DNA of 64,000 nt from NCBI GenBank assembly GCA_029964075.1, contig CM057147.1:22155513-22219512 (forward strand), in the 5' to 3' direction. The stretch's first letter is position 1. Every line of letters starts with the position of its first letter. The DNA is from Patiria pectinifera (taxonomy: Eukaryota; Echinodermata; Asteroidea; Valvatida; Asterinidae). Positions 1 to 64,000 of this stretch are shown here, piece by piece. Position numbers and translations under genes: made by a program. Under the pieces are notes generated by a model, which was not told where the DNA came from, ran no database searches, and worked only from the letters and a program-made list of their open reading frames with translations.

Positions 1-175
1 TTCCCTCACTGCTCAATGTGAACATATTTGCATTGTCATCTGCATGCACGGCCTCCAAGTGTGTCAACAAGTGAGCCAGAGTCGGTTATTCCGTACCATG
101 CGTCACGCTGATTAAAGGGCTTGGTGCTATGTTGTGTTATCAATTTATTCCAAGTCAAATTTTGTATGATACACA

Positions 176-420
176 GTCTGAAAGGCCTTTCACACTATCC
201 AAAATCTCTGTGTTGGACACGGGTCTATCCAACATGAACGTTTTGTGAATCCTTTCTCACACTAGCAAGAATCCAACACAGCTTCTACACAGGTCCGGTG
301 CTCTACAAGGATAAAATTCAACCCTGATCGGGACCGGGGGTGAGAGGCTCTACCTGGGTAGAAAATCCAAAATCTATAGCCAACTCATGTACAATCTGGT
401 TTAGTGTGAACAGTTTGTCT
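176..420 (+). mobile_element. Degenerate foldback element of the CACACTAG family
   Basis: Fragments such as TTTCACACTA, TTCAACCCTGATCGGGACCG and GAGAGGCTCTA match the complete element at 17541-17907, with heavy divergence. Confidence 0.5.
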
Positions 421-489
421 TTTTCCTACTCATGTTTGATGGATCCGGGTATGCTTATTGTGGACCCATGTTGATTCAGCACAGGTTGG

Positions 490-645
490 CAAGACGATAG
501 TCTGAAAAGGCCTTGTTGTAGAGACGGAATTGTACACTCTAGTGAAGTGGTCTGGCAGTTATAGAGTTTGACCCACAAGTTCGACCCGGACAAGACGATA
601 GTCTGAAAAGGCCTTGTTGTAGAGACGGAATTGTAGGCTCTAGTG
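490..645 (+). repeat. Direct duplication of 54 bases
   Basis: The segment 490-543 (starting AAGACGATAGTCTGAAAAGG) recurs almost unchanged at 592-645. The second copy runs straight into the SINE that follows. Confidence 0.8.
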
Positions 646-905
646 TCGTGGTCTAGTGCCAAGGTGCATGGGTTCGAACCCTGATGAGGAACATGGTGCT
701 TGTGTTCTTGGGCAAAACACATTACTACAAATGCCTCTCTCCACCCAGGAGTATAAACGGGTACCTGCGAGGGTAGAGACCAGATTGTGCTGATCCCTGC
801 CGAACAGAAGTGGTTCCATGGCCTGATAAACGGGGGTAATAACTGACCTAGCTTTGGTGGAAAGCGCTATATAAGCAACACACATTTTTATTATTACTTC
901 AAAAC
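620..905 (+). mobile_element. tRNA-derived SINE
   Basis: A B-box-like GGTTCGAACCC (671-681), the body CACCCAGGAGTATAAACGGG and a tail ending in AGCGCTATATAAGCAAC and (TTA)n match the fuller copy at 22345-22733. It is not a functional tRNA: no cloverleaf closes. Confidence 0.75.
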
Positions 906-1195
906 TGACAGTGTACATTTAAGTGATCAATTTTGTCTGGGGATTTTTTCTGTCTTGTTTCATCCTCTTCAGTATAAATGCCAAAAAAAGTGTCAGCTTA
1001 CAGCTTGCCATAGCTTTTGTAGAGATTATACATTACCATGCTGTTTGACTGCTGTGCAATGACACTGACATGCAACAGATGGATACATATGGCAAGCTGT
1101 GGACTGCTTCCTGATTCAGATCGCAAACGTAATAAATTGCCACTCCTACAAGCAAACCTTCAGAGAACCCCGACTATCTCTACAGGATATCTTAC

Positions 1196-1277
1196 CCTGG
1201 TGTCAAATTTCTGCTCCTCAAATGTTAATCTTGCAAACGGATCAGATGACCCCGTCTTGTCTTTGACAGCCAGATCC
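1196..1277 (-). CDS. RASAL1/RASA4-like: RASAL1/RASA4-like exon: C2B calcium loop 1
   Basis: This 82-base exon has acceptor TTCATCAG and donor GTAAGA and ends in phase 0. It reads (R)DLAVKDKTGSSDPFARL followed by TFEEQKFDTR. The Asp pair in DLAVKD and SSDPF is the first calcium loop of a C2 domain. No following exon is visible in 1-1195, so the gene continues off the left edge. Confidence 0.9.
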
Positions 1278-4200
1278 CTGATGAAAGGACGATAAAAACC
1301 ATCTGTCTTGAACAAATCTGCACAGCTTAAAATCACTGAGAGGCCGACAGAGCAAAACACGTCGGCGACTGTATTTCTGGCCAATGGGACGCGGTCACGG
1401 TTCGTAATATATTGTTTTTTAGTGCAATACTTTTGGGGGGACGGGAACAAGACAAGAAACGTGGTCAGGTGAAATAAATAGCCGAGATGGGCTCTTCAAA
1501 GGTTGAACTTTAATTAAAATCTTTTCACTTGTGACTCAATGAATATCCATTTCAAAATCAGTGTTCATTTCGGGTAAGATGAGGAGGTGGATGGGTAAAA
1601 TGATGCTGGGACTGAATTTCAAAAGGAAAAGGTTTCAGTAAGGAAAGATTTGGAGGAATTCATTCTCCTTACTAACCCTTTTTTTTCTTCTTGGGACTGT
1701 GATATTGAAGCTAAATTTATGGAGTAACTTAAAACCATGCAGGCGAGTTCATCATATTTCTCATAACCCATTCGACCCTCTCAACAGGATCAAAATGATC
1801 ATTGACATTTTAATGAAAATGAAATCTCAATGATTTATTGGAAACTGGGGGGGGGGAGACCAAAGAGAAATTTCTTTCACTTGTGGATATTTGACGTTAC
1901 CCGCAAAGCCTCTTGAGTTGAACACACAACAAAATTACCTTTTTCTCCTCAAGGGAATTTTTTGTATATTTCTGGATACTTGACAACAGCAATATAGAAA
2001 ACTCCAGGATTTGTAGCTTTCTCAAATATCAAAGGGCCCATGTCATATAATTTTAAAACAATACTTGAAAATGCACCTTTGTGTTCCATTACACGTATCC
2101 TTATTTTCAATTTGCCATTTTTATAAGTATTTTTGTCCTTTTTTTTGTGTTTATGCCAATGCAAATTTATTTCAAATTCATGAGCAAAAGTATGTCATTT
2201 CAGGTAGAAACCTCAATGTTACAGCTATTTTAGTACCAAAATTGGTGAGAATTTTAGATATTTTGCTTTCGTAAATTTTATTTCTTTGGTGATTCGTTGC
2301 TGTTTTAGAATACATGACAGTTAGCCAATGAGCAAAATTTTCTCACAAATATTTTCAAAGAGCAAATATTTGGCTTCACAATTTGAACAGAAAACCTCTA
2401 ATAATAAGTGAAAGTGTCTTCCTGAAATGACATTAGAGCAACAGCGCCCTCATTTGTCAGGAAAAGCGCGGGCAATTTTAAATGTTTTAAAAAGTGAACT
2501 CTTCAATAAAATTTGCCAAAATGGAATGCCAAATATACATTAAATCAAGAGGAGTAGAAAGTTGCACAAAATATCTTCCCAAGTACGATTCATGTCATAA
2601 GCCCTTTAAAGAGTCCTCTCCCCTCAAAGTCCGAGTGCATTTGTTTTACCTTGCTTCTAGCAGTTCAATCTTGAGGTTCTTGCGACCTCCGTCAGCTTCC
2701 AGCAAAGTGGCTTCAATGTGGATCTCCCCCTGCACTTCGGTATCTCGGTCCACCTTGACCAGTTGGAGCCATTTCTCTAAACCTGGTGCAGAAAAGAGAA
2801 GGGCGAAGTTGAACTTGTCATGTTTTGAAATTGACATGGACCGACAAGCTTTTTGACCTGCAAATTGTTCATTTCATTTTAAAATGGTAGAAAATAGGTA
2901 AAAATAGGTGAATTCTCTTCCGGTGTGTTTTGTGGGGAAAGCAGTAAAAGTTGCCTAGATCATTTTCTCATATCTACCGGGATTTATGATTTGCATTGTA
3001 CAATTTGTAGATGAATTCAACGTTTCATTTTCTCGTTTTTGTTGGTTTTTGTTCATAACTTGAATTGGAAGGGCAAATGGAGGGGGGGGGGGTGGCAGAG
3101 GGTGGTTGAGCTCTCAATAAGTGCGGGCCTGGAGATGGAAAGAGGCCTTTCAAAAGCAAATGCAATACCTTAAAACTATGCGATATATGTATTCATTTCA
3201 GATCCTCATGTCAGATTTTAATCTTCGTGTCAGAATCCTTCAAAAAAATACTAAAGTTGCTCTATTAGCAAAAAAATATTCCCCTCGATTCCCTAGAGGC
3301 TAGATGGATCCCAACATCTTATTATACATCTCAGGCTAACTCCTACAATCTAGTTAGGTATGTCTTGCCGAGGGCGAGACTTAATCACCCCGACAAAATC
3401 AGTCCAGCGTTTAAATCCACTGATTAGATCAGTGTAAGGAAGGTGCATCCATGCACTTAACTACCGGAGTACGGTAGACATCATCAAAGGATTCGGGGGG
3501 GGGGGGTGGCTAGAGGCTGATGGGATTAAATTGAATTTCCTTGAGACGATGGATTTGGGCAGACCACCTGACAAATATTGACTTCTGCGGTGACTGTATG
3601 ATCGGAATCGAGTTCTAATCCTGCTTGCAAAAAAATGTTATTACTGATAATTTTCTTTTCTCAAACATGAATCTTCCGCAAGCCTGGACTATATTGTCAT
3701 AATTATAAACTAAATTTTCAAATAATTGTTCACGCATAATCATTGATAAACCATCTGAAGTAGCATGTAGCTAGTATTCTTCACGGTTGTTTCATAGGTT
3801 TTTTTTCTGGCATTTGGAATAATTGAGAGTAAGGCCAAAAAAAAAGTCTTCGGTTTCTGGTATGTGCGCGCATCGCCGTAGCCATGCGCTTCGGCAAAAT
3901 CAAAACGTTTTTTTTCAAAGTAAGATGATGTCTCAAAACCGCCAAACTCACTGGTTTGACTGGAATCCTGCTGCTGCACAATTTTAACCGTAACGTGTTT
4001 TCAGATGGGGTTACGATCGAGTATAAACTTTATGTGGCCTCTCTGGGCTCCAATTCATTTTGCACTAAATTTAGTCTGGCACCATTTGCAGTCATCAGCC
4101 GACATTTGAAGGGAAAAAAAAGTAAAAAGTAAAAAAAAAAAAAAGGCAGCGTCGCCGCACCACTTTGGGGGCAAGCTCCACTTTTGGGGCAAGCTCCACT

Positions 4201-7200
4201 AAAGAAGTACAGAGAGCAAAAAACCTAACAGATATTTGCATTAAGCAAGTTATATATGCTATGGCATTGCTAACTTTTTTTGGAGGGGGGTGTTCCAAAG
4301 AGGAGGGTAACCCCAAACCTCCTCCCTATTTCTACGCCAATGATTAAGTTCTACAAGAAATACACACCACTCACAAGGATTCGTGTTGAATGAGGTCTGT
4401 ATGCATATTGAAGTATCAATTACATATAATGTATCCCCAAGGGAGTTATTCAGCACAGTGCATGAAGAGAGGAAAATGTCTGTATAAAAAAAAAGAATTA
4501 ACACTGCAGAACGAAAGAGTCAACCTTAAATACATTTTGGTCATTCCATAAAGTTGGGGTCCACTTTTTTTCCGGTCCCTATTAGTATTACATAGATCTG
4601 ACATCTATGATTCAGGCAGGCAACTGGGAAATCACAAAAGAGGAAATTCAAATTTTTCCCAGACTTTGTACAGTGTTTTTCTATTTTCAATGGCACACCT
4701 GGGAAGTAAAAAACGAGGAAATCAGCTGATCTGAGGAAAAGTTGCATGCCTGATGATTTTATAATTCTGATGCACTCCTTAATTAATGCAGTCATCCTCC
4801 ATGAGCGATTATACACTCATCCTAAAAAGAAAGTCCCCCCCCCCTACTTTTTGTCTAACTCAAAAAAATACTGCGCACATCTTGCTCAAATTACGACTAA
4901 TCAGTACAGAAATTCCTTAACAAGTGTGAACCACAACTTTTTTCATAATTCTCCTCATAAAACCTCATAAAACCCTGCCTTCTTTCTACAAAGTAACCCT
5001 GCTGATATTTAACACTGTATTATCTTAGGGAACTATTAAGTGAGTCCCAAAACATTTTGTATGCGTGCAAGGTAAGTGTGAACCACAACTTGCATGTATA
5101 CAAATGTGCAACTGTTTCCAGTATCATTTGTCATAAATTGCATAATTTCGTACACATTATCACTGTTTTGGGCCAAATAAAGAGTATGGCTGGATTGCCA
5201 AGGAATTTCTATACTGATTAGTCATTATTTGAGCAAGAGGTGCTCAGTAGTTTTTGAGTTACACAAAAAAGATTGGAAGGGGGGACTTCTGTTTTTGGTT
5301 GAGTGCAATCTATCTACCCTTTTTTTTTAATCGTTTGAAGTCATTCTTAATGATACTTGAATTGCAATTTACACAAAGTAACAGGGACAGGCAAAATGTC
5401 ACACATTGGCCCTAAATTTATAGACTGACCCATTTAAATTTTACAAATTTATATAAGTTACACAAGCCCACACCCCCGTACAAAAAAACCTGGAATACAG
5501 TAGTTACAAAATCACCTCTTGCGGTTTTTTGCAGGATTTCTTTATCCACTGACACCTTGCCGATGATATCATCTTCACTGTGGGAGGAAGAGAAAAAAAA
5601 ACATCAAAAGGTCACAGGTAAGCTGGCTCGATCTTCCAGGCTTATACTGGGGATTTCAACCCACGTAATGAAGGGAAAAGAAGGAGGAAAAAAACAGAAT
5701 TGTTTTCTTGAGTATTTTTCGCCTGGTTTGACTTCAGGCTGCCGTCCCTGCAGTAATTGCTGGCTGTTTGCATTGAAATAATAGTTTTGGCAGTGGCGCT
5801 TTTTGCAGTACACAATGCCACAGGGTACAACAAACGAGTGCCGTTTTGATTAGCTGTTTGGCTGCAGGCTATTATTGAATTTTCCGCAAAACAAATTTTC
5901 CATATTGCACAGACGTAGGGTGTGAAAAATGGCTAGTGTGGGCAAAATATTGCAGTTTTGATATTATGATAAACAAGTAAGCTATAACAAACAAGTTAAG
6001 AAATTCATAATAGTTCAAGTACATGTATTTACAAATATAAGATTTGAAGGTTTGAATGGTGAAGATGGCAATAAGACGAAGATTTACGATAAGCACCATG
6101 TAACAAATCTCTTTTGTGAGTTTGGGAGATTCTGAAAAGAACCACCTGGGGGAAATTCAACGTTTCAGACAGTATAACAGGTAGAGTATACTGCCCAAAA
6201 CGTTGAGTTTCCCCTGATTCTTTTCAGAATTTCACAAACTCGCAAAAGAGATTTGTCACACGGTGCTACCGTAAATCTTGATAACATTTTAAACAAGATA
6301 AAATACTCTAATTAAAAAACAAACAAACAAAATGTGACCGAGCAATCACAGTGAAAAATAAACAGAGAGATAAAAATCTGAATATAAGTACTATCCATTT
6401 TAGACAACTTGAAGGATTTTTTTTTAAGGAAGCTTTTTTTTTTTATGGAGTCTCGGATGTGCTGGGGGATCCGATTTCATTCTTTGGGACCTGCGAATGA
6501 AGATGCTTTGTCACTTGCATCCTTTGTGCTTATTGTCACATGCAAATGGGATGTATCAGATGAAGACCTATCAAGTTGTGAACAAACTTCAGAAATAGTC
6601 CCGTGAAATTTAATGACCCCAAAACGAAGCTGAGTAGAAGTTAATGAGTAGGCCTGATCAATTTGTACAGATTTCAGTATAAGTTGTAAATGCTGTGACA
6701 TGATGTTGTAAATTAATTGTCAACAAAGGGACAGAAAGTAACCAAAACAAAGAATTGATGATTAAATCACATCTGGGCATTTGATTAACAAAGATAAATA
6801 ACTGAAACGGATTCGAACTTCTAACCTTCGAAACATTGTACCTCTGCTTTTAACTTCACTAAATATCCTTAGCTTTCAGTCTCCCAATTTGCATATAAAT
6901 GTGTTTACTTTTGTGATGGAAGCCAGAAACACGACACCCCATCCATATCCACTTAAGGCCATGGATCACACGCAAACTCAAGATTCTAGCACCAGTGAAC
7001 ATTAAGGCCAAAAAAAAAAAATCTCCGGTTTCTGGTATGCGCGCCAGTCGCCATAGCCATGCGCGTCGGCAAAATGAAAAAGGTTTTTTTTTCAATAAAA
7101 TATGTCTCAAAACCGCCAAACTCACTGGTTTGACTGGAATTCTGCTGCTGCACAATTCTAACGTGTTTTTAGATGGGGTTATGATCGAGAATAAGCTTTA

Positions 7201-9641
7201 TGTGGCCTCTCCGGACTCCCATATATTTGCACTAAGTTTAGTCGGGCACCATTTGCAGTCATCAGCCGACATTTGAAGCAAAAAAGACAGGTAAAAAAAA
7301 AAAAAAGCCGCGTCGTCGCACCACTATTTGGGCAAGCGCCATACCAGAAACCGGAGCCTTTTTTTTTTGGCCTAAAGGAAACTTCTGTGGATTATCTGTG
7401 ACCTTCACCTTTGAAATATGACTCATTTGAATATGTACAATCTGAAACACTAGATTTTGGCAATTCCGGGATAAGCGTACCTTTATGCAAACCATGGGAG
7501 TGGCGCAGGCTAATTAGTCACTCACATGTATACATTTTTTTAAATTTCCAATAATGGAACCACTGTGAGAATGGATACGTTGCTCATGGAGAGTCAATTC
7601 CAATCAGTTTTTAGTCGAACCGAGATGACAATTCTCCGGTAAAGTAAAGTATGGGGCAGGGGCGTCAATCCGGGGGGTGGGGGGGGGGGGTACATGTATA
7701 TCTCCCCCCATATGGGCTATTGGATCGGTTTCCCCCCCCCCCCCCGCCTTTTTTGTGAAAGGAAACAAGAAAAGGCGGATTTTGAGGTGTTTTTTGGAAC
7801 TACCCAACAACCAAAATGTGTTGCATAGTACTGAAAAAGGGAGGGCCATTTTGATGTAAGGTTAATTGGTGTAAGTAAACATAGCATGTACATCTGTATC
7901 ATGAACAGCGCCCCTAGTATCATGTGGTGTCCAGCAAGCCCCCTCCCGGCACAGATTTACGCCACTGGTATGGGCACGGAGGAATAAGATCACATGGGGT
8001 ATAATTGATAATTTCAAAAAAAAGGTTAAAAAACATTGCAACGGCTGCATGAACGCCCGTCCAAACTGTCAAGCCGCCTCCTTCAAGAGGATAAGATGAA
8101 TCCCTAAGGCCTATCTCTCCCGTTCGTCCTCGTCTCCACACTTGTCAAGGCAAACTGCCACCAGCCCGTACAAAAAACGGAAGGATTTAGTACATTAGCC
8201 AGACATGCCCACGCATCAGAGGAGGCCGATACCTCGCTGTCAGCGTGAAGTGTGACAGAGAAGCCTAGGCCAAACAAAAAAATTCTGCTTCCGATTACAT
8301 GGCATTTGAAAATAGGGTAGGTAGGTAGGTAGGGAATTTTTTTATTTTTGGGGGGGCCAATTTTTGTGTGCACGATCATATGGAGGCGACTGCGTGTAGT
8401 AAAGGGTAAAAGGTAGAAATGGATGGTTTTCTGGGTTTTTTCTCCTTTTCTCATTAAAAAATTAGGGCAGAATAGGGTAGGTAGGGAAACCAGAAGCAGA
8501 ACTATTTTATTTTATTTTATTTTTTGTTTGGCTTTACTGATCTGAAAAATTACTCATGAACACATCCCATCTTCCACTGGATGTTGGATGGCAGAAACAC
8601 CCACTGAAATTGCCCACAGATCAAACACTAGACCAATTACTGTCACTAAAAAGGTCTAATTTATTTTTTTGGGGGGTGCCCTCTAAGATGGCCGCTACAC
8701 ATAAGGTCTAGATGGAGTAACAGACAGGTTTGTTTGGGACAGTACAGGAAGTAATGGGTTAGACTCAATCTTTTCGAAAAAGAAACAAGTACACTGTACA
8801 TAGTATGTAATATTGTAGCGGCACACGGCCGCATGGTGGCGTATTCACCAAGCTGGAATTTAGGGTGAAGCCACTTGCAGCGCGCGCGCAATCTCAGTAC
8901 CTGGGGATCCAGGCACGACAGTGCACTCGCGCGTATCATAGTCGTACGATGGGCCAAAATAAAGCAGAAATTGCGTTCGCGCTCTTTTAGGCAGTTCTGA
9001 TCTGAAGCTGGTTGAAGAAAGACATACAAAAACACCACAGAAACAACCGTTGTTAAATAAAACGATTATATAATGTGAGTACCTGTATTGATTTAGCGGA
9101 ACATTGAATAGAATCAGAAGAGACAGGAAGAGAAGTTATCCGTCCTAGTGCCCGTGTCACATTTATTTTATTCGTTGTATTGTGATGTTTGTCTTGTTTC
9201 TACTTACGTTAATTTAGCCTAATCGTCCCAAAGAAAATAGCCCTTAGACCGCGAAGACTCGTTACAATATGTACATGTACATGTATGCCTTTGTGTACCA
9301 AAGTGACTTTGCACTACCCTTCCTGACTGTACATGTCACTTAAAGATTTTGGGAGCCTCTCAAAAGATGGGAAAAGTACTCCTCACTGTAGACTTGTGTC
9401 AGATTCCTTATTAAAACAACATATTTACGAAATAAACATTGGTTCATATTAAGCCTGTATAGACATTAACTATAATATTTTATTCTGTAAAAGCAACTTT
9501 CTGTTCCCAGTACTTCCTCTCTCCTACCTGACCGTATCTTCATCAAAGACGTAAACCGAGAGATTTTGGAAGCCTCCGGGAAGATGGAAAAAGTACTCCT
9601 CGCCCCAGAAAGGTGTCAGAGTCTTCCAGACAGTGGCAGTC
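1196..9641 (-). CDS. RASAL1/RASA4-like: RASAL1/RASA4-like Ras GTPase-activating protein, partial (span of four exons)
   Basis: This is part of a GAP1-family protein, which in animals binds membranes through tandem C2 domains in response to calcium and switches Ras off through a RasGAP domain. Four exons (9528-9641, 5516-5577, 2650-2782, 1196-1277) splice in frame with GT/AG junctions and give about 130 residues. They run from RTATVWKTLTPFWGEEY through VFDEDTVSEDDIIGKV, the calcium loop at the end of C2A, then the linker with EVQGEIHIEATLLE, then the first strand of C2B, LEARDLAVKDKTGSSDPFARL. The order and spacing match my knowledge of RASAL1 and RASA4. The acidic ligands of both visible C2 loops are kept, so calcium binding is likely. 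The rest of C2B and the RasGAP, PH and BTK parts would lie left of base 1. The N-terminal exon or exons were not found between 9642 and 25000 and may fall in the N gap. RASAL1 cannot be told from RASA4 here. Confidence 0.88.
2650..2782 (-). CDS. RASAL1/RASA4-like: RASAL1/RASA4-like exon: C2A-C2B linker and first strand of C2B
   Basis: This 133-base exon has acceptor CTGCACCAG and donor GTAAAA. It reads (G)LEKWLQLVKVDRDTEVQG and then EIHIEATLLEADGGRKNL, ending at LEA plus two bases of Arg. The VQGEIH motif before the second C2 domain is typical of RASAL1 and RASA4. Confidence 0.9.
3831..4200 (+). mobile_element. TTAGGCC MITE family 1, right end truncated
   Basis: It begins AAGGCCAAAAAAAAAGTC and CGGTTTCTGGTATG. 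The interior is shared with 7003-7375 and 63383-63758. It stops at CAAGCTCCACT before the right terminal repeat. The small minus-strand frames that overlap it recur in the other copy and are not genes. Confidence 0.85.
4613..4752 (+). mobile_element. Short MITE with CAGGCATGCAACT termini
   Basis: Termini CAGGCAGGCAACT and GTTGCATGCCTG are inverted. The inside GACTTTGTACAGTGTT is shared with the second copy at 21523-21673. Confidence 0.8.
5516..5577 (-). CDS. RASAL1/RASA4-like: RASAL1/RASA4-like exon: end of C2A
   Basis: This 62-base exon has acceptor CCCACAG and donor GTGATT. One base completes Ser, then 20 codons read EDDIIGKVSVDKEILQKTAR, and the last G starts a Gly codon finished by the next exon. 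EDDIIGKV closes the C2A calcium site and matches the DDVIGK strand of the family. Confidence 0.9.
6080..6280. mobile_element. Foldback element
   Basis: Arms of roughly 90 bases are inverted copies, for example ACAAATCTCTTTTGTGAGTT on the left against CTCGCAAAAGAGATTTGT on the right. AACGTTTCAGACAGTATA sits near the centre, facing TATACTGCCCAAAACGTT. Confidence 0.85.
7003..7375 (+). mobile_element. TTAGGCC MITE family 1, complete
   Basis: About 373 bases. Left TTAAGGCC-(A)n-TCTCCGGTTTCTGGTATG is inverted at the right as CATACCAGAAACCGGAGCC-(T)n-GGCCTAA. The interior has no coding capacity. Confidence 0.9.
7658..7967 (+). mobile_element. CAGGGGCGT element with G/C tracts, uninterrupted copy
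   Basis: It starts CAGGGGCGTCAATCC and ends GATTTACGCCACTGG, which are inverted. It contains long G and C runs, AAAAGGCGGATTTTGAGG and GTATCATGAACAGCGCC. The same element at 17309-18153 carries an insertion. Confidence 0.85.
8266..8532 (+). mobile_element. TTAGGCC MITE family 2
   Basis: Starts TAGGCCAAACAAAAAAATTC and ends TTTTTGTTTGGC. The interior repeats AATAGGGTAGGTAGG near both ends and has ACGATCATATGGAGGC. The second copy is at 30139-30406. Confidence 0.85.
8672..8709. repeat. Fragment of the CTCTAAGATGGCCGC MITE
   Basis: TGCCCTCTAAGATGGCCGCT and CATAAGGTCTAG match the right end of the complete element at 57137-57280. Confidence 0.6.
9340..9408 (-). pseudogene. Decayed duplicate of the RASAL-like C2A exon
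   Basis: On the minus strand this reads RNLTQVYSEEYFSHLLRGSQ, NL and then a TAA stop. It aligns without gaps to KTLTPFWGEEYFFHLPGGFQ NL in the functional exon at 9528-9641. The nucleotide match is strong around GAGGAGTACTTTT and ends where the real exon continues with SVYVF. There is no good donor site. It is a tandem exon duplication that has since gained a stop. Confidence 0.75.
9528..9641 (-). CDS. RASAL1/RASA4-like: RASAL1/RASA4-like exon: C2A core
   Basis: The exon is 114 bases: one base finishing an Arg codon, 37 codons, and two bases of a Ser codon completed by the next exon. The acceptor is ...TTTAG and the donor GTAGGA. It encodes TATVWKTLTPFWGEEY and ends VFDEDTV, the second calcium-binding loop of C2A. 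A decayed duplicate lies about 120 bases downstream on the same strand at 9340-9408. Confidence 0.9.
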
Positions 9642-9872
9642 CTAAATAGACAGGGACAGAAGGAGCAAAAAAAAAAGATAAGTAATGACAAAACAGATCC
9701 CGAGGATAAATGAGAGACAAAGGTTGTGGAGATGTCGGTTGATCGATCGCCACTAGTGACCCTATCTTTGCAATCATCAAGAACACATCAACTGTGTGTA
9801 CACATGGTGCTCACAGCTCGATAAGGTTTTGGTAAGTACAGGCAAGATGTCGTCATGCAGTCAGGCAAAGCC

Positions 9873-10119
9873 TGGGCCCAATTTCATAGAGCTGCTTAAG
9901 CAGAAAATTTGCTTAAGCACGAAAAAACATTGCTTAGTAAAATTAGGTTACCGGCCAAAACTCCATGTGATGTACATTGCTTGTGACTGGTATTTAGCTG
10001 TTGTTTACTTAGTATAACAATCGCATGGAGTTTTGGCCGGTAACCTGATTTTATTAATCAAGACGTTTTTGTGCTTAAACCAATTTTGTGCTTAAGCAGC
10101 TCTATGAAATTGGCCCCAG
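9873..10119. mobile_element. Foldback MITE, GGGCCCAATTTCATAGAGC termini
   Basis: The left arm GGGCCCAATTTCATAGAGCT is inverted at the right as GCTCTATGAAATTGGCCCC. An inner inverted pair, GGTTACCGGCCAAAACTCCA and ATGGAGTTTTGGCCGGTAAC, flanks the centre. Confidence 0.9.
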
Positions 10120-10590
10120 GGCCCAATCCCATGGATGCGCTTACCATTAGCGAAAAATCCCTGCTTACTGTGGCAAAAAATTCTGTACTATCGGCAGAAA
10201 TGTATTTCACAGGTTAGCTAGGAATTATGGCTTAGACATACATTCTTTAACTAAAGGATTCTGGGCTTACAGGGTTAAGCAGAGAAATGTTCTGCTAGCG
10301 CGGTTAACACAATATGGTGATTGTGAACGTGGAATTCTGAGGTGAGCGGCGTTATGATGACTCTGCTTACCGTTAATTAAAAATCCCTGCTTAAATGAAG
10401 CAGAAAATTATGTGCTTACTGTAAGCGTATTTCACGGGTTAGCTAGGAATTTTGGCTTCTGCGCATGTGTACATCCTGTAACTAACTATTCTAGTGCTTA
10501 CAGGGTTAGCACAATTTTTTTCTGCTAGCGGGGTTAGCACAAAATGGTGATCATAAGCACAGAATTCTGTGGTTAGCAGAGCCGTGAAAT
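10120..10590 (+). repeat. Two tandem units related to each other
   Basis: Units of about 230 bases (about 10130-10350 and 10360-10590) share AAAAATCCCTGCTTA, TTAGCTAGGAATT and CTTACAGGGTTA in the same order. They sit directly beside the foldback at 9873-10119. Confidence 0.7.
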
Positions 10591-13500
10591 TGTTTATTCT
10601 GGTAAAAAAAAAATCTTTTTTTTTTTAGGGTTGCAGACACCCAATTTTGAAAAAGTAGCTTTTGTTGTAAAAAAAAAAAGGAAATTCATTTTGGAAAAAT
10701 TGAAAAATTCAAACGGAGAGCACAGGGAGCAATTTTGAAGAAGTTCCAATAAAAACTGAAGGTTATTATATATACAACATGTACTTTTATAATCAAGTCC
10801 AAAGAGTGTCCAGTGGAAGAGTTCCATAATTACATGTGCATGTAGATCAGCTTTTAATCCTCCCTATAATATTGGACACATCTTAAACCAGGACTGGGCA
10901 CTTAACATTCTCTGCCTCAAACCTGCAAATCTTATGTACATATACAATGTAGCAGTGTATCTGCATCTACATACATTTTTACAAGAAAAAAATCTGGTGT
11001 ACTTGGATGTACTGTCCATGGGGAATACAAATACTGTCAGTACAGTAGCATCCCACTTGAAACTGCCCATGCTTGAAAGCTCTACTGCATAGTTGGCTTG
11101 TAACATATCATGATGAGTATGTTATCAAATACTGCAACAGATGTCATCATGGTATGTGTTACTGTAAGGTGCCGCATTTCCATAAAAAAAACATGCCTAC
11201 TTTTTTGTATTACATCCCATGAGGAATATAAACTATTACTTACTGGAAATAGTATCGATACATATTGTCTGGTGAGCCAAATTGGAATTACAAGCGCGCA
11301 CAATGCTTTTTAGTCAGTGGCAAGCGGGAAACAATAACACAAATTCAACGAGGTACCCAACAAAATTGTTGACAAAACTTCTACGTATTGAGCAAGCAAC
11401 AAAGTACCAAATCTTTTAGATTGCAACTTGTTTTATGGGTTTCTTTTTATGTTTGAGGATGTAATCTGATAATGTTTAGCCGTGCACTATTTGAAGATTT
11501 TTGAAGAAACCACACATTTTCCTCCTCCTGTAATCATTAGCCTAAGTCTGAGGTGACAGTACAGTGGTCCACAAATTGTATCATTCATGTGTTGTACTCA
11601 TTAATAGGACTAAATCGATAATCCCTTTTTTTTAATTACTTGGACCCTTATCCTTTATCATTATCCATTTTTTAATCACTTTATAAAATTTCAAGAATTG
11701 CGCCATCCAAGAGAATTGTTCTAGTGAACATCTTACACTTGTATTTTCATTCCTCCAAATTGATGCCACTGTACAGTACGTATGCCAGTTTAACTTTTTA
11801 CCAGTGGCATGTTGGGGGGGGGGGCCATGGTGCCATTGCCCTCCCTCCAAAGAGTTAATAAAAACAGGCATTTCACAGCTTTGTTTACTTGCTGCAACAA
11901 AGAGCGCCACCTATTGTTCCATGGTTTCCAATATTGTCCGCATTGAACAGCGCTTCCAATTATCAGATGATGTCCAGCCCCTCACGCTCCCCCCACCCAA
12001 ACTTTTTGATTTTGCGACAGCCTGCTGACAGGAAAAAAACTCCTGGTTACCTTCCAGTGTGGAGGAGAGTCTGTTCCCCCCCCCCCCCAACTGCTTCTTT
12101 CTTTCAATATCTGCTCTCATTTCTAATTAGCTTAACCCTAACGTCCTAGTCATTACTGTGGGATAAGAACTGAGTACTACAGAATACTATGAGTGTTGTG
12201 CACACTTATATTATTTCATACTACAGTTTACTACTACTACTACTAGTAGTATTCTGTAGCTTTAGGTGAGGTTACAGGAAACTGTACTTGAGAATAATTC
12301 AGAAATTTAATCACCGATAACATAACATGTACCTCATTTCAGCTGTATGTTATCCTGAATAGAATTTCTCCTGAACAGAATTTTTGTAAAGTGAACCACC
12401 AAAGCAATGAAAACAAAATCAACATCAATGCTTGGAAAAAGATGTTTTGTTTGAAACAAGGTGTATTTTGTATGTGTAGTTTGCCTGAAAGTTCACTGAC
12501 ATGATCGATATGTGTATAAACACTACCAAACACCACAGGCAATGCACTTTTTCTGATTGCTGAACCTGGCAAATCACCACATGTAATTTGTCCAAATCAA
12601 TATAATGTAACTTAATAAACTTCTGACTGCATAATGTAAACAGAACCACATGTTATAGGGTGATCGAACTCTTTGTAACAAAAGATTACAGTGAATTTAT
12701 GATCCACTCATCCATTTAGTTACCGGTTTGGCTTTGAAATCCCAAAACATTCTCAGTGTTTATTGATCGTTCATTGTTGACTTGACAAATGAGGATGTAG
12801 GCAGATGGCCAATCCCATTCATTTGTATGAAGAATATATATTGAATTAATGCGTAGATTTCCTCTTTCATACAGTAACAATAATGGACGATGAAAGGAAG
12901 TGGTGTTTGTGACAATATTTCTTTGAATCAAGTCAATATAGCTATTTTTGGAATACAAACAGTGAACAATAATGGAAGTTTACAGCATAAACATAGGTCA
13001 ACAATGTATCATGCAGAAAGATGGGTCCATCTCCTGATGGAAAAGTTGGTTTAAAAATAATTGTCCTGTATGTATCAAAATACTCATATTTACCCCTAAA
13101 TTATCAAATTATTTATAAGCAGCAAAGTTTGCAATGGATCTACTCCTGTTGGTTAATTGACTATACAAGTTGTTTCTTCAGAGGCTGAGACAAAAGTGAC
13201 TGCCCAGCAACTTGTCCATCCCGCCTAAACTTTCTACTTCTAGGATGTAAAGGACCAACCCTACTTCTCATTGGCCCATAGCTAATGTGCCGCATGCATG
13301 ATGGGTCGGCTGCCCAGATTTCGGTGCCTGACATTTTTTGAATAAAAACCTTCTGGCTGAGGCGTGCACACACATAATTTTCTGTGTTGCTTGTGATTTT
13401 CTATTTGTCTGCTTATAAACCAGGTTTGGAAATATTTTGAAAAGGTTCTGTAGACTCCAGTCACCACTATAAGATGCATTCCCCGTTCTATTTTCGAGTC

Positions 13501-15080
13501 TCATCCACAAGATTAGATTCCTTTTCTAAAATTTCCATTTTTCTCTTGCAGTACAAAAGTTATTTTTGAACAAGACATCAACTGAAACAAATCAGCCCAT
13601 GTTTAGTTATGGAATTATTACTTTCCATTGTCTAATAATTGGCTGCCAGACAAAAGTTCCGTTCTCACAATCAGTATTGGTAACAGACAGACAGGGAGCA
13701 AGTCTGCTCACAAAGTGGATCTGTTTGTGCCCACAAGAAAAAACTTTTCTTTCAGAGGGTTGTAGATGACCAAAAAAGAAAAAAAGTTGTTTCTCTGTTT
13801 TCTGAAATCAAAAATTGAATTAGTTGTAGAGCACGGGAACATAACTAACCATAGAATTAGTCCCTGCAATGGTGCACCCAAAGGGGGCTGGAGCCCCCTC
13901 CCAAGAGGTTGTCAATTTTTTTTATTTTTTTTTGGGGGGGGGGGGTTTAATTTGTTATTTTAGTCTCACGATTTGACCGTGGTGATATGTATGTGGCCTA
14001 TTGTTTGCTTCCTTGTTTTAGTACTTGTATTTGTTCATCCGGTGTTTATGTCTCTCGTTATACAGTTTTTCCTGGTAATTTAGATGCCATTTTGGCTTGT
14101 TGTTAATTTTTGCCTTTTTCTTGTTTCTAATGGCTTGTTGTTCGGTGTTGCATTATACATTTTTGATATACATTTTGTGCTTTAGTTTTTATGCATTTTT
14201 CTTTTGTGGTTTGGTGTTATGTGTTGCATGGTATCTTTTTGCTATTGTAGCCATTTTTCCCTGTGTTGCATTGGATGTTTTCTACTTTCAGCACTCTTAA
14301 GGTGTACGTGGTATTTATAAATAATTGATATTTGGAATGCTTTTGATTTGGCTTTTTAAAGTTTTTTAGGTTTTAATTGTTTTCTTCTGGCATATTAACT
14401 TGCATTTTAGTTTTGTTTGCTTCTGTGTTTCAGTACTTGTCACTGTAGCACTTTAAGTAACTTTTTAATTTTTATTTTGGTATTTTTATTGCCTATAGGT
14501 TTTATAGCTTATATTGTTAGGCGCTTTGAGGTATTTTTACAGAAAGCAGTCTCATCAACAGAAGATATTTTTGTTTGAAATGCCGAAGGGTTCGTCTTTG
14601 CAAACGTTAGAATTTCAATGTTGTTCCAGTGTTGGAAATTCATAAACTTGACCTTTAAATATTGCAGAGTATGCATGACAAAAACAGGTTTAGTTCAGTA
14701 CTGTTCTGTTGATATACATTATGTACAATAATAGTACCTGCAAAAACACTGTATACCATGAAGTTTGATCATTGCTATTTACAGTACATTTTATGGCACT
14801 GCAAAAAGCATATGGCTCTAAAAACACTGCTAGTATTAGGGCTGTGCATTTACAAGTACTGATTGGGAACTGGATGTATACACAAAATTAAGTCAGCATG
14901 GCGGGGGGATCGGAATAGAGGCAAAAGCAATTGGCTGCATTCAAAGTCTGCCCATGAAAAAGGGACTAATTATCAAAAATCTATGTCAGACTCCACAAAT
15001 GGATCAGTCAACTGTTTAGTTAAAATCCATTAGCACAAGTTTGTATTACATTGCATTACATTATACAGCCATGGGGAGTA
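10591..15080. other. No gene seen; T+G-rich segment inside
   Basis: I looked here for the missing 5' exons of the RASAL-like gene and found none. From 13965 to 14545 the plus strand is strongly T+G rich and ends TTGTTAGGCGCTTTGAGG, which resembles a retrotransposon 3' end. Short element-like pieces with G runs occur at 11795-11830 and 13866-13952. The rest is AT-rich and featureless. Confidence 0.5.
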
Positions 15081-15716
15081 AAAAAAGTGGAACCCAAACC
15101 TCAACAAAAATATATTTCAAATTTAATTAAAGAAATATGTAGCACCAAAAATAATAATGACTGGAAAGCCAATTTTATAAACTACTTTTAGATGAAAAAA
15201 TTATTTAAATTGCTCAATCCGTTCAAAGTATATCACCATTTATACACAATGACCCTAAAACCTTTTTCGTCCAAAAATGCGATTTCAAGAATCGTCGTCA
15301 CAGTTGTCTTCAAACATCACCAGCGATAAAACCTCAGTTTAACATTTAAAAATATTCAACAAAGTCCTTTTGAAGGCCCGTATTATGAAAAAAAGTGGAT
15401 TTTACAAATCATATTGTTTGCCTAAAGCAGGGTTGTTAATAAAGATATTGTGTACTATAGTTGTTGAAAAAAAGTATTTTGTGTCATTTTCTTTGTTGTT
15501 CCAAACAGTCAGAACACATAATTTTTTTATTTTTTTTTGGACGAAACAGATTTTAGTGTCATTGCATTTAAATGGTGATATTGTTTGAACGGAGTGACCA
15601 ATTTCAGTACTTTTTTTCATCTAAAAGTAGTTTCTGAAATTGGTTTTCCAGTCATTCTGGTGCTGTACATTTTTTTAAATATGAAATATATTTTTGGGGG
15701 TTTGGGCTCCGCTTTA
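15081..15716. mobile_element. Long foldback element
   Basis: About 180 bases at 15081-15275 recur inverted at 15535-15716. Examples are CAAACCTCAACAAAAATATA against TATATTTTTGGGGGTTTG, and CTACTTTTAGATGAAAAAA against TTTTTTTCATCTAAAAGTAG. The spacer of about 260 bases has no gene. Confidence 0.85.
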
Positions 15717-17308
15717 ATCTGGCTTGCAAATTCAGCTACACCATTACGGCAGTCAAATCAATCAAGTAACTGTTTGTAGCAGTTAAGGTACCTATGCTAA
15801 TGTAATATAACCATGCTTTGATATGTGAACTGTACAGGCTACCAGTTACATTGTACCTCTTTTGTCTGTTGATGGAATTTGACTGGTCAGAGTGTTTACA
15901 TGAAATTGTTCTGACTGTTTTTTACTGGTCTGTATACAGATGCATGGCAAGGGAAGTGGAAGAAATTTTTGATTGTGAATGTATGATCAAGCAACAAGAG
16001 AGTTTGTTTTCTCTCAATGAATCCATAAAACAATACAGTACTGGGGCAGTTCGGAGCGGTTTAAGGAGTAACAGGCAGGGCAGGTGGGGTTTTTTTTTGG
16101 GGGGGGGGGACTGGGACTAGCTAGTAAAAGCTCATGTACTTCACTACTTTGTCATGTGGAGGCAACTTGTTGGCACTTTGATGACTGTCAAAGGGTACAT
16201 ACTCTACAAATCTGGATTAATTGCTAACTAAATTGCTAATTAATAACTAAATTTTGCTTTTAGTGTCTGCGCAATAAGCCAGTTCGGTAACTCAATGAAG
16301 CAGTCCATGTCCAAGGTCATTTGGGATAAAATTGCTGACATTATGATACGTGATGTTACGCGGCACCCATTCTGCTTGTAATTAACAAGCGCGTGTCGTA
16401 CGCCCGGGTCAGTGCGCGTTCATCCGCCTTCGATGAGCGTTCGATTATCCTGACTGACCTGTGGCCCATATCCTTGTGTGCATGATGCACAGTTGAAATA
16501 CCGAGCTGGCTTATTTGGCCACTACTTGTACAATGCAATCACTCTCTCGTAGTTTTTTTTTTTTTTTTTTTTTAGATAAACTAGACACTAATTGGCAAGG
16601 TCATTTAAACCTAGTGATTAATAATCACAAGTGACATTTCATTTCCGCCCCATATCACCGTGACGTGATGCGGTGAGTAATGGCTTTTCTAGCTGACAAC
16701 AACAGCTAGATAACGATTCTAATGGCTGTGGTTTTTTTTGTTATTTTGAATGGGGGTGTTGTTTAAATTGTTCTTGCTATGAATCTTAAATGTACAGAAT
16801 GCTATTTCATGGAAAGTAAATTTATGGACGCTTTGAAGCATTCATTGAAACAATTTTTCAAACGATGGTACACTGATTTATAAACAAGTTGTTTGCTATT
16901 GCGGGTTTTTTAAATTTTATATCCTTAGCCAAAGAAGGTTAATGAGTCCTTCTTAAAATGTTTTCTGATTTTGATTATGATCTACGAACATTTTCATTTT
17001 TTTTTATTTCTTGAATGAAAGACCACACATCTGCTGGGCATTGATTAAATTCTGCCATGTCTATACATGAACATTTGTGTCTGCCTTCTGCACATCTGTT
17101 GTAATGAGTCTGGAAATTTTTAATTAAAAATTGGCTGCGAGTTTGTACAAATGTAATTTCCACTTTAAAATGCAGGTTATGCTTTTGTGAGTTTGTGGTG
17201 TCACGGTGCAATGTACATGCCATGATTTATAATACTGTAGATGGAATAGACACAATGTATGACACATTTATTTTCAGTGAGTCAAAGACCCCTAAACTAC
17301 TTTAGCGT
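15717..17308. other. No gene seen
   Basis: It contains a G run at 16091-16109 and a T run at 16553-16574. A CpG-containing patch at 16360-16450 has no frame I can support. Confidence 0.4.
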
Positions 17309-18153
17309 GCAGGGGCATAAATCCCGGGGGATGGGGGTATATATCCCTCCACTTTTTGACAAGGGAGGATGGGCTATTGGATCTTTCCCCCCCCCCCCCT
17401 TCCTCCCACACTTGTTCGTGGTGAGAAACCAAAAACGGTGATTTTGAGGGATTTTACGAACTTCCCTACAACCAAAATGTATTCAAAAGTACTGAAAAAG
17501 AGAGAATAAGAACAAAGCTTTAAAGCGACGGTTATATGATAAGCCCTTTTCACACTAGACAAATCTCGGGGTTGACGCAGGGTTGAAAACATGCATCATT
17601 TCACACTTGAAGAATTTCAACCCTGCGTCAACCCTTCGTCAACCCCGAGATTGATGTTGCCCCTGGTTGAACTCAACCCTGCTCCAGACCAGGGTTGAGA
17701 TTTTCAACCCGGACCGGGTTGAAAATCTTGCCAGGGTTTAAAACGGTAGTAACTGAGCATGATAAGCTTGATTAGCATGAAACAAGTGTGAAACGATGCG
17801 GGGTTGAAAACTGGGTTGAAAAATCAAAAACTCAACCTGGGGCGGCACTAGGTTCACCCGGGGTTGAGTTCAACCCGGGTTGAGAGGCTCTAGTGTGAAA
17901 AGGGCTTCAGTGGCGTAAGGGGCGTAAGTATACATAAGATGTGCAGGTCTGTATCATGAACAGCGCCTCCTAGTGTCATGTGGTAGCGAAGCAAAGCCTC
18001 CCCCCCCCCCTCCCCCATCTCCTCCCGTGGCTTTTCGAATTTCCACGGCCAAGCCATATCCCGCTTTTCAAATTTCCACAGCCCGGCAATTTTTTTATTG
18101 TTAGTCATCCCCCATCCCCAACCCCCAAACCCCAGCACAGATTTATGCCACTG
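17309..18153 (+). mobile_element. CAGGGGCGT element carrying a nested insertion
   Basis: It begins CAGGGGCATAAATCCCGG and ends GATTTATGCCACTG, as in the 7658 copy. It shares CAACCAAAATGTATT and GTATCATGAACAGCGCC with that copy. It is interrupted at 17541-17907 by a foldback element that the 7658 copy lacks. Confidence 0.85.
17541..17907 (+). mobile_element. CACACTAG foldback MITE, complete and nested
   Basis: Termini AAGCCCTTTTCACACTAGA and CTAGTGTGAAAAGGGCTT are perfect inverted repeats. The interior is built of many short TTCAACCC/GGGTTGAA repeats in both directions. Confidence 0.92.
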
Positions 18154-18387
18154 TCAGCATGAAACAAATCCGGCTTTCAATCATGTATTAATTAAATTCC
18201 AAGGGCAATCAGGCAAAACCGATCTCACGAGAATTAAATTACAGGAAAATACGGCCACAATCATGATTAATCACACAAAAGCAGCGTGTGCATGGATTTA
18301 ATTTGCAGTAATGAAAGACTATTTCTGCGTGTACAAATACACATGCAAACTACAGTGTTGCAAATTTTGTTTTCAAGTTCCGATTTA

Positions 18388-18887
18388 NNNNNNNNNNNNN
18401 NNNNNNNNNNNNNNNNNNNNNNNNNNNNNNNNNNNNNNNNNNNNNNNNNNNNNNNNNNNNNNNNNNNNNNNNNNNNNNNNNNNNNNNNNNNNNNNNNNNN
18501 NNNNNNNNNNNNNNNNNNNNNNNNNNNNNNNNNNNNNNNNNNNNNNNNNNNNNNNNNNNNNNNNNNNNNNNNNNNNNNNNNNNNNNNNNNNNNNNNNNNN
18601 NNNNNNNNNNNNNNNNNNNNNNNNNNNNNNNNNNNNNNNNNNNNNNNNNNNNNNNNNNNNNNNNNNNNNNNNNNNNNNNNNNNNNNNNNNNNNNNNNNNN
18701 NNNNNNNNNNNNNNNNNNNNNNNNNNNNNNNNNNNNNNNNNNNNNNNNNNNNNNNNNNNNNNNNNNNNNNNNNNNNNNNNNNNNNNNNNNNNNNNNNNNN
18801 NNNNNNNNNNNNNNNNNNNNNNNNNNNNNNNNNNNNNNNNNNNNNNNNNNNNNNNNNNNNNNNNNNNNNNNNNNNNNNNNNNNNNNN
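18388..18887. other. Assembly gap of 500 N
   Basis: Exactly 500 N, the usual size for a gap of unknown length. Reading frames that cross it have no meaning. It may hide an exon of the RASAL-like gene. Confidence 0.99.
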
Positions 18888-20330
18888 TCATTAGATGTTT
18901 GAAGCACAACAGAGCACCAAAAATGTGAGGAGTCCCGAAGTCCTTAAATAAAGTCTAAGCGAAGCGAGCGAAGCCAGTCTCTAAGATGGTGGCTTCACTT
19001 CGCATAGACTTGTGTGTAATTTCAAGCTGGACATAGCCTTATTTAGGAAATAATCTCTGATGAGGTATAGCATGGTTTCCATCATCATGAAGCCAATGTT
19101 TCGTGAGTGTTTGGACGGGTATAATGCTGTACTTGTCATCAGAAGATAAGAGCACCCCTCTCACTTTGAACATCTTCATCACTTAAAAATTTGTTAAAGA
19201 GCCATTTCCCTTGAAATTACAGTAATTTTCACAGATTTTTCAACATATTAAGCCAGATTAGGAGTCCATGAAAACACCCTTAAGAAAGTCCTTTGTTTAC
19301 CCATGGAGATAGACCCAGTGTACCGTTATGTATAACCAATGATAATCCTCAGTGGCCAGGGTCATTAAAAAAACGTGAAAATACCCTTACAGGATTAGTC
19401 CTATATAAGCCCCATGTAAATGTCCGTGAAACATCTCTTAAAGATTCTTTTCACGGAGAAATGGACTTTTAATGAATTTTTAAGGGATGGAGATTTTCAT
19501 ATCTAGTCAAACCACTGAAAATATAACTGAAGTCCACGTTGGAACTACTGTATTTACATGTAATTAGAGATCAGTAATTAGATATTAGTAATTAGAGATT
19601 ATCACTAGTGTTTCTGCAAGCTAATCCAGTTTCTCTATATACAATGCCTCAAATCTGAGAGAGATGCAGCAATCCCAATTTTCTGTAAACCATGGTCGAT
19701 TGATAAAGCAAAGGGAGGACTGAAGCTTAACTATAGAAACCTGTGCTTAGAATTCAATTCTGATTTGTTATCAAAACTGTGAAAAAGCAAAACGTAAAAA
19801 AATACAAAATATAGGACTGAGGTTTTGTGAATGACTTTTATAAAAACATGAGGGTGCTCTGAAACAAAAATTTATGGGTTAGTTTGAAGTGTTGATTTTG
19901 AGGGCTGATTCAAGCTTGTGCCACCTGAAAGGAGAGAAAAAAAGCTAGCCTGTGCAAATGCTGCACTCCAAACTCGGGGAGTAAAATCCCAGGCATTAAT
20001 TACTCAATCGCTGGATACAATTTTTTTAATGAAATGAAACTGATAAAAATGAATCGCTTTGTACATGTAGAACCCATCAAAGAAGGGTTCGGAATGGATT
20101 TTTGTGTTAGTTTTAAGTTACTAAGTAATAGTTTGGGAGTAATGGCAGAGAATAACGAAAGGTGGAGGACCTGGACTAGCCATTTTTTTTTATAACTATG
20201 GGTGTGACATTTACACAGGTATTTTGAAGTTCGTTATCTGGTCATATTAATAAAATGTTAGGGAGAGTGAATATTATATTGTATTAACATTTGATTGTCA
20301 ACATGGCATGGTATAATAAGGTGATCTGGA
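18888..20330. other. No gene seen
   Basis: AT-rich, with GAAGCGAGCGAAGCC near 18960 and short ATTAGAGAT repeats near 19565. No exon or element ends found. Confidence 0.4.
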
Positions 20331-20955
20331 ATCCACAATAAGGGAAAAAATGTGTGTTTGGGAGGTATTATAACACTCTGTTTAAGACCGGTTTGAGTCG
20401 GGATGGGCGTTCGCCGAGGGTAATTATCGCCCATCCAGACTCAAACCGGTCTTAAACAGAGTGTTTAATACCGACCGAACACACATTTATTCCCATTCAT
20501 AAATACCTTTTTGGTAAAAAAAAATAAAACAAGTCAAAAACTAGACATTGCTAACTTTTTTGCTCAACAATTTTACTTCATGTTGTATCATACACCCCTC
20601 TGACTATAATATGGAATGTCCCTCTACAATTCCTTACCTTATAAAGAAATTGACGCGTGCGTCATGCGTACTGCGCGACGTCGCGCAGAATGCACCTGGG
20701 GCATTGCGTTGTGAATTTAGGACTATAAAATACTGACTCACTGGTAGTATTGCGCATGCCTACGTGAGTATTATGAACGTTCAACCAATAAAACGGTAAG
20801 AGGCACTGGATTTTTAGGAGTCCAAATTTCATGTGACACTGGAAAAGTGTTTAAGACCAGCTAGCCATGTCTTTATCATCCGTTTAAGACTGGCCACGTG
20901 ACGGGCTCTCGACCAATAGGAATGGGTAAACTGTCTTAGGTATTTATGAATTATA
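20331..20955 (+). mobile_element. Hairpin-headed repeat element
   Basis: It starts with a near-perfect hairpin: AACACTCTGTTTAAGACCGG at 20371 is inverted at the other side as CCGGTCTTAAACAGAGTGTT. The pairing extends outwards to AATGTGTGTT/AACACACATT. The body includes TTGCGCATGCC and CGACCAATAGGAATGGGT. An inverted copy lies at 26895-27435. Confidence 0.8.
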
Positions 20956-21218
20956 AGTAAAACCAACTGTACTCTATTGTTTAGTAAAACAATCAAACTA
21001 ACAAACGTGAAGTGTAATGCAACCATGTCTATTTCTGTCTGCATTCTCTTGACCCCGTCAATAAAGGATCTCTAGAGGTATCATATTAATTGTATTTCAC
21101 AGTATATTACTGTCTAGAATTACTGAGACTAGGAAATATAATATAACATTAGTCAAAAAATATTTAATAGCAAATGCAAATACCTCATGTATCAAGGAAA
21201 TAGTATGGTGCCTTTTGG

Positions 21219-21445
21219 GGACTTAAATTACTGAGCTCATATCAGGAGCTTGCAACACAACCAAGGTGTCTTTATCAACTAGCATTGTTGAGGCCCTCAC
21301 ATGACCTGTCACATGACCATGCTTGGTCAGACGACAGGAGGCAGTCGTACACGTGGTGTCATGTGAGGGGCCACAACAACGGCAGTTGATACAGACACTG
21401 TGACGGTGTCGCAAGCTTCTGATATGAGCTCTGTAATTGAAGTCC
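21219..21445. mobile_element. Foldback element of about 227 bases
   Basis: The arms run over its whole length: TACTGAGCTCATATCAGGAG on the left and CTTCTGATATGAGCTCTGTA on the right; CCCTCACATGAC faces GTCATGTGAGGG nearer the centre. Confidence 0.88.
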
Positions 21446-21522
21446 TAAAAAAGTGCCTGTCCATTTACTTGATTCAATAATGGGACTAGAAACAAACTTT
21501 TTTGCTTGATAAATCATGTATA

Positions 21523-21673
21523 CAGGCATGCAACTGGGAGTTTAGAAAAAAAAAACGAGGAAATTCCAAACCACACAAGACTTTGTACAGTGTTCTTTTT
21601 TTTTATTTGTAATGGCATTCCTGAGAAATAAAATTGAGGAAATCAGCGGATCCGAGGAAAAGTTACATGCCTG
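21523..21673 (+). mobile_element. Short MITE with CAGGCATGCAACT termini, second copy
   Basis: CAGGCATGCAACTGGGAG at the left and AGTTACATGCCTG at the right. Same interior as 4613-4752. Confidence 0.8.
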
Positions 21674-21730
21674 CGTATACGTTTGCATTATTTATACTTT
21701 AATATTAATAATACTTTAATATTGCATATA

Positions 21731-22015
21731 TTAATAATAATAATAACTGTTTTTGCTGCAATAGGGCGACTTTCCCATAGACTTGTGCACAAACCTAAAC
21801 TGTCACCTAACCCAAGTTTACCTTATCTTTCCACAGAGAATTTAGTATTTTTACTAATTGGACCATGAGGAGATGGTTTCGCATCTTGCAGACAGCAGTT
21901 TCCCTTGTCCCCTAAGAACCGTTTTCACAGGGCTGTGTCGCCTGTGTATGATATTAAGGTGTGTGTCGCCTATTGTGGCAAAATCTATTAAAATATTATC
22001 GCCTATTATAATATA
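21731..22015 (+). repeat. GGGCGAC repeat family with (AAT)n start
   Basis: From (AATAATA)n through TTGCTGCAATAGGGCGACTT and GTGTCGCCTATTGTGG. The second copy is at 53121-53405 and matches over about 280 bases. Confidence 0.8.
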
Positions 22016-22344
22016 TTTTTATAGACGGTTTGTGATTGAGATTATTACTGAAATCAATAAGGCCTCAAATATCGCAAATGTATAAAAGTACAGCATGTAA
22101 TCATTAATAGGGAGTTTTAAGACTGAAATTGAATTTCTGTATAACAGTTTTGTTTGGAATGTATTCACACTACGTTTAACTGTTTCAAGTAGTTTAGGCA
22201 CCACAATAGGTGACATGTGATCATAAAAAAAAACCTTTTTTATAACTTGGGAAGAGAGATGGAAGAGAACTGAAAGTATGATTATGAGGATGAGGATGAG
22301 TCCCCACCACACCAAAACGCATTAGTAATTTCTAAAGTGATATT

Positions 22345-22733
22345 CAATTGTGGAGTGCTGTAGCCTCGTGTATCGGATTCGTGGTCTGTGGGTAAAGCTG
22401 CAGGTTGTGGGTTCGAGTCCAGCCTGGGGTCATGGTGCGTGTGCCCTTGGGCAAGGCACTTTGTCACTCATTGCTTCTCTCCTCCCAGGAGTAAATGGGT
22501 ACCTGTGAGGGCAGAGATGGTTATTGTGGTTGATTTAGCTTCCTTGCTTTAGCTTGCCTAACAGGCAGCATCAACCTGTATACTCCCCAGGGAGATGAGA
22601 AGGTTTCATGAGTGTTTGCCCATTGACAGAGATTATTACACGGAAATAATAATTGTGAAGCGCTTTGATACCCTGTTGCGGCATATAAACGCTATATAAA
22701 TGCTTGCTATTATTATTATTATTATTATTTACT
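22345..22733 (+). mobile_element. tRNA-derived SINE, full length
   Basis: The tRNA-like head has a B box GGTTCGAGTCC. It is followed by CCTTGGGCAAGGCACTTTG, GGTACCTGTGAGGGCAGAG and the 3' end AGCGCTTTGATACC...CGCTATATAAATG, then (TTA)n. Confidence 0.85.
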
Positions 22734-22735
22734 CT

Positions 22736-23679
22736 TAATAAGATCAAGGGCAGGAGTGCATCGTGTATTTGTCATTTGCTTTGTGTATCACACATATTGG
22801 AATTTTCTCTTTTTCTTTTTTTTACAAAATAATAACCATAACAAATGCTTCACTTTTACCATTATATATTAATAGAAATATCTACCCAGCGGTAACAGAT
22901 GTTTGAAGTATTGATTTAAAGGATTGTATGGTGACTGATAATAAAAAAGACAAGGTGGTGTAATTAATCATTTTTAGTTTTTCTACTTTTTGTCCGAGTT
23001 ATAAATTTGTTACAGGCCGTCTGAAGGTTTACTGATCAAATGAAAGATACACGGTAGTGCATGACTGTGTTGTCCATCACTGTCATGCCAAATTTAAATG
23101 TGTGAATTTCTTTCAATATTTGATAGACTTTTAGAATCAATAAATATTCCGAAAGCAACTGTCATTACTAGGGGATCAATACTACAGTCTGTGGTGCATT
23201 TGCAAAATTAAAAGCAGTAACGCTAGGCTCTTTGAAGAGAATATAGAGGATACACTTATCCTACAAGCACAAATAATGGCCTTGATTACTTCAACCTGAA
23301 AACAATACAAACCCATCTGCAGTATATTACAGCCTGTAAACCAATATGACTTACACCAGTTGACTGTTGTACTTCATGAACCAGTGTGAGCACACAATGT
23401 CCCATACACTGGAGCAAGCACCTGTAATTTACACCTGTGCACTAATTGTAATGTGTAAACGTCTCTGGTCAAATGCTGGTCAAAGCGTCATCACAAAACT
23501 TCTTGATCCTGGCTACCTGCTATGCATTATGATGTGTGCCGCTATTGGTAACCTGTAATGGAACCATGCCCCAGACACTGTGCCATGAACTGTGCCCCAC
23601 ACTCCAGTTCCAAATCCTCGACTAAAGCACTCAAACCATCCAGTGTTTGAGTGAAGCTAGTCGAACTATGGTTAACCTT
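22736..23679. other. No gene seen
   Basis: AT-rich, with short direct repeats such as ACACCTGT and CCTGTAA near 23350-23560. No exon recognised. Confidence 0.4.
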
Positions 23680-24011
23680 AAGACTTTTTCACACTAGAGC
23701 CTCTCAACCTGGGTTGAACTCAACCTTGGTCTAACCCAGTGCCGCCCCGGTTTGACTTTTTAATTTTCAACCCAACGTTCAAGCCTGCATCATTTCACAC
23801 TAGTTCTGTACCAACTGAGCATATTTGGCTTGGTTACTACTGTGTTACCCTGGCTAAAGTTTCAACCCACGTTGACAATTCAACCTGGGGTGAAATCAAT
23901 CTGAGGATTGACCCAGGGTTGGCGCAGGGTTGAAAATGTTCAAGTGTGAAATGCTGCATCTTTTCACCCCTGCGTCAACCCCGAAATTTGTCTATTGTGA
24001 AGAGGTCTCAA
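23680..24011 (-). mobile_element. CACACTAG foldback MITE, second copy
   Basis: TTTTTCACACTAGAGCCTCT at the left and TTGTGAAGAGGTCTCAAG at the right. The interior has the same TTCAACCC-type repeats as 17541-17907, in the opposite orientation and more diverged. Confidence 0.8.
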
Positions 24012-24568
24012 GTCCCCGCTCAATCTTGCTCCTGGCTGTTTAAGGCAGGCCACACAGCACCATCCACTGTTCCTACACAACCGAGTCCATAGATGCTTTC
24101 TACTGCAGCCATCTTGGAGGTGCGAGCTTTTGTTTCATAGTGTCTGCAAGAGTAGACCACTCGTGCATTCATTGTTGCTCAACAACAAATAACCAAAATT
24201 ATATAACTGACATACAGAATCCTTGTCATTCGATTGTTGGGACTCACATCACGTGACATACGTTATTGCTCCCATTCACGCCGGGGCTCAAAAAGTCCCA
24301 TTTGCCCATGGGGAATGGGTTTTACTATTCAACAGTTAGGATCAGCCTTGTTCCATGACGCGGCACTTGTGTGCAAATGCATGCTGGTGTGCGTGTTGAG
24401 CGTAGCGCGTATTGTTCCAAAGAGCCAGCACTACAGAGTCGGGTTGAAACATTTCGTGAAGGGGTGCTTTGGTAGAGAGAAATACATTTTCCACCAATTC
24501 TGTATTGAAATAAAAAATTCAAATATATCAAATGACAAGGATCTATATGTCAGTTATATAAAATAAAT

Positions 24569-24694
24569 ATTGAGTGGCTTTAAATTGTGAAATGGGAGGA
24601 ATATTATCACTCGGTAAAATCTGGATTTTTCCATTAAAAGTCCAGATCTTACCTTGCGATAATATTCCTCCCATACCACTCTGAGCCACTCAAT
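24569..24694. repeat. Inverted repeat of 126 bases
   Basis: ATTGAGTGGCTTT and ATGGGAGGAATATTATC at the left face GATAATATTCCTCCCAT and GAGCCACTCAAT at the right, with ATCTGGA/TCCAGAT in the middle. Confidence 0.85.
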
Positions 24695-25000
24695 ACATGT
24701 ATTTTTTATAGCACCTCAATGATGGCTGCTAAAAGCAAAAGACCATATGGCCTAAAGGCAAAAATATGGTTGTCTGTGTACCAAAGGTGTTGTATACCAC
24801 ATAGACTCTACATATGCCACTAAACCCCACCCAGCCTCCCCAATCAAATGTGAGAACAAAAAACAAGTACGCTCCTTTTATCTGATACTCATTTCCAGCT
24901 GCATGGGTTGTGTTGACACAATATGCTTTACACGAGTCAATCACTAAATAACAAAGCTCAAGTAAACAGAAACATGTTTTGTCAATACACCAAGTTTGGT

Positions 25001-25006
25001 TTTATT
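25001..25006 (-). terminator. AATAAA poly(A) signal after the SECIS
   Basis: TTTATT on the plus strand is AATAAA on the minus strand, 63 bases beyond the SECIS. It is the likely 3' end signal of the SELENOM transcript, with cleavage probably near 24980. Confidence 0.6.
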
Positions 25007-25068
25007 TTCTAACTCCTATATTGCCATCACAAAAAGCAAGTCCCGCCAGCTTTTGATGTTTCCTCCGC

Positions 25069-25158
25069 ATTTGCAATATTTCAGATCGATTCGTCAGTCA
25101 GCCACCCTCTGGTGATCAGTTTAGGTGGCCAACGTCATACGCTGAAGCCTTTGCAAAT
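25069..25158 (-). promoter_or_regulatory. SECIS element (form 2) for SELENOM
   Basis: On the minus strand, ATGA (25135-25138) is followed by GTTGGCCACCT, which pairs over 11 positions (three G-U) with GGGTGGCTGAC at 25097-25107. The 3' partner TGAC of the G.A/A.G quartet sits at 25093-25096. The apical loop starts with AAA and contains a three-pair mini-stem CTG/CAG, which makes it form 2. Below the quartet, TTCAG pairs with CTGAA and ATTTGCAA with TTGCAAAT as helix I. This has every part of a eukaryotic SECIS and lies on the same strand as SELENOM, about 1.5 kb after its stop. Confidence 0.9.
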
Positions 25159-25527
25159 CCAAAGAACACATTTTCAAAAGCTGATCTGGACAAGCTTTCC
25201 TTCCAAAAATAGTTACATTTGAACATTTCGAAAAAATACATACCATTGAAAATCCATGAATCCCAAATGCAATATCGCCAGTGGGTACATACAGTGTACT
25301 TAAAAGTAATATTATGGTAAAAAAAAGTATTGCTTTGTGTAAAAATTTGATCATGATCTTAATAATTAACCTGATGGTCATCCATTTGCATTCGTTCACT
25401 GATTTGTTTTATGAAATTTCAGAACTTACTGTTAATGTATAATAAGCATTCAAGTTGCTGCGTCCCTAGACAGTGACACACATATTCAGTGTAATGCAGG
25501 AGATGTTGGCAGATAGATCTCTGCAAA

Positions 25528-25727
25528 GTGAATTTATGTAAGTTTTTAAAGTTGAACAAAGAATTTGACTGCAGCGGGGTTAGAACTTGTGACCACTGGA
25601 TTGCCGTTCCGGCACTCTACCAACTGAGCTATCCAGCCCTATGTTGGCGGTTCCCATTTTGTCAATGTCTTTGTTCAAGGGGCGCTAGAAGCCTGCTCCA
25701 GTCAATTTCTTTGTTCAACTTTGAAAA
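25528..25727 (-). mobile_element. tRNA-derived SINE, second family
   Basis: On the minus strand: AGGGCTGGATAGCTCAGTTG, then GTAGAGTGCCGG and a decayed B box, framed by TTTGTTCAACTTT. It lies within the inferred SELENOM 3'UTR, between stop and SECIS. The sister copy is at 31140-31302. Confidence 0.85.
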
Positions 25728-26671
25728 AATTATTTCATTGCGCCTACTCAGTTTCCCTTTTCGGCTTATTTTTTAGTTCATTGAAAAAGAGAAATACTTC
25801 CGAAGAGAACCAACCAGAGAAAGAACAATTTCTCTTTGAGAATTGTGCACTTGTGCATGCAACTTCTCTTAATTACTCTGTTTTCTCCACTTTGCAAGAG
25901 TCTCGGATTGTTATTTTCAGTCAAAGTTCATGGCTTAAACTGCATCTAGAATTGGAAATTCAAGCATTTCTTTACCAGACAATGAACTCGTTTCGACTTA
26001 AGGGGGCGTGACAAGTCCATATGCTACTAAAGCACCTATGCCTGTATATTATCAACATTTTACCATTGCTGCTGCTATTATTGACGTTCACATGTACATG
26101 TAGCTAATGAAAACAGTGGTGAGTGGCAGATAGTCAATGCAAAAATATGTTTGCAGAAAATGAGTGAGATAAACGAATATTAAATAAACTCGAGTGAATT
26201 TAACATGCTCAAAATTAGTTTTAAAAATCAATATCATGCAGTGTATGAGTTTTTAAAGTTGTTAGTATTGAACAAAACTTAGTATTGAACAAAGATACTA
26301 ATTTAACAAGGGGATACAACATGCTGTTTTTTAAACCCAATGACTGAAATGTAGTTTTGACCACTACCGACTGCTTCTGACATTTTGTTCAAAAGTTCAA
26401 TGTTCCCGATTTCGAGACAAAAAGGTTCACGTCACTGCAGAAAAATACAGCCACATGTATTCAATGACAGTAACCGGGCGACTGAATACAATGCATAATA
26501 ACAAATGAGATTTCACACATTTTTCAAGTACAGAAACCAATTCTTAACATTACGTGACAAAAGCAACGGTACTGAGTTGATCAAATTAACATCATGAATG
26601 GCAAATTGCAATTTGGAAAAAATAAGACAAAAAGAACTCAAAGAATTAAGAAAACCCACCCGACATGCACA

Positions 26672-26863
26672 TTATAGCTCATCCTTTTGTTCCTCAGTAT
26701 CCTCAGCAGGCTCTTCCTCCTCCTCCTTAGTTTCTTTGGGGAGGTAGGGTCCTTCTAAGAATTCTTCGGGAACTTCTTCATCATGGGAGCCCTTTTTGTA
26801 GAAGCCCAAGCTATTGAACAGGTCGTTGATTTCAGCTCGCTTGAAGGTTTTAAGACCAATTCG
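26672..26863 (-). CDS. SELENOM: SELENOM exon 4: C terminus with KDEL
   Basis: The acceptor is TTAATTACAG. The 64 codons, including TAA, read RIGLKTFKRAEINDLFNSLG, FYKKGSHDEEVPEEFLEGPY, then a Glu-rich tail and EEQKDEL. EIN.L...LGFYKK and VPEEF match the family's last helix. The canonical KDEL points to COPI-dependent retrieval to the ER. Mammalian proteins end in a weaker, non-KDEL tail. The acidic run before KDEL could bind calcium, but that is inference. Confidence 0.93.
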   Translation of the reverse strand, partial: RIGLKTFKRAEINDLFNSLGFYKKGSHDEEVPEEFLEGPYLPKETKEEEEEPAEDTEEQKDEL

Positions 26864-26894
26864 CTGTAATTAACCAAGAAAATCATTTATCAAA

Positions 26895-27435
26895 TTTGAT
26901 TCATAAATACGTGAGACAGTTTACCCATTCCTATTGGTCGAGAGCCTGTCACGTGGCCGGTTTTAAATGGTTAATAAAGACCGGCTGGCTGGTATTAGAC
27001 ACTTTTCCAGTGTCACATGAACTTTGGACTCCTATGAAATCCGGTGCCAGTACCGTTTTATTGGTTGAACGTTCATAATCCTCACATAGGCATGCACAAT
27101 ACTACCAATGAGTCAGTATTACGTAGTCCTAAATTTACACTACACCGGCATATCTGCATTCTGCACAACATCACGCAGTAAACGCGCACCAATCTACATA
27201 TAAGGAGTTCTTTACAACTACTCGCGAGAGGGCAATATCATAGCATAGCTAGAGGGGTGTTTCGAAAAACATGAAGTAAAATTGTTGAACAAAATCGTTT
27301 GAAATTTATAATTTTGACTTGTTTTGACTTTTGGACCGAATAGTTTAGATTTTTTTCCGGCGAGGGTCATCATCAGCATCCAGACTCCAACCGGTCTTAA
27401 ATATTGTGTTTAATACCGGCCAAGCACACATGAGT
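26895..27435 (-). mobile_element. Hairpin-headed repeat element, inverted copy
   Basis: CCCATTCCTATTGGTCGAGA, TTTTCCAGTGTCACATGAAC and AACCGGTCTTAAATATTG match 20331-20955 in reverse. It lies in SELENOM intron 3, about 30 bases from exon 4. A further fragment is at 56060-56150. Confidence 0.8.
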
Positions 27436-27587
27436 GACACTGACATGAGTGCACTACATGTACATGTAGGTAGGACGTGCGGCTGGGGCATGCAGTGTGG
27501 CGCTGGAGAAGAGCATCTGATGTTGCCTGCATAGGCAGTGGGCTTGGCCTAATGGAATTAGTCTACTCAGAAACCGAGCCAATTACT

Positions 27588-27730
27588 TTCAATGGACTCT
27601 GTGCACAAGTACCCCCTCAACGTCTGCAAAGAGAGAGCTGGGGGAGACCACTGGAATGGAAGTTTGAACGCATTTCCATCAGCACTTGACACTCAAGTGA
27701 GGAGTGGACGCAACTGGTCTGAGCTCACTG
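27588..27730 (+). repeat. Coding-like repeat fragment
   Basis: TGTGCACAAGTACCCCCTCA and GGGGAGACCACTGGAATGG recur at 58325-58465. One shared frame reads CAQVPPQRLQRESWGRPLEW here. The source is unknown; it may be an old transposon protein. Confidence 0.55.
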
Positions 27731-27943
27731 AGAATAAAATTAGTTGTGCATATGTACTTCAATACATACTTGCACAAACCAGTACACGCATATGTGCTCT
27801 TCCCAACGGGGTTTTCGAGATAGAGTGGTATAAAAATGCCATCTACATTGTACTGTCTGTGCATGGAGTCCAGACTCCATACAATAATTCATTTGACACT
27901 TCACTGCTAAAACCAGCAACGATAAAATTACGAAAACTGAAAG

Positions 27944-28105
27944 AAAATAATAATAATAATAATAATAATCGGCATTTAAGAACGCTCTTTTTAGTACACT
28001 AAATCACAATTTAACATTCCAAATACCATCTCAGCTGCTGCCTGTTAGGTGCAAGGAAGCTAAATCAATCACATAACCATCTCTGCCCTCACAGGTACCC
28101 ATTTA
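27944..28105 (-). mobile_element. SINE fragment, same family as 22345
   Basis: Reversed (TTA)n, then AAGGAAGCTAAATCAATCAC and CCTCACAGGTACCCATTTA, in SELENOM intron 3. Confidence 0.7.
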
Positions 28106-28190
28106 GAGTGGTATAAAAATGCCATCTACATATCTAAACAAAAACGTTTACCCCAAAATAAATCTGAAGTTATGAAAACACTGAGCCTAC

Positions 28191-28269
28191 CTTAATAATA
28201 GAGCCTTCCTTGTCTAGCAGCAGTAAATCAGGATCTGCCCCACCAATATGCTTGAAAGGTATATTATGG
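28191..28269 (-). CDS. SELENOM: SELENOM exon 3: thioredoxin-fold core
   Basis: The acceptor CTTTCCAG and donor GTAGGC bound 79 bases. One base completes a Leu codon, then 26 codons read HNIPFKHIGGADPDLLLLDK and EGSIIK. The GADP-(E/D)-L core is diagnostic for SELENOM and its relative SELENOF. Phase 1 in and phase 0 out agree with the neighbouring exons. Confidence 0.92.
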
Positions 28270-28356
28270 CTGGAAAGGAAGGTTGTAGTTAAGGAAAATT
28301 GGTTCAACTTTAGGCAGCTTATTCAGAAATTGTACTCAAGGAATAACTGTGGCAAT

Positions 28357-28754
28357 ACATTGGAACGCCGCTATAACGAACATCGCGGGATCCACAGAAA
28401 AAAATATTCTTAATAGCGATCATTTGGTATAGTTATTTTAAGCTGCCGGAGCTCCAGTACTCACTTTTCAAAAAATAAATAACACGCCCTGGTGGTTACC
28501 GGTACTGAAAGACGACTTTGAACATGTGCCAACTATTGATTTATGTAATTACACAGTTTTTGAGCTTACTACCTAGGCAGCAACGTGTATCTTTCCCCCT
28601 CTATTCCTTGAGGAAATAATAGCCACTTGTCGCTCTTCTGTTGACATTTTTCAACAACAATGTTCGTTAAAAAATTAAAAGGGAGCCAAGGACAATGTTC
28701 ATTATAGCCAAATGTTCGGTATAGCAGTGTTCGATGTAGTGACGTTCCACTGTA
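28357..28754. mobile_element. pogo/Tigger-like non-autonomous element
   Basis: The ends are inverted: TGGAACGCCGCTATAACGAA on the left and GTTCGATGTAGTGACGTTCCA on the right, flanked by TA. An inner pair GAACATTG/AATGTTC is present. No transposase frame. It lies in SELENOM intron 2. Confidence 0.75.
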
Positions 28755-30138
28755 CTACATGTATCGAGTGGTAGATCAAAATGGTTACCAATATGTTAAC
28801 CGTCTATCCCCCAAACCGAGAGCACTAGTTATTTGAATACTTCAAGTTCCATACATATACACGTATTTAGACAAAATGAACCAGCACAAACACTGTGTAG
28901 TCACTTTTCAGCAGACAAATTCAGATTACAGTACAAAATTTGACTGAGCTTCCATTTGTTTTTCAAAAACAGTGAAACATCTGAAAATATTCTATATCCC
29001 ATCCAACTGTTTTGTGGATCTTTGTTGGCCAATAACCAGAGCTATTCCTTTCACTCATTCAATGACAACTGAAATCTGCATTTTCAATTCATAACAAAAG
29101 CCAGTAGTGTGTATAAAATTACGTTCATGTGATGCGAACACCCAATATTGAATTCACATCTCCCCAGTGCATAAATATCCACCATAAAAATGTACACGTA
29201 TGTAAACATTAAAGACAGATGGTTGTTTAAATTTTAATGCTATGCTGAGTGGTACTAGTGCTCCCATAAGCACCATGCATACTAAACCAAGGTCGACTGA
29301 GCAACCCTAACATTAACAGAATTTTCACAACTCATTACAAACAACTTATTAAAATATTATGAAATGATTGAGAGCTTTTTGTCACTGAAGTGCTACAGTA
29401 CCTGCTTCAGTATTTTTCTAATAACTTTTCTGCTCACCGAAAGAATGCGTGTACAAACAAATTGTCTGAATCTGATAATGTGGATAAATAAATGAAAATT
29501 ACTCAAATAATTCCACAATTCTTGTTAAGGGACCAAATGAACTTGAAACAAACAAATATCAAAAAGAAAAATGAAACGTTTTTTGAAAAATTGCTAATCT
29601 GTGGGATAAAACAAACACGTCAAACAGACTTCCTTGTTCGGTGTAGGTTATATGGGGGAGGGAAGGTTTACCAATCCCCCCTGCCCCCCACAAAATTTCA
29701 ATTTGCCAGACGGCCGTGCTGATGGTTAAGCCACATCAGCATACAGCAGGCCGTGTGCAGTGTGTTGATCAGCCACCCCACCCTTCTTCCCCCTCCCCCA
29801 CCCTCCTTATTTTTTTTGGGGGGGGAGGGGTGTTTTTTAAAAAAAATACTCCAGACACCAGTCAGGGTAGATGCATTTATACTCTTTAAATTGTGTTTTT
29901 CTGTCTCTGTATATATTTCAGTCTGGAGATCTGCCACCTGAAACGCTGGTGTACATCTATGGTGAAATTGTGAATCAATAGTGGTGCTTAAAAGCAGGAC
30001 TTTTGTCCTCAAAACTGGAGGTGGGTAATTCCAGCGTTATGAGAGGAAGTGTAATGTCCATGACAGAGTTAATTAACCATCTAAATAATGATTCTGAGAA
30101 ATGCTCCAAAAATCTAGTATGTAATCTCCTAGACCATT
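28755..30138. other. SELENOM intron 2, no other feature recognised
   Basis: AT-rich, with a G/C-tract segment at 29780-29830 (CCCTCCCCCACCC facing GGGGGGGAGGGG) that could fold. No exon. Confidence 0.4.
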
Positions 30139-30406
30139 TAAGGCCAAACAAAAATGCTTCTGCACTTCCGATTACATGGCATTTGAAAATAGGGTAGGTA
30201 GGTAGGGAAATTTTCTTTTTTTACCAAATTTTTTTGTGTACGATCATATGGAGGCATCTGCGTGTAGTCAAGGGTAAAAGGTACGGTAGAAATTGATGGT
30301 TTTGGGTGTTTTTTCCATTTTCCCCATAACAAAATTAGGGTACGGGCTGTCAGAATAGGGTAGGTAGGGAAACCAGATGCAGAACTATTGCTTTTTTCCG
30401 GCCTAA
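30139..30406 (+). mobile_element. TTAGGCC MITE family 2, second copy
   Basis: Starts TTAAGGCCAAACAAAAATGC and ends CCGGCCTAA. It matches 8266-8532 along its length. It lies in SELENOM intron 2. Confidence 0.85.
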
Positions 30407-31139
30407 TATGTAAGGGGCTGAACCTGTGTTCACAGGAACGGAGTGCCCATCTCTCTTTGAAGCGATTGGGGCATGAAATGCTGCTGTGTGGGGATCGCCA
30501 CACCTCCTCCACAGAAATATATAAATGTATACCATTTGTAAAATACATTTTCAGGTTTATTCACTGAGCTCTTAACCAGTTAGCGCCGGCAATATTTTGA
30601 CAAGAACGGAATGAGGTGCGGGATTACTTTTCACACAACCTCAAGCCAGGCGGGTTGAAGCCATCACTCTCAGGCAACACGCTCATACTTCCGACCTCGC
30701 TCAATGCGAGCGGGTCACTCACAGATATTTCTGGCTTCGCTCCCTGTGTGCTTATCCGTCATCCGTTCCAAATACCGCAAAACCTTTGCGTGTATACACG
30801 GCCTCCGGCGCAAACTGGTTAAATGCTCTCACATAGGCCTAACGCTGGAAATGCACAGAAACAAATGTCTAGCACAGTGTTTCAGATGGCATGAGTTCCT
30901 GACTAGATCAAACATTTATATGCATGGCAGGAAATTCCGATTCAATGCACTTAATTCTCAGTCAACAACTATGTTTCCTTTGGTGGTTAATTGAAATATT
31001 TGTGAAAAAAATGCAGTATCCTCTCTGAGTGATCCTCATTTGCTATTTCCCTGGTGTACAGCACTGCTAATGTTGCTAGCAGTAGCATTGTGACTTTATT
31101 TGGGCGTGATCCCTGGCTACATGGCATATATTTAATTCA

Positions 31140-31302
31140 TGGCTTTTGACTGGGGTCCCTTAAACAAAGACACTGACAAAATGGGGAACTACCAGTACTC
31201 AGTAGGGCTAGACAGCAAAGTTAGTAGAGCACCAGTACGGCAATACGGAGGTCGCGGTTCAAACCCCGCTCTAGTCAGTTTCTTTGTTCAACTTTAAAAA
31301 CT
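31140..31302 (+). mobile_element. tRNA-derived SINE, second family, sister copy
   Basis: GTAGGGCTAGACAGCAAAGT, GTAGAGCACC and B box GGTTCAAACCC, then TTTCTTTGTTCAACTTTAAA. It lies in SELENOM intron 2, about 30 bases from the selenocysteine exon. Confidence 0.85.
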
Positions 31303-31330
31303 TGTTGCAAATAACATGAAAGGATACTAC

Positions 31331-31398
31331 AGGGGCAGATCATGGGTTACAAATGCCTTGACTTCAGGCAGTCGGTTCAGCTGTCATCCACTGCAGCT
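31331..31398 (-). CDS. SELENOM: SELENOM exon 2: selenocysteine exon (C-S-G-U)
   Basis: The acceptor TTTTCCAG and donor GTAGTA bound 68 bases: 22 codons plus two bases. The reading is SCSG-U-QLNRLPEVKAFVTHD, then LP. U is TGA at 31384-31386. Directly after the TGA the frame stays open and matches the family motif QLNRL.EVKAFV, so the TGA is read through as selenocysteine, not a true stop. Known orthologues have C-G-G-U; here the second residue is Ser. The Tyr usually found after DLPL appears to be missing at the junction with exon 3. Confidence 0.93.
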
Positions 31399-32200
31399 CT
31401 GGAAAATAAGAACATCAGACAGAATTAATAAATTTTCCCTGCGATAGAACTGTACATTTTAATCTCTCTTCAAATACTGACACTGATTTGTTATAACGGC
31501 TGTGCCCAATGTACTGAATATTCAAATATTCGCTCCTCCATCGAATATCCAGATTAGTATTTTTCCAATTTGATATTGCACATGCCAGTCAGAAAGTGCA
31601 TGCATACGCCTTGGTTTGAATGTGCATGTATCGATCAGGAAGTAAACGATCCACTGATCAGGATTTGCTTGATCATTGAGCTTTAAATATGTTAACAAAA
31701 TCATGTATGGATTATTTATTTTTTTGTCTGCCGTGTTTCAAATATTCTAACATTTGATTGAATTCAAGTTTGAATAATCAAATACTATATTATTCGAAAA
31801 TGCCCAGCCCTATACTATTGTATCGTAAAGCATCAACTTGATCAAGTACATGTATTTACTTATTGAACCATCTTTTATTCCAATTTCCGTCATTATTTTT
31901 TCAGACTGAAGAAATTGCTTTCAAATGCTTGCAAAAACCACTGCGATACTTGTAAACAATGCATGCCTGCAAAAAGTATGAAACTTGAAGTTTATTAAAA
32001 ATTGGCATTCAGTACAGTAGCCACTCTAACTCGTTTTCACTTTGTGCATGTTTGTGTATGTACACTGCAAGCCAAGGCCTCAAGGCAAGGTGCTATCTTA
32101 CACAAAGATAGACCAAGCACTATTTGGGCGTCAAGTGAAACATAAGACATTTCAATATGACACGACAATGACTAAAAACACTCGGTGTCATCATGCCCAC

Positions 32201-32326
32201 CTCAAGTCTGCCAGAGAAGACCAGCCTTTCCTCTGAACGAGCTCCGTCGCCTGCATCTTCGCCGGCAACAATCACCGTAGCGAACAGACTCAAAACAACC
32301 AGCACTTTCCCCAAGTCCAACGCCAT
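32201..32326 (-). CDS. SELENOM: SELENOM exon 1: signal peptide
   Basis: The exon encodes 42 residues. MALDLGKVLVVLSLFATVIV is a clear hydrophobic signal peptide, with likely cleavage near VAG/EDAG, followed by a short acidic stretch and RLVFSGRLE. The start is the first ATG and gives the expected secretory N terminus. The donor is GTGGGC after a phase 0 Glu codon. The region upstream faces a possible plus-strand gene (see 32327-32615). Confidence 0.9.
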
Positions 32327-32615
32327 GCCTGGCTCTTGCAGGTCCGCCGACCGACCTGAATAATTGTTCGGTGCACGTACGTGCAGACGCAGTAACAGGG
32401 AGAAACTGTGGTCCCAAACTGCCTGCTGATGAGCCGGCCAAGCTAGCTCGCGGAACTACTCAATCAAGTGCTGAAAATTAAAACCAACTGAATAAAATGT
32501 GAAGAGCGACCTCTACCGGCGGGCCTCCGAGCTTCAAGCCACTACACGGCTTGTGTGACTCGGCTTCAGATTCACATTGACAAGCCTTTTAGACATCCGT
32601 AGCCGCAGACAAAAA
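32327..32615. promoter_or_regulatory. Putative shared promoter between SELENOM and a plus-strand transcript
   Basis: The 289 bases between the SELENOM start codon (minus) and a plus-strand ATG at 32616 are richer in CpG than the flanks and hold no recognised repeat. The plus ATG opens a short frame, MSLLALWRCLAKVHVPCRG, that resembles a mitochondrial presequence and could be spliced at the GT at 32652. No TATA box stands out. That both genes start here is inference. Confidence 0.35.
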
Positions 32616-33140
32616 ATGTCTTTGTTAGCACTTTGGCGATGCCTAGCCAAGGTTCATGTGCCATGCCGTGGCTAGATCCCATTGGTCGCATGCACACGTG
32701 TGTTTTTGCGTTGCCCTGTAAAACCTCGAGAGCGACCTCTGTAGTTCCAAATGTTTATAATCTTGAGAGAAATGATAGTAGAATCATTGTCACTATAGCT
32801 CCCTTGACTCCCAGAAAATTCCTTTCAGAGAAGTAGCAATAACTTTATCCTAAATCAAAATTTATCTTAATCACCGTCCCGTGACATTTCTCTTGTAGGC
32901 TTATCCATTATCCAAGTGCATCTGCATCTGTAAGATACTGTGCAAACTCCTTGATTAGGATATCCCTTGATAGCCTATATCAGGATATCCCTTGACATAG
33001 ATATCTTGGTATTCGATGGGTGATTGAATATATGAATATATTTTTTTTCACGGGGGAGGGGGCTCATTTTCTAAGCTGGGGCACAAGGGGAAGGGGAGTT
33101 TGAAGCCATCCAACGGTAGTTCACAAAGTTGGAATTGTGT

Positions 33141-33163
33141 CCGGGGGGGGGGGGGGGGGGGGG
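33141..33163 (+). repeat. Long G homopolymer
   Basis: A run of more than 20 G follows GTGTCC. Such a run can form a G-quadruplex and is error-prone in sequencing. Confidence 0.9.
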
Positions 33164-33273
33164 TCACGTACCGCAACCCCCCTAGTTTGGCCACTCGTGC
33201 ATTCCCGACGAAACTCTAAACTAAAAAAAAGCGCCAAAAAAAAAAAAACACATTGTCCTCACAGCAAGACGGG

Positions 33274-33541
33274 CATGGGCGTCGCCAGGATTTTTTCTAG
33301 AGGGGGGCAAAAAAAAAAAAAATTTGCAAAAAAATGCTTGTATTTCTCAACACATTCTCGATTTATCAGTTTTAGAGGGGGGCAGGGACATTTTGCCCCC
33401 CCCCCAACTCATTAAATTTACACCACTTTTTCTTCGCCCCTTTTTTTTTTTTTTTTTTTTTTTTCTTTTTTTTTTTTTGTTTTTCCAGGGGGGGGGGGGG
33501 CAAGTGCCCCCCCTTGCCCCCCCCCCCTCGCGACGCCCATG
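33274..33541. mobile_element. MITE with CATGGGCGTCGC termini
   Basis: CATGGGCGTCGCCAGGAT at the left and CCTCGCGACGCCCATG at the right are inverted. The interior is mainly A, T, G and C homopolymers. The second copy is at 44121-44351. Confidence 0.88.
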
Positions 33542-33827
33542 AAGACGGGGAGCTATCAGTTTCTGCAGAAAGGCGTCCACATGCCCTTGACATAAAAAAA
33601 CAAACACAGTTTGGAAACTCGTGAACGAATAAAATATTATGCAAATTAGCCGCAAAACCGAGGCTCTCATTGCTCAGCCAGTGTACGACACTGGGGACCG
33701 TTTCTTTTGTTTGATTGTTTTTCCTGTCACAAAGAAGGGGAGTTGAAGGCCCTTTCTTTTGATATATATTATGATCAATGCTAACAATAAATTTGTCATC
33801 CATTGCAGCTTCGCTGTCAGAAATAAG

Positions 33828-34013
33828 AAATATTGAAAGTGAAAAGAACTCGGAATTTTCCGGATGACCCTGCCGAAGTTCCCAAACTTGATTTGATTCA
33901 TCTTGTTGACAGCGACATCACCGCCGCGGCTTTACCAACGTTTTTCAGGGACCGGCTGTGGTGGGGAATAAAACAAATCCACTCGTGGACGAAGACTACA
34001 GATGTTACGAGGG
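33828..34013 (+). CDS. Candidate coding exon, protein not recognised
   Basis: The open frame reads ILKVKRTRNFPDDPAEVPKL, DLIHLVDSDITAAALPTFFR and DRLWWGIKQIHSWTKTTDVT and ends at a good donor (G/GTAAGG) in phase 1. The next candidate exon, at 36222, has the matching phase. The 5' boundary is unsure: all three frames are closed from the obvious acceptor at 33783, so splicing must use a later AG (33827 is one choice), or the assembly has a frameshift. I do not recognise the family. No repeat copy is visible in the window. Confidence 0.4.
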
Positions 34014-34293
34014 GTAAGGGCGAACAAACTCAGGGCTGGCTTCTATTTGGCAAAGTGCGCCATTTCGTGACCATCAAAGTTACTGAGCTGCAGCAACATT
34101 CTGAAAAAGGGGAAAGAACACAGAATTGATAGTTTTAGAGACAAGCAATTGGAAACATGACAAGATCAACACATTCCAGACGTATTTTAGTCCGTCCACA
34201 TTATTTGTCTTTGCTTGTGTTTGTAATTTCAAGTTAATAATTCAAGTTCCGTAATGACTTTAAGATTTTGCTAAATACTGGTGTTTAAATGCT

Positions 34294-34424
34294 TATATGG
34301 CTTGGCACCTAATTATCTTAATGATTTCATTACAGTTAGAAACCATCATCGTTGTAGTCTCAGATGCACTGCAGTACCTAAGTTATGGAGTGCCTCACCA
34401 TGTGATGTGCATAATGAACACTAA
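34294..34424 (+). pseudogene. Non-LTR retrotransposon ORF2 tail, relic
   Basis: One frame reads YGLAPNYLNDFITVRNHHRC and SLRCTAVPKLWSASP. LAP.YL.D.I...R..HR.LR and LW...P are the usual C-terminal end of LINE reverse transcriptase proteins. There is no upstream domain, so this is a 5'-truncated remnant. Confidence 0.6.
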
Positions 34425-34859
34425 GTTTTTTTCAGAAATTTAGTCATTCCACTCTGCTGTATCCTTGGGGGGGGGGGCCTGATGGGTAGAAGTTCACTTT
34501 GAAATTTTCTCCTTTTTTTGGTGTATGACGCATGATACTCCTTTTAATCATGTATTTTTTTATTTTCATGTATTTTAATAATTGTTATTATCATTAAGGT
34601 CTTAATGTGTCTGTGTATGGTGCGGTTCAGTGCATAATATACATGTATGTTTTTGTTAAATTAAAATATTTTTTTCAATTTGCTTTTCTACACAAATGTG
34701 CATTTTATATAGTTAATATCGTACATGTAATTTATACCTCTGTATACTTAATTTATTCTATTTCTGTAGTATTTTTAGTGTGCAAGACTAAGTATGCCAT
34801 TAAGTAATTTTTTTTTATATATGACGTCATACCAATGGGCAACCAACAAGCAACCCTAA

Positions 34860-35160
34860 TGCGCCTATAAAAAAAAAAATATGTCCCCCCCCGCAGCCCC
34901 AGGTATGATGTCGGGATTTGGTCACGTTTTTCATGCCCCAGGGTGGGGATTTTGGTCACTCAAATTACGTTGTTACCATTGGCGTGCCACATGGAAATGC
35001 ATTTACTAGTGCGCCCCACGTATGTATGTCGGGGCATGGTCGGGGATTGTCACTTAAATTTTGCCCGAGGGGTGGGGATTTTGTCACTTCAAAAGTGACA
35101 ATCCCCTCGTCTTGGGTGGGGCTGCCGGGGGGGGGGAGGGGGAAACAATTGATAGGCGCA
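34860..35160. mobile_element. MITE with TGCGCCTAT termini
   Basis: TGCGCCTATAAAAAAAA at the left and TTGATAGGCGCA at the right. Inside, GTGGGGATTTTG.TCACT occurs twice, with CAAAAGTGACAATCCCC inverted. Confidence 0.8.
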
Positions 35161-36221
35161 TAACACTTCAGCATCTTTTGCATCCCAGTGTATGTCACCA
35201 CTTTTACACCAGTCACATTTCAAGATACACATGCGCAGAAGAGAACAGTTTGCTGAAAGTTTGCATCACGTGACCACATCATCCAAATTACAAACAACAT
35301 GGTCCATAAAAGAACTTGTACATTGAGCCATTTCCTCTGGTTCTTTTCGGGTGTTCTTTTTTTTTTAGGAGTTCAGGCCTATATATGACTACCTCTGGTT
35401 CTTTCCTGAACCATTCTCATGGTGTTTCCGCAAACCTTTCATTCATTGCTTTTGGAGAGACACGCCTTATTGGCGACAGTGTTTTGTTTCACTTTTGTTT
35501 ATCTCCGTGGCAGCCCTGCACTGTCCACGTTCTGTCTTTCGTGTGCAGTGTTTACTTCGTTTCTTATTGTTTGTATCCTTCCTTTGTTGTAATATCCAAT
35601 TTTATGTATTCATTGTACTGAATTTGCCAAAAAAATATTATGATTATTATTATTGTACATTGAGGTTTATGATGCACAATTTCGTATTGTAAGAAATGTA
35701 CCAGCCCTCTACAATGCGCTTTGGTTTTGCGTGGTAACTCTTTTTAATATAAGGCGATTCGAGGAAGAATACAATGAAACGCCACTTTCCCGACAAGATT
35801 TTAACGCTGGTTTCATCCACAGTATTTTTCACTGTGCTGTGACCATCCACTAAATTTTTTTTATAAATAGAAGTAAACTAAAATGTCGTTTGTCTCAGTC
35901 TCACTAAAATTAATTAAATCATCCAATCACAATAGCAAAACCTACACGAAAAACATACTTGGGTTCATGAACGGCAACACAGTTTGCGATTGCATGTCAC
36001 ACAGTGCGCGCGTTTCATATCACTTCAATCATTCACGGTAGAGACCCTTAGCGCGATCAGATGCGCCAAATTATAGTCTTGCATCTGTCACTGAAAAACA
36101 TCCATCCGTTCGATATATGCTCCCCAACCTAGCCTTGAACCGTTCCCATTCAAACAGTGTAATTATAATAGGAGAAAACAAACCCTCCCCAACTTCACAC
36201 AGTTCTAATTTTTCCATGCAG
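35161..36221. other. Probable retrotransposon-derived intron sequence
   Basis: From 35316 to 35665 the plus strand is T-rich and ends TTATGATTATTATTATTG, which resembles a LINE 3' tail. The remainder has no feature I can name. Confidence 0.4.
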
Positions 36222-36364
36222 GCCGGGCCAGACAAGTGTCCAAAGGCGTGCCAAACTACCGTGAACTGGCCATTGTTGGCCGAGTGAAGGGGCCGTACAG
36301 TGAGGAGCGGGGGTTGCTGGAAGTTAACCGTGAAATTCGGCTGTATACAAGATTAGAACGCTAA
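36222..36364 (+). CDS. Candidate terminal coding exon, protein not recognised
   Basis: A strong acceptor (TTTTTCCATGCAG) opens a frame of 46 codons and TAA: RARQVSKGVPNYRELAIVGR, VKGPYSEERGLLEVNREIRL, YTRLER. It joins the exon ending at 34013 in phase, the split codon becoming Gly. The C terminus is basic and has no membrane segment. It could belong to a gene starting near 32616; if so, the N terminus would suggest a mitochondrial protein, but that link is not shown. Confidence 0.45.
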
Positions 36365-36877
36365 TTCTGGATGACGCCATACACACGGTGTTGGGAGGAT
36401 TGCTGCATGAGGGGTCGGCAGTGCATCCACCTAACGGCCATTTCTTTCAGAGGGGTTGGTTTGTTGGGGTGCGCAGAGCATGTGTCGCTGTAAATCTGGG
36501 TGGAAAAACGGTGGTGAAATTGAAGATGCTCATCAATTGCGCAACTTAAGTGGGGTGGGTGCATGGATTTGCTTTGTCTTATTATCAGTCACCTAAATCA
36601 TATTATCAACACCACTGATGTCATCACTGCATCACCCTCATGACACGTATCACCACCAATGCATACTGTTGATGCTGCCGATGGTTGTAGTGAGGTTGAT
36701 GTGGTCTCAAGAAGGGTGGGGATGACGGGGATGATGGTGAGGGCGATGGTGGTGGTTGTGCATGGGCGGTATTACCGACTAGGTCTAAACCCCTCTGCCC
36801 CCCCTTTCACCTACCCCCCCCCCCTCTGTTTGACCCAAACCTGGACCCGCCCCTTTTGTGGTGGCCGTGGTGTACGG
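36365..36877. other. No gene seen
   Basis: It includes a GATG/GGTG-rich stretch at 36660-36770. Probably the 3' flank of the candidate plus-strand gene. Confidence 0.4.
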
Positions 36878-37311
36878 CAGCGGCGTAGCTGGGGGGGGGG
36901 CGCTCCCCATAAAAAGTTCGCCCCCCCCCGTCGACCCCCCCCCCCCCACTACAAATGTGGCATCTGGAGAAAAGCACAGCCGTATATGAGTAACCATGAT
37001 TAGCCGGAAGAACATAAAGTCCCTTTTCCCCGCGATTTTGTGCGTATTTTTCACCTAAACGCTTTCTTTTCGCGACGGTGGCTGTTTAATTCAACATCCG
37101 TGGAAAGCGCATAGCGGTAGTTATTGTCTAACATTAATCATGATATAGGTTTTGAACAGCGCCCCCGTGGGAAGAAGGTGTCCAGCCCCCCCCCCCCCCA
37201 TTTGATTTTACGGAGGTTGGGTGTCCGGTGAAGAAAACAAATGACAGCACAGATGACATTTTTGGGCGCCCCCCCCACCCCCCTAGGATGAGGACCCTGG
37301 GTACGCCGTTG
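36878..37311 (+). mobile_element. CGGCGTAGC element with C tracts
   Basis: Starts CAGCGGCGTAGCTGGGGG and ends GGGTACGCCGTTG, which are inverted. The interior TAACCATGATTAGCCGG and TTTTGAACAGCGCCCCCGTG is shared with 58559-58981. Confidence 0.85.
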
Positions 37312-37670
37312 CGTGGTGGTGACAGTGGTGGGGGTAATATTGATAACAATGAAGGGCTAATGATGATGATGATACAGATGGAAAGAATGATGACCATGAA
37401 AATGATGGTGCTGATTAGATTATCATACTCGTTTATGAATTCATTTTTTATTTAATGTTAGGGAAGCATAATCCTTATTATTCCATTCGCATCAACCAAA
37501 ATGATAAAAAGCGGTGGTGCGGAATTTTTAAAAATATAAAACAAAATTGTTTTTTTAGTTTTGAAACGAAGGGGGAAGATTGAGGTGGCTTGTTCGGGAA
37601 GGGGGCTTGGAAATTGACCCCACCCATCCTCTTTTACCCGCACCTGCACTAATCTAGAAGACTGTTGTGC

Positions 37671-37801
37671 AGAGGCGTAACTATACGACTCCCACCCCGG
37701 TACCCCCTCCCCCTCCCGCCATTTAAAATCATGAATTAACACAAGTATGTATCTGCACCCCAGGTACCCCCTCAGAACTCTTACCCTAGTTACACCACTG
37801 C
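37671..37801. mobile_element. Short MITE with GGCGTAAC/GTTACACC ends
   Basis: GCAGAGGCGTAACTATACG at the left and CTAGTTACACCACTGCTG at the right are roughly inverted; between them are C tracts and CCCCAGGTACCCCCTCAG. Confidence 0.55.
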
Positions 37802-40600
37802 TGCTGTGCAGATTAAAACAATCTCGAAAACTGTTATACAGACCTGGTAATATGCGTGTGAAATTATAGGTCATAACGTCCGTATGGCACAAGAATTGAT
37901 TTTGTTCCTAATCATTCGTATATTGTGTGCCAGCTCAATCACCAACTGCAAGTTTTTCAAGTGGGTATTGTGATGCCCACGCAAGACAGACATCACTCCA
38001 ACTGCGCAGTGTGTGTAACACATGGGCACTCAAAATGAATGTCTTGTACACATTCGGGTGCTTTAGTTTTAATTCACAAATTTCTCCGGCTGGACAATGG
38101 GAGGGATTTTTGGAAGAGTCCTTACTCGGGATGTGATTGGATGGCGAATTACACATTCAACCGTCGCCTATTGTTTGTCAAGAAAATATTGTACTGTTAC
38201 AAGCAAATATGTATATGGTGTCATGGACCGCATCGCTTATATAATAGACAGCACAGCGAGGGGTCTTGAGAGAAAGGGCCGTGTCAGCCGGTCTGTTACG
38301 GAGGGGAGATCTGGCAGGCCAACCAGAGGGACCTCGTGAAAAGGAAAAAAAATAAAAGAAAATGAAATGGTAGAATGAGCCAGCAATCTGCTGATTATAA
38401 ATGTAAGAATACAATACGGGAAATTTTTTCCTTTTATGCGAGTTGGTCCGATTCCTGCTGTGTGACTGAACGGGCTAGACGGAAGTGTGGTCGGGCGAGC
38501 AGTAGCGAGCACGCGCTGGCGACCTCAGCGCCTCGCCAGCCCTAGCGTCGCCCGGCATATCACTGCACGCCTCACAGCGTCTTGTCACCGCTTGATTTTT
38601 TTGTTGCACGGTCCCTTTCATTTTTGTTCTGTATTCCAATACCCACGTAATAATGAAAATGGAAATGGCAGCCAATGTCGGTTGTTGTTGTCTGCATGTC
38701 TATTTTCCACCATGTGTATTCGTCTGCCTTGCCATCTACGGTGCGTAAAACAAGGCGGGATTAACCTCCGAATATGGAGTGCGCATCTGGGGCTCGGCTC
38801 TATGGCAACGTCTCAAGTACCAATTCGGAGACTGTCCTCAGAAGCACATCCTCGTACTTCATGGAGACTTAGACAAAAGGGTTTGCTCTACCGCAACAGA
38901 ACAACAGCCACAGCGAAAAAAAAAGAAGAAAAGACCTTGTAACGGCCGTGGGAACAGCCGGGACCGCACCGACGCAGACCATCGGATGCTGTGAAAATCG
39001 TCACTTCTGAGTCGCTCGATTTTTTATCTAACGGCTGCGATTTGGTCCAACCAGCATAGAGTGTAAAGAAAAAACAGCAGCCCGACCTACTTTGACGGTG
39101 TGTTACCATACAGCATCGGCATGTACAGTATATGCGGACGAGACGCGGGAATATACCTGTATAAATCGTAGCATACACGCTGGCCACATGGTGCTCGTCA
39201 CACGGCGATTTCACTGTACGCCTGCGTTGGAGACGACGTCCAACCACCGCTAAAACAATGTGGGCAACAGATGACGAACAACGGACTTCGATTATTTTTG
39301 TTTTCTTCCATTCTTCGCCCTCCATCCGAATTCCTGAACACGGTTCTTACCAAATCTGAACACCTGGAAGCACAGTGACGACACCTGATGCTATAAAAAT
39401 TAGGGAATTCGTTCAAAAATGCGTCATATTCGTCCAGCTGCGAGAGCGCAGCGCCAGCAATTAAGGTACCGTGCTCCGACGACGATGTCCCCGTGATTCA
39501 TCTACGAGTGACTCGATGGATGAGCGGAGTGTGGACAGCGAGAAGCATGTCTTTCACTTGCAGTGGTGAACAAGTATGTATTTTTTTCTCTCCCCCCCCT
39601 CCTTTCTTACTTTCTAATGCGCTACAGTATGGTTTCCCACTCATAATGTGAACTATTAAATACATTTCACAAATAAACCATACAGGGATGGTAATATTAG
39701 GGATATGAATTTTGATTTATTATTTTCAACCCAGACCCCAAGTGCAATACATCAAGAGAATACAATGAAACCGAACAAACTGAGGAAATTGCCGAAAATG
39801 TTATGCTAGAAATAACCATTTTGGGCCAACAAAACCCTTCTTTTTTACTATGAAAACATTTCGAAAACAAATGTTAGAACTGAATAGTCAAATAAAACAG
39901 ATTTAAAACAATTTTAAAAGTTAATTCTGCCTATTTAGGTACCGGAATGACATCACTTAGAATTTCAATCGTTGACTAATTTTGTCATGAGTGAAATTCA
40001 CCAGCCATATCGGAAGTCGTGCATTTTGACTTTTCCTTTGAAGTCGAGATAACAAGAAAAAACACCGATTCATCTTACAATGAACGATGTATTATATCAA
40101 TGATGCGCAACGTCACGGGTGAAAACGTACATTTCGGCGTTTTACAAACCGACAAAAATACACAAATGATTCATCGTTTCATTGCCAAAGGAAGCTTGCT
40201 ATCAATTTTGCCCATCATTCAGACTGGCAAATTGAACTAAGTTTTCGACATCTGTTCCTGATCAGACTTCCTCCTCATGAAAACATTAAGACTCAGCTTC
40301 TCTCTTTCTTGGACACTTTTAAGAAAATGATCGTCTCCAATGTTAGATGATCGCACACAACACTAACCTGAATCAGACATCTTAATTTAGGCCTCACTAC
40401 CATCGCTGTTTCTGTTCCTATTTATATACACATTTTTGAATACTGTGAGGATTAATGGAATCTTAAATTAAAAAAAACTGGAAAAACATGACATTATCTC
40501 TGAAAAAAACAAAACAACGAGAAATGATCTTTAACCAAAGTGTTGCCCGAAAGCAAATTGCACGATGACGTTGATGGAAAAGAAAAGAATTAGGGCCTAT
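37802..40600. other. CpG-rich island without a gene I can support
   Basis: 38450-39580 is clearly richer in C, G and CpG than its surroundings, for example GCTGGCGACCTCAGCGCCTC. It could be a promoter or first exon. An ATG at 39517 opens MDERSVDSEKHVFHLQW before a stop, and GTATGT at 39572 could be a donor. Nothing further joins it. Confidence 0.35.
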
Positions 40601-40619
40601 ACAGACATCAAAAATCAAT

Positions 40620-43600
40620 ATCTCTGCTCTTTTTTTTTCAAGTTTGGACACGAAAGACTCCTTCCTCAGTTCTTTTACAATTCGGTTGAGAAAAGCAAAG
40701 TCATCATGGTAAAATTTTAAAAATGGGAAATTCTTCAAGTTTGGACATGAATGACACCTCCATCAGTTGAACAATTCGGTTCGAAAACGCAAAGTCATGG
40801 TAAATGAACTAAATAATGGAACACAAGACATTTGATGTAAAAAGAAGGCTGGGAACTAGGCCCACAATATACAAGGTCATCGTGTGATGATCAGGGACGA
40901 GGGTCTCAAATAAATAAAAAATCGTCTTTTATTTTGTTGCGGTATAGGGCCTACACAAATAAACAGAATTGGAAAAAGGCAAATTATACGAAGAGGGGCG
41001 GTGATGTTAACAGGTAAAATATTGCCGTAGGCATATGCTTGTCTTGAAGAGGAAAGAGCGGACAGTTGAGATGGGTTATACTTATCATAAAGTGGTTACT
41101 ATTTTTGCTACCACACTTCAAAGACATCATGGGATTTAAGAAAGAAATAGCAAATCATGTTCATGTAAATTTAATGATTCCGATAATCGAAACTGCCCTG
41201 ATGCAGCAGTACAGAATGCACACGAAAACTATGTGGCTTTGCGGATTGTGCCTGAAAACAGGAGAAAACAAACGTGGTATAAAATAAATAAAAATCGTCT
41301 TTTATTATTTTGCGGATAAATACTAAATACTACACAAATAATTAAAAATGGGCTAACTATGTCGAGAAGTGAACGAAGACAGACGGATAAACGAATTTCA
41401 AAAACATGTATACACCTTCCAATCTAACAGAGATAAGTCGGGAAAATAAATCCTCAGAAAGATAAATCTGAGTGAACGAGACAAAATTGACAACCAACGG
41501 AAGCAAAATGCGGAAAGAATGAAGGAATTGTTACTGGAAATACTACAAACGGTGCAGTTTACTGCTGTGCTATGCGCCAATATCACAGACTGAAGGATGG
41601 GTCAATTGCTGTACATGTATAACCATATCATTAATCAAAACAGTCTACACATTGATAAAACATTGGAGGAAAGATTGACCACGATTATCTTCGTTTCCTG
41701 GTTTGTTTAAAATTACACCACATGGACTGTTTTTGTCCATTTATGAAAGCAAAAACCACAATCCTGTCGATTGTCCCTCAAGATATATTTAAACCATGCA
41801 TGCAAATTAAGAAGTTATGAGAAAAGACAGTAAAAAGAGAAAAGAAAATTGGTGCAGAAGAATTAGCATTATTGTGACATGTTAGGAATGGAGTTGGCAA
41901 TCAACACTATTACAAAACAATTATGAAATTGTTCTAATGAGAAACTTTTGGACAGTCGGAGATAAAAGGATGCAATAAAAACAGTGGACAAATTCGTATG
42001 TCATTTATATCTGTTTATTTACCGAGGAGAGGGCCCAAATGTCGTATTTTTGCAGTATTAGATATTTGCTTGATGCCTTTTATTTTGAATTAAAGTGAAC
42101 CAAACTAGTAAACAGGAAAGTATGAAAACAATGTGCCCCATGAATAATAGCTTCGAAATGAAAGGACAATTTTGGGAAAACGTAAAGGTGTTGGTCACTG
42201 AGCATCGAAGGCTTCCTTTAAGAGCATTGGACCAAAAATGTGATACAATTTCTAAAGATTGACTCCGTTTTCATGTAGGCCTATGATATAATTGACAAAA
42301 TTCAGTTTGTGAGGTTTGTATTTATCAGTGAAGGTCATGAACATTTCACTTCCAATTATTCACAAATAGAAGTACATGCTTCGTGCAGACGACCACCATG
42401 CATTTGTATTTGATATTCACAGTAATACTTCATATTTAATTACAGTTTGTGAGAATTTGCCTCAAGAGCGTTAAATAAATGGCTTTTTCATGCCATTTTC
42501 ATCACAAAACCTTATGTCTAAAATACACAGTCATGACATTAAAACGGACGCACATTTCAAGTGTATTGCAATCAACGTTTGAGCATGATAAAATTTTATT
42601 TTATACAACTACTATAAAATAATGTAAGCCCTTATACAGAGTGAGTAAAAAAAAAGTGACCTAGTTAGGAAAAAAAAATTAAAATAATAATTGGCTCGCT
42701 CTATTTCATAAAAAAAAAACAAGTTTGGAAGATAAATCCTCAGAATGCTAAATCTGAGTGAAAGAGACAGAATTGACAAAAAAGTACATGTTATTGACTA
42801 GTAACTGCATGTGAAAAATTCAATTAATTTGCATATATTCCCAAGTTATGACTATTTAAATAAAAAGATCACAAAATCCAGCTGTCCACCACTGATCATT
42901 TACCGTTCTACAAACTGATGAATACCCACTAAATACAATGAAACATGGACGTTGTCCCACCTCCACGAATAAACAAAAACGTTCAAAGAAAAACAGACAG
43001 AAATCGCCATCAATATGTCAGAAAAGAAGTGGACTTGTTCCTCATATTCAAATCACAAAATCTGACAGTAAAAATAATGTTTCAGTCTTGACTCAAACGA
43101 TTAAAATCCCATTTGTATTTGAATGCCTGTGTGTAATCTGTAATTCTCACTCAGCTCAAAAGCTTCCAATAGCATTCCGTGGACAGCTATAAAAATGGGT
43201 TCTTGTAGTTTAATATGCATAACTTCTGATGGCATGGATTAATTTCAGTAATTCTTTTTTTTTCAGATGAGTGAAAGAACATACTCTTTTAAGACATACT
43301 TAAGTTCCAAACATGTACTCAGTTTTCATGTACCATATAATTGACAAAATTCAGTAGGCCTATGTGAAATATGTTTGAATTTAATAGTGTTGGTCATAAA
43401 CTTCCAATTATTCACAAATAGAAGTACATGCTCCGTGAAAACTACCACCATGTTTTTGGATATTCACAGTAATTACTTCATATGTAATTACAGTTTGTGA
43501 GTGAAGAGTGTGAAATAAATGAATTTTTCTTGCAGTGTTCATCACAAATTATAATCTGTCCAAAATACAGACATGACATTAAAACGATATGTCGGTCCTC

Positions 43601-43750
43601 TCCTTGTAAATGAACAGATACAAATGACTTATGGATCAATTCGTTAATTAGTTTTTTTCCAGATGAGTGATATTTTAAGAAATAGTTTGTTCGCGTATTC
43701 AATTTGATTGCTTTTTTTCAGAAAACAAAATCATCAATCCTGGTCACTTT
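40620..43750 (+). repeat. Cluster of degenerate direct duplications
   Basis: CAAGTTTGGACACGAAAGAC at 40640 recurs at 40736. CAAATAAATAAAAAATCGTC at 40909 recurs in part near 41283. AGATAAATCCTCAG.A at about 41445 recurs near 42730. CCAATTATTCACAAATAGAA at 42352 recurs at 43406 with about 200 bases around it. No coding frame spans the cluster. Confidence 0.7.
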
Positions 43751-44120
43751 TATTTTTGACTCACCCCTATACAATGCAAGTTATCAACGAGAGAATTTGA
43801 CAACTAAGTCAATAAGCTAAAGTCTCGTGATCTTAAAAAAAACCCCGAATAAACGGGGAGAAAATGACATTGGCACATTAAAACATCATGCGCCCTATAC
43901 AAACAATTCGGGAAACATGTCACAGTTAAAAAGCCATTAACGATGAATTTGTTTGCATCCGTTCGTCATTACAATGCTTGAAATTGCTACAAAACATGAT
44001 TTTTAAAAAAGGCAAAAGGCAAACCAAAATTTAACCGAACTTCACCTAAATTCATCTCAGTTTTGAAATTACAAAGCTCTTAGAACGACAGAGATCGACA
44101 GTTCGGGAAAAAACCCCGAG

Positions 44121-44351
44121 CATGGGCGTCGCCAGGATGTTTTCAAGGGGGGGGGGAATTTTCCCCCAAAAATTCTCAACTTTTTCAACATATTCTCAAT
44201 TTAGCATTTTCCAAGCGTGGGCAGGGGAACATTTGCCTCCCCCATCAAATTAACAGAAATATGGGATAACAGAAATATGGCATCTCTTTTTCCTTTTTTT
44301 ATTTCTTTTTTTTTTTTCGTTTTCCGCCCCCCCCCCCCTCGCGACGCCCAT
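44121..44351. mobile_element. MITE with CATGGGCGTCGC termini, second copy
   Basis: CATGGGCGTCGCCAGGATG at the left and CCTCGCGACGCCCAT at the right. Shorter interior with TTCTCAATTTAGCATTTTCC. Confidence 0.88.
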
Positions 44352-45279
44352 AAAAACGAGGGGCCTTTTTGCTTGCATGCATGAAGCTTCAGTGTATATT
44401 TCTGGTTCACTGTGAACCCCGTACTACATTCCCAATCGAGTGCAGAGTTAAAGGCTGCATTATTCAGGCTTATTATACCCACACTAAAAACACAGGAAGC
44501 AAATTAACAGTGATAAGTATTGTATATATGTTTTATTACCAACTGACGTATTATCTTCATAGGGTCAAATTAATTCGCAGACCGAGCTATTTGCAACGAC
44601 TGCCTTGACATTTATTAAAATTAGAATTTATGAGTTATGGTTGAGATAGATATTCACACGTTTAAATGCATGTATAAGCCTATAATCATATATTATATGA
44701 CGGTTCTTGTATTTGGTTCATCAATGCAAAAATATGACCTAGGTATAGTATATATACGTAAACCAATTAATGAATATGCAAATCAGCACCTGCTGAACTC
44801 AGTGATTAAAAACGACATATGGTCACTGAAACTTTTGTGTGCTCATAAAATTAAAATTATTGAAGAATTATGCAAATTGGCCGTTATAGGCCCATTAGCA
44901 ATTTACCAATTTTGGTAGAAAATCTCCACCGAAATTAGATTTATGTCTGGTTTAATTCATAAGTACAAGTCACTTTTTCTGTATTCATTTTCAGCATTTT
45001 TCATCTGGGTCTGTTAATCAAACATAGACATTAATTTTTATCTTATTGACTGCAAGGAATAACTTGGTTTCCCTAAAAAAAATTCTAAAATGATCGCAGA
45101 CTGTTTTACTCTTTTCCTTAAAAACGAGCGCATACAATTATTTGTTGTATTACATATTGATATTGTGCTTAAAATAGCCTGGTTGATATGTAAAAAAACA
45201 ACCGTGTGTTTAATTTAAAACGGACAAGTAAAATGTAATTTAAATGACTGTTTCTTCGGCCTGGCTGTTGTCGGATTTC
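44352..45279. other. No gene seen
   Basis: AT-rich. A frame of 93 codons at 44637-44918 has no family features and is probably chance. Confidence 0.4.
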
Positions 45280-45379
45280 CAACGGCCCGTATACACTACT
45301 GCTTACCGTCCGAAGCACGGCATAATTTGTTTCACGACAATGCCGACGTGACCGTATCCAAGTCTGATAGGGAGGCTGC

Positions 45380-45393
45380 GTTGCTAAGGTAAC
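45380..45393 (+). promoter_or_regulatory. X-box-like (RFX) motif next to an ATG
   Basis: GTTGCTAAGGTAAC fits the X-box consensus (RYYNYY, two-base spacer, RRNRAC). It ends one base before ATGGCGGGGAAATTAAAG, which has a good start context and a possible donor, GAC/GTAATG. About 50 bases further is the palindrome GAACTTGACCTAAGGTCAAG (TTC), made of nuclear-receptor half sites. The link to a gene is not shown. Confidence 0.3.
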
Positions 45394-45764
45394 ATGGCGG
45401 GGAAATTAAAGGACGTAATGTAATTATGAAATCGACTGGAACTTGACCTAAGGTCAAGTTCACGAGACTTTCCGGAATGCTGGGTAAAACAGGTAAATGA
45501 TATGCATATATAGAGAGTCGATGACAAAGGTAATTCAGTCCATGCGTGTGAATAAATTCCAAGAAACGGGTTCAGGTGAAGGTTATATGGCGAATTAAAG
45601 TCGGCCTTTTTTTAATCAGGATTGTATCCAATCGTGAAATACATATAGATTTTAGACTCTGCTTTGTCTTATTGTTGTTCCTTGCGACTTATTTTCTGTT
45701 GTGCAGCTGGAATTATAAGCTGCATCGCCAAGTAATATGATTATAATGGTTATCAACCAAAACT

Positions 45765-45968
45765 GCATTGTAAAAAGGTTGGATAAAACACTGTTGGGCA
45801 ACGTCATTTACCCAGCATTGGTGTGAAATTACCTCATATTGGGTTGCATTGGGTAAAAACTGTAAAACTATTGGGAAGAATTTGCCCAAAACCAAGAGTG
45901 TAGGCAGTTGATAATTCGACCAGCATTGGTCGAATTATCAACCCATTTTGCCCAACTTTTTCACAGTG
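45765..45968. mobile_element. Foldback MITE with an inner hairpin
   Basis: CATTGTAAAAAGGTTGGATA at the left faces TTGCCCAACTTTTTCACAGT at the right. At 45906-45941, GTTGATAATTCGACCA is followed by GCAT and its exact inverse. Confidence 0.75.
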
Positions 45969-45975
45969 TGTACCG

Positions 45976-48900
45976 GCCCACAGGTATTTTTTTTATAAGA
46001 ATATTTTTAATTTCAAAGTGTATATTTACATGTTCATGAACACTGGACTATTACGCTTTCTCTTTGAACTGTACATGTATATAACCATATAATTAGATAA
46101 ATAGTTGAACGGATTTGTGTTAAAATTACGACGTAAACGTTTAGTTTGGTTTGATTTCGGTCTTGTCTTTTCTCTTTTATAGAAGAAAAGAACATAAACT
46201 TATGAACTTAAATATATATTTAAAGCTCGCTTAGATAATTGAGTTTTATATTAGGCTTTTTACTATAATGGAGAGAAATCGGTATATTGACGCTGTCACA
46301 TCAGCTTGCACATCTCTATGTTGATCAAAAAATTAATAAGAAAATATTTGTACGATCAATAACAATGTGACAAAATCTTCGCACGAACATTTACAAAATG
46401 AAACTGGTATGAAACTGGATGTTAGTAAATGTTGAGAAGTGTAACATTTAAAAGAAAAAAATATCGCATATAGAAGAAGTTCAGGCATATATAAAAAGTG
46501 TTTATTTATTTTCATTTCAATTTAATTCTATTGTTTCGTTCACTTCTTTTTGTCTGTTTATTTCTATTAATTTCTTCTTTCAGGTTTTATAATGAAACCA
46601 GGGTTTGCAATGGCGGCAACTTGGAAGCCTAAATCTTGAATCTTTAGAAGAAAGACAATAAACAAAAGAGTGATTACTTTAGAAGTGGGAGGGAAACCCC
46701 CGAATATTTCGGGAAACCTCAACCCAGGCAATCAGCTGGGGACCGAAAACCCAATCCTCTATTCGCCCTGAGTGCGATTTAGGTCAAAAACTGGGAGACG
46801 AGGAAAACTTAGGTACCAATTAATGCACAATTTTACTTGGCAGCACAACTGGGATCCCATTTGCAGGGGGCCGGGGACTGACTGAGAAAGGCCTAATTTT
46901 CTGGAGAGGGACACACAATAGGTTTTGGTCAAAGCTTCGAACAAGTTTTGCCTTCTCCAAAATCTGAGGGTGAGAGAGGAGCGGGTGCATGGAAAAAGGG
47001 GGCACGGCCTCGAGCAGGAGGCGTTCCCCTTGCCCAATCCTGCAGTTATACGCAACCAGTTCGTTTTAAGGGGAAAAAAGAAGATGGTAAGGAACAGACT
47101 TGTAAGGAACGTATGTTAGAAGGGGAAATAAATATTCGTGTAAGTAGAGTTAGGGAAAGGGAACAATTCGACAGGAAATATGATTGACTTGAGAGAAACT
47201 GTGCGTAAAATAACAAGAGGGATGTTGATGAAAGATGGATAAAAACATGGAAATGCAAAGGTGGAGTGAAAGAGATGGTCGAGACAGATAAACACACACG
47301 GTGGCGACAAAAAAGCAAAGATAAGACAAAGATAAGTATGATAGGAATCGTGGAGAGTTTTTTTTAACAAACCATACCATATTGGACATTAAAAAGGAAC
47401 ACGAAACGCCATGGAATGGTTGAGTAGTGAACACGCCAATGAATATATTATATGGAATTCGCGAAATATCAAAATAATGCTGTAGCCTAAAGAGCTAGGA
47501 AGAAATCAGCCAATGTATTATAAATGAATACAATGTACCTCAATGAATATTTCACGTCCATTATGACAATTATAAAATAGAGTTTTTCCATTAAGTTGCT
47601 ACTGAAGCAAAATTATGTTTCCCCCGTCGATTTATTCCCTATAAAAGTGGAGCTAAGACCTTATTTCGATTGTGAGAAGCCAGAAACAATTGAGACATCT
47701 TGACGGACGGAAGACGCAGGTCTGAGGGTAGGGTCGTCACCGACCATGTTTCCCTGAGCAGACAAGCCGTTACAAGAGAAATTTTACCCGCCGAGGGGCA
47801 CCATCAGTGTCACGCTGACACATCACCTTGAACTTCGCAAGCCTCCGTTAGACGTATATAGGGACACGTTGTTAGTAATCGCCATTATGTCATCGATTCC
47901 GTAACCAAAGGAGAATAAAAGCCAGACAAAAATTATGCCCCGTGACTTAAAATGCCCCAAGGATGTTTGTCCCTCCGTCGTTGTTGTCCGTAACCCTTAT
48001 TGTGACCGCAGGCCACAAGGGAAAATTGCAGTCTTCGTCTTCAGGAGGTTACACGGGGGAAAAGGGGGGAAAATTAGTTAATTCACGGACAGCGAGTGAG
48101 GTTTTTTGAATGGGCGGGCCGGGGGTTATTGGGCGGCCGAGGGAACGTGGCGCCAGGCCGGTCGGCCTTGCCCAACCTTGCCAGTTCGCTGTGACTCATC
48201 CGCGGTGGAAAGAAAAAAAATACCCGCGTGCGTCAAATGGTTAGACAAGCGCAAAGATAGAGAAGGAGGAATAAAAGGTAGACATATAGCTCTAGGCGTG
48301 TGTTGTAAACTGATGTTTATTTTTTCGACTGATGTGAGGGGCAGGGCCCAACGAATCCTTTTACTCTGATTTGAATATCAAATCAACGAAAATTCTGAAG
48401 CTCTTTTTTTCTTTGAACAAGTAAAGAGGAAGCCACGTCCAAAGAAAACAAATTAAATAGGCCTATATCTCATGAAAGTTTTGGTATGGTATGGATGTAA
48501 GCATCAATCGCACCGAGAATTGAAAATATTCAAAATACAAACTAGACATTTGTAATTTGTATTTTTTCTCTCTATTGGTATAAAGTTGTTTTTCTAAGTA
48601 AATTGGATTAATTGTATTTATAGCGCCTTGAGCGCCTTAATAGGTGGATATGTTATAAATGTTCATTATCATTATTATTATTATTATTATTACGAACTAT
48701 AGGCAATACACAAAGATTTCCCGTGACGAAGATCTAGCCTCATATCTCCTTACATTAAGCCTACATTACATGTAAAACATTTAATATATGAAGCTTACTC
48801 GGAGTGACGAGAACACTTTCTTTAAGTTACTATTTTAGTATACCTCATTTACATCTGCATAACATGCTCACTTTATAATGGCTGCCGTCCCTGTTGTGTG

Positions 48901-49909
48901 AAATGTCGAATATTTTGTTTATGAAGCTTCACCTACGCGTATCGTATATTCTAATTATTTATGAGCAAAACATGTCCATTACCGTAAAGAGGTTTTGTCT
49001 GCATGGATTAAAGCGAACATCCCTTAAAATCTTCCGATTTCATCGCGTTCTTAACTGGCATGAAAAGTGACATGAAAATCAGATAGGTTGTACATAATAT
49101 ATACAATCCCACAAACACTGATGACTTTTGGGTGAATGAATTCAGCTTTACCCCTTTTTAAAAGGAAGTTGGGGGGAAATACTTACTTTCAACATGTAGG
49201 CCTAACTATAAAAGGTGTCACTGATATAGCCTCAAATAAAATGTGATTAACCACCAATTGCTCATTTTTCAAGTGTGATAGGCCCATCTTTGCGTGTTTC
49301 CGCCCATCACTAAATCACAGTCAAAGGTGGTAAACCCTATTTAAAATGTCTCCATTTTGAAAAGTTGCCTAGCCACCCATGTATTGCTGCTATATGGGCT
49401 AAACTTCAGTTTCAGTATGATGCACATTGCTTGGAGATGCTCGTGGTTGTCATAATACGGAATGCTTAACACAATCTACAGACATACCTTAAATATTTTT
49501 TCATAACTCAAAACTGTATCACAAGAAAAGGTAAAGTATAAAACCAAGACCAGTAAAGATATATTGACATTAACTTGAAAACAATATTTTGGGAACATGC
49601 AGCACAATGTGATTTGGACTGTGGGGCAATAGCTACGTACTCAGGCACAACCGTATGGTGGACGTGACCGTGCCGGCCATGTTGGTTTGTGGGACTTGGT
49701 GTTGAAAAGTAAATCGCATTGTCAAATATAGGCATTTGCTATACATAATTTTACATGTACCGTAGCACTTTTGAATCTGTTCTTCTTTGCATATTACAGC
49801 TTCGTTGACCAGTTTTGTGTTATCCAGACGAAATTGGGAGTACGTGGATTAAATCTCTATACTACAAGATACAAATGTCATTCCACCAACAGCCCGTATT
49901 TAATACTTT
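45976..49909. other. No gene seen; GC-richer patches
   Basis: 46680-47050 and 47700-48200 are richer in GC than the flanks. The second includes GGGCGGCCGAGGGAACGTGG and could be a promoter. A pyrimidine-poor strand runs 47050-47330. No exon pair found. Confidence 0.35.
48615..48692 (+). mobile_element. SINE 3'-end fragment
   Basis: TATAGCGCCTTGAGCGCC, then TATAAATGTTCATTATC and (ATT)n, like the tail of the 22345 family. Confidence 0.55.
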
Positions 49910-50245
49910 TCAAAACACCATCTTTTTTTCCCTAATGATGATAGTTGTAACAGAGACATTGGTCGTATCTCCACAAGTACCCAATGCCTCAAGATACACC
50001 ATCCATTGAACTGTTCCGTCTTTTAGAATGAAAGTTTCGCCAATCGGCTTCCCTACGACAGATCGGTGGGACTTTCGTTCGATTAGATGCAGCACATGAA
50101 ACATCGTGGGACGCGTCGGTGATGGGGACGGTCGGCGGGTATGCTCGGACCCCGCCAGCTTCATCGCACCGTGGGCAGTGATGCCTGCACGAGCCTGAAA
50201 AGCCCTGCTGTGTGGGATGGGAAGCGTGGCCACAATGTCACTGAA
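49910..50245 (-). CDS. Coding-like reading frame after an acceptor site, unassigned
   Basis: After the acceptor CTGAGCAG, 111 codons stay open before TGA. The frame includes FSDIVATLPIPHSRAFQARA, TMFHVLHLIERKSHRSVV and GETFILKDGTVQWMVYLEAL. Amino acid make-up and the GC-rich third positions of its first half look coding. Possible exon partners at 51200-51402 (acceptor CTTTCTAG) could not be linked by phase. I do not recognise the product; it may be a gene fragment or chance. Confidence 0.25.
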   Translation of the reverse strand, partial: FSDIVATLPIPHSRAFQARAGITAHGAMKLAGSEHTRRPSPSPTRPTMFHVLHLIERKSHRSVVGKPIGETFILKDGTVQWMVYLEALGTCGDTTNVSVTTIIIREKKMVF

Positions 50246-50324
50246 CTGCTCAGCAGACAGAATTAGTACTTAGCAAATTAAACTATATACTATAAAATCA
50301 ACTTGGATCCTGCCATAAGCAATG

Positions 50325-50530
50325 TGCATCACATGTACTCTAAGTAAACACCGCGTTAAGCAATTAAACACAATCTTGCTATCACTTTGTAAACATGTTT
50401 TAAACATTATGTGTTCAATTCCTAAACACCAATGTTCAATTGCTAAACACTTTCCATCCTCACTCTAAACATGTTTAGCATTTTAACATGTTTACAAACT
50501 GATAGCATGAAAGTGTTAAGAAAAGTGTTT
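50325..50530. repeat. Foldback built of AAACATGTTT words
   Basis: GCTATCACTTTGTAAACATG at 50377 faces CATGTTTACAAACTGATAGC at 50488; TAAACACT-type words repeat between them in both directions. Confidence 0.75.
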
Positions 50531-53120
50531 AACATTGCTCAATACAGTTTTTGCAGTGTGACATTTCGGTGTGTTCCCCAATTTCCCATAAGCATTCTGT
50601 TTCAATCTTTAGCAAATTTCCTCGCCTTTGCAGCTTCTCAAAACTGGTCCCTGGAAAGTAATGTCTATCTCAAAATACAAATGTGTACGAGTTGGGTCTA
50701 TAACTGTCGCGTTATTTTGCTCACAAGTTCGCTTTATGTTTTCCAGTTTGTAAAAATGAATCTATCGCTTGCAGCATCATAATTTACTGGTGTTTTCTAT
50801 TATAGCCCAGTGGGGGGCATCCCGGCTTGAAGCCACAATTGTAAAACATTGTTTTAAGTTTTTACAAGACATTTGAAATATTCCCCCTGGGAAACATTTC
50901 AAGCAAAACATGAGGGAAAATTAGTGATACCTTTTACAATTAAGGTGAAACTGAGGGCAAACATTGCTAATATTGATGTTTGTCTGTGGAATTTCGGATG
51001 AAATGATCAGTGGTAAAGGAAATATTTTTGTGGTAAACTGTTTTAAACAGTGAACTTTGATTTTTTTTTTAAAACTAAACATTGAAATTAATGGGTTAAA
51101 ATATCATTGATACAATACGACTGAAGTTGAAGAGTAAATATTTCCCTTAAAAGTTTCAGTGAGAAACAAATAAAGGAAAAACAACCTGTCTTTAAATTTC
51201 ATCCTTGAAAATAATCTTTTGAATTGTCATCTTCTGAGACATAAATCTCTTCATCAGAAATTACACAGAGGCAGACAAAGCAGAAGGTGGATGACATCAG
51301 AGGATATGGCAACGTTACACGAAGAGAACAGCACAGGACAGAGTGAAATGGAATATTGACGAAGAGGCCTTCCTTCTGCAGTGGAGTGAAATCGGCTAGA
51401 AAGAAAGAAGAAGACATATATTTTTACTTTAATCTCATCATTGCTCGAAACCATGTGTAGCTTATTTATACAGAGAACAACTTTGGTTTGCAAGTTGTTC
51501 AGACCTACTCACTTGGTGGGCCACAAGTTTTGAAAATAATGTTTTGGGGAAAACATTCTCCTGTAAATATATACACAGTTTTGGTAGAATTGTGAGTAAT
51601 GTGGGTTTTCCCGCCAAATTCGTCAGAATACATTCAAATACGTTTTGAACGTACGTATTCATGCGATTGTGATCATTCTACTTATTCTCTGCATGTTATT
51701 CATTTTCATGGCGTTCAGTTTCGTTTACAGGCATTCGACTTTTGTTTGCCAACACATCCAAAATATAGAAATTGCGTCATTCAATTAAATAGCACCCAAT
51801 CGTCATTCAATTTGGCACACCTTGATTCAATGAGGTTTCTGCCTTCGATTCTTACTTTCCTTCCCATTTATGTGCAATCAATTCAGCACTATGTGCATTC
51901 AAAATCATTACATGCACATCAAATACACAAAAAGTAACCAAAAGTAACGAAAGGCTTTAATTAGGACAGCTTCACTCTTCATCTTTAGTTTCTTCTGTTT
52001 TTAATTTTCATTTTTTGGGGGGCATCTATTCTTTATTACATATTCATTCTGACCTATATCAACTTTTTAATTTTTTTGTCAATAAAAAAATCTTTCTTTA
52101 TCCATATTTTGATTATGCATACGTATCTTGTTGGAATTATAAAGATATTTTGGTTTCAATTTTCTGTAATTGTTCTCCCAAAAACAAATACATGGTGTAA
52201 GTGGAGTAATAAATTCCAATGCAAACATGTCGAAAATGTTTGCCCATTATGAATTCAGTTGACCATATGTTCTTGGCCCATGGCTTGAGCGAATTTGAAT
52301 GTTTTTTTGCTGATAATTTCAATTTTAATGAGAGTACTGTTAAATTTGATAGCCGTGTTTTTCCAATCGCGTGCTCAAAAAAACTAATATTGAATGTTCA
52401 AAAAAGTTAGTTAATTAAACGATGACCTTAAACTGCTTTCAAATTCGCGCTAAAATCGATGACTCTGAAGCTAATTTAGGTGGTTTTTTTTTTAAATTAA
52501 GCGGGAAAACATATGATAAAATGTGTCCAAAACTGTCTCTAAAGCTTTGTCAGAGTGTATACAGGGCTACAGAAACTTGGGAAGGCAACCTAAAGACAAT
52601 GTTATGCAGGATGCAAGTGGGCTCTGACAATACATTTTTTTTTCATAAATAGCACCAATTATGTAATTTGAAGAAAAGAAAATCTGGCAATTGAAGGAGT
52701 ACTAGATATACTCTGCTTCCCAAGGAGAAAATCAAAAAAATCGAACCTGCAAAATCGACAACTGAAACTGCGAAAACATACATCCTCCCACGCCCTCCCC
52801 TATAGCTCCGCCCTTGAAAGGATAACGGTCTAGGTTTTCACGCATGCACAAAGAGATGCGAATGGTTACTTAGCCTTTTAAATAAGTCCCTTTTATTGGT
52901 ATGACAATGTGCACATTAGAGCATGCCTGTATCGGTATAACTGCAGGTTGGAATACACCAGGTGCGTGAGTCGAGTGGAATACACAAGGATTGAACAATA
53001 CAAGGCCATGCCCAGACGTGGGAATCTAGATGGAGTGATAAACAACAATACTCGTCGATGATAGTGTTAGATTTTTCATGTTATCTTTTTTTAAAAATAA
53101 TCTAACGAATACAGACATTT
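50531..53120. other. No gene supported
   Basis: Reading frames of up to 112 codons occur (51599-51937 plus; 51200-51402 minus after an acceptor CTTTCTAG), but none shows a motif or a matching exon. Confidence 0.35.
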
Positions 53121-53405
53121 AATAATAATAATAATAACTGTTTTTGCTGCAATAGGGCGACTTTCCCATAGACTTGTGCACAAACCTAAACTGTCACCTA
53201 ACCCAAGTTTACCTTATCTTTTTTCCACGAAATTTAGTATTTTTACTAATTGGACCATGAGGAACCGATCTAGATGGTTTGCGACAGCAAAATTCCTTGT
53301 CCTAAGGGTCGTTTTCACAAAAGGGCGACAGTTATGTGTCGCCTTAATAAGGTGTGTCGCCCTATTGTGGACGGAGTTAGCAAAATCTGTCGCCCTATTA
53401 TAGCT
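53121..53405 (+). repeat. GGGCGAC repeat family, second copy
   Basis: Same start and order as 21731-22015, with two more GTCGCC units. Flanked by AT-rich DNA without a gene. Confidence 0.8.
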
Positions 53406-53420
53406 GTTAGTAATATAGGC

Positions 53421-56400
53421 ACATGCATTTTAAATAATAACCATGTGTATAGGCTTACAATAAAATCTCCAGAACAATAAGATGGAAACTGCCCCCCCCC
53501 CCCAAAAAAAGGGGGGGGATATAAAAACAACACAACCATAAATAGCATCCCTTGTTTTCATGGGTTTTTTTATGTTATTTTTTATTCAATTATGTCAAAC
53601 TTTTTAAAATAAAGATTTATGAAAAAAGAGCCCATGCAAGTGACAGGCATCAGCACAATGTGGCAAATGAAGATTATACCATGAACACATGAAGAATACA
53701 CACTTATTTCAATGCCACTGATTTTTAAGATGATAACTGAGTTTTGTGACATCACAAAACGAGATAATCCTGGTAAAAAAATATAATTGACATATAGGGG
53801 GCCTACTTTTGACAGTGACTATGGCGATAATCACAAGACGTCATAATGAACTCATAAATTTGATGGCAATCGGTGCAATCAGGCTTGTTTTCAAAATTCA
53901 ATAGTTTCAGTATAATAAGCAATATTGTGTCGGAAGTGGGGTCCTCATAAAGGGGCCCAATTTACCGTGACCACCGCGGGACCGGCTGAGCGTACAGCCG
54001 GTCTGGGTTGCGAGTTTGTAACACGCACGGACTCCGCAAAACTCACACCGTGTCGCCACGCCACACGCGTCCGCCTAGACTACCCGACGCAGACCGGCCA
54101 AACCGCCGCGAAAGACTCCCGGTAAAAGAGTTGTAACCAACACGGGCAAACTACGGGGCACAAAATGCGGTGTGCGCGGGGTGCTTGTGTATCAAGAAAA
54201 TTAGGCTCCAATCGTGCGTGAAACGTTGAACAAATGACGAGGGAAAATGATTGAAAAAGATTGAGCGGAAATGAAACCCGTGGCACCTGGCCCGATTATG
54301 TGAACCATGTCGGACAAGGTCGTGTACAAACAGTCAGTCTTTTCAAGGCGTTGTTTCTTTTGCAAATCAGGTTTTAAAAAAAGGAGAAAACATACACCCG
54401 AAACCGCAACTTTTGAAGTGGATAAAGGATCTGTTACAGAAAAATAACAAAAACAGGAAAACCCCACTACACACACTGTTATGCAATTATGTAAGGTCAT
54501 GTAAGTGTTACAAATTCGAAAATCGTGACAGGCTGAACTTGAAAACGTCTACACACACTGTCTACCACTTGCACTAAGTTGTGCTAAAAAAACAAACAGA
54601 AATAGACTTATTTTCACTTGAATTTAACACACTGGAGGACTTTCTTAAACCTTCACTATATAGGCCTATGTTCAACTCACCATCAAGCAAAGAAAACTGT
54701 ACAGAGAAAAGAATCTCTGTATTTCCAAGGCTGTAAAATGAAGTATTCTTGATGATTTTTATCTACGCAAAAAAGTTATCATTTTTTTTTTGAAAAACAG
54801 AAATAATAGTGTGGTGTCTGGAATGGAACACCGATATCATCATGATAGTTGTCGACCAGGAACCAGACTTTAAAAAAGCTCTTTGAGTAGCAGACGATAA
54901 AAACTTTCCCCGCCAGATTGTGTGTGTGACGTGTGTGCGTGGTTCTGCCAAGTTGCATCATTGAATATCCACAAGGTTGCCCTTTTGTTGAATGCTACCA
55001 GGCCAGGTGTCATTTGGGCCTGCCTATCAATAATTGTTTACATGCTGTCTGCGACCATCAATTCAATCGGTTTTTATCAATTAAATAGAGCAGAAATCGC
55101 CGCTGGGGCCATGAAAGGGCCGGGCCATTGTTAGAATAGCCCCGCGCGCCAAAACTTTCTCTTTGTTTTTGTTTCTGTTTTCGTGAGGTCTCTCTTTTGA
55201 CATCGAACAGATTCAGCGAAGGAAAAAAAAGCTGATATTTTAATAACTCAAAACATGACCTTCGGTTCAATATTATTCTTCACTAAATTGAGACTTCAAA
55301 ATAAAGTTTACGCTTGCACCATATAGCTATTAAAATGTCTCTTGTGTGTTTGTGAGGTTCGGAAAAGTACCGGGAAAACATTATTTCGGTCAGTATTCTT
55401 TGCCCGTAGTTATAGGAGACCGAGAATTCTGCTTAAAATTGAGGTGCAGAATTCCACTGACATGGACATCACTATATTTCCCTGCAGTGACCTATCAGCC
55501 ATCAGAAAGCGATAACTTGTCCTAAAATGTCAAATTTAGCAGTGAAAATATTGAAACATTTGCTGAGAAAACACTTGGAATTTTCAGACCAGTCTGATAG
55601 GGTTTGTGCACGGGATGTCAAGTGATGTCCAGGTATCGAACTTTACAAATCGAGACCTTGCTTAAAAGCATTGGTACCAAATTTAACTTGACGGAAGAAT
55701 TGACGAAGAAGAATTGTCATTTCAGAGTGAAAGAACATCTAAATTAAAAGGGAAAATATCCACCTTATTGTAGCATCACTAGGCTATGTTATACATGTAG
55801 CTGGAAATCCAAGTTATTCTGGCTATAATTATTGGAACAGTCGGTGCAATCTTCATTCTGCGAACATACAGGGCTTTGTCATTTTTCAGAGAAAGGAAGT
55901 CGTCATAGTTGGGGGCGCACTGTGGGGATTCCAAAATTCGTGAAGAAAAAAGCTTAACAAAGGTTCTTTGAAAACAAGTAGAAAATGCTCCTTTCAGGCG
56001 AACATTTTGTGCACGCGGCTGCTTCAGAACTTGCAAACTGAAATACAAGAATTATTAGTGCGAAAACCGGCGGTTTAAAACCACCCACGTGACGTGCTCT
56101 CACCCATTTAGAATTGGTAAACTGTTCCAGCTATTTATGAAAGATTTTTTTGGTCGAGTAACGAGATCTTACTATGGTTAAGAAAGGGATGGCGAGTAAC
56201 CAGAGCAAAAACATATATTTAAATTGATATACGGTTCTTTCTTCTTGTCATCTTAATCGAACATGTTGGCGGCCTTGACATTTCTAGAAAAAGAAATTAC
56301 GAATGTAATCCAATTGAGCAACAAAGCTATCACAGTGATGTCCAGCTATACCGCGTAACGAACGACCTAAGTCGATTTTTTTGTATAGCTACGTGTTTCG

Positions 56401-57136
56401 GGAGAGGTGTTTTTTTTTCAGACGAGGGAAAAGTCCAAAATTTAACAAGAAAAATTGAATCAAATTTATCCAGGTCAAAAAACGAAAAGGAAGAACCATT
56501 ACTTTTACAGAGAGTAAAAGTTGGATTTTTGGTTGTCTGAGCTAATCAGGACAACAGTAAACAAAGCACATATATGAGATTATGTGCAGAAACAAAATGT
56601 GAAAACAAAGAAGAAAATATGCAGGATAAAAACATCATGTTTTGATAAGACTTTTTATTTTTTATTTTATCTGTGAATTAAATAATCATAATTAAGGGGA
56701 ATGTATAATATTTTTAAGGTGTATTTATTTAACTATTGAGATTATCTAGTGGTTTTTCAGGTTTACAATAATATTATATATGCAAATTTACATTGAGTTT
56801 ATGGATAAATAAGGTCACAGAGTAATCAAGGAAACATTTTGGTTCAAGTTTCCGTGAGTTTGTGAGGGATGTAATTCTGGTGAAGCATGTCTTCAAAGAC
56901 AATGATGTGGCTTCATTTTAAATTTTGGAAATGTTTCCATATACATGTACCATCTTTCTTCCCTATGTATTATAGAAATTAATTTCAGATAGTGGGTTTA
57001 GATTTGCCCCTCCATAACACAATAACAATGAAGAAGTACGGTTATATCCCAGTAAATTATGTACAATGCCCCAACTATTCTTTTGCAAGACTGCACGGTT
57101 GGCAATTATACATTTTTCCTATGACCTTTAATAATA
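53421..57136. other. No gene supported; CpG-rich patch
   Basis: 53930-54190 is CpG rich (for example CACACGCGTCCGCCTAGACT) and could be a promoter. There is a facing C/G run at 53490-53518. A fragment of the hairpin-headed repeat lies at 56060-56150. The rest is AT-rich. Confidence 0.35.
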
Positions 57137-57280
57137 GACCTTAGCATAGCAGCCATTTTAGAGGGCAATGCCTTTGTTTTGCTGGGAAATGCATGAGTGA
57201 ACCTTTGGTGCATTCATTGTTACTGAATTAAAATAACAAAAGCTGCCCTCTAAGATGGCCGCTACATTCGCATAAGGTCC
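57137..57280. mobile_element. MITE with GACCTTA termini
   Basis: GACCTTAGCATAGCAGCCAT and TTTAGAGGGCA at the left face TGCCCTCTAAGATGGCCGCT and CATAAGGTC at the right. The ATG in AAGATGG is part of the repeat, not a start codon. Confidence 0.85.
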
Positions 57281-58030
57281 ATTTCCTCATCACCAAACAC
57301 AAATGTTCAAATCTTTGCCAACAGAATCGCAGGTTGTTCGCAATAGTCTAGATTATTAACAAGGAATCAATCTATAAAGCCTTTTGTGTCCGCACACTTC
57401 AAAGACCAGAGTCTCTTCCTATTCAGACTTAGACACAGCTGTTATGAGCGGAGATCTTATTAAGAGATTACGACTCAATCATACAATTCCTTCCATTGTT
57501 GCCATTCTGTCAAATTTCACACGTTTATCATGCACAGGTTTATCATTCTCTGCGCACCTGACCGCAATCTATATTGAAAGTTTCGTTTCCATTACTGTAA
57601 GTAAACCTGTCCATATATACAGGATGTTGCCAATCAATTATGGAACCTTTGTTGCAACACTGTTGCATCAGTTTTGGAAAAAATCAATCCGCAACAGATT
57701 GCAGATTCATTATTTTTAACACCATTTGGAGGCTAAACGAGGACCCTAATGCAACAGCTGTTCCTTAAGGGTTAAAGAACGGCAAATTGTAACAATATAT
57801 CGAATCATTACAGGAAGTAGTTCAATAGTTATGGAGTTTTAATGATCTATTTTGGAACTATCTATAACCAGGCCATTCATAATAAGTAACTGCATCTGCT
57901 TAAAATTTTACAACAGTTCATTTTGTATGATTACAACTCCTGCAACAAATAACTTAACAAAAAGTTGCCATTTGAATTAGTAAATGTTAAACAAAGCAGC
58001 AAAAGAAGAAAATTACACTGATATTACAAG

Positions 58031-58217
58031 TACAGTCGACTCTCGTTAGTACAAACTCTGTTAATACAAAATTCTGGTTCAACCATAAGGCCTTGGTCCC
58101 GACCGTGCATTTATGTGCACAATGAATGGGACTGACGTTCCTCTTAATACAAAATTCTGATATAACAAACAATTTGGCTAGGTCCGAATGAGTTTGTATT
58201 AACGAGACTCGACTGTA
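58031..58217. mobile_element. pogo-like MITE flanked by TA
   Basis: CAGTCGACTCTCGTTAGTAC at the left and GTATTAACGAGACTCGACTG at the right, each flanked by TA. AATACAAAATTCTG occurs twice inside. Confidence 0.88.
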
Positions 58218-58324
58218 AATAGCATTGTGCATTGGATGCTTGCTGATAGGGATTCAGGCATAGTTTTGCAGTACCACAGAACTGAATTCTGCAAATCTTC
58301 TTCAGGGTAAAGTCAGTAGTTTGG

Positions 58325-58465
58325 GCTCAGTGCACAAGTACCCCCTCAACAGTTACAACGGGAGAGTTGGTGGAGACCACTGGGAGGGGCATTTGAACGC
58401 ATTGCCGACGATGCCCGACGCTCACGCGAAGACGCTATGGCTTTGTGCACATTCAGAATAAAATA
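58325..58465 (+). repeat. Coding-like repeat fragment, second copy
   Basis: Matches 27588-27730. The same frame reads SAQVPPQQLQRESWWRPLGG and continues FERIADDARRSRED before a stop. Confidence 0.55.
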
Positions 58466-58558
58466 AGTCTGGTGATTTTTTGTGCCAGTACATGATGCAG
58501 CGGGTCCCACCCACTGGGGCTTTAAAAACTGGCTACAAAGCACAATTTATTGATCATG

Positions 58559-58981
58559 CCAGCGATGTAGCTGTAGGGCGTGAGCCCCCCATAAAAAATC
58601 TGCCCCTCAAATCCCCCCCCCCTCCCACTGGAAATTTGGCAACCGAAGTCCTACGAGTTACCATGATTAGCGGGTTGAACATAAACTGCCCTTTTCCATA
58701 GTTTTTGGGTGTATTTTTCACCAAAACCCTGTTTTTCGTGATTGGCTGTTTATTTTAACATTCCTTGGAAAGCGAATAGCGCTAGCTATTGTCCGACAGT
58801 GACCATGATATCGGTTTTGAACAGCACCCCCATGGGAACATGGTGCCCCCCTTCCCTCCCCTCTTTTTGATTTGACGGAGGTCGTGTCCAGTGAAAAAAC
58901 CTGTCTATCCCTCCACTGTAACATCCAGCCCCCCTACTTGCCCCCCCCCCCCCAGGATGAGAGTCCTGGTTACGCCGCTGG
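58559..58981 (+). mobile_element. CGGCGTAGC element, second copy
   Basis: Starts CCAGCGATGTAGCTG and ends GGTTACGCCGCTGG. It matches 36878-37311 in the same orientation, with different lengths of C tracts. Confidence 0.85.
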
Positions 58982-59448
58982 ATCATGCACATTATCCTTG
59001 CATTCTCCCAACAACAAAACCATAGTAAATGCAGAAATTGTACTTAAAAACAGTTTGTTTATAGAGTTAACTGTATATATATATATAGATTGTGTGTAAG
59101 AATTACCGATAGTTTTGTGTGGCTAACTCATGAGAGCTAATGAAGGACAAACAGTATGCTTCCACCAATTTGTTCTGAGTGTGCAGGAGTACTTTTCAAC
59201 TTGAACCTGTCGTGTTTTCACTTGAGAATTTCACCTCAGCGTCAGTGCACAAGTGGCAAAGATGCATGAGAATCCTTCAAAACTGAACTGCTTAGCAATG
59301 TAACGCTGAGGGCGTAGTTACACACCAAGTCCACGAAGTGCTTTTCCATGAACCATTAAACACTACCCCAGGCACCACAGATAACTGAACAGAATTACAC
59401 TGCACCACTGCTGACAGGATCCAGGCATTAAAGACAAGGGATCACACA

Positions 59449-59478
59449 TCATGCTGATATGATGGCCTTCCCTTGAGG
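59449..59478 (-). CDS. TRAPPC11: TRAPPC11 last coding exon
   Basis: After the acceptor CCTATACAG the frame reads PQGKAIISA and TGA. The P-Q-G continuation of IYIK is what the family shows. Only nine codons are coding; the 3'UTR follows to the left. Confidence 0.85.
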   Translation of the reverse strand, partial: PQGKAIISA

Positions 59479-62400
59479 CTGTATAGGAAAAAGAAAACAA
59501 CAACAAATGCTGTGAAAAAGTTGGAGAATTGTAAGATAATCATCAAAATTGAGTATAGACTGGTTTAACCAATAAGCGAACTTTGCTAGTATCTACTTAT
59601 TTACTTTTAGTAAAGGTACACGTATTTGATGACAACTGTACAGTGAAGTGACAGCCTGAGAGGTGCTCACCTTAATGTAGATGTGCGACGGCAACATGGC
59701 GGCAGTGATTTCTTTAGTCATCGTCGGGGCTTGCGGGGTGTTTAGCTGGAGCTCTGGAAGCTGGACATAGCCGGCAACCAATGGGTAGAGATTGTAGGAC
59801 AACGTCTGACAACTGGAGGGAAGGATCCTGAAAAACACCTGAGATGGAACACCAAACTAGGATGAATATGTAGTAGTCCAGTCCATCACAAGACCTCACA
59901 GGTCCAACACAAGTCCTCTCAAGTTCATCACAAGTTCGTCACAAGTCGTCCAGTCCCGACAAAAGGTTATTGCATCACTCGCATCATCAAAACTATTCAC
60001 GTGTTCAGCAGTAAAGAGAACTCGAAAAAGGGCATCAAAATTTGGAAGTGGTTTGAGAAGATGCTTTCGTGTGGATTTTAAGAAATGAATGTAATGCGGT
60101 CCTGGGAAATGGAGATACACAATCTCCCAAAATGATTGTGTTAACTCCATCGAAATAAATCTGAATCACAATCCTACAACTAGTAAACTTAGTACAAAAG
60201 CTCTGTATGAATGTGCAATTGATGATGAAAATTACAGCACACATAAAATGCCAAGTAAACAAGTCCTATGTGATATGTAAATAGATGCCATAGCTTTCTG
60301 TGTACAATTTGTATGGATCAATAAAACAAAGCATCATCGTGGTGATATAAAATAAAATTAATCCACTTGAGCCTGGTAGATGGGTGCTTGGTTACAAACA
60401 TGACACAGCTCAACGAAATGAGTCAGAGGTTACTGAGAGCTTCCTTTGAGTGATGTATTTCTTTTTAAGGGGCCGTTCACAATTATCAACATTTTCACGA
60501 GCGTACAAACCGTACGCTGGGGGGGACGGGGTTAATGGCCGCCGTACGTTTTTTTTTTTTTTTAAAATGTCGATATGTTTTCTCGCCCGTTAATGCCCGC
60601 CTAACGCCGATTTTTTTTTTTTTAAATGTCGATCTGTTTTCTCGCCCGTCGCCACAGCCGACAGCCGCAACCGATGCCGATCGAGCACTTGCCGAGCCGG
60701 TCGCGCCCCGCGCCAGGCCCCGCATTGCATCCCATGAACGTATTGTGTACAGCATGTGCAGCATTGTCCTACACACGTACATGAAAATGTACTGTATGTA
60801 CATGTACATGTATAGTCCGTATCCACTGCGTGTTTTTAACGGCCGGTGTCACATGTCATGGCCAAAAACTTGATCTACAAAAGTTACAAAAACCCTTGCA
60901 AGTGTCTATATATAGACTTGTGTGAAAAAAAAAATCAACATTTTTTTCGTACACTTTTAGGGGGGAGGGGGGGGGGTCTTGAAAAAAGTGTACTCTTTGT
61001 ACACTTGTGAAAATGTTGATAATTGTGAACGGCCCCTAACATAACGGTCCTCATATGTGCATATGTTAAGATATCAAATTGAGTGATACACATATTACAG
61101 AATGAAGAACTGAGCATGCCGTTTCTACTGCTATAAAAACCATATACAAGAAAAACAAAATGTCCAAAAAGACTCATTTCGAGGGGTTTGGTCACAACTC
61201 ACAAAAACGTTCCTGAATGATACCTACCTGCTTGTGGCCAGAGTACATGAATGCTTCACTGGCCTGCACGCTGGCCTCAATCGTCTGAACGATAGATGTC
61301 CGGTTGGAGATGGTGAAGTTGACAAACAGCGGCGACCGCACCACCCCGAAGGCGGGGATGTCTGTCTCAATGGCCAACGGGAGGGGCTGGATGCTGACCT
61401 CTGGGAGGGGGAGGGTGGTCTTGACCAAGGGGAGGTCATCATTCATGGAATCCCTTCAATAAGAGGTAAAATGCAAGGCATTTAGGAAAAATGAGATTGG
61501 GCAGATGTCGAAATGAGGGTTTGCAGCTCAGTGGATATTACAGTTTTCGGTAAAACTGTGTAAAACCATGCACAACCTTTTGATCACGAAACACGATTTC
61601 ATCTATTTAAACTCTAAACTCAGTCAGTTGACTGAACATTGGAAATTAACTACATTTCTTGATTTCTTCTAAATGACTGCAAACCAGACGGACTAATTGT
61701 ACGGCGTATTTAGCACCAGCATACTCTTTAATCCAAAATAGGTTTTTGATGATAATTTGGGAGGTTACATTTGGGAAAAATGCAAATGATCCTATATGCC
61801 TTTAAACACAACAATGAGATACCTCTTCCATTCCAGCTCACAGCTCCCCAGGGCAATGAGTCCAGTTTCAGGGTGACTCGGGGCTTGAACACAGACGCAT
61901 TCACTTGCATGCTCTTCATTCTTCAATACAACTGTCAAAAAAATATACAGTAACATACAGAATATAGAAAGACTAACACCGAGGATATAGCACGTAGTTG
62001 CCTTACTTTGACATTTTACTGCTATGAATTTTTTATTTCCCCCGGTTCTTTAAATGACCTGTGACCTTGCAGCTTTTACAAGCAGGCAATTACATATCTG
62101 CAGCAAAAGACAGCACATGAGGTGAAGTCGCCCAGTAAATGAGCAAAACGGCTATTTTATTAAAAATTCTTCTATTTCGCGACCATTAACAAATGCTGTT
62201 TATTTAAGCGTGGAGAAATATAAATGTTAAATATAAATATCACAGGGTGAAAGTAGACAAAGCAATATGCTCACATATATGGTTCTGTCCACACTAACGG
62301 TTACAAAAGTGTGACATTTAGAGGGAACCATGGACAGGAGTCGATACATGAAGTAACATGTTAAGTTTTCCATCTTTCTTCATCCAATATCTTGGTAAGA

Positions 62401-63221
62401 ACATTGCCCACCAACAAGTTTGATAAATTTCTCAGGTTTCGAGAAATTACAGAGGATTATCTTCAAGATTAACGTTCATAACATGGACAGACATTTCATT
62501 TTTAAGTGGTGGGAAGCAGTAAAGAAAATATATCAATTATCCCAAATTTTTTCCTAATGTAAAGCTATCTATTTCGAGATTGCCACTGGCCAATCTCACG
62601 TTAAACCTCTAGGTATTTTGAACTACAGGGTGGGCACATTTTCAGGACCCCATGTTCATAACAGGGAAACAAATTGTGTGACAAACTTCTGTCCATGTTA
62701 TGAACATGTATCAAGTCGCATCATAGTTTCATAAATACTTAACAGGTTGCTTTATTGTTGAATGATACTAATTCTTTATTGAATATGTAATATAAATGTA
62801 ACATGGGCTGAATTTATTATAACAAGAACAAGTATGAATCAAGAGTGTCCGTCCATGTTATGAACATTATCCTTCATTTCATCCTAAAGATGGCAGAGTA
62901 ACTTCCTACATTTCCAGTGAATCAGCTTAATTATTTATCAGTGCAATCATGGATAATACAGGAATGTTTAAAAAACAAAAATTAGCAAAACACCTGCTTT
63001 GAAATCCACTTCCCATGTCTCACGGATAAAGTTATAAGTTAACCGTTAGTGTGGACAGACCCATAATGCAACTTGGCTCATGACAACCCTTTCTGTTTGA
63101 AACCAAACAATGTCTGACACAGAACTGTAATTTTGTCCTTAACACATGGTATGACGGCAGATAAAAACTCACCGTTGCTGACTTGGGACTCCAGTGAGTC
63201 TGTAGGCCTCACATCATCCGA
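59449..63221 (-). CDS. TRAPPC11: TRAPPC11, C-terminal part (span of five exons)
   Basis: TRAPPC11 (foie gras homologue) is a subunit of TRAPPIII, which tethers vesicles between ER and Golgi and acts in autophagy. Five exons join in phase: 63173-63221, 61823-61913, 61228-61453, 59671-59838 and 59449-59478. They give about 187 C-terminal residues. Matches to what I know of the vertebrate protein are SIQPLPLAIETDIPAFG, SEAFMYSGHKQ, TLSYNLYPLVAGYVQLPEL and the last exon PQGK...A. The N-terminal foie gras domain and earlier exons lie past the right edge. Two large transposable elements sit in its introns (60466-61039 and 62280-63062). Confidence 0.9.
59671..59838 (-). CDS. TRAPPC11: TRAPPC11 exon, penultimate
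   Basis: The acceptor CATCTCAG and donor GTGAGC bound 56 codons in phase 0. It reads VFFRILPSSCQTLSYNLYPL, VAGYVQLPELQLNTPQAPTM and TKEITAAMLPSHIYIK. YN.YPL.AGY.QLP is a strong family signature. Confidence 0.92.
60466..61039. mobile_element. MITE with TAAGGGGCCGTTCACAATTA termini
   Basis: The terminal inverted repeats are about 33 bases: TAAGGGGCCGTTCACAATTA on one side and TAATTGTGAACGGCCCCTTA, with one mismatch, on the other. Inside is a tandem duplication around ATGTCGAT.TGTTTTCTCG. It lies in a TRAPPC11 intron. Confidence 0.9.
61228..61453 (-). CDS. TRAPPC11: TRAPPC11 exon, beta-rich C-terminal domain
   Basis: This 226-base exon has donor GTAGGT and acceptor TTATTGAAG. It reads DSMNDDLPLVKTTLPLPEVS, IQPLPLAIETDIPAFGVVRS, PLFVNFTISNRTSIVQTIEA and SVQASEAFMYSGHKQ. 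This is the most diagnostic part: PLPL..ETD.P.FG, N.T..VQ.IE and S.AFM.SG.KQ. Confidence 0.92.
61823..61913 (-). CDS. TRAPPC11: TRAPPC11 exon
   Basis: Phase with the upstream exon selects the acceptor ATGAAG just before AGCATGC; an earlier AG would bring a stop into frame. The donor is GTATCT. It reads (E)HASECVCVQAPSHPETGLI and ALGSCELEWK, and the split codon at the end makes Arg with the next exon. The EL.WKR end matches the strand that precedes the final domain in TRAPPC11. Confidence 0.8.
62280..63062. mobile_element. Element with GTCCACACTAACGGTTA termini
   Basis: GGTTCTGTCCACACTAACGG at the left and CCGTTAGTGTGGACAGACCC at the right. GTCCATGTTATGAACAT and its inverse occur four times inside. 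It fills most of the TRAPPC11 intron between 61913 and 63173. No coding frame. Confidence 0.88.
63173..63221 (-). CDS. TRAPPC11: TRAPPC11 exon, linker
   Basis: This 49-base exon has acceptor TATCTACAG and donor GTGAGT. It reads SDDVRPTDSLESQVSN plus one base of a Glu codon. The other two frames contain stops. It is a polar linker without a clear motif, placed by its splice phase with the next exon. Confidence 0.7.
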
Positions 63222-63382
63222 CTGTAGATACAAGAAACACTTGGAAGTTTAATACTCAAATACACGTCAGGTCTGAAGATTCATAAATTAAGTAGTCTGT
63301 TGTATTCTGGGGTGATCTGGGGTTGGTTATGGCAAGAAAATAATGGCAGTACTAGATATCGTTAAATTTCTCGAAAAGTACC

Positions 63383-63758
63383 TAAGGCCAAATAAAAAAA
63401 GTGTCCGGTTTCTGGTATGGAGCTTGTCCAAAAAGTGGTGCGGCGACACAGCTTTTTTTTTTTTTTACCTGATTTTTTTGCTTCAAATGTCGGCTGATGA
63501 CTGCAAATGGTGCCCGACTAAACTTAGTTCAAATATATGGGAGTCCAGAGAGGCCACATAAAGCTTATTCTCGACCATAACCCAATCTAAAAACACGTTA
63601 AAATTGTGCAGCAGTAGGATTTCAGTCAAACCAGTGAGTTTGGCGGTTTTGAGACATCATCTTTCATTGAACAAAAAGCTTTTTCATTTTGCCGACGCGC
63701 ATGGCTACGGCGACCCCCGTGCATACCAGAAACCGGAGACTTTTTTTTTTTGGCCTAA
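63383..63758 (-). mobile_element. TTAGGCC MITE family 1, complete, inverted
   Basis: Same element as 7003-7375 but in the opposite orientation, just beyond the outermost visible TRAPPC11 exon. Termini TAAGGCC and GGCCTAA. Confidence 0.9.
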
Positions 63759-64000
63759 CATGAGTATTTCATTTTGATGGAGCATATTAACAATCAGTGG
63801 AAATGTCATGGACACGCATTCATGCAAACCAGAGCTGTAACAGATTATAAAAGGATATGTGTTTTTCAACCATTCCGATGGAAATTATACATTGCATTGG
63901 AAATCACTCAACCGGCACTCTGCAATGGGTCTTTTCACTAACTGTGTAAATCACATTGGAACGGGTGAACAACACAATGCCATCTATAATCTGTTGTATC

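Follow-up and report, generated by a model that had tools for sequence, protein, structure and literature searches.

The window (the whole stretch of 64,000 nucleotides analysed here, part of contig C19 in a genome of 613.5 Mb and 1,020 contigs) holds on its minus strand a predicted SELENOM gene of four coding exons: exon 1 (32326-32201), which runs from ATG to a GT donor and encodes the start codon, a hydrophobic N-terminal segment (likely a signal peptide) and a variable linker; exon 2 (31398-31328), which contains a CSGU motif; exon 3 (28269-28191; HNIPFKHIGGADPDLLLLDKEGSIIK); and exon 4 (26863-26672), which ends in KDEL and the stop codon TAA (26674-26672). Joined, the exons make up 468 bases or 156 codons, in which the TGA of codon 47 and the terminal TAA are the sole in-frame stops. 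The three introns that splicing would remove (802, 3,058 and 1,327 bases) are all of the GT-AG type, and the frame is kept across each. Exons 2 to 4 were placed by the joining of frame and splice sites together with tblastn matches to mouse SelM, while exon 1 is proposed from its frame, its donor site and the hydrophobic N-terminus of its product, the same tblastn search of the window giving no match there. The ATG, which is the probable start codon, is preceded in frame by a stop. By hydropathy only, the N-terminus reaches a mean of 2.98 over residues 9-20; KDEL is C-terminal by sequence.

Downstream on the same strand lies a SECIS element (25146-25080), which begins 1,526 bases beyond the stop codon and folds into a long stem with a further small apical helix and carries AUGA, the loop AAA and CUGA. 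It matched the Rfam model SECIS_1 at 33.3 bits, 1.7 bits short of the gathering threshold (35), with an E-value of 0.00033 in 2,261 bases or 0.0093 when all 4,227 families are searched over 64 kb (by arithmetic, ~2e-6 per 64 kb for this one family), and is the one match listed for this model in the window. An AATAAA poly(A) signal (25006-25001, minus strand) follows 73 bases past the SECIS and is the sole AATAAA or ATTAAA on that strand between the stop codon and position 24000. A simple SECIS pattern scan of the window returned 444 candidates and ranked the element third; the two hairpins above it were not listed as SECIS by the Rfam search, so the pattern scan is unspecific by itself. Genome-wide, SECIS_1 gave no match at E <=0.001 among the 150 of 16,803 candidates scored, nor any match in the 14 controls; the window SECIS itself would miss this limit (~0.02 genome-wide, as scaled from its E-value), and the search is uninformative. 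In the excerpt of PMC3316567, the loop of the SelM SECIS is AA in vertebrates except placental mammals and CC in placental mammals.

The preliminary description had placed an in-frame TGA within CSG-TGA, with frame and splice phases continuing through it into a further two exons closing with KDEL and with a SECIS following on the same strand. The TGA was found on the minus strand at 31386-31384; the open frame resumes behind it, the phases are kept over the three GT-AG introns, and exons 3 and 4 lead to KDEL and the TAA. The SECIS was recovered as well, though below the gathering score.

Family assignment and the position of the TGA

Against Pfam, the predicted protein matched the Sep15/SelM domain PF08806 over residues 40-113 (E 4.8e-23, 81.4 bits; curated cut-off 26 bits). 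Exon 3 taken alone scored 19.7 bits (E 0.00088), below the cut-off, and exon 4 alone had no Pfam match. Among solved structures, just two matched at E <=1, namely 2a2p, Selenoprotein M (E 1.2e-30, 109.6 bits), and 2a4h, Sep15 (E 1e-4, 25.5 bits), so that closeness to SelM over Sep15 is here a matter of two structures compared, without a tree. The alignment to 2a2p, which we take to be the mouse protein, is gapless, with 53 of 107 residues identical overall and 47 of 95 after the selenocysteine position.

Moreover, a tblastn search of the window with mouse SelM, which is independent of the choice of exons, yielded 10 matches at E <=10, the top three being exon 4 (44.7 bits), exon 2 (35.8 bits) and exon 3 (30.4 bits), on the same strand and in the correct order (E 3.6e-9 to 3.4e-4), while the remaining seven had E-values of at least 0.71. 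The best match in 20 windows shuffled in two-base blocks reached 23.9 bits; thus the SELENOM signal exceeds what chance would give.

The in-frame TGA stands at residue 47, where exon 2 reads SCSG-TGA-QLNRLPEVKAFVTHDLPL. It aligns with the last residue of CGGC in 2a2p, which in that chain stands for the selenocysteine of CGGU. The part behind the TGA, taken alone, still matched SelM at E 2.4e-24, which is not expected of a chance extension past a real stop. Hence the codon very probably encodes selenocysteine.

A pseudogene, whether of SELENOM itself or of a homologue with cysteine, would likewise carry an in-frame TGA, in that case as a true premature stop. We consider this very unlikely on several lines of evidence: i) the TGA falls on the selenocysteine position of SelM; ii) the 155 codons before the TAA hold no further in-frame stop; iii) the three introns are intact, hence the gene is not a retrocopy; iv) the frame behind the TGA is conserved and continues to KDEL; v) the region downstream holds a SECIS together with a poly(A) signal; and vi) in a search of the genome with the SELENOM protein, all three candidates scored matched and all three lie inside the window, so that among the best candidates scored this appears to be the sole genomic copy.

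The sister family SELENOF (Sep15) has a claim of another kind, since PF08806 is common to both families and Sep15 did give a weak match. Yet SelM scored 109.6 bits against 25.5 for Sep15, and the motif here is CxxU, whereas SELENOF has CGU according to the excerpt of PMC10668967. Furthermore, a separate SELENOF-like exon is present in the genome: the search for PF08806 (six candidates scored; 0 of 14 controls) pointed to a single location, C10:20354789-20354914, which in reverse complement reads IQFKRGADPALKFLNEKNLVQETLSIEKWNTDTVEEFLQERL and which we named from a reading of that sequence; of that gene, this exon is the part recovered. The same search missed the SELENOM gene of the window, which is split over exons. 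We give assignment to SELENOF next to no credence, and both it and the pseudogene were rejected on this evidence in favour of SELENOM.

Probable selenocysteine insertion and the predicted product

A tRNA-Sec gene with anticodon TCA was found at C7:34298241-34298326 (78.3 bits), in agreement with ARAGORN. The 53 of 57,624 candidates scored included 13 weaker matches to the tRNA-Sec model (42.1-50.7 bits); the next-best, at 50.7 bits, is a tRNA-Ser, and at the three loci of weaker matches examined ARAGORN calls four tRNA-Ser. The model gave matches in 14 of 14 control genomes (above its cut-off in five) and is thus unspecific alone; what carries the claim is the TCA anticodon together with the distance in score to the next match.

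We regard it as nearly certain that the locus is an animal SELENOM with four coding exons and a long 3' UTR bearing one SECIS, whose UGA codon 47 would be read as selenocysteine to give a redox protein of the endoplasmic reticulum. SBP2, eEFSec and tRNA-Sec are recruited by SECIS elements in the general pathway. For this gene, the mRNA would join the four coding exons and carry the 3' UTR, the SECIS would recruit these three factors, and the ribosome would then read the UGA as selenocysteine. The product, predicted to be a small thioredoxin-like oxidoreductase whose active site is CxxU, presumably enters the endoplasmic reticulum and is retained there by KDEL; both its location and its redox activity are predictions from the encoded protein. 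The UGA sits 56 bases 5' of the exon 2/3 junction, and the transcript could therefore be a target of NMD when selenium is short.

That the gene is SELENOM, as the preliminary description had read it, is borne out by PF08806, the much stronger match to SelM than to Sep15, the CxxU spacing, the conservation behind the TGA, the SECIS in the 3' UTR and the genomic tRNA-Sec.

SelM has a signal peptide, and Fep15 carries the same Pfam redox domain as SelM and SELENOF. The window gene resembles SelM in its CxxU motif, its Sep15/SelM redox domain, its gapless alignment to the mouse protein, the SECIS in its 3' UTR and its hydrophobic N-terminus; its acidic C-terminal tail ending in KDEL lies beyond the part aligned with mouse SelM. 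Unlike the CGGU given for SELENOM in the excerpt of PMC10668967, its motif is CSGU. Among the related families, Fep15 is described as vertebrate-only in PMC3316567, which also reports SelM in all vertebrates of that study, and Table 1 of PMC3473315 lists SelM for Amphimedon (sponge), Nematostella (sea anemone), Capitella (annelid) and Branchiostoma (amphioxus). For a centipede genome, PMC4244043 counts 20 selenoproteins, each with a SECIS.

The gene is an ordinary animal SELENOM; its family, its mechanism and the annotation problem it poses are already known, and it leaves knowledge of SELENOM or of recoding unchanged. About 81% of predicted vertebrate selenoproteins are misannotated in Ensembl according to the excerpt of PMC12822975, and the corresponding text on SelenoDB 2.0 (PMC3965025) makes the same complaint of selenoprotein genes cut or skipped at the TGA by annotation pipelines. 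The locus is a clean, complete instance of an animal gene with selenocysteine recoding and is useful as a correct gene model; it also illustrates that raw sequence allows a frame interrupted by TGA to be interpreted correctly.

Repeats and other features of the window

A tRNA-like match at 25566-25638 scored 29.1 bits, just over the Rfam gathering score of 29. A tRNA gene at this position was rejected: ARAGORN found zero tRNA genes in the window and a second copy of the match lies at 31206-31277, so the match is read as a repeat. The repeat has inverted-repeat arms, and its two copies stand in opposite orientation, one in the SELENOM 3' UTR (25540-25727) and the other in intron 2 (31150-31303). 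We put forward, as a tentative and rather doubtful idea, that the 3' UTR of this SELENOM orthologue took up the repeat between stop and SECIS, which would have lengthened the distance between them to 1.5 kb with recoding still working.

Intron 3 contains an unexplained exact direct repeat of 28 bases (27821-27848 and 28104-28131). Past the SELENOM poly(A) signal lies a long palindromic hairpin (24555-24708) with 44-base arms that are 84% complementary; it is probably a MITE-like element, and the Rfam miRNA matches within it are all far under their gathering scores.

Elsewhere in the window, a possible C2-domain gene on the minus strand comprises 1163-1495, with a Pfam C2 match below cut-off (E 0.0027), and 2649-2873, for which neither Pfam nor PDB gave a match. 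A miR-278-like hairpin on the plus strand (50017-50089; 3' arm TCGGTGGGACTTTCGTTCG) reached 51.5 bits (E 1.5e-9), below the gathering score of 55. miR-278 occurs in protostomes and some non-chordate deuterostomes, a distribution that would speak against a chordate as the host and for which our literature search gave no confirmation. Two exons on the minus strand (59596-59856 and 61195-61455), presumably of a TRAPPC11-like gene, matched Pfam Gryzun below its cut-off (E 0.086) and Pfam Gryzun-like over its cut-off (E 7.7e-8).
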